Positions 1 through 64,000 of a stretch of 64,000 nt of DNA are shown in pieces. Positions within the stretch are counted from its first letter, which is position 1. Every line of letters begins with the position of its first letter. The notes beneath the pieces are model-generated. The model saw nothing but the letters and a program-made list of their open reading frames with translations, had not been told where the DNA came from and made no database searches. The position numbers and the translations under genes were made by a program. Source of the DNA: a virus; the IMG/VR virus record IMGVR_UViG_3300031707_000003, positions 1 through 64,000 of that record; one strand, given 5' to 3'.

Positions 1-2
1 CT

Positions 3-329
3 TGGCAACTCCGCAACCCAGATCGTTTCAAGGCTCAGATGTATAAGAGCCGGTTCAACATCGACTTCAACGCCATGTGGGCTGGTCAAGACGGCCTTTG
101 TGCCTCTTGCGGCGTCCCCATGCAAGAGGGAGGGAAAGACCCTCCCTCTGTTTGCGTCGACCATGACCGAGCCTGTTGTCCCAGCTTGAAGTCCTGCGGC
201 AAATGCGTTCGGGGGCTCATCCACAGGAACTGCAACCTGGTTCTTGGGTACGCCAAAGATAATCTGACCATTCTTCGGTGTGCGATCGAGTACCTGGAGC
301 GGTGGGGGCAGCGGCAACAGCTCATGTGA
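3..329 (+). CDS. Endonuclease VII-like HNH nuclease (5' end outside window)
   Basis: The reading frame is open to the left edge, so the gene is probably truncated by the window; the first in-frame ATG is at 39. Numbered from that Met, Cys21-x2-Cys24 and the CGKC pair at 53-56 give the four zinc-binding cysteines of the recombination endonuclease VII family. A VDHD motif near residues 40-43 supplies the catalytic His, and a conserved RGLIHRNCN stretch with LGYAKDN follows. Family members cut branched or mismatched DNA (Holliday-junction resolvase, packaging debranching) and also occur as free-standing homing-type nucleases. It sits just before virion genes. I am confident of the family; its actual role (resolvase or mobile intron-less nuclease) is not resolved. 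Confidence 0.85.
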   Translation, partial: WQLRNPDRFKAQMYKSRFNIDFNAMWAGQDGLCASCGVPMQEGGKDPPSVCVDHDRACCPSLKSCGKCVRGLIHRNCNLVLGYAKDNLTILRCAIEYLERWGQRQQLM

Positions 330-355
330 TCGTTCGGACGCGGTTCCTTTTATAG

Positions 356-369
356 CGCCCCTTAGGGCG
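356..369 (+). promoter_or_regulatory. Leader hairpin upstream of first virion-protein gene
   Basis: CGCCC-CTTA-GGGCG forms a 5-bp stem with a 4-nt loop, just upstream of the ribosome-binding site GAAGGAG at 372-378. The 58-bp gap also holds TCCTTTTAT at 345-353, which recurs at 2424-2432 before another member of the same gene family. Terminator, RNA-stabilising or promoter function is undetermined. Confidence 0.4.
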
Positions 370-387
370 AAAGAAGGAGTCTGAACG

Positions 388-789
388 ATGGCCGCCAAAA
401 ACCAAGTACTCGCCAACTCGCTGCTCAGCGCTGTTCTCCGCAACATCGCGTACACGTCCCCCTCCGGGGTCTTCGCGGGCCTCTTCACGACGGCTCCGAC
501 GCCGGTGACGACGGGTACCGAGGTCACGACGGGTGGTGGCACGCTCTACAACCGCGTTGCCGTGACGTTCGGCGCCCCGGTTGCGGGTGTCTGCCAGAAC
601 TCGGGTGCGGTGACCTTCCCGATCGCGGGCGCTCCGTGGGGTACGGTCGTGGCTGTGGCGATCTGCGACCTCATCACTCCGGGCGGTGGCAATGAGCTGT
701 ACTTCGGCAACCTCACCGTCTCCAAGGTGGTTGGCACCGGGGATCAGGTCTCGTTCGCGATCGGAGCCCTGAGCGTCACCGAGCAGTGA
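388..789 (+). CDS. Small beta-rich virion/appendage protein, family A copy 1
   Basis: This 133-aa protein has the pattern shared by a widespread phage family: an N-terminal helix (LLSAVLRNIAYTSP), then VFAGLFTTAPT, GTEV..GGG.LYNRVAVTFG, a WGTV.AVAICD strand, GNELYFGNLTVSK and a closing GDQVSF..GALSVTE. The same pattern occurs in the genes at 831 and 2456, so this is one of three copies here. Such proteins are usually found near tail fibre or head decoration genes. It has no signal peptide or membrane segment. A good Shine-Dalgarno (GAAGGAG, 372-378) lies 9 nt upstream of the ATG. Virion location is inferred from family and context; the exact position in the particle is unknown. Confidence 0.75.
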   Translation: MAAKNQVLANSLLSAVLRNIAYTSPSGVFAGLFTTAPTPVTTGTEVTTGGGTLYNRVAVTFGAPVAGVCQNSGAVTFPIAGAPWGTVVAVAICDLITPGGGNELYFGNLTVSKVVGTGDQVSFAIGALSVTEQ

Positions 790-792
790 AAC

Positions 793-828
793 CCTGGGTT
801 CTACCTCTGTAAACGAAGGAGACCCAGG
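793..828 (+). promoter_or_regulatory. Leader hairpin with SD presented in the loop
   Basis: CCTGGGT (793-799) pairs with ACCCAGG (822-828), ending 2 nt before the ATG at 831. The loop carries GAAGGAG (815-821), an SD at normal spacing, while a second AGGAG (826-830) is partly inside the stem. Folding would hold the start region close to the stem. Function is inferred. Confidence 0.45.
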
Positions 829-830
829 AG

Positions 831-1223
831 ATGGCTGCTAAATCTCAGTTCCTCAATCAGTCGGTGCTCAACGCCGTGCTCAGGAACGTGTCGTACACGT
901 CCCCGGCCACGGTGTATTGCGCACTCAACACCACGACTTCGACGCCCACCGTGCCGGGCACCGAAGACGCGGACGCGAACTACGCCCGTATCGCTACGAC
1001 CTTTGCGGCCCCATCGGGCAGTAGCGTCTCCAATTCGGGGGTGCTGAACTTCTACGGGGCAGGTCGTGCGGCGAGTTCGGCAACGATCGTCGAAGCGGCG
1101 ATCTATGACGCGCTCGCTGCGGGCAACGAACTCTACTACGGGTCCCTTGCGGTTGCGAAGCTCGTCGGTACGGGCGACACGGCAAGCTTCTCGGCTTCGT
1201 CTTTGACGGTCACCGAAAGCTGA
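831..1223 (+). CDS. Small beta-rich virion/appendage protein, family A copy 2
   Basis: The 130-aa product is a clear paralogue of the protein encoded at 388: both start MAAK.Q.L..S.L.AVLRN..YTSP and end in GNELYYG.L.V.K.VGTGD..SF....LTVTE. The middle differs (ALNTTTSTPTVPGTEDAD replaces the Gly/Thr-rich stretch), so the copies have diverged in the exposed part. The tandem arrangement suggests duplication and specialisation of a decoration or fibre subunit. The start is fixed by the N-terminal similarity to copy 1. Confidence 0.75.
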   Translation: MAAKSQFLNQSVLNAVLRNVSYTSPATVYCALNTTTSTPTVPGTEDADANYARIATTFAAPSGSSVSNSGVLNFYGAGRAASSATIVEAAIYDALAAGNELYYGSLAVAKLVGTGDTASFSASSLTVTES

Positions 1224-1234
1224 GGGGGTAAGCC

Positions 1235-1813
1235 GTGCCTAACCAGGATCTCGGGTCACTCACAATGCTCGGCGCGGCCTCGATGCCGGCCCCTACGTTG
1301 GGGCTATTCGAATACCTCGCGTCGAGCATGCTGGCGGATTCATCGACCAGTGCGGGCCTCACGGCGAGCTATGCTGTGTCGGCTGCACCTCAAGGTGACT
1401 CTTCGCTTGCCTCGAATGCGGCGCTCCTCCTGGCGGTCCAGGCGGGGATGGTCGGTGACTCCTCGGGTACGATCGCAGGGGCCGTGAGTTACGCCGAGGC
1501 TGCCTCGCTCTTGGCAGACTCGTCGATGACGGCAGACGCCTTCGAGTTCGACGCCGAGACCTTGGATATCACGGCCGATTCGACCTTCGTGTCGAACCTC
1601 TCGGTCCTCCGTGGGTTCCTCGCACAACTTTCAGGCAATTCGGTGTTCTTCATCGATCCCGCTGGGGTCGTGGTGACCAAGATCACCAAGGGACCGCCGA
1701 TCCCCGCAACAGCCAAGCCTCCGACAGTGCCGCAGCTACGGGTCACGCCTCCGGCACCTGGGGCCCCGTCGTACTCCGTGAGTACGAGCCCGCCGCGACG
1801 CACACCCAGATGA
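1235..1813 (+). CDS. Hypothetical Ala/Ser-rich virion protein
   Basis: A GTG start with a strong SD (GAGGGGG) 5 nt upstream gives 192 aa. The body repeats a motif of the type ADSS(S/T)..AGL..SYA: LADSSTSAGLTASYA, QGDSSLASNAALLLA, VGDSSGTIAGAVSYA, LADSSMTADA, TADSTFVSNLSVL, that is about five units of 25-28 residues, suggesting a beta-solenoid or a stack of short repeats. The C-terminal 45 residues are Pro/Thr-rich and probably disordered. No known domain was recognised. It lies between family A copy 2 and a 57-aa gene, in a cassette of small virion proteins. Confidence 0.7.
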   Translation: MPNQDLGSLTMLGAASMPAPTLGLFEYLASSMLADSSTSAGLTASYAVSAAPQGDSSLASNAALLLAVQAGMVGDSSGTIAGAVSYAEAASLLADSSMTADAFEFDAETLDITADSTFVSNLSVLRGFLAQLSGNSVFFIDPAGVVVTKITKGPPIPATAKPPTVPQLRVTPPAPGAPSYSVSTSPPRRTPR

Positions 1814-1825
1814 AATGAGGATCCA

Positions 1826-1999
1826 ATGGCCGTGATCGAACTCAGCGCAGTGATTCAAGGGACGTCTTCGACAATCGTGGGGAGCCAGTTGGCTATGGCT
1901 CTCGCAGCAACGCTTCGTGGCCGTTCTTCCAGCCTCACTCCAGGGTCGGCGCAGCAGCCCCCTCAGGAGCCGGAGAAGCCCAAGAACGAGCAGGGTTGA
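1826..1999 (+). CDS. Small hypothetical protein, 57 aa
   Basis: ATG at 1826 follows a good SD (TGAGGAT) with 7-nt spacing and reads to TGA at 1997-1999. The product begins MAVIELSAVIQGTSST, has a hydrophobic, Ala-rich middle, and ends in a Pro/Gln/Glu/Lys tail (QQPPQEPEKPKNEQG). It sits 12 nt after the previous gene and 3 nt before the next, so it fits the operon exactly. There is no recognisable domain; the short charged tail could be a disordered linker or an assembly peptide. Confidence 0.6.
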   Translation: MAVIELSAVIQGTSSTIVGSQLAMALAATLRGRSSSLTPGSAQQPPQEPEKPKNEQG

Positions 2000-2002
2000 T
2001 CC

Positions 2003-2407
2003 ATGGCGACGACACGCGGCCGTATCGTTCAAGCGAACCAGGCGGTCCTGGACCAAGTTGACTTCTTTCAGTCAGACGGGTTCACGCGCGTCACGGGTCT
2101 CACGGCGAGCATCCTGATCTCCCAAATCTTCTTCAACAACCTGCTCCAGCCGTGGCCCCTCATCTCAGGCCTTGGGGTTACCGACGCCCAGGTGGTTTCA
2201 GGGAAAATCTACTTCAACGAGATTCCTGGGAGTCCGGGCTTCTACGCCGTGCGCTTCCGACCGAACGCCGTGGGCTTCTGGCGGAATCTTCTGACCTACA
2301 CGGCGGGTACGCAAATTTCGGCTCAGGACTTCGACGTTGTATCCGGCCAACCCGGTGGTGACGGCGGGTTGAGCGCTTCTTTCATCAAGCCTGGAGAGAA
2401 CTGCTGA
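2003..2407 (+). CDS. Ig-like small virion protein
   Basis: The 134-aa protein has an N-terminal helix and a beta-rich C-terminal half with GFYAVRFRPNAVGFWRNLL.Y and a closing QDFDVV strand. This resembles the N-terminal domain of the protein at 9397 (GTYRVRWTFREV...QEFAVID) and, in general form, phage Ig-like domains. An internal IISGL/FFNNLLQPWPL stretch is hydrophobic but too short to call a membrane segment. Gene spacing (3 nt from the 57-aa gene) supports co-translation. A virion role is inferred from context. Confidence 0.65.
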   Translation: MATTRGRIVQANQAVLDQVDFFQSDGFTRVTGLTASILISQIFFNNLLQPWPLISGLGVTDAQVVSGKIYFNEIPGSPGFYAVRFRPNAVGFWRNLLTYTAGTQISAQDFDVVSGQPGGDGGLSASFIKPGENC

Positions 2408-2455
2408 CCTTTCGGCCACGAAATCCTTTTATCAAACATCGCTCTTGAGCTGTCG

Positions 2456-2839
2456 ATGCCCAAAACCTACTACCTCGATGGACAAGTCATCAACGCAGCT
2501 TTGCGGGGGGTGCCCTTTGTGCCCCCCGTGGCGTCGTACATCGCGTTGTTCATTGTGTCCCCAACCAAGTCTGGTGGTGGCATCGAGGTGACGGGTGGGT
2601 CGTACAGCCGGCAGCTCATCACCTGGACGGCACCTGTGAACGGGCAGTCGTCCAACACGGGGGACATCATCTTCCCTGTCGCTACGGTCGCGTGGGGAAC
2701 CATCACGTCCTACGCGTTGCTGGACGCCCCTGTTGCGGGGAACATTCTCTACTTCGCTGACTTGAACGCCCCTCGGCTGGTTCAGATCAACGACCAGGTC
2801 AAGTTTCCCACGGGCCAACTCCAGGTCATCGAGGATTAA
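2456..2839 (+). CDS. Small beta-rich virion/appendage protein, family A copy 3
   Basis: This third member (127 aa) of the family encoded at 388 and 831 is recognisable from YIALFIVSPT, GIEVTGGSYSRQLITWTAPVNG, FPVATVAWGTITSYALLD, GNILYFADL and the closing QVKFPTGQLQVIED. It is more divergent than the first two copies are from each other. The 48-bp gap upstream contains TCCTTTTAT (2424-2432), the same 9-mer found before copy 1. The SD is weak (TTGAGC). The next gene starts directly after its stop codon. Confidence 0.75.
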   Translation: MPKTYYLDGQVINAALRGVPFVPPVASYIALFIVSPTKSGGGIEVTGGSYSRQLITWTAPVNGQSSNTGDIIFPVATVAWGTITSYALLDAPVAGNILYFADLNAPRLVQINDQVKFPTGQLQVIED

Positions 2840-3247
2840 GTGGCGAACGCACTCTACGACTTTGGACGCCAAGGGTACCTGGACGGGTCGCTCAACTGGC
2901 TTACGGATGATGTACGGGCGATCCTCGTCGACACCGGGTTGTACACGCCCAACCTCGCGGCGGACCAGTTCTTGGTCACCATCCCGGTTGGGGCTCGCAT
3001 CTCCGTATCGGGATCGCTCACGACCAAGACGGCCACGGCAGGTGTTGCCGACGCTGATGACGTTTCCTTCACGGCCGTTGCAGGGCCGACAGTCGAAGCC
3101 ATCGTGCTCTACAGGCACACGGGAGTGGACGCCACGGCCCGCCTCATCGCCTACATCGACGCGGCTACGGGTCTTCCGTTTCTCCCTTCTGGCGGCAACG
3201 TCGCCATCCAATGGGACAACGGGTCGAACAAGATTTTCAAGTTGTGA
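2840..3247 (+). CDS. Conserved phage virion protein (ALYD...SNKIFKL family)
   Basis: A GTG start sits immediately after the TAA of the previous gene, so translation is probably coupled. The 135-aa product has the full signature of a common phage family: MANALYDFGRQGYLDGSLNW, VRAILVDTGLYT, then an alternating-strand block ADADDVSFTAVAGPTVEAIVLY, then RLIAYIDAATGLPF and the terminal IQWDNGSNKIFKL. Family members lie in tail or fibre gene clusters of diverse phages and pass as structural proteins; no biochemical function is known to me. It forms a pair with the family A protein upstream. Confidence 0.8.
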   Translation: MANALYDFGRQGYLDGSLNWLTDDVRAILVDTGLYTPNLAADQFLVTIPVGARISVSGSLTTKTATAGVADADDVSFTAVAGPTVEAIVLYRHTGVDATARLIAYIDAATGLPFLPSGGNVAIQWDNGSNKIFKL

Positions 3248-3250
3248 TCA

Positions 3251-3326
3251 ATCTATAAGCCCACTCGGGTGTGAACCCGGACGGCCATATCTATAAGCCC
3301 ACTCGGGTGTGAACCCGGACGGCCAT
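3251..3326 (+). repeat. Perfect 38-bp tandem duplication carrying hairpins
   Basis: Two identical 38-bp copies (3251-3288 and 3289-3326) abut with no spacer in a 136-bp intergenic region. Each contains CGGGT-GTGA-ACCCG (3266-3279 and 3304-3317), a 5-bp stem closed by a GNRA-type GTGA loop. A third, partial echo (ACCCGGAC) occurs at 3349-3356. No T-run follows, so an intrinsic terminator is unlikely. The rest of the gap to 3383 holds only the SD (GAGAGGA) of the next gene. Confidence 0.8.
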
Positions 3327-3383
3327 CTCACTCAACATACCCGTTCGGACCCGGACTCCGATTGAACTTCGAGAGGAACTCCC

Positions 3384-3956
3384 ATGTCTGGTGACCAAAT
3401 CAACACGAACGGAACTCTCGGCGCCGATGCGAAGATCGAGGCCAACAGTGCAGAGCATCTTGGTCAGCGCATCCGGCACTTCTACGCGGTCGAGTGCTAC
3501 GGCCCGGACGGGTCGCTCAAGTGGCAGGACAACTTCGAGAACCTCGTTACGACGGCGGGTCTCAACAAGTACCTCGATGCGACCCTGAAGACCGGCCTCA
3601 CGACTCCGGCCTGGTTCGTCGGGCTCATCACCGGCCCTGGGGCTGGCAACACCTACGCGGCTGCGGACATCATGTCCTCGCACGCGGGCTGGGCCGAGAA
3701 CGTCACCTACTCGAACGGCACTCGTCCGGCGTGGACCCCTGGCACGATCGCTACGGGATCGGTGGACAACTCAGCCTCGAAGGCGATCTTCAACGTCAAC
3801 GGCACTGCCACCATCGCGGGCTGCTTCATGGTCGACAACTCGACCAAGAGCGGCACCACGGGCACCCTTCTTGGGGAGGGCAACTTCACCGGCGGCGATC
3901 GTCTCGTCCAGTCGGGCGACACCCTCAACGTGACGGTGACGGCAACGCAGAGCTGA
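3384..3956 (+). CDS. Phage virion protein, fibre-associated family (190 aa)
   Basis: The central block matches a recurrent phage family: WQDNFENLVTTAGLNKYLD, then TTPAWFVGLITGPGAGNTYA, then DIMSSHAGWAENVTYSNGTR, then SVDNSASKAIFNVNGTATIAGCFM. The C-terminus ends in GDTLNVTVTAT, a closing beta-strand like that of the protein at 56019. The N-terminal 30 residues are hydrophilic and probably form a linker. Relatives are encoded near tail fibres and are assumed to be appendage subunits. The ATG follows a good SD (GAGAGGAACTCCC), and the gene opens a new block after the duplicated hairpin region. Confidence 0.75.
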   Translation: MSGDQINTNGTLGADAKIEANSAEHLGQRIRHFYAVECYGPDGSLKWQDNFENLVTTAGLNKYLDATLKTGLTTPAWFVGLITGPGAGNTYAAADIMSSHAGWAENVTYSNGTRPAWTPGTIATGSVDNSASKAIFNVNGTATIAGCFMVDNSTKSGTTGTLLGEGNFTGGDRLVQSGDTLNVTVTATQS

Positions 3957-3962
3957 TCGTCG

Positions 3963-4394
3963 ATGTCCTTCTATTCTTTGGCTCAGCGCACTACGGCCAC
4001 GACGGTCAACACACCGTCGTGGGAGATCCGTAGTGCTGCGACCAACAAGCCTCGCGTCATCGAGGTGGGACTCTCGCAAAACACCGCCGTGGCAGGTGTT
4101 TATGGGTTGGGTCGTCCGGGGTCTATTGGGGTCACTCCGACAACACCCCAAACATTCGTCAGAGAGGGTGATGCAGGTGCTCCCACGGGACTGACGACGG
4201 CAGCAGTGGCATGGGGCACCGCTCCGACGTCACCGACGAACTTCGACCGTCGTGCATCGCCCGCTGGCACGATCGGGGCCGGGGTCATCTGGACGTTCCC
4301 CCGTGGATTCGAGATGGCTGTCAGCAGCTCGATTGTCATTTGGCTTCTACAGACCTCCCCCGTCTTGGACGTGTGGGCTGTCCTCGACGAGTGA
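3963..4394 (+). CDS. Small virion protein, family B copy 1
   Basis: This 143-aa protein is followed 12 nt later by a paralogue of exactly the same length that is about two-thirds identical. Shared blocks include QRTTAT, SWE.RSAATNKP..., EVG.SQ.., GVTPT.PQ.FV.EGDAGAPT, AAVAWGT and IGAGVIWTFPRGF, ending in DVWAV.DE. The alternating hydrophobic pattern predicts an all-beta fold; no signal or membrane segment is present. Proteins of this type occur in phage virion clusters. I do not know a function; an outer decoration or adhesion subunit is a reasonable inference. Confidence 0.7.
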   Translation: MSFYSLAQRTTATTVNTPSWEIRSAATNKPRVIEVGLSQNTAVAGVYGLGRPGSIGVTPTTPQTFVREGDAGAPTGLTTAAVAWGTAPTSPTNFDRRASPAGTIGAGVIWTFPRGFEMAVSSSIVIWLLQTSPVLDVWAVLDE

Positions 4395-4406
4395 AGGAAA
4401 GAAGTT

Positions 4407-4838
4407 ATGTCCCTCTACGGCCTCTCTCAACGCACCACTGCCACGGCGGCTGCTTCCGCATCGTGGGAGGTCCGCTCCGCTGCGACCAACAAGCCGAAGA
4501 TCATGGAGGTAGGGATCTCGCAGAGCGCCGCCACGGCGGGCGTCTTCGGATTCGGCCGACCCGCCGCGATCGGCGTCACACCCACGGCCCCTCAGAACTT
4601 CGTGGCTGAGGGTGATGCAGGCGCACCTACGTCGCTCTCCACGGCAGCGGTGGCTTGGGGTACGGGTCCAACGGTCCCCACGAACTTCAACCGCCGCGTG
4701 TCGTGCCCCGCCTCCATCGGAGCTGGGGTCATCTGGACATTCCCTCGTGGGTTCGACCTCGCGGTCACCAACAGCTCCGTCGTCTGGATTCTCGCAACCG
4801 CCCCCGTCTGTGACGTGTGGGCTGTCGTGGATGAGTGA
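4407..4838 (+). CDS. Small virion protein, family B copy 2
   Basis: This is the tandem duplicate of the gene at 3963 (143 aa, same start and end, MSLYGLSQRTTATA to DVWAVVDE). Differences concentrate in the first 20 residues and near residues 105-130 (a Cys appears in the VSCPAS and VCDVW segments), consistent with surface diversification after duplication. A GAAGGAAAG SD lies 8 nt upstream of the ATG. Its function is unknown, as for copy 1. Confidence 0.7.
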   Translation: MSLYGLSQRTTATAAASASWEVRSAATNKPKIMEVGISQSAATAGVFGFGRPAAIGVTPTAPQNFVAEGDAGAPTSLSTAAVAWGTGPTVPTNFNRRVSCPASIGAGVIWTFPRGFDLAVTNSSVVWILATAPVCDVWAVVDE

Positions 4839-4848
4839 GAGGTAGTGA

Positions 4849-5103
4849 ATGGCGAAGCTCGACGGAGGCGACGGTAGGCAGATCACGGCGTGTATCACCA
4901 TCAAGGTGTGGTCGGACGGTGCTATGTCCGTTGAAGGCCCCATCGAGGACACGGCTTGGTGTATCGCGGCTCTCGACAACGCCAAAGACTCCGTACGCAA
5001 CCACAAGATGCGTCGGGACGCTGCGATCATCGTTCCTTCGTACGACCTCTCGATCCCCGATCCCCTTCACCCGTTGAATGGGACGAACGGATCCAAGTCA
5101 TGA
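4849..5103 (+). CDS. Small conserved phage protein, 84 aa
   Basis: The product has a short beta-hairpin (ITACITIKVWSDGAMSVEGP), then a helix (DTAWCIAALDNAKDSVRNHK), then a Pro-rich tail. This arrangement, with strands carrying ..SV.GPI.D followed by a helix ending in ALDNAKD, resembles short phage proteins found next to fibre genes, whose role is unknown to me. SD GAGAGG at 4836-4841. Its TGA overlaps the ATG of the next gene (ATGA), indicating translational coupling. Confidence 0.65.
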   Translation: MAKLDGGDGRQITACITIKVWSDGAMSVEGPIEDTAWCIAALDNAKDSVRNHKMRRDAAIIVPSYDLSIPDPLHPLNGTNGSKS

Positions 5104-5594
5104 GCAGCTTTCAAGGTGGGGCCTCTTGGGGAGGTCTTGGTAACGGAGTTCTCGCTTCAACCGTGGACACCGCCATGCCTCCAGATTATTGCTGGAATTT
5201 CCGGGGGCGCCAAGCCTCCACTCCGTGGCAAGAGGGCCTTCTGTGGTCAGCTCCGCGCTTTAACGGTGGCACCAGTGCCCTGTTTGGCCAAGACGCTTCG
5301 GACGCCGGGGTTTGGAGCAGCGTCGATCGTGATTTCGGTTACGACGAAAGCGGCGGCCAGCAGCGCAAGAAGATCATCGGCACTTGCCGTGATGATACAG
5401 GTGCCGCACTTGGGAGTTGTTTGGTTCAGGGCCTCCGAACAAGCGACGACGCGGACGCGGGCTCGATGACATGTGACTCCGGCGGTTACTTCGAGTTCTG
5501 CACTCAGTACACACAAGCGCACTACCTTGTGGCCTACAAGGCGGGTTCCCCTGATGTTGCAGGGACAACGGTGAACACTCTCGTTGGGGTGTGA
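5100..5594 (+). CDS. Virion protein with carboxypeptidase-regulatory-like domain
   Basis: ATG at 5100 overlaps the previous stop (ATGA), giving 164 aa; the frame is open further upstream but earlier starts would overlap the 84-aa gene. The C-terminal 70 residues (IIGTCRDDTGAALGSCLVQG, then CDSGGYFEFCTQYTQAHYLV, then GSPDVAGTTVNTL) match the beta-sandwich of carboxypeptidase-regulatory-like domains that phages use in fibres and decorations. Five cysteines in this domain (GTC, GSC, MTC, EFC and one near the N-terminus) are unusual for a cytoplasmically folded fibre domain. The N-terminal part is Gly/Trp-rich. Likely an appendage protein. Confidence 0.7.
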   Translation: MSSFQGGASWGGLGNGVLASTVDTAMPPDYCWNFRGRQASTPWQEGLLWSAPRFNGGTSALFGQDASDAGVWSSVDRDFGYDESGGQQRKKIIGTCRDDTGAALGSCLVQGLRTSDDADAGSMTCDSGGYFEFCTQYTQAHYLVAYKAGSPDVAGTTVNTLVGV

Positions 5595-5597
5595 GCT

Positions 5598-7931
5598 ATG
5601 GTAGCGGCCGATGTCACCCTGAGACAAACAGGGCTAGACGGGCCGAATGATGTTCGGCTCTATCCTCTTGCTCAAGATGATGCGGGTGTCCTGAGTATCG
5701 TTCTGTTCTCGACGGCCACGCCGTTCGGACCGAACGATGTGTTGCTCTCGATTGTAACCCCATCAAAAATCAACCTCATCCCCACGCAGACCTTGGTGGG
5801 GACGTCGGCCTTGGTTCTTACCAATACGGCCGATGCGGTCGCCGATCAGCTCTTCGCGCAGACGGCTGCCGTTGCCCTAACGAACGCTCTCGACATCCCC
5901 GCGTCCCAGACGTTGGCGGTAACGGCTGCGGTTATCCTAGACGGGCAACGGGGTCTCTTTTACGACTTGACCTTTGGGGGTACGGCGGGCTGGACTACCT
6001 CGAACACGCTCGATGCGCTGGGGAGCCTCTCGCTACCCACGACGGCCGCCCTTGTCCAGACGAACCTTCTCGACGCTGCGGCATCCCAGGCCCTTGGGGT
6101 TACTGCGGACTGGACTACTTCGGACACGCTCGACGCTCAGGCCACCCAAACGTTGGCGGGGACGAGCGCTTTCGTTCCGACGAATGTTCTCGACGCTCAG
6201 GCGTCTCAAACTCTCGCTCAGACGGCTGCGGTCATCCTAGACGGGCAACGCGGCCTCTTCTACAGCGTGTCCTTTGGGAGCACTGCGGGCTGGACTACTT
6301 CGGACACGCTCGATGCGGCGGCGAACACAGCGTTCGCTTCACATCCTGATGCCATTGAAGGGGACACTTCAACCTTCAACCTCCTGAATTCTTTCAACGC
6401 GACGGCTGTTTGGTTCGCTACAAATACGGTCGACGCGCAAGGGGCTTTCACGCTCCCTTCAACGGGCGCCTTCGTTCCCTCGGACACCCTCACCGCGCAA
6501 GGGGCTTTCACGCTCCCCTCGACGGCTGCCTTCGTCACTTCGGACACGCTCGATGTTCAGGCCACCCAGACGTTGGCAGGGACGGCTGCCTTCGTCACTT
6601 CGGACACGCTCGACGCTCAGGCGTCTCAGACGTTGGCGGCAACGGCTGCGGTCATCCTAGACGGACAACGCGGCCTCTTCTACAGCGTCTCCTTTGGGGG
6701 TACTGCGGGTTGGACGGGGTCCGGTCAACTCGATGCGTTAGGCAGTCTCTCGCTACCCACGACGAGCGCTTTCGTCACCTCGGACACCCTCACCGCCCAA
6801 GCGTCTCAGACGTTGGGGGTGGTTGCTGGGTTCGTGTCTACCACACAATTGGACGCAGCAGCATCCACGCTGTTGAGCGCTCTGTCGACCGTAACTTCTA
6901 CGGGGGGTCTCGTTTTCCAGGCAGCTTTCGTCTTCACTTCGGCGGCGGGCTTTGTTGCAGCTCGGTCGCTGAGCTTCGATAGCGCGTTGACCTTTGGTTC
7001 AACAGGGGTGTTGTCTCCGGCCTCCCAACTTGATGCTGCGGCGGCCACGGCATTTGCTTCGCACCCTGATGCCATTGAAGGGCAGACCTCAACCTTCAAT
7101 CTCCTGAACTCGTTCGCGACGACGGCGGTTTGGTTCACAGACATCACGGTCGGCGTGTTCGCGTCGATCACGTTGAACCAGACGGGCGCCTTCGTTCCGA
7201 CGGGCCAGCTCGACGCGCTCGGGAGCACCTTGTTGACCTCGGCGGGCGCTCTTGGGCTAACAAATAAGCTCGACGCGCTCGGTAACATCACGCTGAGCCA
7301 AACGAGTGCATGGGCGGGGGATACCGTAACCCCCCACCAGGTTTCGATGGCTCTAGGAGCCATCGGAGGGTTCACTGCGGCGGCAACTATAGGGGCTCAG
7401 GGCCAAACGACCCTGCTAGCGAGCGCGGGGTACGCAACGGCCGTTCAAGCTGACGTGCCTGTGTTCCTAGGGCTGCACCAGACAAGTACCTGGAGTGCGG
7501 GGCGGACGTTGGATATTTCCCCCGTCACGTCTTTCTCGGCCTCACCGGCGGTCTATTTTGACCTCGATACGCTCATCATCCCGGTCTCGATCATTTCGGG
7601 AGAGGTGTTCGGATCAGCTACTTTCTCGATGCTAATGTTTCCGTTGGGGGTGGTTTCCGCTCAAGCGTTCGGACAACCCACCCAAGAGTTCAACCTCACA
7701 GCCGCTTTGGTTGCACCCACGGGGATCCCGTCTAGCGAGTCGTTTGGCACCCCGACCCAGAGCTTCACCCTTAGCGATTTCGTGCACACCGTGACTTTCG
7801 TTGGAATTCCAACGAAAGAGACCTTCGGAGCCCCCGTGGTTGTTTATACGCCTGTGACTATGAAACCTATGGGGATCCCGTCTGGTGAATCGTTTGGTAC
7901 GCCATCTCAAGCACGCATTCTGACTGCCTAG
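5598..7931 (+). CDS. Repeat-built virion/fibre protein, 777 aa
   Basis: After a 50-residue head the protein consists of about 30 repeats of 20 residues, with consensus close to TAAFVTSDTLDAQASQTLAG. Longer-period variants are inserted: VILDGQRGLFY at residues about 112, 212 and 352, and FASHPDAIEG near 246 and 486. From about residue 660 it changes to 23-27-residue units with G(I/V)(P/V)S.E.FG.P. A regular beta-solenoid fibre shaft is the natural reading, though unproven. TAG ends the frame at 7929-7931, and the next gene continues the FG.P repeats in the same frame. The ATG at 5598 follows the previous stop by 3 nt. Confidence 0.7.
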   Translation: MVAADVTLRQTGLDGPNDVRLYPLAQDDAGVLSIVLFSTATPFGPNDVLLSIVTPSKINLIPTQTLVGTSALVLTNTADAVADQLFAQTAAVALTNALDIPASQTLAVTAAVILDGQRGLFYDLTFGGTAGWTTSNTLDALGSLSLPTTAALVQTNLLDAAASQALGVTADWTTSDTLDAQATQTLAGTSAFVPTNVLDAQASQTLAQTAAVILDGQRGLFYSVSFGSTAGWTTSDTLDAAANTAFASHPDAIEGDTSTFNLLNSFNATAVWFATNTVDAQGAFTLPSTGAFVPSDTLTAQGAFTLPSTAAFVTSDTLDVQATQTLAGTAAFVTSDTLDAQASQTLAATAAVILDGQRGLFYSVSFGGTAGWTGSGQLDALGSLSLPTTSAFVTSDTLTAQASQTLGVVAGFVSTTQLDAAASTLLSALSTVTSTGGLVFQAAFVFTSAAGFVAARSLSFDSALTFGSTGVLSPASQLDAAAATAFASHPDAIEGQTSTFNLLNSFATTAVWFTDITVGVFASITLNQTGAFVPTGQLDALGSTLLTSAGALGLTNKLDALGNITLSQTSAWAGDTVTPHQVSMALGAIGGFTAAATIGAQGQTTLLASAGYATAVQADVPVFLGLHQTSTWSAGRTLDISPVTSFSASPAVYFDLDTLIIPVSIISGEVFGSATFSMLMFPLGVVSAQAFGQPTQEFNLTAALVAPTGIPSSESFGTPTQSFTLSDFVHTVTFVGIPTKETFGAPVVVYTPVTMKPMGIPSGESFGTPSQARILTA
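5761..7560 (+). repeat. Thirty-unit 60-bp coding repeat array
   Basis: Every 60 bp from 5761 to 7560 the sequence returns to the same phase, with CTCGA(C/T)GC-type cores near the start of each unit and a TTCGT(C/T)-type strand near its end; no indel disturbs the period over 1.8 kb. The best copies start at 6121, 6181, 6541 and 6601. Higher-order repeats of 100, 140 and 240 residues (VILDGQRGLFY, FASHPDAIEG) show past block duplications. Confidence 0.85.
7929..7931 (+). other. In-frame amber codon splitting a repeat protein
   Basis: The TAG lies between two ORFs in the same reading frame (5598-7931 and 7944-8819) that encode the same FG.P repeat on both sides. A GTG with weak SD (GAAGGAT, 7931-7937) restarts at 7944. 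Read-through would give one protein of about 1073 aa. TAG also ends several other genes here (10732, 11483, 49522, 56537), so global recoding is not indicated. Confidence 0.6.
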
Positions 7932-7943
7932 AAGGATTACTCC

Positions 7944-8819
7944 GTGTCCACCTGGATCCCCTCAGCCGAGGCCTTTGGTAACCCTTCCCAGGTTTTGATC
8001 CTGGGGGCTACCGGCGTTTCTTCTGCGGAAGCGTTTGGGTCGGCAACGATCACACATTCGAGCGTCACGCTCATTCAGCCGACAGGGGTGCCCAGCGGAG
8101 AGGCCTTCGGCACTCTCCACACGGCGTTTCTGCTCAAGCCTACGGGTGTCCTGACCCGAGAAGCCTTCGGCACGCCGGTCCTGAATACGACCGTCAACGT
8201 CATCCTTGCGTCAGGAACGACCTACGGGCACGGGCAGATCACCCTAGGCGAAGTTCTCTTGGCAGGCACGGTTACCAGCACCGGTAACCTCAATTCACCG
8301 TCGCCCACGATCATTCTCAACTTTGACCCCGTTATCTTCGGGCGCGGGCAGCTCATCTGGAACGGTCCAGATCAAGCCCGAGGGTTCGGCACCCTCGCCG
8401 CGTTCATGGAGATCATCCATATCCCGGCCCCCGCGTGCGCGACCTGCACGTGCCCGAAAACAGCCTTCCATTGGATGCAGGACTTCCAGAAGGGTGACCT
8501 AGGTATCTGCCTCACGGACAACTTCGGCAACCCGATCGGTCCGGTTATGGTCCAGTACACACTCTTCTGGGTCCAGAAGGGCTGTGTGCCGCATCAAGTG
8601 GGGTGTTGCGGTCGAAAACCCGTCTCAGCCGGGCTCGGTAAGTACTACATCACCGGAACTGCCGGGGAGGGTGGGCAGCCAGGCCTTTGGATTGCCCGCT
8701 GGCAGTTTCAAAAAAGCTTTGGTGCTCCGATCCAGGAGAGGGACGTGTGCTTCTTCGTCCAGGACGCGATTGCGGCTGGAGACAAGACCTTTAGGGTCTG
8801 CAAGTATGGGTGGGATTGA
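7944..8819 (+). CDS. FG.P-repeat virion protein with Cys-rich C-terminal domain
   Basis: GTG start, 291 aa. Residues 1-85 are four more units of the repeat that ends the upstream protein (IPSAEAFG, VSSAEAFG, VPSGEAFG, VLTREAFG). Residues 95-150 are strand-rich (GHGQITLGEV, FGRGQLIW). The C-terminal 140 residues form a distinct domain with CATCTC near 167-172 and CVPHQVGCCG further on, plus WIARWQF and VCFFVQD strands; the cysteines suggest metal binding. It probably acts as the tip or attachment end of the repeat fibre encoded upstream. It may be translated alone or as a read-through extension. Confidence 0.7.
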   Translation: MSTWIPSAEAFGNPSQVLILGATGVSSAEAFGSATITHSSVTLIQPTGVPSGEAFGTLHTAFLLKPTGVLTREAFGTPVLNTTVNVILASGTTYGHGQITLGEVLLAGTVTSTGNLNSPSPTIILNFDPVIFGRGQLIWNGPDQARGFGTLAAFMEIIHIPAPACATCTCPKTAFHWMQDFQKGDLGICLTDNFGNPIGPVMVQYTLFWVQKGCVPHQVGCCGRKPVSAGLGKYYITGTAGEGGQPGLWIARWQFQKSFGAPIQERDVCFFVQDAIAAGDKTFRVCKYGWD

Positions 8820-8821
8820 CC

Positions 8822-9400
8822 ATGGACTTGGCTCTCAAGGTGGCTCGGAGGTTTATCGCGGGGTGCTCATGCGAGCACACGGCTGTTGCCCCTGAGGGTT
8901 GGGAGGGTCCCATCAAGAAGATGAAGAAGGACGACGAGATCGACAACCCGTTCGCCCTCGCGTGGTGGATGAAGGGGGAGGGGTACAAACCTCACGCAAA
9001 GGAAGCTATGGATCCACTCGCCGAACGTGTCGCCCGTCGCTTCCTCGCTGAGACGCTGAAGGACCCCAAGTCCGTGGGGGACTTTCTCGCGGAGAACGTC
9101 CTGAAGTCGGGGCAGAAGGTTCGTGTCTGGACGGGGCGCGGCAAGGACGACTACCACGAGGGCACGGTCTCCAGCATCAAGCTGTGGCCCAAGCCTGGGG
9201 ACAAGGCGTTCATCCGCGACAACCTCACGGGCAAGGTGAACCGCAAGGACGAGTACACGATCAAGTTCGATCGTGAGCCCGCGTACACGGGGGAGCCCCG
9301 TGAAGGCACCCTCATGGTCGAAGGGATGCGCGGCGGGGAAGGCATGCACGTCTCGTTCGGCAAGGCCAAGGGACGTGTCTACAAGTTGGCCCTCCTATGA
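8822..9400 (+). CDS. Hypothetical basic phage protein with duplicated VARRF motif
   Basis: The ATG at 8822 is preferred to a GTG at 8810 that lies inside the previous gene; it gives 192 aa. The N-terminus MDLALKVARRFIAG is echoed at about residue 60 as MDPLAERVARRFLAE, an amphipathic Arg-rich helix repeated twice; a related helix starts the gene at 11130. The second half (KSGQKVRVWTGRGKDDYHEG, then GKVNRKDEYTIKFD, then GKAKGRVYKL) is a small, basic beta-barrel-like segment of SH3 character. A role in head-neck assembly or nucleic-acid contact is only a guess. Its stop overlaps the next start. Confidence 0.6.
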   Translation: MDLALKVARRFIAGCSCEHTAVAPEGWEGPIKKMKKDDEIDNPFALAWWMKGEGYKPHAKEAMDPLAERVARRFLAETLKDPKSVGDFLAENVLKSGQKVRVWTGRGKDDYHEGTVSSIKLWPKPGDKAFIRDNLTGKVNRKDEYTIKFDREPAYTGEPREGTLMVEGMRGGEGMHVSFGKAKGRVYKLALL

Positions 9401-10317
9401 GCGTTTCTTTCTTCCGTGGGCAGCAACTCGGGAGGAACGACCTCAACATCTTCCTCGTCAACGTCAATAGCACCCCATCCAACGCGTCGGAGATCAGCTA
9501 CGGGCTCTTCGATTTCACGACGGGAGCAGAGGTCCTTGTTGGTCCTCCAAACAGGGTCCCTTCGAATCCAAGCGTAGGGGAGTACTTCGCGAGCGTCATC
9601 GTCCCGCTCGATGCCAATTTGGGTACCTACCGGGTTCGATGGACCTTCCGCGAAGTCGTCGGCGGCAACATTCAGCAGGTCGTTCAGGAGTTCGCTGTCA
9701 TCGACAAGGTGAACCTGGCTACAGCCAGTGCCAGCTCCATCACGGGCGGGGCGTTGAACGCGACCCACATGGAGTTGGACCTCATGGCCCGACTCCGGAT
9801 CCTACTTCGGGACAACAACCCGGACAGGAACTACCACTTCCGCCCGCCCACACACGAGGAGACCATCCAGCAATTTAGCCGGGTATTCGGCTACATCTGG
9901 GAGGACATCGAGCTACAGGAGTACCTCGAACGCTCCCTCGACATGATCATCGCGTCGCCTCCGCGAACGCCGTTCGGAAGCATCGACCAGATGGTGCAGT
10001 CGATGCCAGAGTGGCGCACGATGCTCCTCACCGGGGCGATGTCCCATGCCCTCCGAGCGCTCCAAATCAACTGGATTGCTGACGAGTTCGATTACTCGAT
10101 CGGCGGGGTGTCACTCAGCATCGACAAGGCCAGCAAGTACGAGTCCGTGGCCAGCGCCCAGTCCGACCAGTTCGACAAGCAACTGGAGAAGGCCAAGCAG
10201 ACGATCAACTTCGTGAAGGGCCTTCAGCAGCCCCGATTTGGGACTGGTATCCGTTCTGCCTTCGGTCCTTACGCGGGCCGAGGTGTGTTGAGTCCGCGTA
10301 AGTTCGTTGGCTTCTAA
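9397..10317 (+). CDS. Virion protein: Ig-like domain plus helical connector-type domain
   Basis: ATG overlaps the previous TGA (ATGA). Residues 1-105 form an Ig-like beta domain (GLFDFTTGAEVLVG, GTYRVRWTFREV, QEFAVID). Residues 115-306 are mainly helical, with a polar conserved-looking core RILLRDNNPDRNYHFRPPT, then FSRVFGYIWEDIELQEYLER, and a long C-terminal helix with KQLEKAKQTINFVK. The combination of a beta domain with a helical domain, encoded upstream of the neck and sheath genes, suggests a neck or whisker component. No catalytic motif was seen. The virion role is inferred from position. Confidence 0.6.
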   Translation: MSVSFFRGQQLGRNDLNIFLVNVNSTPSNASEISYGLFDFTTGAEVLVGPPNRVPSNPSVGEYFASVIVPLDANLGTYRVRWTFREVVGGNIQQVVQEFAVIDKVNLATASASSITGGALNATHMELDLMARLRILLRDNNPDRNYHFRPPTHEETIQQFSRVFGYIWEDIELQEYLERSLDMIIASPPRTPFGSIDQMVQSMPEWRTMLLTGAMSHALRALQINWIADEFDYSIGGVSLSIDKASKYESVASAQSDQFDKQLEKAKQTINFVKGLQQPRFGTGIRSAFGPYAGRGVLSPRKFVGF

Positions 10318-10320
10318 CGG

Positions 10321-10334
10321 CTCGGTTCGCCGAG
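10321..10334 (+). promoter_or_regulatory. TTCG-loop hairpin next to an SD
   Basis: CTCGG-TTCG-CCGAG forms a 5-bp stem with a TTCG loop in the 28-bp gap after the gene ending at 10317. The SD AGGAGGG (10333-10339) starts at its 3' foot and stays mostly unpaired, so the hairpin may insulate or expose it. Confidence 0.4.
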
Positions 10335-10345
10335 GAGGGTATACC

Positions 10346-10732
10346 ATGTCGACAACATTGCCTCTGTTCGCCGCTATCCTCCCGCTCGAACCCGAGCCGG
10401 AGAAGATCAGCTTTGCCTTGGCCTTCGATTACGCGTCGACCCCAAGGGAGGGGGACCTCCCCCTTGTGAACGTGCTTCCGCGCGTCCTCATCAACGGCAA
10501 GCAAGTGGGTCTGATTTCCTCCCTGGAGATCAAGCTGAACGCAAACGAAGCGTTCCCTCAGGTCATCGTTCGCATCGGAGAGGACCTCACCAAAGAGATG
10601 GCCTCGGAATGTTCGGTGGACCTCAAGACCGCTGCGAAGAAGTACATTGCTGAGCTTCGTCGATTCCCCTTCATCCAGGTGGAGTCCCCGTTCCTCGAAG
10701 AGACAGATTCATCTGAGATGTCAACTATTTAG
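10346..10732 (+). CDS. Hypothetical protein, 128 aa
   Basis: ATG at 10346 has an excellent SD (GAGGAGGG, 7-nt spacing); the frame is open upstream but earlier starts would overlap the previous gene. The product has a hydrophobic start (TTLPLFAAILPLEPEPEK), a beta-strand pair (RVLINGKQVGLISSLEIKLN), a helix (DLTKEMASECSVDLKTAAKK) and an acidic tail. The strand pair is flanked by Leu-Pro-Arg-Val and Phe-Pro-Gln-Val, typical of small assembly or adaptor proteins, but no family was recognised. It lies between the Ig/helical virion protein and a zinc-knuckle protein. Confidence 0.6.
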   Translation: MSTTLPLFAAILPLEPEPEKISFALAFDYASTPREGDLPLVNVLPRVLINGKQVGLISSLEIKLNANEAFPQVIVRIGEDLTKEMASECSVDLKTAAKKYIAELRRFPFIQVESPFLEETDSSEMSTI

Positions 10733-10791
10733 AACAAGCGCCATGACGAATTGAGAATCCTTCGGTGTGGCAGCTCCATCGGACGTGTCAG

Positions 10792-11133
10792 ATGTCTCCT
10801 CGTATCCACCCGTGCGTGTGCAGCTTCACTTGCGAGACCTACCCGCAAATGAAGCACCATCGGAAGCAGTGCGTCCTCTGGCAGATGAGGGCGGCTCCGA
10901 TGGATCTCATGATCGCCCGTCGTCGCAAAACGCGGCAGTCCCGTTCGGACGAGATGAGGTCCTTCGATCGGTGCCCGGTATGCGAGAAGCGCTCGGATCA
11001 CCATGAGGCGGACTGTCCCAATTCTGCCTGTGAGGCTGTACGTCGGGAGAGCATCGCGAAGCACAAGATCGATCCGGTGCTATGGGAGACCTTCCTCCGC
11101 CTCCTGGCAAAGAAGTACGAGGGTCGAGAATGA
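10792..11133 (+). CDS. Zinc-knuckle protein, 113 aa
   Basis: The ATG at 10792 is preferred; a GTG at 10765 would add nine residues, and neither has a strong SD. Two metal-binding clusters are visible: an N-terminal one with Cys8, Cys10, Cys14, His22, His23 and Cys27, and a second CPVC...HH...C...C cluster around residues 62-78. A basic stretch (ARRRKTRQSRSDEMR) separates them, followed by a C-terminal helix. This suggests DNA or protein binding. The gene is short, overlaps the next (ATGA), and sits in the neck block, so an assembly or packaging accessory role is plausible but unproven. Confidence 0.6.
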   Translation: MSPRIHPCVCSFTCETYPQMKHHRKQCVLWQMRAAPMDLMIARRRKTRQSRSDEMRSFDRCPVCEKRSDHHEADCPNSACEAVRRESIAKHKIDPVLWETFLRLLAKKYEGRE

Positions 11134-11483
11134 GAGACATCACATCGAGGGTGGTTGCTCGCTTCCTACGGCGGTCCGTTGGCCTTCCCGACGGTGCCCC
11201 GCCAGAGCGACTCCTCCACGACACGAAGAGGCTCTTAAGGGCGCTGAAGGCGGGGATTGTAAAACGCCTTCATGGAGCATCGGCGCACGAGCAACAAGTC
11301 CTGACGGAGCTACTCAAGGCTCTGGGGCAGTACGACCCCTCGAAGTCACCCTCGGTCGCCTTTGAGAAAGAGTTCCAGTTCATCCTTGTCTTGGCGGCCA
11401 AGGAGTTGGACGCAGAGTTCGTGGACGATGCTGACGTTAGCGATCTCACCAAGCGTCTGAAAAGGCACCTCGGTGTAGGGTAG
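11130..11483 (+). CDS. Small helical protein, 117 aa
   Basis: ATG overlaps the previous TGA. The protein is almost entirely helical: MRDITSRVVARFLRRSVG resembles the Arg-rich VARRF helix of the gene at 8822, followed by KRLLRALKAGIVKRLHG, EQQVLTELLKALGQ, EFQFILVLAAKELDAEF and a final DLTKRLKRHLG. It is basic at the N-terminus and mixed later. Without a known domain it is best described as a small assembly or scaffold-like protein. It ends with TAG within an inverted repeat (11483-11510). Confidence 0.6.
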   Translation: MRDITSRVVARFLRRSVGLPDGAPPERLLHDTKRLLRALKAGIVKRLHGASAHEQQVLTELLKALGQYDPSKSPSVAFEKEFQFILVLAAKELDAEFVDDADVSDLTKRLKRHLGVG

Positions 11484-11510
11484 TCCATTTGTGAGGGCGC
11501 CCTTTTGGAC
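11483..11510 (+). promoter_or_regulatory. Nested inverted repeat at gene end
   Basis: GTCCA (11483-11487) pairs with TGGAC (11506-11510) around an inner AGGG-CG-CCCT (11494-11503). It begins at the stop codon of the upstream gene and lies 35 bp before the next start. There is only a short T-run (TTTT, 11503-11506, inside the outer stem), so terminator activity is doubtful; an RNA processing or stability element is possible. Confidence 0.4.
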
Positions 11511-11545
11511 AACGGCGTCAACGAGACTGCCTTTGGAGGATGAAA

Positions 11546-11917
11546 ATGAGCACTGAATCGACACAGAAGAAGCTGACGCGTGAAGACCCGGTCGAGCCGG
11601 AGATCCTGGGCAGGCTCGGCGAGCTGGAGCAGGCTCGGAACCAAATCGGTGCAGAATTGCTCGACATCGAGCAAGCAAAGGTCCGATGCCTCGCGGCTGC
11701 GCACAAGGTTGACGAGCAGCGTCATCGCCTCTTCGAGAAGGTCCTCATGGATCGCGGTCTTCCTCCGAACTCGGTCGCCGAGGTCGATGCGCAGTCCGGC
11801 AGGCTCATCATTCATCGCGAAGGTGGTCCGCCCGGCTTCCCGGTTCAGCCGAACGGGACGGCTCAGGCAGCCCCGCAACCCCCGGCAGCAGCTCCGGCGG
11901 CAGCTCCGACATCGTAG
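11546..11917 (+). CDS. Coiled-coil protein with Ala/Pro tail, 123 aa
   Basis: Two in-frame ATGs occur; the second (11546) has GGAGG 6 nt upstream, whereas the first (11540) would directly abut it, so 11546 is chosen. Residues 15-70 are a heptad-rich helix (EILGRLGELEQARNQIGAEL, then DIEQAKVRCLAAAHKVDEQR). A short strand (GRLIIHREGG) follows, then a tail of Pro/Ala (QAAPQPPAAAPAAAPTS). The architecture resembles small phage scaffolding or tail-adaptor proteins; the function is not identified. Confidence 0.65.
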   Translation: MSTESTQKKLTREDPVEPEILGRLGELEQARNQIGAELLDIEQAKVRCLAAAHKVDEQRHRLFEKVLMDRGLPPNSVAEVDAQSGRLIIHREGGPPGFPVQPNGTAQAAPQPPAAAPAAAPTS

Positions 11918-11923
11918 CCTGAA

Positions 11924-11954
11924 CTTCCCCTTATCCCTTTGCTGAAGGGGGAAG
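11924..11954 (+). promoter_or_regulatory. SD-sequestering hairpin before the gene at 11962
   Basis: CTTCCCCTT (11924-11932) can pair with AAGGGGGAAG (11945-11954), nine base pairs with one bulged G and a 12-nt loop. The 3' arm is the ribosome-binding site of the ATG at 11962. Folding would block initiation until melted or translated through. Confidence 0.5.
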
Positions 11955-11961
11955 CAGCTCG

Positions 11962-13323
11962 ATGCCCTACGCCACGAACCGAGATCGTACCGTCTCTGAG
12001 CTGGAGATCACAAGGGCCCCTTGGCCCTTGCCTCCGCTCAACGTGTTTCTGACGAGCGGGTTTGAGCCGGGCGTCTTCGACATCACGTGGGATGACCCGG
12101 CCATTCTCGGACCGAATGGCCGCTTCTGCGTTCTCGGCGTCAACATCTATCGCTCGTTCGACTCAGAGTTCGGCCCGTTCGAGCGGATCACGGAGCTGCT
12201 CTTGGGCTCCACGTTCTGGCGTGATCGCACCGACAACGAGCTGATCGTTGATGAGGATGTGACGACCCAGTTCGTCCTCAAGGGTGAATCCGGGGCGGCG
12301 GCCGGACAGGACACTCCTCGGTGGGTCTTCAAGACGCAACATTTTCCCATCGTCAAGGAGGGGTCCCAAGCGGTGAACGCAGATACCCCGGACGATGTGC
12401 GGGTTTACATCGACGGCGTTGAAGTCAAAGTTCTACGGGTCTACGGCTTCACAGGTGAGGTCGAGATCGATCCGTTCATCTACGCCAACATCGCGACCCA
12501 GAAGCTCGACCCTTCCCTAGTTCCGGGGCCTGATAGCCAGGTCACGTGTACGTATCGTCGCAACCGCTCGCTCCTCAAGACGGACCTCGTACAGCGTGTG
12601 TTCTATCGCTTGACGACGGTGGGCGTCCCCAAGGATGCCGACCTCTCCGTCGTCCAGTGCCAGGACTTTGTTGAGACCCCCCTCGAACGAGCGACCGCAT
12701 GCCATTCGTATGAAGTCGAAAAACTCGACTTCATGTGGCGGGAGGCGGTCCGTCGCAACCGTTGGATCTTGGAACAAGGTGGGGAACGGGTGCGCCTGTT
12801 CCTGAAGAAGCACGTGGGTCTTCCCTGCCCGTGCGTTCCGGACGATTATCACAAGCAGAGCATCAACGATTGCACCATCTGCTTCGGGACAAGCATCATC
12901 GGTGGCTACGAGGGCCCCTACGAAGCCATTGTGGCCCCTGACGATGCCGAGAAGCGGATCACCCAGAAGGACATCGGGCGGACGGTCGAGCACACGTACG
13001 AGGTCTGGACGGGCCCTGCGCCCATCCTTTCCCACCGGGACTTCCTCGTGAAGCTGAATGGGGACCGCTATTCGGTTGGCGCGGTCAGGTTCCCAAGTAA
13101 CCGGGGTATGGTGCTCCAGCAGCACTTCAACATCGGTCACATCGACGAGAAGGATATCCGGTACAAGGTCCCTGTCACGAACCCCACGAAGTTCGCGGCT
13201 GACCAGTTCGGCCCGCTAGGTCCCGAGCAGGAGGCTGAGGCGAACCCCACGGACAAGCCCAACATCCCTGAGGAACGCCAGCTCAGGGGCCGCTCGAAGG
13301 TCTGGGAGAACATCGAGTACTAA
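11962..13323 (+). CDS. Virion neck-type protein with zinc knuckle, 453 aa
   Basis: The N-terminal third is a fibronectin-like beta domain (FDITWDDP, then CVLGVNIYRSFDSEFGPFER, then FWRDRTD), followed by a phage structural beta module (DDVRVYIDGVEVKVLRVYG, EVEID, QVTCTYRR). The C-terminal half carries a helix (LDFMWREAVRRNRWILEQGG) and a zinc knuckle of Cys289, Cys291, Cys304 and Cys307 with CFGTSIIGGYEGP, then a small beta domain (HRDFLVKLNGDRYSVGAV). A Cys-knuckle plus GGYEGP loop recurs in phage neck and head-completion proteins. Likely part of the head-tail connector. Its SD is in a hairpin. Confidence 0.65.
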   Translation: MPYATNRDRTVSELEITRAPWPLPPLNVFLTSGFEPGVFDITWDDPAILGPNGRFCVLGVNIYRSFDSEFGPFERITELLLGSTFWRDRTDNELIVDEDVTTQFVLKGESGAAAGQDTPRWVFKTQHFPIVKEGSQAVNADTPDDVRVYIDGVEVKVLRVYGFTGEVEIDPFIYANIATQKLDPSLVPGPDSQVTCTYRRNRSLLKTDLVQRVFYRLTTVGVPKDADLSVVQCQDFVETPLERATACHSYEVEKLDFMWREAVRRNRWILEQGGERVRLFLKKHVGLPCPCVPDDYHKQSINDCTICFGTSIIGGYEGPYEAIVAPDDAEKRITQKDIGRTVEHTYEVWTGPAPILSHRDFLVKLNGDRYSVGAVRFPSNRGMVLQQHFNIGHIDEKDIRYKVPVTNPTKFAADQFGPLGPEQEAEANPTDKPNIPEERQLRGRSKVWENIEY

Positions 13324-13324
13324 A

Positions 13325-13834
13325 ATGCCCGCTATGATCGCCACTTCAATTTACTTGAAGCCTCTCATTCCGACAGCTCTCGCGGGGATGAGCTTCGATC
13401 GTGTCCTCCGTAGGCTACAGCGTGACCTTCTCAAGCGCCTCAAGGCCAAGCTTCAGCAGACGGTGTTCTCGGATCGGGCCAAGAAGGCTCTCGCGAGGTC
13501 GATGCGGATCGAAGTGCATCCTTCTAGCCTTCGTGTGACTACGAACCACCCGGCCTTTTTCCCTCTCGTCGACGGGCAGGCCAAGGGGCAGATGACGTGG
13601 CTCACGAAGGCCAAACGACCCATCCCCATCATCACGGATACGGGGAAGCTCATTTTCCGCAATGCTACCGCCAAGTCCATGGCGAACGGCTCGTGGATCC
13701 ACCCAGGACGTAAGCCCTCGGACTTCGTTTCTAAGGCGAAGTCTGAAGCGCGTAAGTTCTTGAAGGGCAAGCTCGTGGCCGAAGTCCGTAAGCAGATCCG
13801 CGCCGGACTTCAAAGCGCCGCGAGGGCCCGGTGA
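13325..13834 (+). CDS. Tail-completion/neck-like protein (HK97 gp10-like?), 169 aa
   Basis: The protein is small and basic. Residues 25-60 are a helix (FDRVLRRLQRDLLKRLKAKL). A beta segment follows (IEVHPSSLRVTTNHPAFFPL), then FRNATAKSMANGSWIHPGRK with a His-Pro-Gly turn, and a C-terminal helix (VSKAKSEARKFLKGKLVAEV). Helix, beta-sheet with W.HPG., then a long helix is the layout of many phage tail-completion and neck proteins such as those of the HK97 gp10 type. I infer that relation from architecture only. It starts 1 nt after the previous stop and its end overlaps the next gene by 4 nt (GTGA). Confidence 0.6.
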   Translation: MPAMIATSIYLKPLIPTALAGMSFDRVLRRLQRDLLKRLKAKLQQTVFSDRAKKALARSMRIEVHPSSLRVTTNHPAFFPLVDGQAKGQMTWLTKAKRPIPIITDTGKLIFRNATAKSMANGSWIHPGRKPSDFVSKAKSEARKFLKGKLVAEVRKQIRAGLQSAARAR

Positions 13835-14406
13835 GCGGAGACGTGAGGGTTCTCGGGCTCGTGGCCGGTACGCATGTCCTGGAAGACATCGGGATGGACG
13901 TGCCGTACGGGGTGACAGTTTCGATCTCTGCTGAGAAGGCGGCCCGGTCGAAGGATCTCCACCGGGCCATCAGCCAACGGTGCATCTTTGCGCTCCCTAG
14001 CCACCCCTCAGGTCCGGCGGTTTTCCAGCAAAACCAGCCTCAACAGGTCGGGGACGGCGTTCTGTTGGAGCGGATCCGAGCGCTGGAGGAAGAGAAGCGC
14101 CTGCTTCAGATGGCAATCCTCCAGTCGAATGAGGCTCAACAGCAGAAGTTCGACGCGATCCTCGCGGCTATCCAGGCTCAGGCGACGGTTCAACGGGTTG
14201 TCCACGTCAATGGCAACGGCGGCAACGTGACGCCTTCTCGCCATGAGGTGGCAGACGGGGAAGCCCCCACGTTCATCCCTTCGGAAATCCACCCGAAAGA
14301 CGCCGAATCCCGCATCGAGTCACAGAAGGACTCGGCCGGTGCCTCAGGTGTTTCGGACGCTGCGGAACGGCTGCGTAAAATGCGTCAGGGCAGCGGCTCC
14401 CAATAA
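13831..14406 (+). CDS. Virion-associated coiled-coil protein, 191 aa
   Basis: A GTG start overlaps the previous stop (GTGA). The N-terminal 55 residues form a compact domain (VRVLGLVAGTHVLEDIGMDV, then PYGVTVSISAEKAARSKDLH, RAISQRCIFAL) reminiscent of small domains at the start of phage neck or capsid-stabilising proteins. Residues 80-125 are a heptad-rich coiled coil (LLERIRALEEEKRLLQMAIL, QSNEAQQQKFDAILAAIQ). The tail is hydrophilic. A trimeric or dimeric virion adaptor is plausible. No homologue can be named with certainty. Confidence 0.6.
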   Translation: MSGDVRVLGLVAGTHVLEDIGMDVPYGVTVSISAEKAARSKDLHRAISQRCIFALPSHPSGPAVFQQNQPQQVGDGVLLERIRALEEEKRLLQMAILQSNEAQQQKFDAILAAIQAQATVQRVVHVNGNGGNVTPSRHEVADGEAPTFIPSEIHPKDAESRIESQKDSAGASGVSDAAERLRKMRQGSGSQ

Positions 14407-14449
14407 AGTTCTTGCGTGGCGCTCGTGTGAGAGAAGGAGAACGTCGAAC

Positions 14450-14746
14450 ATGCACCCCCGCCAAATCGAACTCTTGGGAGCAGCTCAGAGTCTCACCGAG
14501 AAGACCGCTGCGAAGAAGCAAACCGAGGAGAAGAAGCGGTCAGGTCCCGTGCTTCTGTGGAAATACACGGATCCCGACGGCAACAACTTCTACCTCGAAG
14601 CCAAGAAGACGACAGTGAAGTCACCCTTCAGCGGAAAGTCCTTCACTGCACGTCCCGAGCGACACACGCCCGCTCAGGTCGGCAAGGAAATGAAGGACGA
14701 GCAGAAAACGAAGACGGCAACCGAGCACGATCCCTGGAAGGCGTGA
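14450..14746 (+). CDS. Small Lys-rich protein, 98 aa
   Basis: ATG at 14450 is preceded by GAGAAGGAGAA, a good SD; the frame is open further upstream but that part overlaps the 191-aa gene in another frame. The product starts MHPRQIELLGAAQSLTEK, has a lysine/glutamate-rich helix (KKQTEEKKRSG), a short beta segment (VLLWKYTDPDGNNFYLEAKK) containing Trp-Lys-Tyr-Thr-Asp-Pro-Asp-Gly, and a basic, disordered tail. The WKY.DPDGN.FYLE segment looks like a small beta-hairpin binding motif, but no family was recognised. Confidence 0.6.
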   Translation: MHPRQIELLGAAQSLTEKTAAKKQTEEKKRSGPVLLWKYTDPDGNNFYLEAKKTTVKSPFSGKSFTARPERHTPAQVGKEMKDEQKTKTATEHDPWKA

Positions 14747-14753
14747 GTCCCCC

Positions 14754-15506
14754 ATGCCCAACGAGCGCAAATCGGAGGAGCTACAGCCCCTTCCAGTGAA
14801 GGACCCGTACTCGGGGCTCCACTCCGAATCAGTCTACGCCATGTGGCATGATCCCATGACGTACGACCACATGAAGATGGGTCCCCCGTACTTGCCCGAA
14901 CTTAAGGTTCGTATGGCGAGCACGGACCGGGATTCCGTTCGTGCGCTCGTCAAGCGAGAGGCGCAAACCTCGCCCGTTGATCAGATTCTCTCTCATCTGA
15001 TCGGGGAGTACCAAGGGCTCCCGATGGCCGAGCTGGGGGCCCTCCTCGCGTGCCTTCGGGCAGCGGCGATGGTCCACCAGACGCACCACTGGCAAACACG
15101 TGGGCTCACGTTTTACGGCGACCACCTCCTCTACATGCGGCTCTACGAGGAGTCGTCTTCGTTCGTCGATCAAGTCGCGGAGCGTGCCGTGGGCGCAGGC
15201 AGCCACCTTCTCGTTCACCCCGTCATCCAGACGGCGCAGATCCAGGCTCTCGTGAAGCACTTCTGCGGGGACATCCTCACGGATCCCAGCCCCGACGCTT
15301 ACGCCCTCGTGAGTCTCACGTGCGAGGCACGCCTCCTCACGGCACTCAACGGCGTGTACGGGATGTTGGAACAGAAGGGTCAGCTCTCGAACGGCACGGA
15401 CAACCTCCTTCAAGGGGTGGCCGACAAGCACGAGGAGTTCGTCTACCTGCTCAAGCAGCGCTGTCTCACGAAGGTCAGCTACGATCGCCGTTCATCGGCC
15501 AAATGA
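14754..15506 (+). CDS. Dps/ferritin-like protein
   Basis: Residues 75-240 match the Dps four-helix bundle. His112-Trp113, His124, Asp139 and Glu143 fall at exactly the +0, +12, +27 and +31 spacing of the E. coli Dps ferroxidase residues His51, His63, Asp78 and Glu82, and AERAV follows as in Dps. The Asp67 equivalent is Met128, so metal binding may be altered. Residues 1-70 are an extra N-terminal extension, and an insertion (about 155-180) lies between helices 2 and 3. Dps proteins oxidise and store iron and can coat DNA. Here the gene lies among neck genes and overlaps the next possible start (ATGA). A structural role for a ferritin-like bundle cannot be excluded. Confidence 0.75.
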   Translation: MPNERKSEELQPLPVKDPYSGLHSESVYAMWHDPMTYDHMKMGPPYLPELKVRMASTDRDSVRALVKREAQTSPVDQILSHLIGEYQGLPMAELGALLACLRAAAMVHQTHHWQTRGLTFYGDHLLYMRLYEESSSFVDQVAERAVGAGSHLLVHPVIQTAQIQALVKHFCGDILTDPSPDAYALVSLTCEARLLTALNGVYGMLEQKGQLSNGTDNLLQGVADKHEEFVYLLKQRCLTKVSYDRRSSAK

Positions 15507-15525
15507 AACCCAAATCAGATGTGGA

Positions 15526-15542
15526 GGGTCCCGTTGGGACCC
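15526..15542 (+). promoter_or_regulatory. Perfect hairpin before the actin-like gene
   Basis: GGGTCCC-GTT-GGGACCC: a 7-bp GC-rich stem with a 3-nt loop in the 56-bp gap after the Dps-like gene. The SD (GAGAGG, 15551-15556) is 8 nt downstream and free. No T-run, so probably a processing, stability or attenuation element rather than a strong terminator. Confidence 0.5.
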
Positions 15543-15562
15543 AAGATGAAGAGAGGATGAAA

Positions 15563-16585
15563 ATGGCCAAGTCAGATCGTGCTGCGTACAAGTCGGGGGT
15601 GGGTCTCGACATCGGGACTATGAATATTGTTTCGGCTCGCCAGATCGGCGACAAGATCGAAACGAACCGCATCCGGGATGCGTTTCTCGACCTCGACTCA
15701 GATGCCAAGAAGACGCTCCGTCTCTCGAAGGTGGACTACATCGAGAAGGACGGGAACCTGATTGTCATCGGGGACTCGGCCCTCAACATGGCGAACCTCT
15801 TCAAGCGAGAGGTGCGTCGGCCACTCTCACGAGGCGTGATCTCGGCGGGTGAAATCGACGCCCAGCAGATCCTCAGCTTGCTCGTCAAGCACGTTCTAGG
15901 GGACCCTGGCACCCCAGGTGAGCACTGCTTCTACAGCGTGCCGGCAGCTCCCATCGACGACGAGAACCAGGACATCATCTACCACACCGAGGTCTTCCGC
16001 AAGATCCTCACCGAACACAACTACGCGGCCCACCCTCAAAACGAGGCGATGGCGATCATCTACAGCCAGTGCGCTAAGGAGAACTTCTCCGGGCTCGCCG
16101 TGAGCTTTGGCTCCGGTATGTGCAACATCGCTCTCGCCTATCAGACGGTGAAGGGGATGGACTTCTCGGTGGCTCGTGGTGGTGATTGGATTGACTCCCA
16201 TGCGGCGAAGGCCACGGGGTCCACGGCATCTCGCATGTGCTCCCTCAAGGAGAAGGGTGTCGACCTCGCGAACACGGCGGGAGATCGCGATGCAGAAGCC
16301 ATCGCGCTCTACATCCGGGCTCTCATCAAGTACTGTCTGGAGAACATCGCCATTCAGTTCCGCAAGGTGCAGAGCACGCTCAACCTACCGGAGCCCATCC
16401 CCTTCGTTGTCTCCGGCGGCACGAGTCGCGCAGGCGGCTTCATGGCGGTCTTCGAGGAAGAGTTCGAGGCCGTGAAGAAGAAGGGGTTCCCGATTCAGAT
16501 CAGTGAAGTCCGAGCGGCCAAGGATCCCATGACCGCCGTAGCGGAGGGTCTCCTCGTGCTTGCAATGGAGGAGCACGCGGACTGA
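15563..16585 (+). CDS. Actin-like ATPase (ParM/MreB-type)
   Basis: The start at 15563 is chosen because GAGAGG lies 6 nt upstream and the preceding gap carries a hairpin; in-frame ATGs at 15503 and 15557 are alternatives. The 340-aa protein has the actin-fold nucleotide motifs in order: phosphate-1 GLDIGTMNIVSA (residues 14-25), connect-1 NEAMAIIY (160-167), phosphate-2 SFGSGMCNIA (181-190), GGDWID (206-211) and adenosine motif SGGTSRAGGF (284-293). A long helical stretch (DAEAIALYIRALIKYCLENI) lies between. ParM/MreB relatives polymerise with ATP to move DNA or organise the cell. Its place between neck genes is unusual, since phage actins are usually encoded with replication or partition genes. 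Confidence 0.85.
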   Translation: MAKSDRAAYKSGVGLDIGTMNIVSARQIGDKIETNRIRDAFLDLDSDAKKTLRLSKVDYIEKDGNLIVIGDSALNMANLFKREVRRPLSRGVISAGEIDAQQILSLLVKHVLGDPGTPGEHCFYSVPAAPIDDENQDIIYHTEVFRKILTEHNYAAHPQNEAMAIIYSQCAKENFSGLAVSFGSGMCNIALAYQTVKGMDFSVARGGDWIDSHAAKATGSTASRMCSLKEKGVDLANTAGDRDAEAIALYIRALIKYCLENIAIQFRKVQSTLNLPEPIPFVVSGGTSRAGGFMAVFEEEFEAVKKKGFPIQISEVRAAKDPMTAVAEGLLVLAMEEHAD

Positions 16586-16588
16586 AGC

Positions 16589-17785
16589 ATGTACTTCTAC
16601 CTCGCGCAAGCGCTCAAGCGGCGTCTAATTCTGGAGCTGAAGGATAGCTTCTCGAAGCACCCCATCTACGAGAAGATCGTCCCGTTCATCCAGAACAAGT
16701 ACGCCTTTACCGAGCGACCCCAATTCGGGATTGTCGTGAAGGGTTCGAGCGCCAACAAGGTGAGCTTGGCCGCCGACAACTTCCTAGGGACCATTGAAAG
16801 TCACGTCATGCTCGCCTTCGTGGGGGAGGCGGCCTACCCCATCGAATGGATCCGAGAAGACCTCGCTGCTGTTCAAGCGAACAACGACAAGATGCCGATC
16901 CCGTCAGGCATCTACTACCTCGAAGTCCTATCGGTTCCCACAACCGCTCAGGGTCAGGGGATGTTTGCGATCGATCCCCTCATCGAAGTCACGGACGAAG
17001 CCGTGCTTGTCTTCGCGACGGGCATCGAGCAGGAGGCTCAACTTCAACAGCGCCCGACGAAGGGGACTCTCCGACTTTGGGAGAACCGCCGGTTTCTGCT
17101 CACCGAGGGCACGCATTTCACGGTTGATTACCTCACCGGCGCCATCGAGCTACTTCAACGGTTCAGCCCCAACTCGATCCTCACGGCGGACTACTTCTAC
17201 CCGGCAGATTCGATCGGGCCGGTCCCCTTCGTCTGGAACACGGCGGACTTCAAGACTCTCCCCGGCATCGTGATGGCTTTCGGGAAGCGGGCACGGGTAG
17301 GGGACAAGATCGCCATCCGAGTCTACCCGGATAGGGTTGAGGCGGCGAACGCTATCGGTGGTCGCTTCGACTTGAGCTTCGAGTTCGACGTCATCGCCCA
17401 AGACTCGATCCAGATGGAAGAGATTGCCGATCTCATCATCATGTACTTGTGGGGTCAAAAGCGCCCGGTCCTTTCGAGCGAAGGTATCGAACTCACCGAC
17501 ATCTCGATGGGTGGTGAGTCCGAGGAGACCTACGACGAGACGGCGGACACCTACTACTACAATGCCTCGATGACGGCGCAGCTCCAGGCGGACTGGGAAA
17601 TTCACATCCCGCTGCCCCTGACGATCAGCCGAGTGGTCGCGAACACGAAGCAACAGGACCTCACGACGACCCCCACGTCTTTGGACACGGGTACGACCAT
17701 CATTGGGGACGTCAAGAGCAAGCTCTTTTTCGCTACGAATCCTGTTCTTGCAGGCCGTAACAGTGCCTTCGAACGAATCAGATAA
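16589..17785 (+). CDS. Virion protein, candidate tail/neck terminator, 398 aa
   Basis: Starts 3 nt after the actin-like gene. The N-terminus is a long helix (LAQALKRRLILELKDSFSKH) followed by IYEKIVPFIQNKYAF and QFGIVVKGSSANKVSLAADN, a distinctive conserved-looking stretch. The middle contains beta segments (GTLRLWENRRFLLTEGTHFT, then VDYLTGAIELLQRF) of the kind used in other large virion proteins in this window. The C-terminal third has IYYLE-like strands, an acidic TYDETADTYYYNASMTAQLQ strand and a closing beta region. Encoded directly upstream of the zinc ribbon and sheath genes, a neck or tail-terminator function is likely; the sequence itself does not name it. Confidence 0.6.
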   Translation: MYFYLAQALKRRLILELKDSFSKHPIYEKIVPFIQNKYAFTERPQFGIVVKGSSANKVSLAADNFLGTIESHVMLAFVGEAAYPIEWIREDLAAVQANNDKMPIPSGIYYLEVLSVPTTAQGQGMFAIDPLIEVTDEAVLVFATGIEQEAQLQQRPTKGTLRLWENRRFLLTEGTHFTVDYLTGAIELLQRFSPNSILTADYFYPADSIGPVPFVWNTADFKTLPGIVMAFGKRARVGDKIAIRVYPDRVEAANAIGGRFDLSFEFDVIAQDSIQMEEIADLIIMYLWGQKRPVLSSEGIELTDISMGGESEETYDETADTYYYNASMTAQLQADWEIHIPLPLTISRVVANTKQQDLTTTPTSLDTGTTIIGDVKSKLFFATNPVLAGRNSAFERIR

Positions 17786-17799
17786 AATGAGGGATCCCA

Positions 17800-18249
17800 A
17801 TGCCGCTGTACGCTTTTGAGTGCCAAGAGTGCCTCGTCCGCTTCGAGAGGACCCTCAAAATGGGGGATCACACGACCCATCCGTGCCCGTCTTGTAAGGA
17901 CGATGCGCCTCGGATCCTCGACCAACAGGGGTTCGGGTTCGGGTTCGCGGCCTCTGCTAGTGCCGCTCCGGCCAACACTGGCGTCCACGCGGATGACTAT
18001 CCGACGGCCGACAGGGCGGTCGGGAAGAGTGCCGAGTCGCGGTGGGAAGTCATCTCCGATCGTGAAAAAGTGAAGGGCGAGGCTAGAAAACAGGGGGAAA
18101 CCCACGCTCTCATCCGTCACACCGGGCCCGGTTTCATCGATTATGAGCCGATGTCGGATGTGGGGCGGAATGCTCGTCGGAAGCTCGCAAAGGCCGCTGT
18201 TGACGCCGCTAAGGTGGCTCGACAGGGAGAAGTGAAGCCGCCTCGATAA
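17800..18249 (+). CDS. FmdB-type zinc ribbon protein
   Basis: The 149-aa product starts MPLYAFECQEC, with Cys8/Cys11 and Cys29/Cys32 (CPSC) forming the single zinc ribbon typical of the FmdB regulatory family (MP.Y.F.C..C, about 25 residues, then CP.C). A Gly/Phe stretch (GFGFGF) links it to a hydrophilic region with a strongly basic C-terminal helix (GRNARRKLAKAAVDAAKVAR). In phages such ribbons often accompany neck or sheath genes, with unknown function. The SD is GAGGGATCCC, partly within an 8-bp palindrome. The gene lies 155 bp before the sheath gene. Confidence 0.75.
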   Translation: MPLYAFECQECLVRFERTLKMGDHTTHPCPSCKDDAPRILDQQGFGFGFAASASAAPANTGVHADDYPTADRAVGKSAESRWEVISDREKVKGEARKQGETHALIRHTGPGFIDYEPMSDVGRNARRKLAKAAVDAAKVARQGEVKPPR

Positions 18250-18404
18250 TGTTTCGTTCGTAAGGGCAGGTAGACGCCCAGGCTCTACTTGGCGCCATTA
18301 AGATCAGAATCGAATCACACCGTACGGTTTTCCTCTACTCGGCATGCCGAGTCAGATCCGAACGCAGATCGAATCAAGTCTAATTTCCCTGAGGAGATCC
18401 GCCA
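18250..18404 (+). promoter_or_regulatory. Sheath gene leader with palindrome and direct repeats
   Basis: This is one of the two longest non-coding gaps. It contains a perfect 16-bp palindrome ACTCGGCATGCCGAGT (18337-18352), able to form a hairpin with a CATG loop, and a 10-bp palindrome ACCGTACGGT (18319-18328). The 9-mer ATCGAATCA is repeated at 18309-18317 and 18368-18376, flanking the larger palindrome. A weak TAAGAT at 18298-18303 is the best -10-like hexamer, without a good -35. The SD GAGGAGATCC (18391-18400) is accessible in this arrangement. A dedicated late promoter or operator for the highly expressed sheath gene is a reasonable inference. Confidence 0.5.
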
Positions 18405-21400
18405 ATGGCGTTGGGTCCGTTCATTACCTACGTACCGCCCGGTGTTTACACACGGACGCTCACTGAAACGAACGCCTCGAACCTCGTGGCAGGGCTTCGA
18501 ATCCCCGTTCTCATTGGCGTAGGCCAGGAAGAGCTGGAGCAGGACGACCTGGAGTTGGTCCGTGGCAGTAGTTCTACTGTCGACCAGCAGATCGTCAGCG
18601 AAGATGTGTCGTTGGAGTGGGTGGTCAACGCGACCAACCCCAACAACCTCATCCTCGGCGCTCAAGACGGGACCCTCACTCAGTTGAGGGTGCGGAACTA
18701 CCCGATCGTCGACGGTCAGGGGTTCGGCCGCGTCACCAACGACACGCGCACGGTCACCGTGACGGTCAACGGGACGCCGGTTGCTCTCGGCGGGGTGCAG
18801 GGCCAGAAGGGCCTTGTTACGCTCCAGGTGCCGACGCAGCCCACCGACGTCGTTCGGATCACCTACTTCTTCCATCGCGGCGACACCGCGTTCACGGATG
18901 ATGTCTCGTCTCAGGTGGAGTCGCTCAACGCGTTCCTCATCACGCCAGGCGTCGAACCGTTCAACATCACGTCGGGCACGAACGATCAGTTCATCCTCAC
19001 GGTGAACTCGATCTCGGCGACGATCACTCTGCCTCCGGGAGCGCTCACGGCAGCGGCCCTCAAGTCGGTCATCGACTCGGCCGCCGTCCCGAACCTCTCG
19101 ACGTCGGTTTTCACCGACAATGCTGGGTTGAACCACATCCAGTTCACGACCCCGATCTCGCTCCTCGTCGGTTCGGGTTCGGCGAATGGACCCCTCGGCT
19201 TTTCGACCGGGGCCCACACGACCCGTAACCAGGCTTTTCGTGTCTTCCAGCGTCCGATCGTGGACGGTACGAGCGGCGGTATCACGACGACGGACCCCAC
19301 GAAGGTCGTCGCCAAGGTCAACGGCACGCAAGTCGTCGTCCAGGCTGTCGATGGTGCCAACGGCATCGTGACCCTGCCCTTCGCCCCCGCACCAGGTTCG
19401 ACGGTCACCCTCCAGTACTTCGCGAACACCTGGCAGGACACGTTCGACTACCTGCCGAACAGTCTCGTCACGACGGTCCTTCGGGCGGGTATCTCCCCCG
19501 GCCGCAACGACTACATCCAGGGTCAGGACTTCATCGTCTCGAACCCGACGCCCGATGTCAGCCTCATCAACTGGGGCACGGGTTTCGTGGTCGCGGCCTC
19601 GTCTACCTCTCCGGGTGCGACCCCGTTCGATGGATCAACGGGCTCTGGTGGGCAGATCACGTCGACCCTCGTGGACGACCAGTTCTACTTGAGTGCCTGT
19701 GTGCGTGTCACGGACACGACGACCATCCCGGCGACGGTCTCGAACACGGACTTCCTCCTTCCCGAAGTGCCGACGACCGGCAACGGGCGGAACACTCCGC
19801 TTGGCCTGCCGCTCTACCAGTCGGTCACCAACTCGCGGCAGGACCTCATCACGAACCGCCCGGACCTCATCGTGGTCCGTGTCGGTCGCACGCTCCGTGA
19901 TGCCCTCGGTCGCCCCGCAGTGGCCGTCACTTCGGTGGATGGCGTCAACCGCCGTATCACCCTGAAGAACCCCGTCCCGCCGGATTGGAACGCCTACGCG
20001 ACGTTCTACTACAACCGGATCGTCGACGACACGTTCATCTTCACGTGCACGGTCCCTGGGGCCGTGGGTGCGGGTCAGTACACGGTCTTCTCGTCCGTCC
20101 GCAACACGAATCTCTTCGAGGTTCAGTTCGGTGTCAAGACGGGCTTTGCTCAGATCGTCCAGTGGCCTCGCGGCGTGGAGCAGATCCCCGACGCCTTCCA
20201 CACGGGCAACGGCACGCCGGTCAGCGAGATCGTCACGATCACGTTTGGCACCTCGGCAGCGACGAACGCGTCGTTCACGAACCGGGGCGCCGAACCCTAC
20301 TCGTTCTTCTCACCGTTCTCGACCTCGTGGGTCACGAACGTCAACGGCGTCAACCAGACGACACTCCTTTCGCTGGCAGCCCAGGGCTATCTCGTTGGTG
20401 GACACGTGGCGGTCATCCAGACCGGCCCTGACACCGGCAAGATCACCGTTCCAGCCTCTCCGAACAACCAGCTCAACATCGCGATCGATGGGGTCACGAT
20501 CGCTACGATCGCTCTCCCGGTGGGTAACCAATTCCCGACGGCGATCGTTGCGGCTATCAATGCCGGCATCGACGCCAACGCGACGTTCATCGGAACGGCT
20601 CCCAACAACCTCGCTCGGTTCGCTCAGATCGGCGGCGCTACCGGCGACGTCTTCTTCATCATCAAGTCCTACTCGACTCCGGCGGCACTCCCCGCAGGCT
20701 TCGATGCGGCTGCGACGGTGCGAATCAACCAGGGTACCGTCGAGAGCACTCTCGGGCTCCCCACATTCGCTCAGGTGGCGGGCACGCCCGGCGCGATCAA
20801 CAAGCCGGCGACCCTCCTCGGTGGGCTTGCAGGTCCGTTCAATATCACGTCGGGTCTGAACGACCAGCTCAACGTCCGCCTGAACGGGACGGACTACCAG
20901 GTCATTCTCCCGGCCGGTGCGGCGGTCACGGCAGCAGCCGTGGTGGTGGCCATCAACCTCGTCCCAGGCCTTGCCGGCGTCGCCTCGGTGGGTACCCTCG
21001 CGAACGTCAACAAGGTCCGTCTCACTTCGACCACCAACGATGGCGGCTCCTCGCTGCTCATCCTCTTGGGGTCGGCGAACGCGGTTCTTGGGTATGTCCA
21101 GAACCAGCTCGCGTCCCAAACCAAGGTCACGGCTCAAGAAGTCGTCGATGAACTCATGGCTACGGCCGGTTTCATCACGGGCGCGGTTGCCTACGTTGAT
21201 CCGCTCAACGGCAACAACTACATCACGTTCGAGTCCTTGACGACGGGCGCGGCCACGTCGAACATCGGCTTCTCGAACTCGGCGAACTCGGCGTTCAACC
21301 CGACGACAGGCATCGGCCTCGCGGTGGGTGTTGACGGCGACGTTGGTGAGGATCCGCAGAACAACTACACGGTCACGTCGACCTCGCCTCAGGGTTCGGC

Positions 21401-22700
21401 TGGTACGGGCATTCCCGGTCAGACGTACACGGATGCGAGGACGGGACTCCGGTTCTCGATTCTCCCGGCTTCGACGGGAAGCTACACGCCGACGGGCAAC
21501 TTCACGCTCCTGATCTCCCCGACGTTCCACGTGAACCCGAGCGTTCCGCGTTACTCGATCGGCGGTCTGGAGACCATCGTGTCCAACACGGTGGGTGTCG
21601 GGATCAACGATACCTCGACGCTTCAGACGTTCAACCCTGGTGGAGTGGAGCCGGCGAACGGCGACTTCTACTTCGTGTCGTACCGCTTCTTGAAGCAGGA
21701 CTTCTCGACGCGCATCTTCCAGCAGCTCAAGACGATCGAGGCGAACTTCGGCAAGACAGCCCCGGAAAACCGGGTCACTCTCGCAGCGTTCCTCGCGATC
21801 CTCAACGGCGCGGTGCTCGTCGGCATCAAGCAGGTCCTCAAGATTCCGAACACCAACCAGGCGTCGGATCAGAGCTTCAACGCGGCCATCGACGAACTGG
21901 CAACCCCGCTTCCTGGCAACGTGAAGCCGGACATCCTCGTCCCGCTCGCAACCAGCACGGCGGTCTACGCCCACCTCACGAACCACTGCGAAGTCCAGTC
22001 CAACATCCGCAATCAGTCGGAGCGGATTGGGTTCATTGGGTTCGCGTCGGGGACGTCGCCGACATCGGCGCAAACGGTGGCCAAGGGCCTCAACTCCAGC
22101 CGCATCGTCGCCTTCTACCCCGACAGCGCGGTGGTGACCCTCACGGACGAACTCGGTCAGTCCTTCGAGTCGCTCGTGGACGGCAGCTTCTTCGGAGCGG
22201 CCGTGGCGGGGGCAGTTGTGGCTCCTTCGGTGGACGTTGCGACGCCGTACACGCGCCGCCGCATCCAGGGCTTCACCCGCATTCCGAGGATCCTCGATCC
22301 GGTTGAGGCAAACCAGACGGCGGTGGCAGGCGTCACGCTCCTGGAGGACCTCGAACCCGTCGTCCGCATCCGTCAGGGGCTCACGACGAACATGTCGTCG
22401 ATCCTCACCCGTCTTCCGACGGTCATCCAGATCGCTGACTTCGTCCAACAGCAGAGCCGAGCCATCCTCGACTCGTTCGTTGGTACGAAGTTCCTGGCGG
22501 CTCGTACCAACGAGGTCGTCGTCTCGATGACGGGGCTCTTCAGGAGCCTCGTCCAAGCGGAAATCGTCTCGGCCTTCACCGGGATGAGCGCGGCCATCGA
22601 CCCCGATGATCCGACCATCCTCCGCTTCGAGGCGTTCTACTCGCCGGTCTTCCCGCTCCTCTACCTCGTCCTCACGTTCAACCTCCGCGCTCGCATCTGA
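18405..22700 (+). CDS. Giant contractile tail sheath protein, 1431 aa
   Basis: The N-terminus (PFITYVPPGVYTRTLTET, followed by RIPVLIGVG) and the last 330 residues (IRNQSERIGFIGFASGTS, RIVAFYPDSAV, then PYTRRRIQGFTRIPRILD, then FLAARTNEVVVSMTGL and a closing FEAFYSPVFPLLYLVLTFNL) have the layout of sheath proteins: an alpha/beta C-terminal core ending in an extended strand for subunit linking. Most sheaths are 350-700 aa, so the middle is a large insertion. There, three copies of an NITSG.ND-type module start near residues 186, 678 and 812, and three copies of a V.VNG..V..VDG..G.VTL beta unit lie near 115, 300 and 495. The sheath surrounds the tube and contracts. It has its own leader region with a palindrome. 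Confidence 0.9.
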   Translation: MALGPFITYVPPGVYTRTLTETNASNLVAGLRIPVLIGVGQEELEQDDLELVRGSSSTVDQQIVSEDVSLEWVVNATNPNNLILGAQDGTLTQLRVRNYPIVDGQGFGRVTNDTRTVTVTVNGTPVALGGVQGQKGLVTLQVPTQPTDVVRITYFFHRGDTAFTDDVSSQVESLNAFLITPGVEPFNITSGTNDQFILTVNSISATITLPPGALTAAALKSVIDSAAVPNLSTSVFTDNAGLNHIQFTTPISLLVGSGSANGPLGFSTGAHTTRNQAFRVFQRPIVDGTSGGITTTDPTKVVAKVNGTQVVVQAVDGANGIVTLPFAPAPGSTVTLQYFANTWQDTFDYLPNSLVTTVLRAGISPGRNDYIQGQDFIVSNPTPDVSLINWGTGFVVAASSTSPGATPFDGSTGSGGQITSTLVDDQFYLSACVRVTDTTTIPATVSNTDFLLPEVPTTGNGRNTPLGLPLYQSVTNSRQDLITNRPDLIVVRVGRTLRDALGRPAVAVTSVDGVNRRITLKNPVPPDWNAYATFYYNRIVDDTFIFTCTVPGAVGAGQYTVFSSVRNTNLFEVQFGVKTGFAQIVQWPRGVEQIPDAFHTGNGTPVSEIVTITFGTSAATNASFTNRGAEPYSFFSPFSTSWVTNVNGVNQTTLLSLAAQGYLVGGHVAVIQTGPDTGKITVPASPNNQLNIAIDGVTIATIALPVGNQFPTAIVAAINAGIDANATFIGTAPNNLARFAQIGGATGDVFFIIKSYSTPAALPAGFDAAATVRINQGTVESTLGLPTFAQVAGTPGAINKPATLLGGLAGPFNITSGLNDQLNVRLNGTDYQVILPAGAAVTAAAVVVAINLVPGLAGVASVGTLANVNKVRLTSTTNDGGSSLLILLGSANAVLGYVQNQLASQTKVTAQEVVDELMATAGFITGAVAYVDPLNGNNYITFESLTTGAATSNIGFSNSANSAFNPTTGIGLAVGVDGDVGEDPQNNYTVTSTSPQGSAGTGIPGQTYTDARTGLRFSILPASTGSYTPTGNFTLLISPTFHVNPSVPRYSIGGLETIVSNTVGVGINDTSTLQTFNPGGVEPANGDFYFVSYRFLKQDFSTRIFQQLKTIEANFGKTAPENRVTLAAFLAILNGAVLVGIKQVLKIPNTNQASDQSFNAAIDELATPLPGNVKPDILVPLATSTAVYAHLTNHCEVQSNIRNQSERIGFIGFASGTSPTSAQTVAKGLNSSRIVAFYPDSAVVTLTDELGQSFESLVDGSFFGAAVAGAVVAPSVDVATPYTRRRIQGFTRIPRILDPVEANQTAVAGVTLLEDLEPVVRIRQGLTTNMSSILTRLPTVIQIADFVQQQSRAILDSFVGTKFLAARTNEVVVSMTGLFRSLVQAEIVSAFTGMSAAIDPDDPTILRFEAFYSPVFPLLYLVLTFNLRARI

Positions 22701-22713
22701 GCAGGGGTAGGTA

Positions 22714-23256
22714 GTGCCCACCGAGGCCAATTTCGACTTCCCGATCGTTGAGCTGGAGGCAGACTCTCCGCAAGGCATTGGGAAGGTTGGCCTTTACGAT
22801 TTCCTCATGGATGTGGGCAGCACGGGCATTCGCTTCGTGGCTGCCCTCCCTGGTCTTCTTCGGACATGGGGTCCCGAATTTACGTTGGCTGCTCAGAAGG
22901 CAGCGTATCTTCGGGCAGCATCGACCATCGCCCAGTGGGGGATCGTCAGCGGGGATACGTTCGGCTTTCTTGCCCAAGGGGCGGGGCTTTCGGATGCCGA
23001 CCTCGCCTTGAGGTACAACGTCTCTCTTGCGACTGTCCAGGGGTGGATTGCGAACACCATCCCGGTTCCCCCATCCGTTTGGAGATGCCTGGCCTCGCTT
23101 GTGGGCAGCCTCGATGGCAGGGCGATTTCGGACTTCGCCCTCTCTCCGTCCAGCCTTCGCCCAAGGCTCATTCGGATCTTTCCGAACGCTCCGATGCCCT
23201 CGGCACCTCCTCAAAACACACCCCCTGCGTGTCCGCCCCCGCCACGTATCTGTTGA
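22714..23256 (+). CDS. Protein with helix-turn-helix-like segment, 180 aa
   Basis: GTG start, with a good SD (AGGGGTAGG). An N-terminal helix pair (GKVGLYDFLMDVGSTGIR, then FTLAAQKAAYLRAASTIAQW) precedes an HTH-like segment at residues 91-130: LSDADLALRYNVSLATVQGW followed by PVPPSVWRCLASLV, a pattern of Cro/C1-type or phage-regulator helices. The C-terminus is Pro-rich (QNTPPACPPPPRIC) and ends in Cys. It is encoded between sheath and tube with the two genes that follow. Either a DNA-binding regulator embedded in the tail operon or a structural protein using the fold; the HTH reading is by eye. Confidence 0.55.
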   Translation: MPTEANFDFPIVELEADSPQGIGKVGLYDFLMDVGSTGIRFVAALPGLLRTWGPEFTLAAQKAAYLRAASTIAQWGIVSGDTFGFLAQGAGLSDADLALRYNVSLATVQGWIANTIPVPPSVWRCLASLVGSLDGRAISDFALSPSSLRPRLIRIFPNAPMPSAPPQNTPPACPPPPRIC

Positions 23257-23265
23257 TCCGGTGTA

Positions 23266-23283
23266 GAGAGGCGCGTGCCTCTC
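23266..23283 (+). promoter_or_regulatory. SD- and start-codon-sequestering hairpin
   Basis: GAGAGGC-GCGT-GCCTCTC: 7 bp with a 4-nt loop. The 5' arm contains the SD GAGAGG and the GTG start (23275-23277) spans loop and 3' arm, so a folded RNA would hide both. It lies 9 nt after the stop of the upstream gene. Confidence 0.6.
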
Positions 23284-24141
23284 GATCCCGCTGTCGACTT
23301 CAAGGTTCACATCGAGCCGAATCTTCCGGCCATCATCCCTAACTCTGTTTCATTCGAGACGGGTGCAACACGGGAACAGGCGGCCGATCCCGATCTCTAC
23401 GTCTACGAACACCACGGCAAAGGTTTTGGGGTTACGGACCCCGGTGCTCTCACGGCGTTCTTCGAGGACCTCATCCTCGGTCGTGCACTTCCGCTGTCGT
23501 TCGCGACGACGGGCATCCATGATGTCGATGTTCTCGTTGCGATAGCCCTGTTTCTGCAAAGGGACTTGGCGATCCACCCCGCCATGCCGGGCTTCATCGC
23601 GGCCGTGGACTTGGTCCATCGAAGAGGGTTGCCGGCGCTCGCTCACATTGACGCGGATCTGGCCCGCTTTTTGTGCATCCTGAGGGCCTACTTCCCTGAG
23701 AAGGGCCTCACCAAGCGGGAGTTCGGAGATCGCCTGACGACCTCCGTGGGGTGGGTTCGCGACTATGTGATGAACGGGCTTTTGCCGCACGCAGGATCGC
23801 CCTTGACCCCAATACGGGTCATCCAACCGGGGACCAATGGTTTCATACTAGGCGAAACGTTGGGCTCCCTCATCGACGGGTGGGTTGAGGCTTACCGTCA
23901 GGGGTACCTTAGGGGTCTGCTAGTGAGTCCCGACATCGATGGGCGACGGTTTATGCTCGGGTCTCGGAAAAGCGCCTACATCGCGTTCGACCTGCCGATG
24001 GCGGCAAGGCTCCTGAACCAGATGGAGGGGGCGATGGGCGAGCTTCCTGAGTGGAAAAGTGATGGGTTTTGGCTGGAAAGCCCTCCGGATGGGACGCTCA
24101 TCCTGACTTCACACGTTGTCGAGGTCCTCATTCGGGTCTGA
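23275..24141 (+). CDS. Unknown His/Asp-rich protein between sheath and tube, 288 aa
   Basis: GTG start inside a hairpin. Residues 41-126 contain several candidate metal ligands: EHH (45-47), HDVD (82-85), Asp112 with His115, and His124 with Asp126. The HH-G and D.D pattern recalls DHH/MYG1-like phosphoesterases, but in altered order, so this is only a hypothesis. Residues about 144-175 (LTKREFGDRLTTSVGWVRDY) resemble an HTH. The C-terminal half has GSRKSAYIAFDLP and a SDGFWLESPPDGTLIL beta-finish. No signal or membrane segment. I cannot assign a function; the neighbours suggest involvement in tail formation or host takeover. Confidence 0.5.
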   Translation: MPLDPAVDFKVHIEPNLPAIIPNSVSFETGATREQAADPDLYVYEHHGKGFGVTDPGALTAFFEDLILGRALPLSFATTGIHDVDVLVAIALFLQRDLAIHPAMPGFIAAVDLVHRRGLPALAHIDADLARFLCILRAYFPEKGLTKREFGDRLTTSVGWVRDYVMNGLLPHAGSPLTPIRVIQPGTNGFILGETLGSLIDGWVEAYRQGYLRGLLVSPDIDGRRFMLGSRKSAYIAFDLPMAARLLNQMEGAMGELPEWKSDGFWLESPPDGTLILTSHVVEVLIRV

Positions 24142-24142
24142 G

Positions 24143-24160
24143 AAGGAATCGTTAGTCCTT
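24143..24160 (+). promoter_or_regulatory. Small hairpin after the gene ending at 24141
   Basis: AAGGA (24143-24147) and TCCTT (24156-24160) form a 5-bp stem with an 8-nt loop directly after the stop codon. The following gene (24182) lacks a clear SD, and the only SD-like sequence nearby is this stem. Function uncertain. Confidence 0.3.
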
Positions 24161-24181
24161 TCGTGACCGGTCTATTGCGAC

Positions 24182-25003
24182 ATGGGCCGGAAGACGCTCG
24201 TAACTCTAGGCACGGATGGGCTGAGTGACTTCGTGCATCTTTCGGATGGCACGAAGTACATGCTCGGAGCCGTTTCTCCGCTGCGATTCGTTGTCGAGAC
24301 GGTTTCCGGCAGTCATGCGGTGAGGAGCGCCTTGGACACGTTTCTCGCCAAGGGTCACGCCATGTTCACGGCCGACTTGGATCGGATGTGGGAGCTACTC
24401 AAGCCAAAAAGGGCCCGCTGGTCGGCCCTCACGGATCCTCTTATTCCCTCGTCGGATCGAACCTCTTTTACACCAAGGCAGGGCATGACCATGGCAGACG
24501 ATCAGTGGACCAAGGAAGCGATCACCAACCAGATCGCTCGCATCGAGGGCCAAATCTCGACCCTTCAGCAGCACGCGAAGGAAGCGTCTCCTGGGTCGAT
24601 CTCGTCAGACATGATGAAGAACGACATCGAGGGTCTTCGGAGCCTCGTGGCGTTGCTTCGTCGTCCGTCTCCGTACGGCAATCAGAGCCAGAACGGGACG
24701 TATTACGGTCTCAAGGGCGCGTCGGGGGCCCCCTCGTACGAGCACTTCAAGGTCAACACCCAGTCCGCTGCGGACATCATCGCGAGTGTCGATGAGGCGA
24801 ACACCAAGATCGACCAGCTCGTGACGGCGGGTCGACGGTTCGACGCCCCTCGCGCCAAGCAAGACCTCCACAGGATCGCCTCGAAGACGGCGGAGATCAT
24901 GCAGAACGTCGATCTCGGTCAACCGTGGGTGCAAGGTGACCTCACGGAACTCGCGAAACAGGCCAGTGACATCCACGGTCTCTTCGCGAACGCGAAGGTC
25001 TGA
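24182..25003 (+). CDS. Two-part protein of unknown function, 273 aa
   Basis: Residues 1-80 are a compact alpha/beta unit (KTLVTLGTDGLSDFVHLSDG, KYMLGAVSPLRFVVETV, SALDTFLAKGHAM, LDRMWELLKPKRAR). After a Ser/Thr/Pro linker a second, helical part follows (IARIEGQISTLQQHAKEA, NDIEGLRSLVALLRRPS, and a YYGL motif near residue 175). The first unit resembles small domains found beside tail genes in other phages; the second is coiled-coil-like. Internal ATGs at 24485 and 24491 could start the second part separately. No SD is obvious at 24182, which lies 40 nt after the previous gene. Confidence 0.5.
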   Translation: MGRKTLVTLGTDGLSDFVHLSDGTKYMLGAVSPLRFVVETVSGSHAVRSALDTFLAKGHAMFTADLDRMWELLKPKRARWSALTDPLIPSSDRTSFTPRQGMTMADDQWTKEAITNQIARIEGQISTLQQHAKEASPGSISSDMMKNDIEGLRSLVALLRRPSPYGNQSQNGTYYGLKGASGAPSYEHFKVNTQSAADIIASVDEANTKIDQLVTAGRRFDAPRAKQDLHRIASKTAEIMQNVDLGQPWVQGDLTELAKQASDIHGLFANAKV

Positions 25004-25023
25004 AGAGGAGAAGGGGTTAAGCC

Positions 25024-25743
25024 ATGCCGTCCAACGTCTCGACCGCCAACTACATTTACCGTATGGGGACGGCCCCGAACACAAGGGCCGCCGTCAGCCA
25101 GAAGAACAAAATCTACGGCTATGCGACGAACGCCCAGGGGTTCCAGCAGATCGGCGTGATCTCGGAATTCGGGTTCGACGAGAGCCGTACCATCGACCCG
25201 GTCCGTGGTGTCGGCTTCGGCGATCAGATCGCCGAGCTGGTTCCGTCTGTGACCGAGCCGATGACGCTCACGCTCAACAAGACGCTCCTCTACACGGCGA
25301 ATCTGTTTCAGGTTCTCGGGTACAAGGGCGGCATCGACGGGCTCGCGCGAAGCCTCCGGCACCACCGCTGGCCGTTCGACATCAAGCAGGAACTCGTCTT
25401 CTCCGAGGTCGCGGTCCTCCAAGACCCCAACGGAACTGCGGTTCAAGCAAGGGTGACGACTGGGCCGACGGGTGCGGACAACCCGATCGTGACACCCAAG
25501 GCGCTCCTCACGTTCTTCGAGGGGTGCTGGCTCAACAGCTACTCGGCGTCGTTCACTGCCGATGCGGCCATGGTTGCTGAGAACGCGTCGGTCACCGTGA
25601 CCGACATCATCGACGGCATCAGCCAGTACGGTGAGTTCATCGACACGGGCCTCGCGCCCACGTCGGCCAACGGCGGTCCGGGCAAGGGCTTCTCCCTCCG
25701 CTTCGCGAACAGCAGCAACAACAACACGTTGGGCCTGGCCTAA
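25024..25743 (+). CDS. Tail tube protein
   Basis: The 239-aa protein lies between sheath and tape measure, the usual tube position. It has the layout of contractile-tail tube proteins: an N-terminal beta arm, then IGVISEFGFDESRTIDPVRG, VTEPMTLTLNKTLLYTANLF and FQVLGYKGGIDGLARSLRHH, a strong RWPFDIKQELVFSEV strand, and a C-terminal helix plus strand (ALLTFFEGCWLNSYSASFT). Tube subunits stack as hexamers around the tape measure and are surrounded by the sheath. The SD AGAGGAGAAGGGG is strong, fitting high expression. Confidence comes from gene order plus the layout. Confidence 0.8.
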   Translation: MPSNVSTANYIYRMGTAPNTRAAVSQKNKIYGYATNAQGFQQIGVISEFGFDESRTIDPVRGVGFGDQIAELVPSVTEPMTLTLNKTLLYTANLFQVLGYKGGIDGLARSLRHHRWPFDIKQELVFSEVAVLQDPNGTAVQARVTTGPTGADNPIVTPKALLTFFEGCWLNSYSASFTADAAMVAENASVTVTDIIDGISQYGEFIDTGLAPTSANGGPGKGFSLRFANSSNNNTLGLA

Positions 25744-25926
25744 CGCCATCTGATACGCGAACACCCCCACGGGTGGCGACGACTATCCAAATGTGAATGG
25801 CATCATATCGGACCATGATGGAGATTTCCGACAGCTCCGGGTTGCAAATCCGAACCCAAATGTAGATCGCCACTTCTCACATTCGATTCGTCGTCATCCT
25901 CGGGGTCAAATGAAACGAGGATGCAA
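25744..25926 (+). promoter_or_regulatory. Structured 183-bp leader before the tail-chaperone gene
   Basis: This is the longest non-coding gap. Inverted repeats seen: CATCAT/ATGATG (25801-25806 and 25815-25820) and GGGTT/AACCC (25839-25843 and 25853-25857). The strongest element is CATCCTCG (25895-25902) with CGAGGATG (25916-25923), an 8-bp stem whose 3' arm holds the SD GAGG (25917-25920) of the ATG at 25927, so translation may be gated. GAATCGAAT appears here on the minus strand (25881-25889) and on the plus strand in the sheath leader (18308-18316). No clear -35/-10 pair or T-run was recognised. Confidence 0.55.
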
Positions 25927-27063
25927 ATGGGAACGATCTCAGCGAAGAAGATCACTGATGCGCTCGCGAAGGCGAAAAACGTAGGGATCGTCGAGGAAGA
26001 GTTTACACTCGACGACTGTTCACTCACACTCCGCAACCTTCGTCCTGACGAGTACACAGCCGTACTCCAGGAGTGCAAGGAGCTGGAGGAGCTGGACTAC
26101 CTCTACGGCTATGAGAAGGGCCACGTGTCACGAGCGGTCGTTGAGATCAACGGCTTGAGCTTTCGTGACGTCGAATTCATCGAGGTCGAAGAAGAGGACG
26201 CTCAAAAGCCCGGCAAGACCAAGACGGTCAAGCTGGAGCTGCACGCCTACATCCGTAGGACGCTCCTCGACTCGTGGTCCAAAGAGGCGATCTTCACTGC
26301 GTACCGCAAGTTCGGTGACGTGGTGAAGAAGGCTGAGGACAAGGCGAAAGCTGGCATCACGTTCATCATCCCCGAGGAGTCTGCCGAGGACAAATTCCGT
26401 CGGGTGCTCGGGGAGCTGAAGGATATCGAGGACGAGATCCCATCGGTCCTCATTGACAAGGTCCTCGACGATTACGGCTTCATGAGGAAGTCGACGGCTG
26501 CTGAGATCAAGTCAGCCATGGAGAAGGCCGACAAGCTCGCTCGTGAGGCTGAGGCGGCAGCGGAGACGGAACAACCTCCGCCGGACGAGGAGGACTCTGG
26601 GACGCCCCCACCGGCCGCTACAGCCCCCGCTGCCCCTCCTCCGCCTCAGGCACCACCCCCCGCTGCCCCGCCCGTTGCAGCGGCACCTACGAGCGAGGAC
26701 CTCATGGCTCGTCGACAGCCGCTCAATCGTGCGGCTATGCCGGTGGACCCTCACAACATTCAAGCGCGGTTGGCCCAAGCGCAGGCCCACCAGCCGCCTG
26801 CAACGACTCCTGGCGTGCTCACCAAGGCGGCTGAGTACGCCGCTCTGGAGACGGACGCCGGCCTTGCGGTTCACCCTGAGCTGACGAACCTCCCCGGCCC
26901 TGGGGAGGCGCCAATCCCCGTGTCGCCACCCCAACGGGAGGAAGTGGCCGAGTTGAGGGCGAGAGGCCAAGAGGCAGTCGACGCGAAGGCGTTTCATCAG
27001 ATCGTCGAGAAGGGCCCGTCGGCAGGAATTAACCCACGTTACCGCCCACCTTCGAGGGCATAA
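25927..27063 (+). CDS. Candidate tail-assembly chaperone 1
   Basis: The ATG at 25927 is used because SD GAGG lies 6 nt upstream; an ATG at 25921 would abut it. The N-terminal 200 residues are alpha/beta (KITDALAKAKNVGIVEEEFT, then CSLTLRNLRPDEYTAVLQEC, then IRRTLLDSWSKEAIFTAYRK, then VLGELKDIEDEIPSVLIDKV). A Pro/Ala linker (about 215-258) and a hydrophilic C-terminal third follow. Between tube and tape measure, tailed phages normally encode assembly chaperones that bind the tape measure; position supports that role. No programmed frameshift site was seen; the next gene lies in the same frame behind TAA. Confidence 0.55.
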   Translation: MGTISAKKITDALAKAKNVGIVEEEFTLDDCSLTLRNLRPDEYTAVLQECKELEELDYLYGYEKGHVSRAVVEINGLSFRDVEFIEVEEEDAQKPGKTKTVKLELHAYIRRTLLDSWSKEAIFTAYRKFGDVVKKAEDKAKAGITFIIPEESAEDKFRRVLGELKDIEDEIPSVLIDKVLDDYGFMRKSTAAEIKSAMEKADKLAREAEAAAETEQPPPDEEDSGTPPPAATAPAAPPPPQAPPPAAPPVAAAPTSEDLMARRQPLNRAAMPVDPHNIQARLAQAQAHQPPATTPGVLTKAAEYAALETDAGLAVHPELTNLPGPGEAPIPVSPPQREEVAELRARGQEAVDAKAFHQIVEKGPSAGINPRYRPPSRA

Positions 27064-27066
27064 CGC

Positions 27067-28344
27067 ATGGTGGCAGCCGCCGAATCGTACGCCGTTGAGC
27101 AAGAGAAGCTCTCCAAGCAATTGGAGGGTAATTCGGAAATCCACATCCAGGCCCCGAAGGAGCCTGAGGTCAACCCGGCTCTTTACCGGGATGTGGAGTC
27201 GATGCTCTTTAAGGGATTCCTTGCGCTCGCGGCGGAGATCAACGGCGTCACTTTCGTCTTCAAGAGCCTGAACCACCACGAATACGAGCTTCTCAACTTC
27301 GCGGGTAGTAGTCGAGGTTCCGCGTCCCAAAAGTTCTGGGACACGTTCCTCGCCTATGGGGTCTTCATGGTTGACGGGGTGAACATCCTTCCCGAGAGGG
27401 AGAAGTTCATCCCGAAGATCGCCGAGACGTTCGCGGAATTCCCGCTGGATGCGAGACTACGGGTCATCCGCCATCTCAGTGAGGTCAACCGGCGAGCCAA
27501 CAACGCGGTGACCCTCACCGAGTGCTACATGATGGAGTCCTACTCCCGGTTCCGGTGGGCCCAACTCCGGGGCCTCGACCTGACGTCGGCAGCCGCGACG
27601 GGGTTGTACGGGACTGAACGCCTCGGGATGAATTGGTCGCAGTATGTGTGGCGGGCGCTCAACTACTACGAGGATCGAAACGAGGACGCTGAGCGTGAGT
27701 GGGAGAACGCCAAGTTCATCGGGTCCTGTATGGTCGGCAAAGGGATCTCGAAGGTCTATCAACAAGACACCGAGCGCCGACGGAAGGAACGAGACGAACG
27801 GCTCGCCAGGAAAGATCGTCTTCTACGGCAGGTCTACATGGGCGAGTCCGCTGACGACAAGGCACAGCAGCTTCAAGGCGCTGTCGTGGTGGCGGCACGT
27901 TCGGTCGATGAGTTGGCGGAGCAGTTGGGGGCGGACTTGCGCGGAGAGAAGGACTGGCACGACCAGGTTGTCGAGGCTCAAGAACAGCGTATACGCACCA
28001 ACTTGCAAGGTCGGCGTGATCACTTGGAGCAGCTCGCTCAATCTCACGAGCAAGAGTTCGGCCGGAAGACGATCACGGGCGGCACCAACATCGCCGGGCT
28101 TTCAGCCATAGAAGTTCAAGAGCGAATTCTCCGCGCGAAGCAATTGGAGTTCCAGGCGGCAGCTCGCGGCATGGTTCATCCCGAACTGACGGATCCCAAG
28201 ATGGGTGCCTTTATCGATAAGTGGGGTATGACCGATGCCGAGGTCAACTCCACTGTCTCCGAGACCAACAAGGATGTCTCCAACGTCATCCCTATCCCCA
28301 TCCCTCCCAACGGCCCTCGTGGCACCCCATTCGGGAGGAAGTGA
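27067..28344 (+). CDS. Candidate tail-assembly chaperone 2
   Basis: The 425-aa protein starts 3 nt after the previous stop. It has an N-terminal domain (YRDVESMLFKGFLALAAEIN, GVTFVFKSLNHHEYELLNF) and a helix-rich middle (LRVIRHLSEVNRRANNAVT, then TECYMMESYSRFRWAQLRG, then MNWSQYVWRALNYYEDRNED). A strongly charged coiled coil follows around residues 230-260 (QQDTERRRKERDERLARKD), then helices (QEQRIRTNLQGRRDHLEQL) and a Pro-rich tail. The NHHEYE and YVWRALNYYEDR stretches look conserved. Position just before the tape measure suggests a tail chaperone or baseplate-tube assembly factor; no enzymatic motif was found. Confidence 0.55.
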   Translation: MVAAAESYAVEQEKLSKQLEGNSEIHIQAPKEPEVNPALYRDVESMLFKGFLALAAEINGVTFVFKSLNHHEYELLNFAGSSRGSASQKFWDTFLAYGVFMVDGVNILPEREKFIPKIAETFAEFPLDARLRVIRHLSEVNRRANNAVTLTECYMMESYSRFRWAQLRGLDLTSAAATGLYGTERLGMNWSQYVWRALNYYEDRNEDAEREWENAKFIGSCMVGKGISKVYQQDTERRRKERDERLARKDRLLRQVYMGESADDKAQQLQGAVVVAARSVDELAEQLGADLRGEKDWHDQVVEAQEQRIRTNLQGRRDHLEQLAQSHEQEFGRKTITGGTNIAGLSAIEVQERILRAKQLEFQAAARGMVHPELTDPKMGAFIDKWGMTDAEVNSTVSETNKDVSNVIPIPIPPNGPRGTPFGRK

Positions 28345-28351
28345 GTGAGTC

Positions 28352-31300
28352 ATGCCTGGTGACAACGCGACTCCCGTAGTCCTGGATATGCACATTGCGC
28401 TCGACAACGTGCAAGCTCTAGCGGCTTCCAAAAAGTTCTCCTCACGTATCTCGAAGGATATGGGGATCATTCGGAAGACGTCAGGCCAACTGGACAAGCA
28501 GCTCCAGAATATGCACAAGAAGCTCGTCCCAGCAACGAAGCGTTGGGAAATGGCTACGGTACGTGTGAAGAAAGCTGAAGAGAAGCTTTCAAAAACGCAC
28601 ACGGGCATGGCTAGTCACATGCTCAAGCTACAAGCCCAATTGCGTGACGCCACCGACGAGGAGACGGCGGCTATTCAGAAGCAGATCGGCGTCTTCGAGA
28701 AGAAGATCGGGGTCATCGTCCGTGCCCAGAAGGCAGGACTGGAGGCCGCTAAAGCCACGGAGAAGAAGGAAGCAAACGCGAAGGAAGGTGACGAGGCCTA
28801 CGAAAAGTTCACCGGCTATACCAAGAGCAAAGCCGGCGAGGATATGTTCGACGGATTCAAGGACGGTATCGAAGGCCTTCGCGCGAAGGACTTCGGGGGG
28901 ATGATCAAGGGCCTCGCGGGTGGTATTGGTGCAGGGCTCAAAGGAGCGGGCGCTGGGATCACTCGGGGGGTAGAGAAGGGTGCTGCGGGTGGTGGCCCCA
29001 TGGCAGGTATCTTCAAGACCATCGCTCCGATGATGAAGTCTATCGGACCCATACTCAACACGCTCGGCAAGATGGGTCCTCTGTTGGGTGCTGTCGCTTC
29101 GTCGGTTGTGAGTGTCGTTAAGATGTTCATCGACGCGGAAGCTGCTGCGAAGGACATGAACAAGGAGATTTTGGCGAGTGCGGGTAGTGGCGAGTTCTTG
29201 GGGCGCAATATGGGGAATGCCAAAGCAGCCGCGCAGGATCTTGGGAACACCCTCGGCCAAATTCGTGACGCCGCTACAAGCCTCGACAACTTGAAGTGGG
29301 GCATGACAAAAGAGACCCACACTGCGGTTATCGGTGCTCTGACGGCCGAAGGCGTGTCCTTGGGTAAGATCGAGCAGGAGTTCAAAGCGGTTGCGGGGGC
29401 CGCAAAAGAGGCCTCCGGGTACGCCAAGGATTGGGGGTCGATGGTTCAGATGTCCGTCGCCTACGGACGGTCGTTCGGCGTCAGCTTGAATGAAATCACA
29501 AGTCTCCAGGGCGAGATGATGAGCGAAATTGGGATGGGTTTGAACAGTGTTCAAGCCTCGTTCCAGTACATGGCTCAGGGGGCTGAGCAGTCGGGCATCG
29601 CGAGCAACAAGTTCTTTGGGATCATTCGCGGCATCTCCTCTGACATGTCCTTGTTCAACAACCGGATGCAGGATTCGGTCAAGTTGCTCACGCAAGTCGG
29701 CAAGGTGATGAGCCCTAGGAACGCTCAGAAATTTATGCAGACCATCATGGGCTTCACCAAGGGGATGGGGCTCATGGACCGTACTAAGTCCGTTCTTCTC
29801 GGGGGTGGTGCGAAGAAGGTGGGCGGGAAACTTCAGGAGGATCTCAATCGCAAGGTTGGAGGCCTGGCAGGGGACTTGGGCGGGGTCATGGGGGACGAGC
29901 TGAAGGATATTTTTAAGAACCCCAAGTTGAACCCAGGGTTGCGCCAGAAGAAACTCACGGAGTTCATGGCCAAGCACCAGGACAAGCTGTCCGGAGCCCA
30001 GAACGAAGCAATCCTCGATGCAGCGCGACAACAGGGCAAGTTGTCGAAGGGTGGTCTCGTTGACGTGGCATCCGCGCTCAAGGACGCGAGCCCGTTCGCC
30101 GTAATGGATCACCTGGACGATATCGGCCAGACCTTGTTCCGCAAGCCCATCGACCAACTGACAGACGTTGAGCGTCTCGCGGCGGAGCAGGCGGCAGGTA
30201 TCAGCGAAGAGCTGCAAGACCAGATGGCCAAGCAGAAGCAGGGTGTCTTGCAGATGTCGCAAAACCTGGCGCAGAAGTTGGACTCCGGAGCCGCTTTGAC
30301 CCAAGAGGAACAGAAGCTACTCGAACGGCTCAACCTCACGGGAACGGATCAGGAAAAGGCGGCGTACATTCGCGGTAAAGACGACAAAGAGGCTGCCCTG
30401 AGGGCGAGGGACGTCTGGGATGCGATGTCGGCTGACCAGAAGAAGGACCTAGAGAACTCTACCAAAACGATCGACTACCAAAAAGATATCGCAGGGTATC
30501 AATCCAGCGCTCTCGACAAGCTTGGGGTCATCATGGATTGGCTCCTGAACCAGATGTACAACGCCTTCATGGGTATCTGGGAGATCGTTGAGGACATTTG
30601 GGATACTCTGACAGTGGGGAACAGCGACGCTCGTGACACTGCAAAGGGGCAGATGCAGGTCGCGAAAACGGGTAACAAGGAGCTGATGGAGGCGGCCTCG
30701 AAGGGTAAGACGGGGGATCAGGTCAAGAAGGCCCTCATGGAGACCAGCCCCGCCAAAGAAATTGCTCGTGTGATGGGGGAGGAAGGTAAGAAAGAGCGGG
30801 AGGACCTGAAGAAAGCGAAGGCGGAGCTGGAGACCAAGAAGGCAGCCGCCAAGACCCCTGAAGCTGCTGCGTCATTCGACAAGCAGATTGAAGCCGCTCA
30901 GCGGGATATCGACGCCGCCGAGGCTAGGTTCAAGTCTGCTCATGACGCACAGTCCAAGATAATTGGCGCTGCGGGGAGTACAACAACTACATCCGAAGCC
31001 TTGGCGGACTTCGCGAAGAAGTACGACACAAAGGGGGCCGCTGATAAGAAGGCGGCGGAGGCCAAAAAGGCGGCAGAGGATGCCAAGAACGCGCCTCCTC
31101 CCGGTTTTATTGGCCCCCCCGATCCAAACAAGGGTCCCAAAGGATTCATCGGACCCCCCTCCCCAGTAGCCGGATCCGGGGCAAAGCCCGCCTCTGCTCA
31201 GGCACATGCAGCTCAGAAAGCAGCCGCCCCAGGTACCGCAGCAGCGGCAGCCCCCAAGGCTGGCGGGGCAGCACCCGTGGCAGCCGCGCCTGCCGCCGCC

Positions 31301-31864
31301 CCTCCTCCGAATCTAGCGATGGCTGGAGCCACCGCCGTCAAGAATTCGTCGGCTGCTGTGGGACTCAACGAGGAGCAACTCGCAGCCGCTACAGAGTCGG
31401 GTAATACGCTTGGAGACATCTACAAGGCCCTCCGTGTCAAGGGCGTCCGTATGGACTGGAAGTACGGGAAGGATGACGCTGTGTCGATCATCGAGAAGGG
31501 GGTTCTCGAAGGGAGCCGCCAGTCCCTCCTGGAGTACTTCGTCTACTCTGCGGATAAAGAGGGCACGATGAAAGCTCTCAAAGAGGGTAAGGGGGCGAAA
31601 GACATCGGGGCAGATGCCCTTAAGGCCGCAGGTCCCAAACAGCCAGGAAACGCAGCGGGAGGCGTTCCTATGCGCCCGGCTACCGGAGAGGTGTTCGCTT
31701 CGATCAAGCCCCTTTCGGAAGCCATCATCCCCCTCGACAAGCTCGGAGGTGGCGGGGGTGGGGCTGTCATTGAGCTTCGTACGACCGGGGACCTCACACG
31801 GTTCATCGACGCTCGGGTCATCGACGGGAACGTCAAGTTCAACAAGAACGCGAAGACGCGGTGA
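28352..31864 (+). CDS. Tail tape measure protein
   Basis: The 1170-aa protein is mostly helical: coiled coil at residues 20-145, a Gly-rich stretch near 182-220 (GGMIKGLAGGIGAGLKGAGA), and a hydrophobic helix around 243-262 (GPLLGAVASSVVSVVKMFID) of the type found in tape measures, followed by long helical repeats. Residues about 914-993 are Pro/Gly/Ala-rich (PPPGFIGPPDP, then AAAAAPKAGG). The C-terminus has an EVFASIKPLSEAIIPLDKL motif, a poly-Gly turn and a short beta end. At roughly 0.15 nm per residue the tail would be about 175 nm. It is followed at once by baseplate genes. Confidence 0.9.
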   Translation: MPGDNATPVVLDMHIALDNVQALAASKKFSSRISKDMGIIRKTSGQLDKQLQNMHKKLVPATKRWEMATVRVKKAEEKLSKTHTGMASHMLKLQAQLRDATDEETAAIQKQIGVFEKKIGVIVRAQKAGLEAAKATEKKEANAKEGDEAYEKFTGYTKSKAGEDMFDGFKDGIEGLRAKDFGGMIKGLAGGIGAGLKGAGAGITRGVEKGAAGGGPMAGIFKTIAPMMKSIGPILNTLGKMGPLLGAVASSVVSVVKMFIDAEAAAKDMNKEILASAGSGEFLGRNMGNAKAAAQDLGNTLGQIRDAATSLDNLKWGMTKETHTAVIGALTAEGVSLGKIEQEFKAVAGAAKEASGYAKDWGSMVQMSVAYGRSFGVSLNEITSLQGEMMSEIGMGLNSVQASFQYMAQGAEQSGIASNKFFGIIRGISSDMSLFNNRMQDSVKLLTQVGKVMSPRNAQKFMQTIMGFTKGMGLMDRTKSVLLGGGAKKVGGKLQEDLNRKVGGLAGDLGGVMGDELKDIFKNPKLNPGLRQKKLTEFMAKHQDKLSGAQNEAILDAARQQGKLSKGGLVDVASALKDASPFAVMDHLDDIGQTLFRKPIDQLTDVERLAAEQAAGISEELQDQMAKQKQGVLQMSQNLAQKLDSGAALTQEEQKLLERLNLTGTDQEKAAYIRGKDDKEAALRARDVWDAMSADQKKDLENSTKTIDYQKDIAGYQSSALDKLGVIMDWLLNQMYNAFMGIWEIVEDIWDTLTVGNSDARDTAKGQMQVAKTGNKELMEAASKGKTGDQVKKALMETSPAKEIARVMGEEGKKEREDLKKAKAELETKKAAAKTPEAAASFDKQIEAAQRDIDAAEARFKSAHDAQSKIIGAAGSTTTTSEALADFAKKYDTKGAADKKAAEAKKAAEDAKNAPPPGFIGPPDPNKGPKGFIGPPSPVAGSGAKPASAQAHAAQKAAAPGTAAAAAPKAGGAAPVAAAPAAAPPPNLAMAGATAVKNSSAAVGLNEEQLAAATESGNTLGDIYKALRVKGVRMDWKYGKDDAVSIIEKGVLEGSRQSLLEYFVYSADKEGTMKALKEGKGAKDIGADALKAAGPKQPGNAAGGVPMRPATGEVFASIKPLSEAIIPLDKLGGGGGGAVIELRTTGDLTRFIDARVIDGNVKFNKNAKTR

Positions 31865-31867
31865 CCG

Positions 31868-32632
31868 GTGGCGAGGATCAACTCTGCCAACCCTGACTTC
31901 GCCGCGTTGGACGTACCGTCCAACAAGCCGAACTACACCCATGGGTTGGAGAAGAGGCGATCCTTCATCCCGGTGGCGTTCCAGATCACGAGCCCCTTCG
32001 ACAACAAGAGGGTCCTCCTCCCTCACGCTCTCGTCATGCACATCAACCCTCAAACGTGGTCAGAGACCCATAACAAAAAGGTCGAACGCATCCAGACACG
32101 TGGGGGTTGGGTCGAGCAGCACTGGGGGGACGATCTCACCGAGATCAGTGCGGACGGCTCTACGGGCGCGTTCATGAACATCTACACGGGCCTGACGAGC
32201 GTTCTCAGGCACCGGACGATCGCATGGGACAGGTACCGCGATCTCCACGACCTCTACCGAAACAACGGGTCTCTCTACGACCCCTTCGGCAACATTGTCC
32301 TCCAAGGGAACGTGATGCTCATGTACGACCGAGGGACGTACATCGGGTACTTCAACAAGTTCGACGTCGAGGAGACGGATGATCAACCCTTCGCCTTCAA
32401 GATGTCGTGGACCTTCAAGGTTCAAGAGGAGCTGATGAAGATCCCTGGGCTGGTGCAGGCTCCCTCTCAGCGAGGCCTCGTGGGTAACGCCCCCGCCTTC
32501 CAGCGCCAAAACGCGACCATCCCGAGGAGCACGCCGAACACAAATCTCGCGCAGACCAACGAGTTCAATGCTGCGGCAGCGCAGGCTCTTTCTGATTCGG
32601 CAAAGGCGCAAGCAGCGAAGGTGGCGGAGTAG
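31868..32632 (+). CDS. Tube-initiator-like baseplate protein, 254 aa
   Basis: GTG start, 3 nt after the tape measure. Residues 20-190 hold a compact beta/alpha domain: PHALVMHINPQTWSETHNKK, then GGWVEQHWGDDLTEISADGS, TGAF, IYTGLTS, then DLHDLYRNNGSLYDPFGN, VMLMYDRGTYIGYFNKFD and an F.MSWTFKVQ strand. This INP...GG.VE.HWG.....G.TGAF pattern is shared by the C-terminal half of the next protein and by the PBSX XkdP type of tube initiator. The last 60 residues are an Ala/Gln-rich helical tail. It probably starts the tube on the baseplate. Confidence 0.65.
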   Translation: MARINSANPDFAALDVPSNKPNYTHGLEKRRSFIPVAFQITSPFDNKRVLLPHALVMHINPQTWSETHNKKVERIQTRGGWVEQHWGDDLTEISADGSTGAFMNIYTGLTSVLRHRTIAWDRYRDLHDLYRNNGSLYDPFGNIVLQGNVMLMYDRGTYIGYFNKFDVEETDDQPFAFKMSWTFKVQEELMKIPGLVQAPSQRGLVGNAPAFQRQNATIPRSTPNTNLAQTNEFNAAAAQALSDSAKAQAAKVAE

Positions 32633-32635
32633 GTC

Positions 32636-34552
32636 ATGGCAAATTCACCGAACGCTACCAACCAGCCGGCGGCTACCAACCAGCCGATCAACGAGCAGAT
32701 CGAAGCAGCGGCGGACTATTACGAGCCAGCGCTCTACGAGCTGCTCACGTTCTACTCCGCGCTACAGCTCCAGAACGATGAAGCGAGCGGGCAGTTCATC
32801 CCGCTCACCTCGGTCAAAGATAGGAGGCCAAGTGAGGTCAAGATTTTCGCAGTGGGGCTCATCCCCCCGTCGGCGAACATCTCCGGCCGCCTTCTTGATC
32901 GTTCGGCCACAGTCGCCACTTTGGAGGGCCCACCTAAGCAGCAGGGGGCGATCGACACCTCCGTGGATCAATCGGGTGTTAAGGGGACGGGCTCGGTTCC
33001 GATGGGACCTAAATCGTCTTCTGATCCGAACTTCTGGCCCCAGTTCGTGGCGATGAGCAATCGTCTTGGGTGTGAGGCTGACGCTCTCGCACAGGTGATC
33101 CAATCTGAAAGCGGGTTTCACCCAGATGCTATCGCATGGCGTGACAAGGATGGTAAGCAATGTGCGAGAGGTCTCCCTCCGTACAACCCCCAAGGAGATT
33201 CTTGTCAGCCCGTCGCTAAAGGGCTGAACCAACTCACCTTCGCGACAGCCGTAGGGGTGAAACAAAAAGACGGCACCTTCAAGCAGGGTTTGGGGATGTC
33301 CCCTGAAGAATGGGCCACTTACGAACAGCAATCAGATGTGCAGCAGTTGAAGTGGGTGGAGAAGTACATGCAGGGTGTTGGGGTGCGGGGTAAAACCGCT
33401 GCCCAAATTTACTGCTCGAATTTCGGGTCGTACAACAACCCCAACGGTTCGATGTATGATGGCAGCATCCCGAAGCAAGCGGCGGCGTACAAGGCCAACA
33501 TCGGTCTCGATAAAGGAAAAAAAGGCTACATCACGCCAGACGACCTAGCGTCGAGCATGCGACCCTTGGCCCCCGGCCGTCTGGCCGCTATCAATGCAGC
33601 ACGTTCAGGATTGGGTATGTCCGCGAAGGCCGTCCCTAAAATAGCGGGGGACGCACAAGCGGCGAATGCGTGGCAGGGGAATGGGTCCAATAACGCTGGC
33701 GAGGCGGCCAAGAACCTTGCTCAGACGTCGGGCAAGAACCTCAACCTGACCGGTCTCGGGAAGCAGTTCTTGGGTGCTCAGCTCGCGACGATCAAAGAGC
33801 TGCAAAGGCGGATCGACGATATCAAGAACACGCCTCCGCTCCGACTGCTCGTCAACCCGACGTCGTTCAAGAACGGGTTGGAGAAGATCCTCAACGATGG
33901 AAATTGGGGCCGTAACGGACCCATCGTTGAGCATTGGGGTGAACAGCAAGACAAGCTCGAAGCCTCAGGGAAGGTCGCAGCCTTCTACTCGCTCGATGCG
34001 GTCGGCGGCCCGAATCAAGAGGGCGATGCGGGAAACGGTCCCGGTCTCGGGCGAACAGCTCGGCAGTTCTCCGCGAGCTATCAGAACCTCTTGTCGCTTT
34101 GGTTGATCTACAAGAACAACGGAGGGATCTGGCTCTCCGACCTCACGGAAGCCGTTAGCACCAAGCCGAAGAGTCTTTACCTCTTGGGGTCTGTCTACAT
34201 CTATTACGATGACATCCTTTACATCGGCTCGTTCGACAGCTTCAACCTCAACGAAGAAGAGGGCGTCCCCTTCTCTTTGACGTACGACTTCTCCTTCACG
34301 GTTCGGGCTTCGTTCCTCCTCGATCGCACGTCTGTTTCCCCGTTGGAGGCATCGCAAGGTACCCCGTACGGGGCATCGCAGTTCTTCCAGGGCCAGTTCC
34401 GGCCTCCGACGACGGGAAGTCCGACATCCCCCTTGTCTTCGACTCCGACCAACAACCCGCAGCCATCTCCGAACGTTGCTCTGCCTCCAGGTATTGCTGC
34501 CGATATTGCTGCTCAACGTGGTAGTTCTACGGGCTCCCGAGGGGGCGCATAA
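32636..34552 (+). CDS. Lytic transglycosylase fused to a tube-initiator-like domain, 638 aa
   Basis: Residues 28-110 are a beta segment preceding the enzyme. Residues about 132-290 are an SLT-type lysozyme domain: VIQSESGFHP with Glu158 as the candidate catalytic residue, AKGLNQLTF, and a QIYCSNFGSYNN region matching the usual Y-N/G motif. From about 402 to 562 the protein repeats the INP/HWG beta domain of the previous gene (LLVNPTSFKNGLEKILNDGN, GPIVEHWGEQ, YIYYDDILYIGSF). The tail is Pro/Ser/Thr-rich. The enzyme would cut peptidoglycan during penetration, and the second domain would hold it in the baseplate. Cell-puncturing muralytic domains are common here, but this pairing is notable. 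Confidence 0.75.
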   Translation: MANSPNATNQPAATNQPINEQIEAAADYYEPALYELLTFYSALQLQNDEASGQFIPLTSVKDRRPSEVKIFAVGLIPPSANISGRLLDRSATVATLEGPPKQQGAIDTSVDQSGVKGTGSVPMGPKSSSDPNFWPQFVAMSNRLGCEADALAQVIQSESGFHPDAIAWRDKDGKQCARGLPPYNPQGDSCQPVAKGLNQLTFATAVGVKQKDGTFKQGLGMSPEEWATYEQQSDVQQLKWVEKYMQGVGVRGKTAAQIYCSNFGSYNNPNGSMYDGSIPKQAAAYKANIGLDKGKKGYITPDDLASSMRPLAPGRLAAINAARSGLGMSAKAVPKIAGDAQAANAWQGNGSNNAGEAAKNLAQTSGKNLNLTGLGKQFLGAQLATIKELQRRIDDIKNTPPLRLLVNPTSFKNGLEKILNDGNWGRNGPIVEHWGEQQDKLEASGKVAAFYSLDAVGGPNQEGDAGNGPGLGRTARQFSASYQNLLSLWLIYKNNGGIWLSDLTEAVSTKPKSLYLLGSVYIYYDDILYIGSFDSFNLNEEEGVPFSLTYDFSFTVRASFLLDRTSVSPLEASQGTPYGASQFFQGQFRPPTTGSPTSPLSSTPTNNPQPSPNVALPPGIAADIAAQRGSSTGSRGGA

Positions 34553-37500
34553 TGGCCAGAAGCCCGTTCTCAGGGACTTTCCAGCCGAACGCTCGTCCGA
34601 CGGTCGTGACGGCCCCGGATGCGTTGGTCTACATCAACGGCGAGGCGGAGGTCATCGGTTGCCCGCAGTGCAACCGCTTCTTCGACTTCAACAAATACAT
34701 CACGTCGGTCCAGGTCGATCTGAGCATCGACAGCGTTCCGGGCAGTGCCTCATTGAGTCTCTCGGTGCCGAGGCACACGATCGACGACTTCTACTTTGAC
34801 GGCAACCCCGTCATCACTCCCATGATGGAGGTCGAAATCTTCGCCAAGGGGTACTACCTCGTCGAAGGGCTCCCCCAGTACTACCCGATCTTTTGGGGCG
34901 TCGTTACGGAGGTCTCCGACGACTACTCCAGCGGCGAGCATACGGTCAGTATCCACTGCGCAGACATCCTGAAGTGGTGGGAACTGTGCAAGATGAACAT
35001 CAACCCTGCCTATACGGCGCCCAAGGGGCAGCAAGGGTCGAGCATCTTCGGCAACGTCTACTTCGGAATGAACCCCTACGACGTGATCTGGAGCCTCGCG
35101 CTCCAATCGTACGGGGACGTCCTGGTCGGCACCGGCTCGCTTGTTTCGCTCGTCAAAGAGCAAAGTCAACGGCCCACGTTCGACGCCGCCCTGTCCGATC
35201 TCATGCTGTACTGGGAGCAGCGCTTCTCGCGCGTCCGGTCGAATCTCCTCCTCTACGGAACGAACGGGGTTGCGGTTCGTGGTGATTCGCTCAACCAGGA
35301 ATACAGTCGTGTTGGGAACACCGGGACCGCCGAGAAGCCGAGCCATTTCGCTTCGGCCGCCGTGCGTAACGCCAATGGTGGTGCCGATGGCGGCCAGATG
35401 GTCTTCGACCCTACCGACCCCGGAGTGGTGGCGTTCCGTACGCAGTTCCAACAAGCGGGACAGATCAACCTTTGGCAGACGGAATACCAGACGAAGTTGG
35501 AGCTTGCGCATGCGGCGAAAGAAGCTGCCGGCTTCGAGTTCTACATGGACGTCGATGGTACGATCGTCTTCAAGCCGCCGTTCTACAACCTGGACATCCT
35601 CGCCAACAAGCCGGTGAGTTGGATCCAGGACATCGACATTATCGAATGGGGACTCTCCGAATCGGAGTCCGAGGTCGTCACGCAAGTCGTGATGCAGGGA
35701 TCCATGTACGGGGCCACGGATTACGGCCTCGATGAAAGCTTGACTCCGTTCACCTCGGTCACCGACTACCACTTGCTCCGGAAGTACGGCTGGCGTTCCC
35801 AGAATTACAACTCCGAGTTCCTCGGTGACCCCCAGCTCATGTTTTACCATGGGATGGATGTCATGGATCGCTTGAACGCGCGTCGGCACCGGGGGAACGT
35901 GACCATCCCTCTCCGTCCTGAGCTGCGTCTCGGGTTCCCTATCTACCTCGCCCCCAAAGATCAGATGTGGTACGTCTCGGGGATCTCGCACAACATCGCC
36001 TTTGGCGGTCGGGCGTCCACGACGCTCACGCTCACGGCAAAGCGGTCGAAGTTCATTGCACCCAAAGGCATCGGGACGATCAATCTGACCGGATTTAAGG
36101 GGACTACTCCATCTCCCGCCCAGATCAGCAAAAACGTCAAACTATCGTTCCCGTATACCTCAAAGCAACTCTCCAAGGGGGCTCAATTCAAGCTGAAAGT
36201 TGGAGGCGCGGCCACGCTCCCTCCGACTCAGGCTGCAATTGATGGTGCCTCTACGGGTGGAGACAACCCCTACGATCCTCTCGTCCTCCGGCACCCCAAA
36301 ACAGGACGCATCGTCGGATACCCCAACGTTGTCATGGCCTACACGCGGCCATTCGCCCCTGCGAATGAAGGTATCAAAGAAGCTGCCGGAGAGAAAACCA
36401 AACCAAACCCCCAAGCCTCTAAGGCATCGGCCGGTAGGGCCAAAGCTGTTGCCGCACAAGGTGAGGCAGAGCTAACCAGGTTCACGACGACGGCAACCGA
36501 CAGGCTCAAAGAGAAGCATTTGACGAATCGGTACCAGTACGGGTTGAACTCGGCTGGTGTGTACATCTACGCGCATGACAACTCGATGGATGGTGCGGGC
36601 GTCATCGGGGAGATCCTCACCCTTCCCACGGCGAACGTGACGATCGATCCACCGGACACGGCCAAGAACATCACCCTCCGGGGTAAGACCAGCATGATCC
36701 GTCCGGTGTCGGATGAGCGAGGCTTCGAGGTCATCGGTCACTTCCGCTATGGGCGCCGGGTCTCTCTCAGAGACGGGCGCCTCGTCCTCACGGGGAACGT
36801 CAACGACAAGACCAACATCGACCTGCAACTCGCTCTGTCCGGCGGCCTTTTTGAGACACTCGCGGCCCAATCGCAAGGGCTTACTACAATTCAATCAGCG
36901 TATCCGAACCCCGCGACGTCGTTGGCAACGCTTTCTCCTGAGGATCAACAGACGGCAGGTATCATCACGAACCCGGAGACTAAGGCGGTCAAGTTTACCG
37001 ACGTCGGTGACACCTTCGTCGATACGGCACCTCTGGGGTCGCCTGCTCAGAAGGGCACCGCTGCGAGCGTAGAGGCGGGGCAGCTCTCTCGTGCGCTCAC
37101 GCTCGCGGAGCTTACGATCAAAGAGGCGTACAGTCAGAAGCAAGGCGGTGATGACTGCCCCTGCGTGATCGGTCGGGCGGACTTGGCCTTCATCAACGTG
37201 GGCTACCAGGTGAAGATCCTCAACACGTCGTCCTCCGACACCACTGGCCTTTACGGCCAAAACTTCGTCAATTCAGAAGGGAAACCCCAAGAACTCGGAC
37301 CTATTACCGCAGGCGCGTCCCAATCACTGGACGGGACGATCTCTGGTACTCAAGCCGCTATTGAAATACTGGGCGATCAGCGTTCGGAAGCGATCCTACA
37401 AGCTTCTAAGGTATTCACGGACCCCAAGTCCACCAACGCTGACAAAATGAGGGCGGACAACGAGGTCAAGGACCTTCAACGTCGAATTGACTTGGCCCAA

Positions 37501-38100
37501 AAGGATAACACTGAGGCCAAAGCGAAGCGGAGTGCGTTGACGAGAGAGTCCACCACCAGTGGGACGGGGGGCCCCGCCGTGAAAAGGCCTGAGCTTCAAG
37601 ATCGGGTCGAGACATTCCTCACCGATCTCTACATGAAGCTCGATGGCCCTCATCAAACGTACGAGCACGCTATCCGTGGTGACCTTCGACCCGGCGGGGC
37701 TGGGCCCAACGGCACCAACCCCGATGTTGAGTTCGAACCGCCTGCACCATCGGAGTTTGCGCCTCCGTTTTCGGCTCCCGCTCGCTTTGCCGTCGGAGAC
37801 CCGAATGCCATCGCCCTTCAGGCGAGCACGGCAACCGACGATCTCTCCAAGGCCTGGAGTGACTTCGGGAGTAAGCTGAAGGGGAACGCGGAGAAGGCGG
37901 GGCTTAACCAAGAGATCGCGAACGACAAGAGAGACTTGACCCGTCTCCAGAAACAGCGAGCTGAGTTGCAAGCATCGGTTGATGCCCACTCGGCAGTCAT
38001 CCCGAGTCCGCAGAGTCGGATCAACGCACTCGACGCTGACATCCGACGGTTGCAGCAGGAGATCGCCAACGATCAGGCGAAGCTGAACACTATTAAGTAA
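34552..38100 (+). CDS. Baseplate hub protein (gp27-like), 1182 aa
   Basis: The start overlaps the previous stop (TAATG). Residues 1-500 have the arrangement of gp27/VgrG-like hub proteins: an early CPQC knuckle at 37-40, ITSVQVDLSIDSVPGSASLS, MEVEIFAKGYYLVEGLPQYY, SGEHTVSIHCADILKWWE, PYDVIWSLALQSYG, then a second ring-like half with AGFEFYMDVDGTIVFKPPFY and TIPLRPELRLGFPIYLAP. The hub forms the trimeric platform for the spike and initiates the tube. The C-terminal 680 residues carry further beta regions, a C-P-C motif (DDCPCVIG) and a coiled coil in the last 80 residues, far beyond the classical hub, probably for docking of baseplate arms. Confidence 0.75.
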   Translation: MARSPFSGTFQPNARPTVVTAPDALVYINGEAEVIGCPQCNRFFDFNKYITSVQVDLSIDSVPGSASLSLSVPRHTIDDFYFDGNPVITPMMEVEIFAKGYYLVEGLPQYYPIFWGVVTEVSDDYSSGEHTVSIHCADILKWWELCKMNINPAYTAPKGQQGSSIFGNVYFGMNPYDVIWSLALQSYGDVLVGTGSLVSLVKEQSQRPTFDAALSDLMLYWEQRFSRVRSNLLLYGTNGVAVRGDSLNQEYSRVGNTGTAEKPSHFASAAVRNANGGADGGQMVFDPTDPGVVAFRTQFQQAGQINLWQTEYQTKLELAHAAKEAAGFEFYMDVDGTIVFKPPFYNLDILANKPVSWIQDIDIIEWGLSESESEVVTQVVMQGSMYGATDYGLDESLTPFTSVTDYHLLRKYGWRSQNYNSEFLGDPQLMFYHGMDVMDRLNARRHRGNVTIPLRPELRLGFPIYLAPKDQMWYVSGISHNIAFGGRASTTLTLTAKRSKFIAPKGIGTINLTGFKGTTPSPAQISKNVKLSFPYTSKQLSKGAQFKLKVGGAATLPPTQAAIDGASTGGDNPYDPLVLRHPKTGRIVGYPNVVMAYTRPFAPANEGIKEAAGEKTKPNPQASKASAGRAKAVAAQGEAELTRFTTTATDRLKEKHLTNRYQYGLNSAGVYIYAHDNSMDGAGVIGEILTLPTANVTIDPPDTAKNITLRGKTSMIRPVSDERGFEVIGHFRYGRRVSLRDGRLVLTGNVNDKTNIDLQLALSGGLFETLAAQSQGLTTIQSAYPNPATSLATLSPEDQQTAGIITNPETKAVKFTDVGDTFVDTAPLGSPAQKGTAASVEAGQLSRALTLAELTIKEAYSQKQGGDDCPCVIGRADLAFINVGYQVKILNTSSSDTTGLYGQNFVNSEGKPQELGPITAGASQSLDGTISGTQAAIEILGDQRSEAILQASKVFTDPKSTNADKMRADNEVKDLQRRIDLAQKDNTEAKAKRSALTRESTTSGTGGPAVKRPELQDRVETFLTDLYMKLDGPHQTYEHAIRGDLRPGGAGPNGTNPDVEFEPPAPSEFAPPFSAPARFAVGDPNAIALQASTATDDLSKAWSDFGSKLKGNAEKAGLNQEIANDKRDLTRLQKQRAELQASVDAHSAVIPSPQSRINALDADIRRLQQEIANDQAKLNTIK

Positions 38101-38110
38101 CCGAGGCGCA

Positions 38111-40282
38111 ATGAACAGCGGCATCCCCAAGTACGCCTCCGGGCATCATATCGGCAAAGAGTTCGTTGCCGGGGGGGATCCTTATGGCCTGAAGATAGGG
38201 CTCATCACACGCGTCGATGAGCTGATGATGAAGGCGGACGTGAAGATCATCACCGGCGGTGGTGGTGACCGCCACGAGATCGATCTCACCCAGGCGATGA
38301 CGGGCCCCCGTAGCTTTTGGGGGGGCATACCTGAAGTCAACTCGGTGGTCATCATCGGGTACCGTCGAAGGCACAAGAATCTCCACGAGGCGGTGATCCT
38401 CGGTTACCTCCCTGTCGGCAACCGCATTGCGCTCAAGTTTGATCCTCTCACCCCGGACGACCCCACCAACGTCGACGCTGAGGACAAGGAACTCTTCGAG
38501 GCGATCTTCGGCGGGACGATCCGTTACAAGCGACTGAAGATCCGTCCTGGCAACGTCGGTGGGATGTCCTCGGAGGGGTCGGAGCTAGTGCTCTCCAAGG
38601 ACATCCGCATGGTTAATCGTGCGGGCGACCTCTTCGAGCTTCGAGACGCTGAGCGGGCGATCGTCGCGCAGTCGATCCACCGGGTTGAGAACGAGGCGGG
38701 TGTCCTTCGCCTCTCTGGTCCTGTTCGCCGAGGCGGGCTCTTCCTTCCCTCCGACATCTTCCGCAAGGATGGCGTGACCCTCAAGGATGCGGCGGCCCCC
38801 GAACGCTACTTCGGGCGAACGATCCTCAAACGCTTCACGAACGCGTCGGCTCAAGTCCTCAACGTTTTCAACGACACAACGTCCTTCCCGCCTGTCACGT
38901 ACTCGAACGGGAGGCGGGTTTCGTACCCAGTCACAACACCCGCTGTGAATTTCGAGGACCCGGACACGGGGGGTGGCTCCGAGCCCTTTACCGAGTGGCG
39001 CATGGAGATGCTCCACTCGACCGATTGCGTTCAGGAGGTCCGCGAAGAAATCGACGGGCTGCTGATGGACCGCAAGCCGCTCTACATCGAGCACGTCATG
39101 GGCACGGTCGTCGGTAACGACACGTCGAACGAGACGGGGCTGAGGCAATACGGCAAGGTCCTACGTCCCAAGGTCTTCGATGACTTTGAATCGACCCGTC
39201 CCGGCATCTTCGCTCTCGAAGAATGTCCACGTGCTCCGACGGACGATCTCGAATCGACCACGACGGCGGGTGCCTACCTATTTCGTATGAACCCCCCACC
39301 TCAAGTCGGTGGCGCTACGGACAACAGCGTTTTCGCGGTGGCGGTCTCGAAACAGGGGAAGCTCTTCGTCAACATCCCTGGGTCGAGGGTCGAGCGTTAC
39401 CCCTCAGGGACCAAGAACGTCTCCGCTGAAGTGAACATGGATGGCGCCCTGAAAATGCGCTGTGGGGCCGCTACCCCGGATGGCATCGCGCTTCACCTCA
39501 CGCTTGAAGGTGGCGCGGTCTTTGACTTCCGTGGCGGTGCTGCGGGTAAGGGCTTGGAATTCCGAAGCCACTCATCGATGAACTTCTCTACCGTCGGTCC
39601 TCAGGACACGGAGAGTGATGGCTTCGCGTGGACCGAGGACCACCAGGGCAACAAGTACGTCGCGACCTCGGGTGACATCGTTCAGAACGTCGGCGGCGGT
39701 AAGGCCACAACGGTCAACGGATCGTACGCCATTATGAGTGATCGCTGGAACTTGAACGCTCACTCGGGCGCCTCTCAAAACGTTGGGCAGATGGACTTCA
39801 TGTGCTCGGGCAAGAGCCAGTACCAGTACGCCTTGGCCGTCCTGGAGACCATCGTGTTGGGCGGAAAAGTCTCGACGATTCTTGCGGGAGGCCTGATCGA
39901 GAATCTCCTCGCGGGGGCACGTTCGATCGTCGTGGCAGCCGGGGCGATGTCTACAGCAGTTGCGGCTGGAGGTTACGCGGTCACGGTTGGAGCCGGTGGC
40001 ATCACGATGACGGCTGGGGCCGGAGCCGTGGCTATCACTGCCGGGGCCGGCGCAGTCGCCATCACGGGGGGCCTTGCTGTTGCAATCACGGCAGGTCTTG
40101 CGATCAACCTGACGTCTCCCGTAGCGGTCATCCTGACCTCTCTTCAGGTGCTTGTTGGCGGGCCTGCTGCCGTCCTTGGTGTAGCTCGGGGAGCCCCGAT
40201 AATGCCTCCTGGTACGCCAAGCTTGTGTTGGATCACTGCCCTCCCCCTTATGGGCTCTGCCACCTTCCGAAGTCTACTTTAA
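38111..40282 (+). CDS. Tail spike/puncturing protein (gp5-like), 723 aa
   Basis: Residues about 25-105 form an OB-like domain (GLITRVDELMMKADVKIITG, SVVIIGYRRRHKNLHEAVIL) of the type in gp5/VgrG spikes. Beta-rich segments follow. The C-terminal region (about 602-680) is built from 8-residue Gly/Ala units (GAGGITMT, AGAGAVAI, GGLAVAIT, AGLAINLT) like the triple-stranded beta-helix of T4 gp5. It ends in a Pro-rich tip. Such a trimer forms the needle under the hub. No lysozyme domain is present; the transglycosylase is encoded upstream instead. Encoded directly after the hub, as in PBSX- and T4-like order. Confidence 0.75.
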   Translation: MNSGIPKYASGHHIGKEFVAGGDPYGLKIGLITRVDELMMKADVKIITGGGGDRHEIDLTQAMTGPRSFWGGIPEVNSVVIIGYRRRHKNLHEAVILGYLPVGNRIALKFDPLTPDDPTNVDAEDKELFEAIFGGTIRYKRLKIRPGNVGGMSSEGSELVLSKDIRMVNRAGDLFELRDAERAIVAQSIHRVENEAGVLRLSGPVRRGGLFLPSDIFRKDGVTLKDAAAPERYFGRTILKRFTNASAQVLNVFNDTTSFPPVTYSNGRRVSYPVTTPAVNFEDPDTGGGSEPFTEWRMEMLHSTDCVQEVREEIDGLLMDRKPLYIEHVMGTVVGNDTSNETGLRQYGKVLRPKVFDDFESTRPGIFALEECPRAPTDDLESTTTAGAYLFRMNPPPQVGGATDNSVFAVAVSKQGKLFVNIPGSRVERYPSGTKNVSAEVNMDGALKMRCGAATPDGIALHLTLEGGAVFDFRGGAAGKGLEFRSHSSMNFSTVGPQDTESDGFAWTEDHQGNKYVATSGDIVQNVGGGKATTVNGSYAIMSDRWNLNAHSGASQNVGQMDFMCSGKSQYQYALAVLETIVLGGKVSTILAGGLIENLLAGARSIVVAAGAMSTAVAAGGYAVTVGAGGITMTAGAGAVAITAGAGAVAITGGLAVAITAGLAINLTSPVAVILTSLQVLVGGPAAVLGVARGAPIMPPGTPSLCWITALPLMGSATFRSLL

Positions 40283-40295
40283 CTTCGCACGCCTG

Positions 40296-40871
40296 ATGCC
40301 CCTCAATCCTTCAGCTCTTACGCCGCTTATCGCGGTCAACCTCATCTCGACGCTTCAAATTGGGACCGGGATGCCCAAACTCGCGCTCGGTATCGCGACG
40401 GGTGTGTGCACCTTTTTCGGCACGTTCGCGAAGGTCACCTCGATCGATACAGGTTCCCTTGGGGCTGGGAACACGACCGCACCCCTCATCGTGCCGCCTC
40501 CACTGCTGTACTCGTCGATCCTCGTGGGTTACGCCTCGATGGGCATTCTCGGGCCAATGGCACCGCTGAATGCGCTTGGTGTAGCCAACGGGATTGCCGC
40601 CGGACTCGCTGCTCTCGCTATCGTGCAAGTCGTTCATCCGGGCATCGGGCTTGGGACCGGGCTCATGCGTGTCGTAGGTAGCTCGGCTGTTCCTGCGATG
40701 ATCGCAGGATTCGCCACTGTACAGATGGTTAACGACGGCTCGATTAAGCTTGCTTCAGCGATCGGCATCGGGCTCGACATCGTTTTTCAGAGTTTCGTTA
40801 TGCCTATACCTATTGTCGGGTCCGCTTCTCCGGCCGGCGGAGCTGGGGTCGGTTTCGGGTTCGTCATATGA
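40296..40871 (+). CDS. Highly hydrophobic baseplate-associated protein, 191 aa
   Basis: Unlike the other proteins here, this one is almost entirely hydrophobic and Gly-rich, with several stretches long enough to span a membrane: MPKLALGIATGVCTFFGTFA, LLYSSILVGYASMGILGPMA, GVANGIAAGLAALAIVQVV and a C-terminal GSASPAGGAGVGFGFVI. The GIGLGTGLMRVVGSSAVPAM segment is another. A membrane-inserting or oligomeric channel-like role at the spike tip is possible, but no family was recognised. It follows the spike gene by 13 nt and precedes the 2101-aa gene by 15 nt, without a clear SD. Confidence 0.6.
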   Translation: MPLNPSALTPLIAVNLISTLQIGTGMPKLALGIATGVCTFFGTFAKVTSIDTGSLGAGNTTAPLIVPPPLLYSSILVGYASMGILGPMAPLNALGVANGIAAGLAALAIVQVVHPGIGLGTGLMRVVGSSAVPAMIAGFATVQMVNDGSIKLASAIGIGLDIVFQSFVMPIPIVGSASPAGGAGVGFGFVI

Positions 40872-40886
40872 GATTGGATTGATCGG

Positions 40887-43800
40887 ATGGGATTCAGCAT
40901 TCGCGGCTACGTGTTGGAGCCCCCGCGTGTGGGGCAGTCAAACTCGCCTTTCACGAGTTCTCCGGCCAATTTCATCTCCGACCCCGTCGCGTTCGGGATC
41001 GCGTACCCCAACACCGAAGCCAATCCTCGTGCTGATTACCTCACCCTCGTCACCAACGAGGGCGTGGGGGGTCTTCTTCGGAACGCCTCGTTTGGCTGGA
41101 CGAAGAACGAGGTGGTCCGTCGCTTCGACTACGCCAGCCGGGACGGCCGCTTCAAGCCCCTTCCAGGCGGCACCATCGTCACAGCGGGCCCTATCGGCCC
41201 CAACTCGAACACCCAACGTCTGAAGGCTGTCCCAGCTCCTCTGCAAGCCCTTGCAGACGCCCCCTTCCGGCTTTCTATCGGGACCGTTGGGAGCGGTAAC
41301 ACCCAGACCGTTGTTCTTGTGCTCAACGATGGGGCTTTCGGAGCACCTCCGGCGGGCACGACGGAGTTGTCGCTAGCGACAGGGAACCTCAACTGGAACC
41401 CCTCAGACCTGGTGGCGTACGACGGCCAGGTGCTCCGGTACCAGCAGCAAGCGTACTTCGACTACGACAAATCCACCGGGGACATCGGGCTCATCAACGC
41501 CCCGGTCCTTCTCCTCAACCCCATTCCGGGGACAGGTCAATTCCCTCTCATCCGCATCGGATTCAGCCTCTACCTCACACCCATTGAGAGGCCGAACGAG
41601 GCGGGGTTCTCCCCTGACCCGGCAGCCGGGACGGTCGAGTGGGCCCTCAACACGGGCCGGCTCAAGTTCCACTCCGCAGACATTGCGGCCCACCTCGGGT
41701 TCCCGATCTACTACGACGGCACCCTCTTCGCGATTGCTCTTCAACTACCTCGGCAGAGCATCGGGCTGATCGACGCTCCTACGCCCATCGTGGGACTCCC
41801 TCCCGATGGTGGGGACATCATCTTCGACCTTCCATCGCACGTTCCCTACGTGCAGTTCGCCCAGGTTGTGCGGACCACAACCTTCGATGCGGTCGGTAAG
41901 GCGAACGAGGTCCAGGTGAACCCTGGTACGGGGGCGGTTCAGTTCTCCGTTTCGGATCGGGCCATCTACACAGGCTCACCTGTCGAGGTGGTCTTTGGCG
42001 ATCTCGTGATCGATCACGGCGTCTCTATCAGGCTCTTCCGAACGCCGGTCAACCTCGACGCCAGCAGCACGACCAAAGACGTCACGACGATCTACGCAGT
42101 CCAGAACGCCGTGTGGGCGAGCCCTATCATCGGTTCACCTCAGGTCTTCCTACCCTCGGTTCCCATCGATGCCCTGGCCTACCCGCTTACAGTGAGCGTC
42201 GTCCAAGGGACGGGCAGTTTCACGGGCACGCTCAATCGCCTCGATGTGCCTGGACCCCCACCGGGCCTGGGCTACTTCATCGACTTCGACGCTCGAACGT
42301 TCCACTACGCTCAGCGGAAGAACCAAACTCTCATCCCCCTCCTCCAGTCATCGGGGACGGTGGCACTCCCTGACCCCCTCGTCCTCCCTGGAAATGTCGT
42401 CCTAGAGCTGGAGACGGGGACCGGCACGGGGATCTACAACCCTCTCACTATCGGGACAGACGTTCTCCTTGATCCCACCCCTGGGCTCGCCACCTTCACG
42501 ACAACCCAAGGCCTCACCATCGCCACCGGGGCCACCGCCTCGTTCTCTGGCCTGACCTTCACGGACGCGGCAGGGGGCTTTGTGGCTGCCGGGGTTCAGC
42601 CTGGAGACTTCATCGTCATCTCCAGCTCGGCTGCCAAGGGCGTCTACACGGTCGCAGCGGTCGTTTCCCCGACGCAGCTCACAACGGACGTTGTGGCGCA
42701 GACCCCGAGCCTGACGGGCCCTCCAGCGCCGGTATCGGTCACTAACGCCGCGTACACCATCGAGAGAGGCAAAGAGATCCTAGCGGATCGCTTCTTCCAA
42801 GAGGTGGTGCTCATCGACCCGAGTACGATGCTCGAACGCATCCGTGGGATCGGCGTCATCCAGAACGCTACGGTCATCGTCGCTACCCAGAACGCGACTT
42901 TCCCGGACTTCCTCACACTCTCAGATCCGCTGACCAACTTCATCACGTCAGGCGTCCAGGTTGGCGACACGATCCTCCTCAACTCGGGTCCCGACACGGG
43001 TACGACTCGAACGGTCACGTTCGTTGAGCAGAACAAGCTGACGGTCGCCTCGAACCTCCCGTTCGCGTTCCTCACGGCAGCGACGTACTCGATCACTCGC
43101 CGCCTCCGCATCCCGATCTCCTCGATTGGGACTTCCCGGTTTCGCTTTGGGTTGAATACGCTATCTACGTCGGTGAACCCGGTCCCGAACGACAGCTCGT
43201 TCACCAACCCCGTCACCCTTCTGTCCGGCATTGTCGAGGTAAGCCAAGTCACCGGCAACCTCAACTTCAGCAACGCAGACATCGTTCCTGCGCTCCAAAT
43301 CTACTGGATCCGCAAGCTCACGCCTCGAATCGACTACAAGCTCTCCCCACAGCTCGGCCTCATTCAGTTCACGGACCGGATGCTCTCGTTCGAGGAGGTT
43401 CTCGTCACTTACACACCGGCCCCTCCGGTGACGACACCCCCAACGCCAGCCGGACCCCTCGTACAAGAGAGGGCAACGTTCCTCGTCCGTAAAGAGCAGA
43501 GCCAACCACACCCGACACCCACAAATACAGTTAGCTTCAACCCAACGGGGCGTACGGTCGCGGACAACCCGCCTCCGGCTGTGTTCAGAGGAGGACGACC
43601 GCAGCAAACCGGGGTCCAATGCAACGTGGATCTCGCTGCTTTCACGGTAACGTTCCTTCCTGACGCTCAGGTCACCGACGTTATCCCGCACGGGGCGATC
43701 ATCGGGCCGAGCGAGCGCGTTCTCGTGGACTACTTCGTCTTCGAAGCTCTTGGCGGAGAGAAGACGACAACGATTCTTCAACCCCCGATGCTGACAGCTC

Positions 43801-46800
43801 TCGTCAACATCACCGAGGGCGACAACTTCTTCGTCGTTCATGGGGACCAGACCACCAACTTCCCGGCTGGCTTTCTCATGCGGATCGAGCAGGAGGAGGT
43901 CTATCTCATCGGTGCATCTTCGTACGATGTGGGAGCCGATCTAACGACCGTCACGCTCTTTGGGGCGCAGACGTTCCAGAATTCGTACTCGGATCCCAAG
44001 ATTTTCGTCTCGTCAGGACCGACGCGGCTCACGAGCTTTCTCTTCTTCCCGGCCTATTTCACTCCCGAGTTACAGGCTTACGACCCCGTTGCGAGGGGGA
44101 TGAACAAGATTTTCGTCTTCGGAGACCGGACGTCTTCGTACCGCTCTGGGGTGACGGTCTACTTCACGGATGGTACCTCCTCGTTCTCTGACTTCATTCA
44201 GGTGACGGGGGCCCAATTCCATGCGGACACGGGTAAGACTGAGGTGACCCTTGCGGCGAACGCACTTCGCCAATACATGCACGGGCCCCAAATCCTCCAG
44301 TACACGGTTCGTCCTATCTTCGAGGAAGGGACGACGACGGCCTTGACGAGCAAGGCGCCTGTTCTCACCCAACCCTATTCGCTGTTCCGACGGGCAGAGG
44401 GTGAGGCGGGTATCCTGCTCTTGGCCCCTACGGACTACCAGATCGACGACGCGGGTGCCGTCAAGTACACCCCAGCCTTGCGGCCCAAAGAAGAGGTGTC
44501 GATCTTCTACACGGGTCATCGAATCGTGGGTGCAGGCCCTCGTGTCAGGGCTTCGTACACATTCTCGATTGCCCCCACGGCAGCGAATGGCTTGGAAGGC
44601 CAAATCCTCCAAGCCAACTACTACGTCTTCTCGCCGGACAACTTCTACTACCGGGTTGAGACTCTCACCAACTTCAAGGGGGAGGTGGCCCAAGAGATCC
44701 AGGCGGCAGCTCAAGCGGGCTCTCCGTCAAGCGGCCCGCAGACGTCGAACTCGTCTTCGCCTCAGCTCTTCCAACAGGGTCGGGAATCCGTCTTCTTCCC
44801 TGAGGGTCATCTCGCCAACCAGGATCTCGTTGCTCGCGGAAGCCTCAAGTTCTTCAACGATGCGGTCAACTACCTCGAAGACGCCCTCCATGCGCTCGAT
44901 GGGCGTGTCGTGGGTGGTAACAACGGCCGGTTCCTGTTCGACGGCAACATCACCAACCCTGTTCGTCCGAACCCGGCGGCGGTGACCAATCAGATCGACG
45001 ACAAGCTGGTCGTCTCCCCCTTCCCGCTCCCTTCGGGCACGACCCAAGCCATCTACCTCCAAGGCCCGTACAGCCGGTTCTTCAAGAACCTTCGCGACCT
45101 CTTCGCGACCTCTCCGGCTATGGTCTCGGGTAGTACGGGGGATGGGGATGCCATCGCGAAGGCGACATTCAACAACCTCTCGTCTCTCCCCACTGTCGCC
45201 TTCAAGCGGACGCCCAGGGCTCAGATCCAGTTCGACTACCCCTACGGTACGACCACCTTCACCGTCGACAACGCCAACGGCACGAACGACGCCCTCCAGC
45301 GTCCCTCGTTCGTCAACCAGATGCGTGTCGTCATCGAGGATCCCCAGGGACGCTTCTTCGTCCTCGACTCGGATACAGCCACCGTCTCCAGCTTCACCGC
45401 GACGACAGTGACAATCAGCGTGGGGGCGCACTCCCCGACACCGGGTCCTGATCCCGGTTTCCTTCCGGCCGGGTCGACGATCTACCTTTCCCCGAGCGAC
45501 GCGAACACCTCGTTGGAGAAGGGTGACTACCCTCCTGCCGCCGGCACGAATGGCGCGTACATGATGCAGTACCGCTTCGGCCACGACTTGGACTTCAACC
45601 TCTCGACGGGTGAGTTTCTCTTCTCAGAAAGAAGCTTCCCATACAACGGGATCCTCTCAATTCTTCCCCCGTTGGTACGGCCCTTCGGCCCCTTCTTCGA
45701 TACCTTCCCAGTCCAAAACGGGGACATCCTCCAAGTCTTTGGGGCAGGGTTGAACATCAGCGCTACCGCACCCGACAAGTTCCCCGCTCTCTACGGGGGG
45801 ACGACGAATGATGATAGGGATCAAGCGCTCCCCATTGTCGGCCCGACGTTTGACGGGGAGTTGACGGCGGCAGGCGGCGGCCCCCTCAATGTGGAGATCA
45901 CAGCGGAGCAGCCCGTGACGGGTACGATCCGTCTCGCAACAACGGCCCCCTACTTGGGGACGGGGTCTCTCGACGTCACCACGACCATTATCACCGATGC
46001 AAACCCCTCTTTCCCCGCTCCACTCCCTCAAGTCCACGACCTTGTACGTATCCTGACAGGGCTCAATGGGGCCACGGAGTTCCGACGCATCACAGTAGTT
46101 GGCGTCAACACGATCACGGTCGACTCACCTTTCGTGGTTCAGGATGCCGGGTTCAGCTACACGATCGCTGTCAGCTCAACGACTGTGACGGGTACCGCTA
46201 CTTTGGCGGGCACAACCCTCACGGATGCCCTCGCCCTCTTCACGACGACTGCGCAGATTGGCTGGACTGTTGTGATGACAAGCGGGCCTAACATCGCGGA
46301 ACGCCGGCAAATCGTTACGGTGGTCTCGAATACCCAACTCACGCTAGACTCCGCTTTTTCGAGTCCCGTCATCGGTGGCACGTACAGGATCGACAATCCC
46401 CTCGACACATACGGTGGTCCGCTGACCATCCTTGCCGCGATCTCCTCAGCGGTGGCGACCGAGCTGGCAACCATCAACACGAACCCCAATTCTGAGCAGG
46501 CGGCCCTCCTCGCCTTCCTTGCCACGATCTTCACGACCATCGTGTCGAGTGTGAATGGGTCGGTTACGGTCCTCACTCAGCTCACGGACATCACCGCGAA
46601 CTACATCACCTCTGGGGTGAACACTTCTCATCTCGTCTACATCCAGACGGGAACGAACGCAGGGATTTACTCCATCGCGAGCGTGGACTCCCCAACGCAG
46701 ATCACCGTTCAGACGCCATTCCCAGTAGCCGGAGCCGGAATCACCTACCAGATCGTGAGCTACTTCGGGGCGGGTCTCATGACCTTCCAGGACATCTTCA

Positions 46801-47192
46801 GCATCCTCGCGGCGAACGAAACGTTCACGACGCAGACGCTTGCCTTCCAGGCTCTCGTCAACACACCCGTTCCCGTGCTCTTGGTAACCCTACCGGACCC
46901 GGCGTCCTTTGCTCGCGGCATTCTTACCGTGGACCTCGATACCCGAACCACGCAGGCTCAGACGCGGTTGGCTTACCTCACCAACCCAGGGACGGGTCCG
47001 ATCGCCAAGATTCAGAAGGCACTCACCGGCTCGGATCGCCTTTATGACAAGCGGTATTCGTGGATTGATGCCCGGATCAACCAGGAGACAGGCTACCTCG
47101 TGAAAGAGCAGCGTGCCGTGGCTGATCGAATCAAGGCGCAAGCAGATATCTTGAACCAGCTCATCAAACTCCTCACCGTACAGGGGTCGTAA
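40887..47192 (+). CDS. Giant modular baseplate protein, 2101 aa
   Basis: The N-terminal 350 residues are beta-rich (QLPRQSIGLIDAPTPIVG, FDLPSHVPYVQFAQVV). At least five copies of a 60-80-residue beta module occur near residues 545-625, 665-739, 1692-1762, 1765-1837 and 1890-1958, with core F...GV..GD.V.I.SG...G...I..V.S.TQLT. The C-terminus has a helical segment ending in KEQRAVADRIKAQADILNQL. Such modules are typical of exposed platforms carrying fibres. The gene is larger than any classical T4 baseplate gene. Context (between spike and gp25-like wedge) says baseplate; the exact part is unknown. Confidence 0.6.
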   Translation: MGFSIRGYVLEPPRVGQSNSPFTSSPANFISDPVAFGIAYPNTEANPRADYLTLVTNEGVGGLLRNASFGWTKNEVVRRFDYASRDGRFKPLPGGTIVTAGPIGPNSNTQRLKAVPAPLQALADAPFRLSIGTVGSGNTQTVVLVLNDGAFGAPPAGTTELSLATGNLNWNPSDLVAYDGQVLRYQQQAYFDYDKSTGDIGLINAPVLLLNPIPGTGQFPLIRIGFSLYLTPIERPNEAGFSPDPAAGTVEWALNTGRLKFHSADIAAHLGFPIYYDGTLFAIALQLPRQSIGLIDAPTPIVGLPPDGGDIIFDLPSHVPYVQFAQVVRTTTFDAVGKANEVQVNPGTGAVQFSVSDRAIYTGSPVEVVFGDLVIDHGVSIRLFRTPVNLDASSTTKDVTTIYAVQNAVWASPIIGSPQVFLPSVPIDALAYPLTVSVVQGTGSFTGTLNRLDVPGPPPGLGYFIDFDARTFHYAQRKNQTLIPLLQSSGTVALPDPLVLPGNVVLELETGTGTGIYNPLTIGTDVLLDPTPGLATFTTTQGLTIATGATASFSGLTFTDAAGGFVAAGVQPGDFIVISSSAAKGVYTVAAVVSPTQLTTDVVAQTPSLTGPPAPVSVTNAAYTIERGKEILADRFFQEVVLIDPSTMLERIRGIGVIQNATVIVATQNATFPDFLTLSDPLTNFITSGVQVGDTILLNSGPDTGTTRTVTFVEQNKLTVASNLPFAFLTAATYSITRRLRIPISSIGTSRFRFGLNTLSTSVNPVPNDSSFTNPVTLLSGIVEVSQVTGNLNFSNADIVPALQIYWIRKLTPRIDYKLSPQLGLIQFTDRMLSFEEVLVTYTPAPPVTTPPTPAGPLVQERATFLVRKEQSQPHPTPTNTVSFNPTGRTVADNPPPAVFRGGRPQQTGVQCNVDLAAFTVTFLPDAQVTDVIPHGAIIGPSERVLVDYFVFEALGGEKTTTILQPPMLTALVNITEGDNFFVVHGDQTTNFPAGFLMRIEQEEVYLIGASSYDVGADLTTVTLFGAQTFQNSYSDPKIFVSSGPTRLTSFLFFPAYFTPELQAYDPVARGMNKIFVFGDRTSSYRSGVTVYFTDGTSSFSDFIQVTGAQFHADTGKTEVTLAANALRQYMHGPQILQYTVRPIFEEGTTTALTSKAPVLTQPYSLFRRAEGEAGILLLAPTDYQIDDAGAVKYTPALRPKEEVSIFYTGHRIVGAGPRVRASYTFSIAPTAANGLEGQILQANYYVFSPDNFYYRVETLTNFKGEVAQEIQAAAQAGSPSSGPQTSNSSSPQLFQQGRESVFFPEGHLANQDLVARGSLKFFNDAVNYLEDALHALDGRVVGGNNGRFLFDGNITNPVRPNPAAVTNQIDDKLVVSPFPLPSGTTQAIYLQGPYSRFFKNLRDLFATSPAMVSGSTGDGDAIAKATFNNLSSLPTVAFKRTPRAQIQFDYPYGTTTFTVDNANGTNDALQRPSFVNQMRVVIEDPQGRFFVLDSDTATVSSFTATTVTISVGAHSPTPGPDPGFLPAGSTIYLSPSDANTSLEKGDYPPAAGTNGAYMMQYRFGHDLDFNLSTGEFLFSERSFPYNGILSILPPLVRPFGPFFDTFPVQNGDILQVFGAGLNISATAPDKFPALYGGTTNDDRDQALPIVGPTFDGELTAAGGGPLNVEITAEQPVTGTIRLATTAPYLGTGSLDVTTTIITDANPSFPAPLPQVHDLVRILTGLNGATEFRRITVVGVNTITVDSPFVVQDAGFSYTIAVSSTTVTGTATLAGTTLTDALALFTTTAQIGWTVVMTSGPNIAERRQIVTVVSNTQLTLDSAFSSPVIGGTYRIDNPLDTYGGPLTILAAISSAVATELATINTNPNSEQAALLAFLATIFTTIVSSVNGSVTVLTQLTDITANYITSGVNTSHLVYIQTGTNAGIYSIASVDSPTQITVQTPFPVAGAGITYQIVSYFGAGLMTFQDIFSILAANETFTTQTLAFQALVNTPVPVLLVTLPDPASFARGILTVDLDTRTTQAQTRLAYLTNPGTGPIAKIQKALTGSDRLYDKRYSWIDARINQETGYLVKEQRAVADRIKAQADILNQLIKLLTVQGS

Positions 47193-47194
47193 TC

Positions 47195-47377
47195 ATGTCG
47201 GACGAAACCAAGCCCAAGGAAGAGACACCCGCTCCCGAAGCCCCCAAGTGGGAGTACAAGACGGAGTTCGGCATCAACACTCAGATGCGTGAGGTCGTTC
47301 GGTTGACGGTCTCGGCAACCGAAGCGGAGATCAAACTCCTCCGCCGTAAGCTCGAAAAACTCCAGTACGGCTCTTGA
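47195..47377 (+). CDS. Small baseplate-region protein, 60 aa
   Basis: ATG at 47195 is 3 nt after the giant gene and 10 nt before the next ATG. The product is short: an acidic, Pro/Glu-rich head (MSDETKPKEETPAPEAPKW), then a strand (YKTEFGINTQMREVVRLTV) and a basic helix (IKLLRRKLEKLQYGS). It has no known domain. Small proteins between giant baseplate genes are usually assembly chaperones or connectors; that is an inference. Confidence 0.6.
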   Translation: MSDETKPKEETPAPEAPKWEYKTEFGINTQMREVVRLTVSATEAEIKLLRRKLEKLQYGS

Positions 47378-47386
47378 AGGGGTAAC

Positions 47387-49522
47387 ATGGCCGCGACTCC
47401 CAATTGGCAAGCATTCAAGATCCAGATCCCTGGTCAGGATCTCTTGGAAGGCGTCCGGTCTGTCCTTGAGACCTTGCTTATCTTTTTGGAGATCCTGAAG
47501 GCCATCCTGGAGACGATCAAGGCGTTCCTTATCGACTTCGGAAACCCTATCAAGGCTCTCGTCGAAGCCCTGATCAAGTTGATCCTTACGCTCTTCGAGG
47601 CCCTCAAGCGAACGGGTATCTATGCTCTGTTCGACATCCCAAACCCATCCCTCGATCCCAACTTCGTCAACCATAGTGGTGGCTTCGCCGCGTTCACGAC
47701 TCGCTTCCGAGGGTCCCTTTTCGACACCAAGGATCCGAACCGTCCGCAACCCATCGCAGGGGCCACCCAGAGCGGGTTCGTTCTCATCGTTGCTGACGCC
47801 GAGGCCGCGATCGGGCTCATTCGCCTCATTCGAATCCTGCTCAGGTTCTTCGGCAAGGAGTTCCTGAACCCGAAGTACGCACCCCCGGCCAACTTCAAGG
47901 TGCTGCCTGTCGGATCGAAAGGGGACCCGCTTCTCTCGATCGTGAAAGTCTTCCAGGAAAAGCCGAAGTCCCTCGTTGTGGAGTGGACGCTCCCTCAAGG
48001 CACGCGAGCTGGAGACCCAGGCTTCGCGGATCTCTTAGGATCCGTCGCGACCGAGTTCGTCCCCCCTCGGTTTCTCATAGAGAAGAGTGAGGTCAGTCCC
48101 AACGGTGAGATCCCCGACACTCAATTGGGGAATGCTAGCGCTACCGGGCGGGTAACTACGCTTGTCGACACCAACTTCGAGGTCCGGGGGCAGCCGGGTA
48201 AGATCATCCAGCGCAAGGTCCGGCTGAACGATACGGATGGGGACCCTTTCATCAAAGCCCAGAAGTACATCGTGATCGACACGAGCAACAACACCGCGAC
48301 CTTCCTCTTGGGTCAGCTCGGGACGTTCCGTTACATCGACCACGACGTTGTGCCCGACAAGACCTACTGGTACCGCGTGCGAGCCTACAGCGGCAATCTC
48401 ACATTGAGTGGTACCAGCGTCCCATTCAAGGTCGTGAAGAACGTCGTGGAGAAGGCCGCCTATGTCGAGTGGCCTGGGGACACGCCCACCATGGGGAAGG
48501 CCACCCCGTTCGTTCGTGTGCGGATGCCCAACGTCCCCAATTTTGACGTGATCGAGAACCTGAAGCGTGTCTTCCAAACGGCCTTCTCGTTCAACTTCCA
48601 TCTCCCGCCCGCCCAGGGCTCGCAATTCGACGCGTCCGGATTGCCGCTGAATGACGCGACCCCGGCGTCCCAGGTGGGGACAGGTTCGCTCACGAAGTTT
48701 GCCGGTCCTCTCGCCTCTTTCCAAGCGATTCCTGCGGTGGGTACAGCCATCTCCAAATCGCTCGCTGCCAACCCCGCGACGGGGGCGCCCGACGATCTGC
48801 CATGGCAGAGGACCAGCGTTCGAGCCAACTCGACTCGGCTCGCGAACATCGTTTCGGGGGCTATGTTGGAGAGCGGGTCGGCGGATGCCTTCCGGCAGCT
48901 CATGCAAGGACCACCGCCCAAGGCACCCACGACCGCGAAACTCCCGTCTACATCGATCTCAGCCATGGTGTTCGCTCTGACGGACATCCAGGCTGATGGC
49001 ACGGTCAGCCAGGACACCGCCATCCTCTACTCAAACGCCTTTACGGACGCCAACGCCCGAGTAGACATCTTGTCGGTCATCAACTTCATCAAGGGGTTCA
49101 CCCTTGGGGGTGTCCCGCCGGACTGGATCCAGATCAGCATCCTTCGCGACATCATCCCTTGGTCGGGGCAGATGCTCTACGAGCTGATCGCGAAGATCCA
49201 AGCGCTCCTCGACGCCTTCAAGGGGATGCTCGACGAGATCAAGAACTTCATCGACCTCATCATCCGCAAGATCAATGTCTTGGAGCAGTTCATCGCGTAC
49301 CTCCTGTCGATCCTCGACTTCATCGACGCTCTTTCGGCCGGATTTTTCGTTCTGGCCGTCCCGGAAACGGGTGGCGACGCCGGTACATGGGCAAGCCTCG
49401 TTGAAAACGCAGGTGGGGACAAGCCGCCAAGCGGACCGGGTGGGTATACCGCCGGGATTTCCCTGGCCTATGTGGCGGTGGACGTCGGGGCCTTCGTCGC
49501 GGCGTTCAAGCTCATCTTCTAG
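47387..49522 (+). CDS. Baseplate protein with amphipathic helices at both ends, 711 aa
   Basis: Residues 18-73 are a continuous amphipathic/hydrophobic helix run (LLEGVRSVLETLLIFLEILK, then TIKAFLIDFGNPIKALVEAL). The middle is a beta-rich region with FN3-like features (YWYRVRAYSGNLTLSGTSVP, VEWPGDTP). Residues about 598-650 form a second helical run (IAKIQALLDAFKGMLDEIKN, FIDLIIRKINVLEQFIAYLL) and the C-terminus is hydrophobic (ISLAYVAVDVGAFVAAFKLI). The two mirrored helical ends could interact or insert into membranes. Encoded within the baseplate block with SD GAAGGGG; the molecular function is unknown. Confidence 0.6.
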   Translation: MAATPNWQAFKIQIPGQDLLEGVRSVLETLLIFLEILKAILETIKAFLIDFGNPIKALVEALIKLILTLFEALKRTGIYALFDIPNPSLDPNFVNHSGGFAAFTTRFRGSLFDTKDPNRPQPIAGATQSGFVLIVADAEAAIGLIRLIRILLRFFGKEFLNPKYAPPANFKVLPVGSKGDPLLSIVKVFQEKPKSLVVEWTLPQGTRAGDPGFADLLGSVATEFVPPRFLIEKSEVSPNGEIPDTQLGNASATGRVTTLVDTNFEVRGQPGKIIQRKVRLNDTDGDPFIKAQKYIVIDTSNNTATFLLGQLGTFRYIDHDVVPDKTYWYRVRAYSGNLTLSGTSVPFKVVKNVVEKAAYVEWPGDTPTMGKATPFVRVRMPNVPNFDVIENLKRVFQTAFSFNFHLPPAQGSQFDASGLPLNDATPASQVGTGSLTKFAGPLASFQAIPAVGTAISKSLAANPATGAPDDLPWQRTSVRANSTRLANIVSGAMLESGSADAFRQLMQGPPPKAPTTAKLPSTSISAMVFALTDIQADGTVSQDTAILYSNAFTDANARVDILSVINFIKGFTLGGVPPDWIQISILRDIIPWSGQMLYELIAKIQALLDAFKGMLDEIKNFIDLIIRKINVLEQFIAYLLSILDFIDALSAGFFVLAVPETGGDAGTWASLVENAGGDKPPSGPGGYTAGISLAYVAVDVGAFVAAFKLIF

Positions 49523-49563
49523 GAGGGCTGTTTTCCTCTTGTAACCCCACAGGATCGGGCAGT

Positions 49564-50310
49564 ATGAGCTTCGATTTCAAAGGCACGTTCACGAAGAGCC
49601 AGTTCGACAGGTTTTCAACCTTCGTTCGGGCTCAAACGTCCACGATCGACGCTCGTATCGCTCACTTGAAGGCGGAGCAGGCTCGGATAGGCAACCTCGC
49701 GTTCGCGTTCGACGCAGGAGGGGTGCCTACAGCAATGTCTGCGGACCCTCCGACCTCAACGTACGTTGGCAAGCTTTTCGGTGTCTACGAGGGCCTCGGC
49801 GGCGATGCTGAGTTCGACCTCCAAGTCCGAAGCACGGGGCAGGCGATTTTCCGGGCTACGGGGGATGAGACCAAAACGCCCCAGCAGATGAGCAACGGTG
49901 ACGTTCTCGGGACTCCCGGCCTCTCGGATGCTCAGACTGCGAACTCGATGGGGCAGGCGAGCGCCTGGGTACAAGACATTCTGACCTACCGCCGCGAAGC
50001 CCTAGAACGGAAGATCCGTCGGGCGGTCGACTACGGGGACCAGCTCCAAGTTGAGATCAACACGCTCAACCGGATCAAAGCGGACGCCACGATCAACGGA
50101 GCGCTGGAGTTCATCCTCAACGGGATCAACGCATTGATCTCGGATCGTCAATACCTCGCGGCATCGAACGACAGCAGCAAGCCTGACCCGCACGGAAAAC
50201 TCGCGTACGCTCCGTTCGCCGCTTACATGCCCGGTCCAGACCGGTCTGAGGTCACGGACTTCGAGCGCACACTCGATGGGCCCGCCGTACCGGAAGGGAC
50301 GGGGACGTGA
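49564..50310 (+). CDS. Baseplate-region helical protein, 248 aa
   Basis: Long helices with charged/hydrophobic alternation dominate: FDRFSTFVRAQTSTIDARI, AHLKAEQARIG, then AWVQDILTYRREALERKIRR, and VDYGDQLQVEINTLNRIKAD. A beta insertion (residues 50-110) separates the first pair. Its position between the 711-aa protein and the gp25-like wedge suggests a wedge-arm or bushing protein. The 41-bp gap upstream shows a GAGG/CCTC pair only. Its stop overlaps the next GTG start. Confidence 0.6.
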   Translation: MSFDFKGTFTKSQFDRFSTFVRAQTSTIDARIAHLKAEQARIGNLAFAFDAGGVPTAMSADPPTSTYVGKLFGVYEGLGGDAEFDLQVRSTGQAIFRATGDETKTPQQMSNGDVLGTPGLSDAQTANSMGQASAWVQDILTYRREALERKIRRAVDYGDQLQVEINTLNRIKADATINGALEFILNGINALISDRQYLAASNDSSKPDPHGKLAYAPFAAYMPGPDRSEVTDFERTLDGPAVPEGTGT

Positions 50311-51446
50311 GTTACGATCGCCAAATCGATCAGGTCTGCCACCACTTGGTGGCCGAAGAGGCCCTCTTCGTGGAGACCGATTACTTGACGGTCCGCCCAC
50401 TTCGTCCCATCGCCTCCTCGAACTCCGTTCGCGTGCGGTTGGATGGCGCCTTCGAGGTCCCTTCAGTGGGTGTGGCCTCACCGGGGACTAGCGCGGGCAC
50501 CAAAGAGGGTCCGTTCAACATCATGCAGGGTGTGAACGACACCTTTGTCGTTTCGGTCAATCAGGGGGCCCCGCAAACGGCCGTCATCCCAACGGCTAAC
50601 AAGCTCCCCGTGGACCGGCTTGTGGACCTCCTCGACAGGTCCTTCCAAGGGCTCTCTTTCGAGCTGCTCGGGAATCGCATCGCCTTCCGAACGACATCCA
50701 AGGGTCGGGGGGCCAGCGTCTTCATTTTGCCCACAAGCACGTTGGCGGCCACCCTTGGGATTGCGGTGAACCGCGAGTTTCGAGGGCAGCAAGTAGCTCC
50801 CGGTTGGACGCTCGTGAGCGCCCCCAACACGCTCCCGGATCGCCCCCTTCGGCTCATCATCTTTGATCAGCCCCTTCGCAGCGGCTCGGATTTCGTCGAG
50901 ATCAACTACACGACCACTCGGCAAGAGTGCCGTAGGTGTGGTGGAACGGGGGTCGAAAACGACTTCCGTTACGGCCTACACGGCGACCCCGTTCAAGTTC
51001 GCGATGAGGCTCTACTCATCCAAGAGCTACAGAAGAACTTCTACACGATCCGAGGGACGAACCCGTTTCACATCTGGTACGGGACCGGTCTCTTGGAAAC
51101 CATCGGCAAGAAGCTCTCAGCCGGTGGGCTCATCCAGAACCTCATCGTCTCGGATATTTACCAGGCATTCAACCGTTGGCAGAGCATCAAGCGGCAGCAA
51201 GAAGAGAAGGTCGGTCAGAACGTCTCTGACAAGGAGTACCCCCTTCGCTTGCTTTCCGTTGATCTCCAGCAGAGCACACAGGATCCCACGGTGGTTTTCG
51301 TCAGCATCACGGTCCAGAACCGATCGAACGACCCTATCCAGTTGGAGCGGGGCCTCAAGCTTCCTCAGCCGTCGGACCTCTTGGGCTCAACAGCTCAACA
51401 GGGTGTCATTCGGCAATCCCTCAGCGACTTTGTCCTTACCGGGTGA
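50307..51446 (+). CDS. Baseplate wedge gp25-like protein with inserted module, 379 aa
   Basis: GTG start overlaps the previous TGA. The C-terminal 140 residues (about 235-350) have the gp25/W-type pattern: IQELQKNFYTIRGTNPFHIW, YGTGLLETIGKKLS, then helices and YPLRLLSVDLQQS, VVFVSITVQNRS. In front of it is a CRRCGGTG zinc knuckle (Cys208, Cys211), and residues 69-157 hold a FNIMQGVNDTF...LGIAV module almost identical in pattern to the three inserts of the sheath. The gp25-like protein joins baseplate wedge and hub and is also found in contractile injection systems. The insertion is unusual for this small protein. Confidence 0.7.
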   Translation: MSYDRQIDQVCHHLVAEEALFVETDYLTVRPLRPIASSNSVRVRLDGAFEVPSVGVASPGTSAGTKEGPFNIMQGVNDTFVVSVNQGAPQTAVIPTANKLPVDRLVDLLDRSFQGLSFELLGNRIAFRTTSKGRGASVFILPTSTLAATLGIAVNREFRGQQVAPGWTLVSAPNTLPDRPLRLIIFDQPLRSGSDFVEINYTTTRQECRRCGGTGVENDFRYGLHGDPVQVRDEALLIQELQKNFYTIRGTNPFHIWYGTGLLETIGKKLSAGGLIQNLIVSDIYQAFNRWQSIKRQQEEKVGQNVSDKEYPLRLLSVDLQQSTQDPTVVFVSITVQNRSNDPIQLERGLKLPQPSDLLGSTAQQGVIRQSLSDFVLTG

Positions 51447-51449
51447 TCG

Positions 51450-54400
51450 ATGGCAACAGCGCCCCAAATTGCTCTTCGCGACGGTTCTGGGTTCACGACG
51501 AACCTCGTCTTCACGACGAACCAAGACTCCACCACCATTGTGGGGACGGTGGACGTCAACACGTCAGTCATCCAGGTGTCGATCAACGGGGCCGCCTTCG
51601 TTTCGGATCCAACGCTGGTCAGTTTCGCACTCCAGACCTTCACGGTCCCTAACTTGGCGTCGTTCCCCACGGGGCTGCTTTTGGAGGTGGGACTCAACAC
51701 CATCCAGCTCCGCACGATCGACATCGTAGGTGGTGTCTCGGCCATCTCGACGGTCGCGATCACAAGGGTACGGTCGATTGACAGCAGCGCAGCCCCCATT
51801 CCGACGGGCATCCGAGTCCATCGCCGCCGCAACTCCGTAGACTTGTTGGCAGGGAAGCCCCAGACGGCCACGCTCATTGTCCCGAGCGGTCAAAGTGGCA
51901 GCGGTAGCATCACCCCTTTCCAAACGGGCCTCCTTGTCACCGTAGACACCCCGACCCCCATTGGGTTCAATTTCTATGCTGCGACGGCACCGGCGGGCGG
52001 TTCCACGGGGTACTTCAAGCTCAACGCCAAGCCGATTCTAACTTCGACCGTCTTCGAGGAGGATGTTCTCGGGACGCTGGACGACTTCGCGGTCTGGGAC
52101 AACATCGATCACAACACAGTCCGCATCCGGGTAACTGAAGAGGATGGTTTCGGCAACGAGCTGGCCGTTCGACTCGACTCGTTCCACGACACCTCCACAT
52201 TAGCAGGACGGCTACGATTCCAGAGTACGACAGATAACTTCGTCCTCAACGAGTTCGTGACGTTCAACCACATCCGAACGGGAGCCCCCGGCACCCTCAA
52301 CTCCGATCAGTTCTCAAACGTCTCCAACAACGACCCCCTGTACTACGTGATCACGGGCGTTTACTTCGATCAGACCACCAACACAGAGATCGAGACCCCC
52401 TTCTCACAAGAAGTTTTGGGTACCCCGCTCGTTCTCGACACCTCGATTCGAGACCTACCTGGTCGCAACCAGACGCAGATCGTTACCGACTACATCAACT
52501 CGGTTCAGCGGGTCAACACCGAGATCAGCCTCATTCCTGGATCGACGACTCGGGATATCAACGTCGACCCGTTCGCCTCCGAGGCGGAGCGCATCTGGTT
52601 TCTCGTCGACTTCGTTCATCGCAGCCAGAGCTTCCTCACGCTCCTCGCGATCGACAATGTGAGCGGAAGCGGGATTTCGGATCCCGTGGCAAGCAGCGCC
52701 TACAAGCAAGCTCTCAAGGCCGCTGTTGGGTACACAAGCGACGACACAGTCCAGTCGCTCATCGATCAGCAGTTCGACAAGCTCGCAGCCAATGACAACG
52801 TGTCGAGGCTTGCGGGTCGTCCGTCGGTCGGACAGGTCGTCATCTACACGCCGACGAAGCCCACGACCGACCTCGTCATCCCAGCGGGCACCTTCGTTAC
52901 CTCCGATGCAGATGCTACAACGGGCATCCCTGCTCAGCGCTACCGCATCGGCGGCTCTTTCGTGCTTCCCGTCGTAGGTGCTGAGGCCTTCTTCAACTTC
53001 AACACGAAGCGTTACGAGATCACTGCCGATATCGTTGCGGAGAACATCGGTGGGGCTGGTAACAGACCTGCGGGGACCATCAACTCGATCCTCGGGGTCT
53101 CCGGGGTCTCGGCCGTTAACACGGAAGCAACAGTCTTCGGTGACGACCGTGAGTCCAACGCCGACCTTTCGTCGCGGGCCATCCTCGGTTTCGCCTCGGT
53201 CGACACGGGTACCGAAGGCGGCTACGCGGCCACCGCTGCGGCCGAACTAGGGGTCATTAAGGCCAAGATCGTCAAGAGCGGCGACTCGCTCATGATGCGT
53301 GACTACGACGATGTTCGTCACAAGCACATCGGTGGGAAAGTCGACATCTACATCCAGGGTCTTCGTGAGCGACAGGTCTCGGAGAAGTTCGCCTTCACGT
53401 TCGACATCGCTCGCGACATCCAGATCCAGATTATCGATCTGACGAACCTGATCTTCCGCGTTCTCGACTCACGTGTCACGGCACAGACGCCGATCATCGA
53501 GATCCTGAACAACCCGCTCCAGGGACTTGGCGTACACAATGTGACGTCTGGCCTCGACTACGATCTCACGGGCGTCATCATCGTCGACTACCAGACGTTC
53601 CAGATCAACACGTCGATCGCCCAGCCCCCCACGTTCATCGACGACATCATCAACGCCGATTACCGCTTCCGTGTCATCAACCAGTTCCTCTTCACGCTTC
53701 AGCCCGTTCGTCGCGTCATCTCCGTCGTTGGTGAGGTCGCGGGGCCGCTTGACCCCGCCAACAACTACCAGCTCTACAAGACCGACGACCCTCTCATCAC
53801 GGGAGAGAGCACCATCGCTCTCGACAACCTCTCGATCATCCAATTCGGGGGTAAGCCGAGCGGCGACACCATCACGATCAACGATGAACCCCACACCCTG
53901 ATCGGGTTCGTCCAAGAGCCTCTCGACTCGATCGGGATCAATACGGCTACGATCAAGGTCTTCAACGCACCGCGTACGATCCAGTACAATGGCCCTGGCT
54001 CCGCGTTGCCCGACTATGACGTCGTAGAGGGGACCCCCACGACTCCTGCGAAGATCGTGAGGACCTCGTCTTCGGCCATCGATAACGGTCTGGCGGTATC
54101 AGTTGACTACGTTCACGACGAGAACTTCACGGTCACGTACGTCATCAACGACCTGCTCCAAGCGCTCCAGCAGATCATCAACAACAAGCGTCACGTGACA
54201 GCCGACGTCTTGGTGAAGCAGGCCATCGAGAACCAGATCGACATCGAAACGACTGTCCAGCTCAACAAGGGTGCGACCAAGGACAAGACCGACCCCGCCG
54301 TGCGGTCGAACGTCTCTTTGGAGCTGAACAAGAAAGTGATTGGACAGGGGATCGCCCAATCGGACGTCATCCACGCCATCGACGCGACTCCAGGTGTCGA

Positions 54401-54950
54401 CTTCCAGGTCGTCCCCTTCGCACGGATGGCTTATGCGGACGGCTCCAGGAAGCTACGTGAGGCGGTCCTCTCGACCTTCGTTCGTGTGGGCTCGCTCGAC
54501 ATCGGAGGCAACCGCGTCTTCCTTCTGACGAACCCTCTCCAGAACCCCACAATCGACGGTGGTGGCCTCATCACCGAGCACAAGGGAGTCTTTCAGGACG
54601 ACGTGTCTCTCACCCTCTCCAGCGCTCTCACGAACGTTGGGCAGAACCCCAAGCAGGCCTACATCATCGGGTACACGGGTGCGGTGATTGCGGGTTACTC
54701 CGATGACGCCACACTTCTTGCAGCGGGCTTCTTGCCGGATCAACTTGCGGCTGAACGCCTACGACGCACGGCCAACCACGTAGCCATCGCTCTCTCTGGG
54801 GCTGGGCTGCCGCCGGACGACCCGTCGAACCACGCCTACCAGGCGAGCTACATCATCAACAAGGACTCCCGGTCCCATGACATCGTAGCGGCCGACGTCG
54901 AGTTTATCGACTTGGGCAACTTTACGATCACCTATCGGGAAGCGACCTGA
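51450..54950 (+). CDS. Baseplate wedge J/gp6-like protein, 1166 aa
   Basis: Residues 1-105 are an Ig-like beta domain (STTIVGTVDVNTSVIQVSIN, GLNTIQLRTIDIVGGVSAIS). Near 530-615 the baseplate J core appears: NIGGAGNRPAGTINSILGVS, VNTEATVFGDDRESNADLSS, RAILGF, then GYAATAAAELGVIKAKIVKS. This pattern (G..GN..AGTI, then N..A..G.D.ESDA.L..R) is diagnostic of gpJ/gp6-type proteins, which form the outer ring of the baseplate and connect to gp25. The remaining C-terminal region is large and beta-rich (FVRVGSLDIGGNRVFLLTNP, HVAIALSGAGLP). Size is about twice that of simpler J proteins. Confidence 0.75.
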   Translation: MATAPQIALRDGSGFTTNLVFTTNQDSTTIVGTVDVNTSVIQVSINGAAFVSDPTLVSFALQTFTVPNLASFPTGLLLEVGLNTIQLRTIDIVGGVSAISTVAITRVRSIDSSAAPIPTGIRVHRRRNSVDLLAGKPQTATLIVPSGQSGSGSITPFQTGLLVTVDTPTPIGFNFYAATAPAGGSTGYFKLNAKPILTSTVFEEDVLGTLDDFAVWDNIDHNTVRIRVTEEDGFGNELAVRLDSFHDTSTLAGRLRFQSTTDNFVLNEFVTFNHIRTGAPGTLNSDQFSNVSNNDPLYYVITGVYFDQTTNTEIETPFSQEVLGTPLVLDTSIRDLPGRNQTQIVTDYINSVQRVNTEISLIPGSTTRDINVDPFASEAERIWFLVDFVHRSQSFLTLLAIDNVSGSGISDPVASSAYKQALKAAVGYTSDDTVQSLIDQQFDKLAANDNVSRLAGRPSVGQVVIYTPTKPTTDLVIPAGTFVTSDADATTGIPAQRYRIGGSFVLPVVGAEAFFNFNTKRYEITADIVAENIGGAGNRPAGTINSILGVSGVSAVNTEATVFGDDRESNADLSSRAILGFASVDTGTEGGYAATAAAELGVIKAKIVKSGDSLMMRDYDDVRHKHIGGKVDIYIQGLRERQVSEKFAFTFDIARDIQIQIIDLTNLIFRVLDSRVTAQTPIIEILNNPLQGLGVHNVTSGLDYDLTGVIIVDYQTFQINTSIAQPPTFIDDIINADYRFRVINQFLFTLQPVRRVISVVGEVAGPLDPANNYQLYKTDDPLITGESTIALDNLSIIQFGGKPSGDTITINDEPHTLIGFVQEPLDSIGINTATIKVFNAPRTIQYNGPGSALPDYDVVEGTPTTPAKIVRTSSSAIDNGLAVSVDYVHDENFTVTYVINDLLQALQQIINNKRHVTADVLVKQAIENQIDIETTVQLNKGATKDKTDPAVRSNVSLELNKKVIGQGIAQSDVIHAIDATPGVDFQVVPFARMAYADGSRKLREAVLSTFVRVGSLDIGGNRVFLLTNPLQNPTIDGGGLITEHKGVFQDDVSLTLSSALTNVGQNPKQAYIIGYTGAVIAGYSDDATLLAAGFLPDQLAAERLRRTANHVAIALSGAGLPPDDPSNHAYQASYIINKDSRSHDIVAADVEFIDLGNFTITYREAT

Positions 54951-55168
54951 TGGACCTCGCCAAGTTGACCCACGAAGAGAGGATGCGGCTCGCGGCGAGC
55001 ATGGTGCAGCCCATCCGATGTGGCGGCACCGAGTACATCGACGGGAAGCTGTATTATCGACTCCAGGGCTGGCTCGTGCCCAGCGATGTAGTGGAGCAAG
55101 GGTGGCCTGCCATCAAAGCCTACCAAAGCACGCATGCACCCTATGTTCTTCGCCGTAGGGGGGTCTGA
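54950..55168 (+). CDS. Small conserved baseplate-region protein, 72 aa
   Basis: ATG overlaps the previous TGA (TGATG), and its own TGA overlaps the next ATG (TGATG), so three baseplate genes are translationally coupled. The product has a helix (LAKLTHEERMRLAASMVQP) followed by a beta-hairpin (CGGTEYIDGKLYYRLQGWLV) and a basic end. No family was recognised; its position between J-like and gpI-like genes suggests a wedge accessory. Confidence 0.65.
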   Translation: MDLAKLTHEERMRLAASMVQPIRCGGTEYIDGKLYYRLQGWLVPSDVVEQGWPAIKAYQSTHAPYVLRRRGV

Positions 55169-55983
55169 TGGCACGGTTTCAACCGGATACGAACCGGCTA
55201 AATCACACGATCGACCAGAAGGGCAAGGAATACAACCTCCGGCTCCTTCAACGGGCGCAGACCATCTTCACCACGCTCCTGAACTTGCTCCCGTCGAACT
55301 ACATCTCGGCGATCCAAGGTCCCAACTACACGAACGAACTGAAGGCTGTCGCGGTTGAATTGGCCCGCATTGAGCTGTCGCTTGAGGACATCAACACGGA
55401 TCGGGACTTCACCACAACCCGCTCGGACTTCCTGTACTCGATCGTTGGGTACCTCATGCTCGTCAACGGGCGGCTCCCTCCGTTGGAGTTCAATGACTCA
55501 GAATTCCGGGACTTCCTGCTCAATCTCCTTCGAATCTACTTCCAGGGCTCGATCCCAAAGTCGATGGCGGACGTGGTCAAGCTCTTCTTGACCGGTGACA
55601 TCAGGGTCACCGAAGACTTCCTCCTCGTTCGCAAGGGGGCGTCGGGTCTCGATATTTCGGACCAGTTCGTCTTCGACATCGACGTTGTGGCGCCCCCAGG
55701 TGGCGGGTTCCCTCCGAATGTCTTTGGAGCTGACTCGGCGATCCGCATGGTGCTCGACTTGACCCGGCCTGCGCACACCCTTTTCCGGATCCGCTACATT
55801 TTCAACGACCAGTACATCCCGAACGACACCCTCGGGAAAATCCTCGACGCCATGCGGTGGAACATGGGCGCGTACTATTACGACGACTTTCGGGCGTATT
55901 GGCAGGGAATCCGGAACCGGGACCGCCTTGGCCGTAAGGTGAACCAGAACGTCGGGGACGAAGACCACTCAGACGACTTCTGA
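55168..55983 (+). CDS. Candidate gpI-like baseplate protein, 271 aa
   Basis: After an N-terminal helix (HTIDQKGKEYNLRLLQRAQT) the protein shows IFTTLLNLLPSNYISAI, then helices (NELKAVAVELARIELSLEDI), then FLYSIVGYLMLVNGRLPPLE and a beta region (ISDQFVFDIDVVAPPGGGFP). In P2, PBSX and related tails a small gpI/XkdU protein follows J and links the wedge to fibres; this gene lies exactly there. Helix-rich first half plus beta second half fits, but the identity is inferred from order. Confidence 0.55.
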   Translation: MARFQPDTNRLNHTIDQKGKEYNLRLLQRAQTIFTTLLNLLPSNYISAIQGPNYTNELKAVAVELARIELSLEDINTDRDFTTTRSDFLYSIVGYLMLVNGRLPPLEFNDSEFRDFLLNLLRIYFQGSIPKSMADVVKLFLTGDIRVTEDFLLVRKGASGLDISDQFVFDIDVVAPPGGGFPPNVFGADSAIRMVLDLTRPAHTLFRIRYIFNDQYIPNDTLGKILDAMRWNMGAYYYDDFRAYWQGIRNRDRLGRKVNQNVGDEDHSDDF

Positions 55984-56018
55984 ATCCTTTCATGCGTCCT
56001 CGGAAGAGGAGGGTCTGC

Positions 56019-56537
56019 ATGCACATCCTGGAGACGGTTCCCAACGTCCGCGCTAAGGTTCGGATCCGCCAAGAGCGCCCTTACGAGTACGACGAGGCTC
56101 GGGGCCTCTGGTTGTACCGCCACGTGGACGAGGATGAGGAGGTTTTCAACATCCTCACGAACACGGGCCGGGTCCAACTCCACAACTTCGCCTACGGCAC
56201 CGTCGCTCGTGCGAACGGTTTCAACTACATCGGTCTGTCGAACGACGCGACGCCACCTGCTGCTGCGGACGCCTCTCTTCTGGCGGAGCTGACCAGCAAC
56301 GGGCTCGGTCGGGCTCAGGGTACAGTGACACTACCCACGGGCGCGGGAAATCAGACGAGCATCCTGCACTTGTTCACGTACACGGGCGGAGCACCCCAGG
56401 GCGTTCAGAAGTGCGCCCTTTTCGACTCGGCAGGTCCGCCGATCAGCGGCGTCATCAATCACGAGGTCCAGTTCGTCCAGAGAACCCTCCTCCTGAACGA
56501 CACGCTCACGGTTTCGTACACGATTACGCTGGGCTAG
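56019..56537 (+). CDS. Fibre/tail virion protein (family near 3384), 172 aa
   Basis: The ATG at 56019 has a strong SD (GAGGAGGG, 56007-56013) and is preferred over an upstream ATG at 55992. The C-terminal two-thirds (residues about 38-172) show NILTNTGRVQLHNFAYGTVA, NGFNYIGLSNDATPP, RAQGTVTLPTGAGNQTSILH and DTLTVSYTITLG, a pattern recalling the protein at 3384 and common phage fibre proteins. The N-terminal stretch (NVRAKVRIRQERPYEYDEAR, GLWLYRHVDEDEE) forms a small attachment domain. Opens the fibre block after the baseplate. Confidence 0.7.
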   Translation: MHILETVPNVRAKVRIRQERPYEYDEARGLWLYRHVDEDEEVFNILTNTGRVQLHNFAYGTVARANGFNYIGLSNDATPPAAADASLLAELTSNGLGRAQGTVTLPTGAGNQTSILHLFTYTGGAPQGVQKCALFDSAGPPISGVINHEVQFVQRTLLLNDTLTVSYTITLG

Positions 56538-56590
56538 ACCTAGGCACTGTTCAGTAGGCTCGAACTTCCTTCTATGCGCGGGGTTAGTCG

Positions 56591-57775
56591 ATGCCTGCTG
56601 CCTCCATCCAGTTCAGCCAAGGGATTCTGACGCCGGCCGCAGGGCAATCGGCGCTCGGGTTCGCGGCGAACGCTCTGGTCACGATGACCGATGCGGCAGG
56701 TCCGGGAGCGACCTCATGGTCGTGGCAGATCGTCGGCATCCCTGGGCCTCTGAGCGGGGCCCCTACGGTTAACAACCCCGCTACACAGACGGCAACCACG
56801 ACACCGACGCTCGATGGGGTCTACGTCGTCAAGCTGACGCGGACTGACCCTGGCCCGGTTGTGACGACCGATGTGCGCTTCTTCGCCATTGGGGACACCG
56901 ACTACGGGTTCGTGTTGCCTAGCGCGGGCATGACCGGGAACATGACCAACGTGCTTGGCTCAGCCGTCGCTCAGGCGGGCGGTTGGGAAGGCCGGCAGGA
57001 CGGTGGCACCAACGTCTTCGTCGATGCCATCCTCCGGTTCTTGAGGTCCCGTGCAGGGCGCTTCCTCGGGCTCCTTCAGACGATCAGCTTTGCCAGTGCT
57101 TCTCCGAGCACGGTGACCGTGACCGACGCGGTGGACAAGCCGTGGCGAACGCTCAATCTGACGGGCACAGGACTCTACACGGAGCAGATCGACAAGACGG
57201 GCTCCATCCCTACGGGCAAGCGTTTCCTCTACAAGATCAGCCTCACGGCGGGTTCGGGCGGGTTCGCGCTCCTCAATGGAATCGCGGGTTCGAGCATCAT
57301 GGCCCTCGTCGCTCCACCGAACGGAACGTTCACCTACAATGTCGAGGTAGGGTTCGACGGAACGAACTGGGTGGTCCAGAGGATTTCAGTGGCGGACCCT
57401 CTTGCTGTCCTGAAAACACGGGAGATCCCAGCCGTTTCAGGGCTTCAGTCGACGAGTCAGATCGTGGCGACACGCATCGGATCCTTCCGGCTCGATCCGT
57501 CGAAGTACCCTGTGAACGCCCAAGTCACTTTTCAGGTCGCGGTGGAGACAACCGGGCCCCAAGTGACTGCCCAACTCTTCAACCTCACGGACAGCGTCAT
57601 CGTTTCAGGTTCCGTCTTGGTGTCCGTGTCAACGCTTCCGGCATTCCTCACTTCGGGTGCACTGACGTTGCCACCAGGGCAAAAAGACTACGAGGTCCAG
57701 CTCTTCATGGCCAGCGGGGCGCCCACGGATCATGTCGAGTGTACAAGTGCGAAGGTGATTCTCACGTGGGGTTGA
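56591..57775 (+). CDS. Appendage protein with Ig/PKD-like N-domain, 394 aa
   Basis: Residues 15-105 form an Ig/PKD-like unit (NALVTMTDAAGPGATSWSWQ, GVYVVKLTRTDPG). A short helix follows (FVDAILRFLRSRAGRFLGLL). The rest is beta-rich, with a jelly-roll-like RFLYKISLTAGSGGFALLNG, TFTYNVEVGFDGTNWVVQRI, and a terminal YEVQLFMASGAPTDHVECTS. Proteins of this kind occur at phage fibre tips. The 53-bp gap before it shows nothing notable. Start ATG at 56591 has a weak GGGG SD. Confidence 0.6.
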   Translation: MPAASIQFSQGILTPAAGQSALGFAANALVTMTDAAGPGATSWSWQIVGIPGPLSGAPTVNNPATQTATTTPTLDGVYVVKLTRTDPGPVVTTDVRFFAIGDTDYGFVLPSAGMTGNMTNVLGSAVAQAGGWEGRQDGGTNVFVDAILRFLRSRAGRFLGLLQTISFASASPSTVTVTDAVDKPWRTLNLTGTGLYTEQIDKTGSIPTGKRFLYKISLTAGSGGFALLNGIAGSSIMALVAPPNGTFTYNVEVGFDGTNWVVQRISVADPLAVLKTREIPAVSGLQSTSQIVATRIGSFRLDPSKYPVNAQVTFQVAVETTGPQVTAQLFNLTDSVIVSGSVLVSVSTLPAFLTSGALTLPPGQKDYEVQLFMASGAPTDHVECTSAKVILTWG

Positions 57776-57807
57776 CATAGTTCCCTACGCCTAAAAGGAA
57801 GAAATAG

Positions 57808-58797
57808 ATGGCGTTCACATTTGACACCAACAGCATTCCGGCAACCGGCGCAGTATGCCTCTTCAAGCTGCGCACGGCTCTCGTGACGGCGGGCTGGACG
57901 CAGGTGGACAGCGGCGACGGTCTTGCCCTTCACAGTGCAGGGGCGGTCACGAGCGGCGCATCCGGTGCAAGCGGGCTGGGCAACAGTACCGCCTGGTTCG
58001 TCGTCCGCGACCCAAACAGTGTTCGCTCATTCTGCTGGCAGCGAGGCTCCACCAACCTCGTCTGGCGGACGAAGTATTCTGCTAGCGCGGGGTTCACGGG
58101 AGGCTCTCCGACCGCGACGCAGGTTCCGAGCGCCACAGACGAGGTCGTGCTCAACGGAGGCGGCACCGACGCGGCGCCGACGTTCCAGACCCTCTTCGGA
58201 ACGGACGGGACCCTTCGCTTCAACTGTGTCGCCGGAGACACGACCGTGGGCTACGCGTTCTACTGGGACGCCTTCACCTCGGGGCTTCCGAGCGGGACGC
58301 ACTACGGGATGCACCTGGAGGTCATGGCCGCAGGCTCCTTCCCGGCCGCCGACACAGACCCGGCCGTCGTCTACCTGGTCGCCCAGGGGAACGGAGGCGC
58401 TGGTACCACCGCGCCCTGGGGCTTCGACCTCATCCTGAACGAGTATGCCCGCGCGTTCCTGAGCAACACCCATACGACTGGGAACTGGGTGCAGGTCGTG
58501 GCCATGCCGTACATGGACAGGAGCCTCAACGCGTACAAGATCCCCGCCATCTCGGCGGGCGACGGGGTCGCCCCGAACCCGTTCTCGGCAAAGGATGACG
58601 GGTTCCCCATCCCCTGGGCTCGTACGGTCGGGAAGTCCGCGCCGATCGGGTGGAAGGGCTTTGGCAGCTTCCTCAGGTGGTCAGGCACGAACCGCACCAA
58701 CTACGACACGATCAGCAACACGGGAGTGAACTCCCGCGACAAAATCTGGATGAACGGCGTGCTTCTTCCGTGGGACGGCAGCGTCCCGCTGACCTGA
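57808..58797 (+). CDS. Fibre/appendage protein, 329 aa
   Basis: N-terminal strand-helix (AVCLFKLRTALVTAGWTQVD), then a Gly/Ser/Thr-rich beta domain (NSTAWFVVRDPNSVRSFCWQ, LVWRTKYSASAGFTGGSP), HYGMHLEVMAAGSF, a WGFDLILNEYARAFLSNTH strand and a C-terminal SWGTNRT-like portion ending in a WMNGVLLPWDGSVPLT strand. The pattern and neighbours are those of phage receptor-binding or side-fibre subunits; the Trp-rich composition suggests a carbohydrate-binding surface. SD AAGGAAG. No enzymatic motif was seen. Confidence 0.6.
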   Translation: MAFTFDTNSIPATGAVCLFKLRTALVTAGWTQVDSGDGLALHSAGAVTSGASGASGLGNSTAWFVVRDPNSVRSFCWQRGSTNLVWRTKYSASAGFTGGSPTATQVPSATDEVVLNGGGTDAAPTFQTLFGTDGTLRFNCVAGDTTVGYAFYWDAFTSGLPSGTHYGMHLEVMAAGSFPAADTDPAVVYLVAQGNGGAGTTAPWGFDLILNEYARAFLSNTHTTGNWVQVVAMPYMDRSLNAYKIPAISAGDGVAPNPFSAKDDGFPIPWARTVGKSAPIGWKGFGSFLRWSGTNRTNYDTISNTGVNSRDKIWMNGVLLPWDGSVPLT

Positions 58798-58805
58798 GCT
58801 AACCC

Positions 58806-59129
58806 ATGGCTGACTTCGACGGAGAACTGCTTACCGCCCCCAATCTCCTTGAGGGGAACCAGGATGTCGACGGCGATCTGCGCACAGCTCCGAGCCTCAT
58901 TGAAGGTAACCAAGATACCGGTGGGGAGATATTCTCATCAGGCGGGGGTGCTCCTGTTCTCCACTTCAAGCTCAGGGCGCGTGATTCCGCGTGCATCATC
59001 ACCAACCCCAACAGGTACGTCGAGTGGACGACCACCTCGACCCCGCTCACAGTGGCTAGCTACATAGGGGCACTTCCGTGTGGAGGACCGCTGGTCGAGC
59101 TGACTGTCTTGAGCATCCTCACGTCCTGA
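58806..59129 (+). CDS. Small fibre-region protein, 107 aa
   Basis: The N-terminal 40 residues contain a near-duplicate: DGELLTAPNLLEGNQDVD and DGDLRTAPSLIEGNQDTG, two 18-residue copies. A Gly/Ser hinge (GGEIFSSGGG) and a beta domain follow (LHFKLRARDSACIITNPNRY, WTTTSTPLTVASY). No known domain was recognised. It lies between two fibre genes, 8 nt after one and 49 nt before the next, so a small fibre connector or chaperone is the natural guess. Short but convincing spacing and frame. Confidence 0.6.
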   Translation: MADFDGELLTAPNLLEGNQDVDGDLRTAPSLIEGNQDTGGEIFSSGGGAPVLHFKLRARDSACIITNPNRYVEWTTTSTPLTVASYIGALPCGGPLVELTVLSILTS

Positions 59130-59178
59130 GCACCTAAGCGTGAGTTTTCCTATCAGATGCAGATGAGGAACAGAGCGG

Positions 59179-62100
59179 ATGGCGGTCATTATTCGAGGCG
59201 GTACTTACGGCACTGGAACGTACGGAACAACTCCGTTCGGTTCTCGCGCGTTTGACAGCCCCGGCCCTACCCTCGTTTCGAGCATCCCGGTCAACGGGGC
59301 TGGTGCCGTTGTGGTCGGGGCCCCGATCACGATCAACATCACTTCACCTGTCGAACTGGATCCCTGGTCCCTTTCCGTCACGGTACAGGGTCAGCAGGCT
59401 GTCGTAGGCGGTGACTTCGTTCCAGGGGGGGCCTTCGACGGCACGATCATCTTCGACGGCCCCGACCTACAAATTCTGATTGCCACGCATCCTGCCTTCC
59501 TGACAGGGGCGGTCGCCGTGGACACGCAGGTCACGGACCTCGCTGGAATTACGAACACGCTGTCGTTCGTGTTCATGACCTCGTTCTTCGAGACCGTGGC
59601 CGTCTCCGAAATCGTGGCCGTCACACACGCAACGGCAGTTGCACTCAACGAGTCTGTCCCGGTTTTGGAGGGACTAGCCGTTAGCCTCGGGACAGCCGTT
59701 AGCCTTGCTGAGACCGTGCCGCTCACCGAGGTCGTCTCGGCAGGCACACTGATCATCGTTTCGTCCGAAGACACTCTCTCCGTTACCCTTCCCCTCGAAG
59801 TCTTGGTGGACGGGGTTGTCGACTTCTCTAATTACACGATCGCCCCCCTTCTCGCTTCGGATGACCCACCTGGCAATAGCGCTTTCCCTGTTTCTATCCG
59901 GGAGATCACCCCCCTTCAGGCATTCGAACAGTCGGGGAGTGCTGCGACTGTCAATTCGTCGTTCGTTCTCACAATCGCCGATGGCACCTTCCTCCCTGGC
60001 AACGTCGGCGACTACCTCTTCTTGAGCAGCCCGCTCAACACGACGCCTTTCTTGCAGATCACTGCCATCTTGGGTCCCACTCAAGTCCAGGTCAACAAGC
60101 CGCTCATCATTACGGATCCCCAAAATGGCAGCATCCCCTGGACCTTGAAGTCCAGCGTGCAGGGGATGCTCGTCAAGATCACCAAGCCAACGAACGGCGG
60201 TATCTATCGGTTCGCGGTTCGCAATCTCCGCTTGGCGCACCAATCGAACGCGATCTTCAACATCCGGGACTTCTTCGTCGCAGTTTCGTCGAAGCCTCAA
60301 GTTGAAGGTGTTGTGGTCCAAGATGACGGCCAGATCACCGTCCACTTCTCGGATTTGATGCTCTCCGACGGTGCGCTGACGGACCCACGCGAGTACTCGA
60401 TCACGGGTCCCACCACGGTGCAGATCGTATCGGCAGCATCATCCGGGGTCAGTCCCGACGGAACCACCGAAATCCTTCTGACGACAACCGGCCTTGGGCC
60501 AGGGTCCTACCAGCTCACCGTGAATGCTACGGGTACCCCGCACGACGCTGCGGGCAACCCGATCGACCCCACGTTCAATCAGACCGTGTTCCTGGGCGCC
60601 TCCCCCATCTCTTCGCGCAGCATCTACACGGATAAGGGGCCCATCGTCAAACCCCCTCTCATCTTGCTGTCCGGGGCGACCGCGACCATCAACGACGCCA
60701 TCACCGTCACGTTGCCAACCGCATCCCTTACCGGGACCATGGTGGGGCTTCAGCTCGTGCTCACGGGCTCTTCGACGAACGGTGGGACCTTCCTCATCAA
60801 AGCCGTTCTTTCCCCGACCAAGGCTAGGGTCATCGCCAGCTTCCACCTGCCGGATCCCTCCAACGGGACCATCAGTTGGAAGGTTGTGGCCCCACGCGAC
60901 GGGGAGATTGCGGACGACCCTACCGATGTCGTTGTGCGTATCAACGGTGTTCCAGTGGCCGCCCAGGCCGTCGCAGGCCTCCTCGGTCAGATCGTCATGT
61001 CGACGCCGCCGGTCCACGGGTCCGAGGTCAGAGTCGATTACAACTGGGTCTGCAATCCGGTCGTTGACTTCCGGCGGATGAACTCGAAGGAGTTTCGGTT
61101 CAACAACTGGAACCGGGACAACGGGAGACCGAACGACACAAGCCGACACAAGTATCGGTTCAACAACACGCTCGTCAAACCGAGTTCGTTCGTCCCGCTC
61201 GACATGCGGGCTCTCCTTGACCAGCCTCTCCTCCGCGACCTGAAGTACAGGGCCTATGAGCGGGCGTACACGCCGACCCTCAACGACCCCAATCTTCTGC
61301 TCTTCAACTCCCCCACCAACCACATCGCCTTCCCTCCTCTATCTCGTCCGACCGACGCCGTTTTCATCAACTACCAGGCGACGGTCCTACCTGAACTCGA
61401 ACCCACGAACCCTTGGGTTCGCTATGGAACAGGTTCGGCAACGATCAACATCGACGAACTGATCGTCCAAGACACGTCCACGGGGCCATTCCCTACTGGC
61501 AACCCGATCTTCTGGACACGGCCGATCGACCTCACCTTCCCGCATGTCTTCGCTGCCGCATGGCGTATGACGCTCAACGCGGCTCCGCTCACCGAAGGGG
61601 TCTTTACGGGAGTCGCTGCGGGCTACTCGACCGATCAGAAGGCTATCGTTGTAGGTTACATTGTCGATGCTGGGGTCAAGAAGATCGGCTTCCTAAAGGC
61701 CGGCTCCGGTAATGATCCGAGCACCTTGGCGGCCTGGGGTGGTGGTCTGGATGGCTTGGGGAATCCGACGGGACTCCCTGCGGCCCTCGATTGGTCGACG
61801 CTCCATAGCTACCGCATTTCCCGAGATAGGGATGGCAACGTTAGGGTCTTCCTCGACGGGAGTGTTGTCGAGATTCTTCGCATGACCGAAGCGGAGCTTC
61901 CCTTCCTAGCGGAGCTGAATGATCCGTTCAATGCGTTGGAGGGAGTCTTCTTCGGATCTCTCTCTCGTCCTGCGACGAGTACGTCGACGTGGAACTTCAT
62001 GCGGTACGCGATCCTACCGCTGAACCCCTTCCAGTCTTCGCCATCTGTCTTCGTGTCGTACGAGGGGACCACTCCCCCTGAAGTCGCTTCGGACCCGTGG

Positions 62101-64000
62101 ACCCCCGTAGGCTTCCACGGCACCGAGACCATCATCTCGAACGACTTCCTCCTCCTCGATTCGACAAGTGCGACGGACTTGCCCACGGAGGGCCTCGCCG
62201 GCCTCATCAGCGGGGACTTTAAGGGCTTCGCACGCATCGAGCCGCTTCTTCAAATCGCTGCCGATGTCGTTCTCGACGTGAACGTTACGCTCCGAACATT
62301 CACCCACGGCATCACTCCAAATGCCGTCATGGCAGCCGTGGATGACGGGGAGCTGCTCCTTCAACTCTGCTTCTTCCCCGACCAAGCGGCCCCCAAGGTC
62401 AGTTACGGTGGTCGGTCTCTCCCCGAGGCGTTCTCACCCTATGTGTGGACCCGCCTCGGTGGCGTGGTCCCCACCATGCTTGGGCAGTATCTTCATGTCG
62501 AAGATGCGACCACGCTCGACGGGCTCGTCTACTTCATCGACGACAACAACACGCCGGCCTCGCCCAATCGCGTCGCAGCTTCGAGCAACGACTACATCCT
62601 GGAGTTCCGGGTCCAGGTCGTGTCGCATATGCCAGACGTCTCTGGCTTCTCTGGAGCGACGGCCCAAATCTACGACAGCACCAAATCCATCGGGGCGTTC
62701 CTTCGGGATGTCGCTGGGACCAAGTATGTGACCCTCCACTCGGACGGGGTTCCAGTCGTTGGCGGTCAGTTCGCGTTCAACTGGGACGATGGGAAGTTCC
62801 ACACTTACCGTCTCACCAAGAGCACCCTCGGCAACCTTGTCTCTCTTTCGATCGATGGGGCTCTCGTCGGCTCGGTGGCCTACAGCGTCTTTACCACGCC
62901 CCCCGTCTCCCCCATCGGAGTGACGTCGTTCGGATCCTCAACGCCGGCCAGCATGCAGGCGAAGTCGATCACGAATTGGGCCTACTGCAACGGTTGGCGT
63001 GTACTCCCGTCTCTCAAGCACTTCGTGGGCATCTGGAAGGGTTTCGACTCAACTTCCCTCACTGGGTACCACCTCCCGCTCAAGGTCCAAGGGCGCGGAG
63101 CTTCGGTGGCCGGTAACGGCCTCGGGGATGTCACCGTCAACTTCGTGACCTCGGGCGTGGCCATCGGTGACAAGCTCATCGTTGACGTTGGGCCAAACAA
63201 GGGCGTGTACACAGTTGCTTCGGTGGCAGCCACAACGCTCACGGTCTCAACAGTCTTTCCAGTGGCCCCCTCGGTTGTCGACTACCGCATCGCTGCTGAA
63301 ACGGATTGGACTCTCCCTCACCGCTACCGCATCGTGCGGGACCCTGGCGGCGGGGTGTCTCTCTTCCTCGATACCAACCCAACACCCCTCGTTCGGCTGG
63401 GGTACAACGGCGTCGACCTACCTTCGAGCCTCGTAGGGACCCCGCGCGTGATCGCAGGCGGGCTCCCGTCGATCGTTTGGGGGGCTTTCGATCCGACGAA
63501 TCTATCGCAGACCTCGTGGGACTTCGTACGCTACGGGATCACGCGATCGGTTTCGGAGCAGGGTATCGTCCCCCACCACCAAGTGCTGAACCAGCGGAAC
63601 GTGATGCAGAGCTACGAGCATCACACCACAAACATCCCGCACCCCCACACGGACTTCTGGAGTGAGTCGGAAGGCATCTCGCCGCAGACAGACCCGGACT
63701 TCCTCAGGAACACGGGGCTCACGGCATACACGCTCCTGAACGAAGGGACGCCACTCGTTCCGTTGACCCAGACCTATGAGGTCCGCCGGCCGACCCCCGT
63801 GTATGTATCTGCGTCGTCGTTCAACAACCCCGAGGATCTCCTGAACGATCAGAGCTTCTTGCTGAACACATCCGAACGGTTCATCAAGCTCCTCGTCCCA
63901 GACGATGTCCTCTACAATTGCCTCCAGGTCATCGAGCGGGACACCGGCGAGACGAGCCTCATCGCACCCTTCGATGATGAGTGCGAACCTCACGACATGT
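59179..64000 (+). CDS. Giant fibre protein with Ig- and LamG-like modules (open at right edge)
   Basis: ATG at 59179 (SD GAGGAAC) starts a frame that runs unbroken to the last base, at least 1607 aa. Residues about 34-122 are Ig-like. Residues 125-205 hold short repeats with core (V/L)xExV. FTD..GD-type beta modules occur near 253-325, 496-576 and 1308-1375, like those of the 2101-aa protein. Further on, jelly-roll LamG/concanavalin-like segments appear (YRISRDRDGNVRVFLDGSV; YRIVRDPGGGVSLFLDT). The end (VPHHQVLNQRNVMQSYEHH, IPHPHTDFW) is a distinct domain. Likely a long tail fibre binding host glycans; the C-terminus and any tip domain are outside the window. Confidence 0.75.
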   Translation, partial: MAVIIRGGTYGTGTYGTTPFGSRAFDSPGPTLVSSIPVNGAGAVVVGAPITINITSPVELDPWSLSVTVQGQQAVVGGDFVPGGAFDGTIIFDGPDLQILIATHPAFLTGAVAVDTQVTDLAGITNTLSFVFMTSFFETVAVSEIVAVTHATAVALNESVPVLEGLAVSLGTAVSLAETVPLTEVVSAGTLIIVSSEDTLSVTLPLEVLVDGVVDFSNYTIAPLLASDDPPGNSAFPVSIREITPLQAFEQSGSAATVNSSFVLTIADGTFLPGNVGDYLFLSSPLNTTPFLQITAILGPTQVQVNKPLIITDPQNGSIPWTLKSSVQGMLVKITKPTNGGIYRFAVRNLRLAHQSNAIFNIRDFFVAVSSKPQVEGVVVQDDGQITVHFSDLMLSDGALTDPREYSITGPTTVQIVSAASSGVSPDGTTEILLTTTGLGPGSYQLTVNATGTPHDAAGNPIDPTFNQTVFLGASPISSRSIYTDKGPIVKPPLILLSGATATINDAITVTLPTASLTGTMVGLQLVLTGSSTNGGTFLIKAVLSPTKARVIASFHLPDPSNGTISWKVVAPRDGEIADDPTDVVVRINGVPVAAQAVAGLLGQIVMSTPPVHGSEVRVDYNWVCNPVVDFRRMNSKEFRFNNWNRDNGRPNDTSRHKYRFNNTLVKPSSFVPLDMRALLDQPLLRDLKYRAYERAYTPTLNDPNLLLFNSPTNHIAFPPLSRPTDAVFINYQATVLPELEPTNPWVRYGTGSATINIDELIVQDTSTGPFPTGNPIFWTRPIDLTFPHVFAAAWRMTLNAAPLTEGVFTGVAAGYSTDQKAIVVGYIVDAGVKKIGFLKAGSGNDPSTLAAWGGGLDGLGNPTGLPAALDWSTLHSYRISRDRDGNVRVFLDGSVVEILRMTEAELPFLAELNDPFNALEGVFFGSLSRPATSTSTWNFMRYAILPLNPFQSSPSVFVSYEGTTPPEVASDPWTPVGFHGTETIISNDFLLLDSTSATDLPTEGLAGLISGDFKGFARIEPLLQIAADVVLDVNVTLRTFTHGITPNAVMAAVDDGELLLQLCFFPDQAAPKVSYGGRSLPEAFSPYVWTRLGGVVPTMLGQYLHVEDATTLDGLVYFIDDNNTPASPNRVAASSNDYILEFRVQVVSHMPDVSGFSGATAQIYDSTKSIGAFLRDVAGTKYVTLHSDGVPVVGGQFAFNWDDGKFHTYRLTKSTLGNLVSLSIDGALVGSVAYSVFTTPPVSPIGVTSFGSSTPASMQAKSITNWAYCNGWRVLPSLKHFVGIWKGFDSTSLTGYHLPLKVQGRGASVAGNGLGDVTVNFVTSGVAIGDKLIVDVGPNKGVYTVASVAATTLTVSTVFPVAPSVVDYRIAAETDWTLPHRYRIVRDPGGGVSLFLDTNPTPLVRLGYNGVDLPSSLVGTPRVIAGGLPSIVWGAFDPTNLSQTSWDFVRYGITRSVSEQGIVPHHQVLNQRNVMQSYEHHTTNIPHPHTDFWSESEGISPQTDPDFLRNTGLTAYTLLNEGTPLVPLTQTYEVRRPTPVYVSASSFNNPEDLLNDQSFLLNTSERFIKLLVPDDVLYNCLQVIERDTGETSLIAPFDDECEPHDM

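Follow-up and report, generated by a model that had tools for sequence, protein, structure and literature searches.

The window analysed here comprises 64,000 nucleotides and is part of a 111,677-base virus record of IMG/VR. Within it, the gene at 15563–16585 is separated by 56 nt from the gene before it and by 3 nt from the following one, all on the plus strand, and stands between neck-cluster genes and a tail sheath gene. The features of this region are as follows.

11962–13323, plus strand: conserved neck-cluster protein of 453 residues (weak match to phrog_2806; synteny).
13325–13834, plus strand: small basic neck-cluster protein of 169 residues, with conserved order (synteny).
13831–14406, plus strand: putative volactin adaptor of 191 residues (AlphaFold2 model of family alignment A7).
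14272–14289, plus strand: first half of the tail signature, FIPSEI, residues 148–153 of the putative adaptor (alignment A7).
14350–14391, plus strand: C-terminal tail motif VSDAAERLRKMRQG, residues 174–187 of the putative adaptor, a candidate volactin-binding peptide.
14456–14746, plus strand: small protein of 96 residues, present only in the clade nearest the window (synteny).
14754–15506, plus strand: Dps/ferritin-like protein of 250 residues (phrog_3636, 6e-8; PF00210 below cut-off).
15563–16585, plus strand: phage volactin, an actin-like ATPase of 340 residues (PF25216, AlphaFold2, Foldseek, dN/dS).
16589–17785, plus strand: conserved gene directly after volactin, 398 residues, probable virion or tail protein.
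17800–18249, plus strand: zinc-ribbon protein of 149 residues (PF09723, 38.2 bits, cut-off 34.4).
18405–22700, plus strand: tail sheath of 1431 residues with a long N-terminal extension (phrog_2839; PF17482/PF04984).

The product of 15563–16585 carries the segments GLDIGTMN (residues 14–21), SFGSGMCN (181–188) and SGGTSRAGG (284–292) in this order. It matches the Pfam family Volactin (PF25216) with an E-value of 6e-76 and 256 bits against a gathering cut-off of 35, and the match spans positions 3–321 of the 321-position profile. Identity with haloarchaeal volactins is approximately 42%, and an alignment with haloarchaeal and bacterial volactins showed that all family-invariant residues (D16, G18, T19, E161, S181, G207-D208, D211 and G285-G286) are kept. 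Comparison with the counterpart from L003 gave dN 0.14 and dS 1.6, indicative of purifying selection, and the dN/dS of ~0.09 against relatives identifies this reading frame as a maintained gene. The original prediction of a real open reading frame with its motifs in order was thus confirmed. That the family already has a name, and that a candidate adaptor gene lies nearby, had not been anticipated.

The AlphaFold2 model of volactin, built on an alignment of 43 relatives, adopts the actin fold with high confidence (mean pLDDT 94.9, pTM 0.92). A Foldseek search of the PDB with this model ranked the MamK filament, MreB, Mbl and BeeR at the top, and in a sequence-profile search MamK scored best at 9e-10, followed by FtsA, BeeR and MreB. 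Placement in the Hsp70/FGGY-kinase branch, named beforehand as the outcome that would speak against an actin, is ruled out: the best matches are MamK, MreB, BeeR and FtsA, the protein consists of a single actin domain of 340 residues, and neither Hsp70 nor an FGGY kinase appeared within the Foldseek PDB top 50. No PHROG family covers volactin, and single-sequence searches of PHROG and the PDB gave nothing useful. Both the full-length PF25216 match and the fold uphold its assignment as an actin-like ATPase that belongs to a distinct family.

Alignment to MamK revealed that the phosphate-2 motif of volactin is non-canonical, with a serine (S181) in place of the usual aspartate. The expectation that every actin nucleotide motif would be present consequently holds for the occurrence and order of the three motifs and not for the canonical identity of phosphate-2. 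S181 is invariant among the aligned phage, haloarchaeal and bacterial volactins, and a pattern count over 190 distinct phage volactins found serine at this position in 169 and aspartate or glutamate in none; the remaining sequences, which fell outside the pattern, are cut short or divergent. Because serine replaces the phosphate-2 aspartate, hydrolysis by volactin may be slow or altered. The volactin of H. volcanii makes dynamic filaments, so this serine alone does not exclude polymerisation. One phage volactin (L518, contig G036, 338–2440, minus strand) carries an in-frame insert of ~360 residues within its GGDWID motif, starting at ..FSLAR-CLSDDFPVV and ending at ..VVHN-CGDWID, which looks like an intein.

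The position of volactin between neck and sheath genes is conserved, in agreement with the original prediction. Among distinct phage volactins with at least 7 kb of downstream DNA, 126 of 146 adjoin the 398-residue gene or the tail sheath, and the order 453-residue gene, 169-residue gene, adaptor, volactin, 398-residue gene, zinc ribbon and sheath is kept down to ~47–50% volactin identity. The 453-residue gene usually lies 1–3 kb upstream, with volactin downstream in 146 of its 153 distinct homologues, and volactin is found upstream of the 398-residue gene in 136/152. Homologues of the 398-residue protein show weak matches to virion structural and tail terminator PHROGs, and the search for a known family returned these weak virion matches only. 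The sheath was identified from the C-terminal 430 residues of the 18405–22700 product, which match phrog_2839 at 2.8e-25; the same PHROG was matched by all 16 aligned homologues, several of which also match PF17482/PF04984. PDB profile searches with the 398-residue, 453-residue and sheath proteins gave no convincing match, and the sheath assignment was settled by the PHROGs. The Dps/ferritin-like gene stands between the adaptor and volactin only in the clade nearest the window. Promoter and terminator scans yielded no signal above chance, and the stretch 11900–18450 contains scattered imperfect repeats only, with no centromere-like repeats or iteron array.

The idea that homologues always stand beside neck genes applies to most of them; divergent phage volactins in other contexts were found in L066, L074, L338, L341, L353 and L354. 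Conversely, records of 257, 288 and 536 kb contain parts of the neck cluster and volactin nowhere in the record, and some phages with the neck/sheath cluster carry neither volactin nor the tail motif described below. These exceptions in both directions indicate that volactin is common in the tail module and not required by it. One volactin outside the tail module (L341, 3536–5380) has an RNA polymerase beta-subunit gene nearby. A small gene upstream of two divergent volactins (L074, L338) ends in W.IP[DE]F...FGK, which resembles the adaptor tail in its first half only, and a GT9-like glycosyltransferase gene occurs near divergent volactins in L074, L338 and L353.

The candidate adaptor gene sits a few genes upstream of volactin. 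Its AlphaFold2 model comprises an N-terminal domain (residues 1–56) and a coiled coil (75–120), both confident, followed by a disordered linker of low confidence and a C-terminal helix (173–187). The tail contains two conserved elements, [FY][IVL]P, in which P150 is at least 90% conserved in alignment A7, and a helix with the consensus VDDAAKALKKLRKK; the window motif VSDAAERLRKMRQG has a PSSM score of 30.8. A disordered linker leading to a conserved C-terminal helix, in the product of a gene linked to the actin, is the arrangement of ParR and arcadin-2. A fold search of the PDB with the adaptor gave no significant match, and among viral models a single match below 1e-3 was obtained, to an uncharacterised phage protein. 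The N-terminal domain has weak fold similarity to small, functionally uncharacterised phage proteins, none with a proven virion location, and matched no DNA-binding family in Pfam.

Adaptor relatives are present in nearly all volactin neck/sheath loci. The family comprises 336 members; they were collected with a model limited to residues 1–75, so the tail could not drive membership. We set the threshold at the 99th percentile of 6000 unrelated gene ends and found the tail motif in 142 of the 148 distinct relatives that come from volactin-bearing loci, a figure that shows consistency, as the motif model was trained on those tails. Several of the six tails below threshold keep a shifted or divergent motif, and L062 appears to have lost it. 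The four relatives in phages that lack volactin (L360, L366, L389 and L422) retain the N-terminal domain, and none has the motif: their tails score at the 95th, 75th, 85th and 35th percentiles of unrelated genes, respectively. The association of motif with volactin gave a Fisher p of ~1e-5, with only four volactin-less relatives on that side of the comparison. The motif is present in three further adaptor loci that appear to lack volactin (L458, L493 and L504). The L458 record carries volactin elsewhere, and in L493 and L504 volactin may be missing from the assembly because the contig ends no more than ~2–3 kb from the adaptor. A single-sequence scan for additional volactin-less adaptors returned the known locus only.

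Relatives of volactin occur in ~400–500 viral stretches, many of them on contigs of 200–530 kb, and two unannotated phage records of 485 kb and 595 kb encode one. Of 26 large phage records with volactin, one has two copies. Two volactins lie ~160 kb apart on a 297-kb phage contig (G021; L198 and L292). Tubulin (PF00091) was not detected in any of the 26 volactin-bearing records by a search that recovered the positive control, phiKZ PhuZ, at 2.6e-8. Cellular relatives were found in haloarchaea, Omnitrophota, Chloroflexota, Desulfobacterota, Acidobacteriota, Patescibacteria and others. The maximum-likelihood tree strongly supports the window clade (30 rows, 100/98) and the monophyly of haloarchaeal volactins (100/99), and places phage volactins at several scattered positions. 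Such scatter makes transfer between phages and cells likely, in either direction, the tree being unrooted with long branches. In Omnitrophota (L079, 7983–10455; L081; L078), two volactins occur in tandem, preceded by a ParA-like gene and followed by a gene with the tail motif; the second volactin has an N-terminal extension (PF25216, 8e-79).

We then applied the phage-trained tail-motif model, unchanged and with a score threshold of 12, to bacterial and archaeal volactin loci. Scores above 12 were obtained for 46 of 213 genes adjoining volactin and for 4 of 772 other genes of these loci (p 4e-28, a value that overstates independence because the cellular loci are mostly haloarchaeal); two of the 46 (L075, L076) lie on phage contigs binned with bacterial genomes. 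The motif stands beside volactin in Chloroflexota, Desulfobacterota, Omnitrophota, a Thermoplasmatales MAG and haloarchaea, with weaker matches in Acidobacteriota and Patescibacteria. When one locus per lineage was considered, the adjacent gene ranked top in Chloroflexota, Desulfobacterota, Patescibacteria, Omnitrophota and the Thermoplasmatales MAG; in this test the Acidobacteriota contig stops within the carrier gene, and the simple gene picker overlooked the Haloferax locus, whose carrier scores 23. The N-terminal parts of cellular carriers differ between lineages. The haloarchaeal carrier is a DUF7139 multi-pass membrane protein (PF23600, E 4e-36) with three or four hydrophobic segments, and 36 of 56 loci have two motif copies in it. 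In Chloroflexota (L083, 9109–11230) and Patescibacteria (L097, 2932–4933), the gas-vesicle genes GvpL/F and GvpG adjoin volactin. A winged-helix anchor suspected by eye in the Anaerolineae carrier of L083 was not supported by any Pfam or PDB sequence match.

Based on this, we propose that volactin and the tail-motif protein act as filament and adaptor, the latter attached to the virion neck, so that particles are moved, positioned or tethered, a reading to which we give an even chance. Since the gene is embedded among neck and tail genes, volactin would be expressed and polymerise late in infection. The product of 13831–14406 would serve as its adaptor: the N-terminal domain may dock on the neck or tail under assembly, the coiled coil may oligomerise the protein, and the flexible C-terminal tail, with its FIP element and amphipathic helix, is predicted to bind a groove of volactin. 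The filament would then move, position or tether procapsids, tails or virions in a large host cell, a job equivalent to that of the PhuZ tubulin in phiKZ-type phages. Reading the pair as filament and hook follows two precedents, arcadin-2 for a globular domain, linker and C-terminal helix encoded beside an actin, and AlpA-AlpC for a phage actin with a co-transcribed adaptor, and the motif shared by volactin neighbours in archaea and bacteria makes such a system probable. The place of the phage hook gene among neck and tail genes makes assembling particles the most likely cargo, by analogy with capsids on PhuZ. For haloarchaea, the membrane would take the part of the hook, consistent with filaments that are held there by their tips (PMC10869688). 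Counting in favour of this reading are also the lack of tubulin in the 26 records and of centromere-like repeats near the gene; weighing against it are the phosphate-2 serine, the weak fold matches of the adaptor N-terminal domain, and the phages whose neck/sheath cluster comes with neither volactin nor tail motif. Extended to all lineages, volactins of viruses, archaea and bacteria may form one modular transport and anchoring system, in which the shared tail peptide recruits the filament, swappable N-terminal anchors (the virion neck for jumbo phages, the DUF7139 membrane for haloarchaea, gas-vesicle machinery for several bacteria) set the cargo, and volactin replaces PhuZ in these phages; we consider this broader scheme plausible, with somewhat less than an even chance.

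Three other explanations of the pair deserve consideration. The layout also resembles ParR or AlpA with their actins, and the variable N-terminal parts of cellular carriers leave room for DNA as the anchor in some lineages; the adaptor might accordingly bind phage DNA and volactin move genomes instead of virions, as in DNA positioning or segregation of the ParM/AlpC type. We regard this as unlikely given that 11900–18450 contains no iteron array, that the phage N-terminal domain matches no DNA-binding family in Pfam, and that these genes belong to a structural neck/sheath cluster whereas alpAC is induced early (PMC4446434). Volactin could instead work without filaments, as an ATP-driven assembly factor or minor virion part in the joining of neck and tail, with the adaptor as scaffold. 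That most phages keep it at the same place, between neck genes and sheath, would suit such a role, and the phosphate-2 serine may mean nucleotide switching more than hydrolysis. However, volactins that lie outside any tail module in cells belong to the same family and have tail-motif partners too, the H. volcanii protein forms filaments (PMC10869688), and some phages build the same tail without volactin; we regard this explanation as about as unlikely as DNA positioning.

The tail-motif protein might also regulate volactin by sequestering or depolymerising it, in the manner of arcadin-2 on crenactin, and not serve as a cargo hook. The layout is that of arcadin-2, a protein whose last 17 residues depolymerise filaments (PMC5173319). 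The variation of N-terminal parts, from membrane-embedded DUF7139 to the phage neck-cluster domain, fits anchoring better than sequestering, and two motif copies in many haloarchaeal carriers also argue against regulation, which we judge the least probable of the three.

The volactin family and its haloarchaeal founder were already known. Within the open, published literature searched, several sequence-based observations appear to be new: the wide presence of volactin in jumbo-phage neck/sheath clusters; the putative adaptor, its tail motif and the loss of this motif in phages lacking volactin; and the link of volactin to DUF7139, which that literature does not mention, and to gas-vesicle clusters. 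The cytoskeletons known in jumbo phages are tubulins, and the jumbo-phage reviews searched describe no phage actin. If our reading is correct, volactin would represent a widespread actin-based cytoskeleton of jumbo phages.

The proposed pair can be compared with several characterised systems. MamK and MreB are the nearest solved structures by profile and fold; they differ from volactin in having the canonical phosphate-2 aspartate and other partners, at ~16–21% identity. ParM-ParR and AlpC-AlpA likewise combine an actin with a neighbouring adaptor, and AlpAC is also phage-borne, its actin and adaptor being co-transcribed and early-induced (PMC4446434). Those actins belong to another family, whereas the volactin cluster is structural, not early replicative, and has no centromere repeats in 11900–18450. 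In the crenactin system, the C-terminal peptide of arcadin-2 fills the groove between subdomains IA and IIA, the site that ParR uses on ParM (PMC5173319). Arcadin-2 resembles the putative adaptor as an actin neighbour with a conserved C-terminal helix after an unstructured linker; the actin family and motif are different, and arcadin-2 depolymerises filaments. PhuZ of phiKZ-type phages, on whose spindle capsids travel, is also a phage-encoded cytoskeleton of jumbo phages, but with the tubulin fold instead of the actin fold, and no PhuZ-type tubulin was detected in the 26 volactin-bearing records. The closest counterpart is the founder of the family, HVO_2015 of Haloferax volcanii, the only volactin shown to form dynamic filaments, with tips bound to the membrane (PMC10869688). 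The phage gene differs in lying in a neck/sheath cluster, and the phage adaptor has a predicted soluble domain and coiled coil where the haloarchaeal carrier has membrane helices. Both proteins match the same Pfam family over its full length, share the invariant motifs including S181, and have a neighbour with the tail motif.
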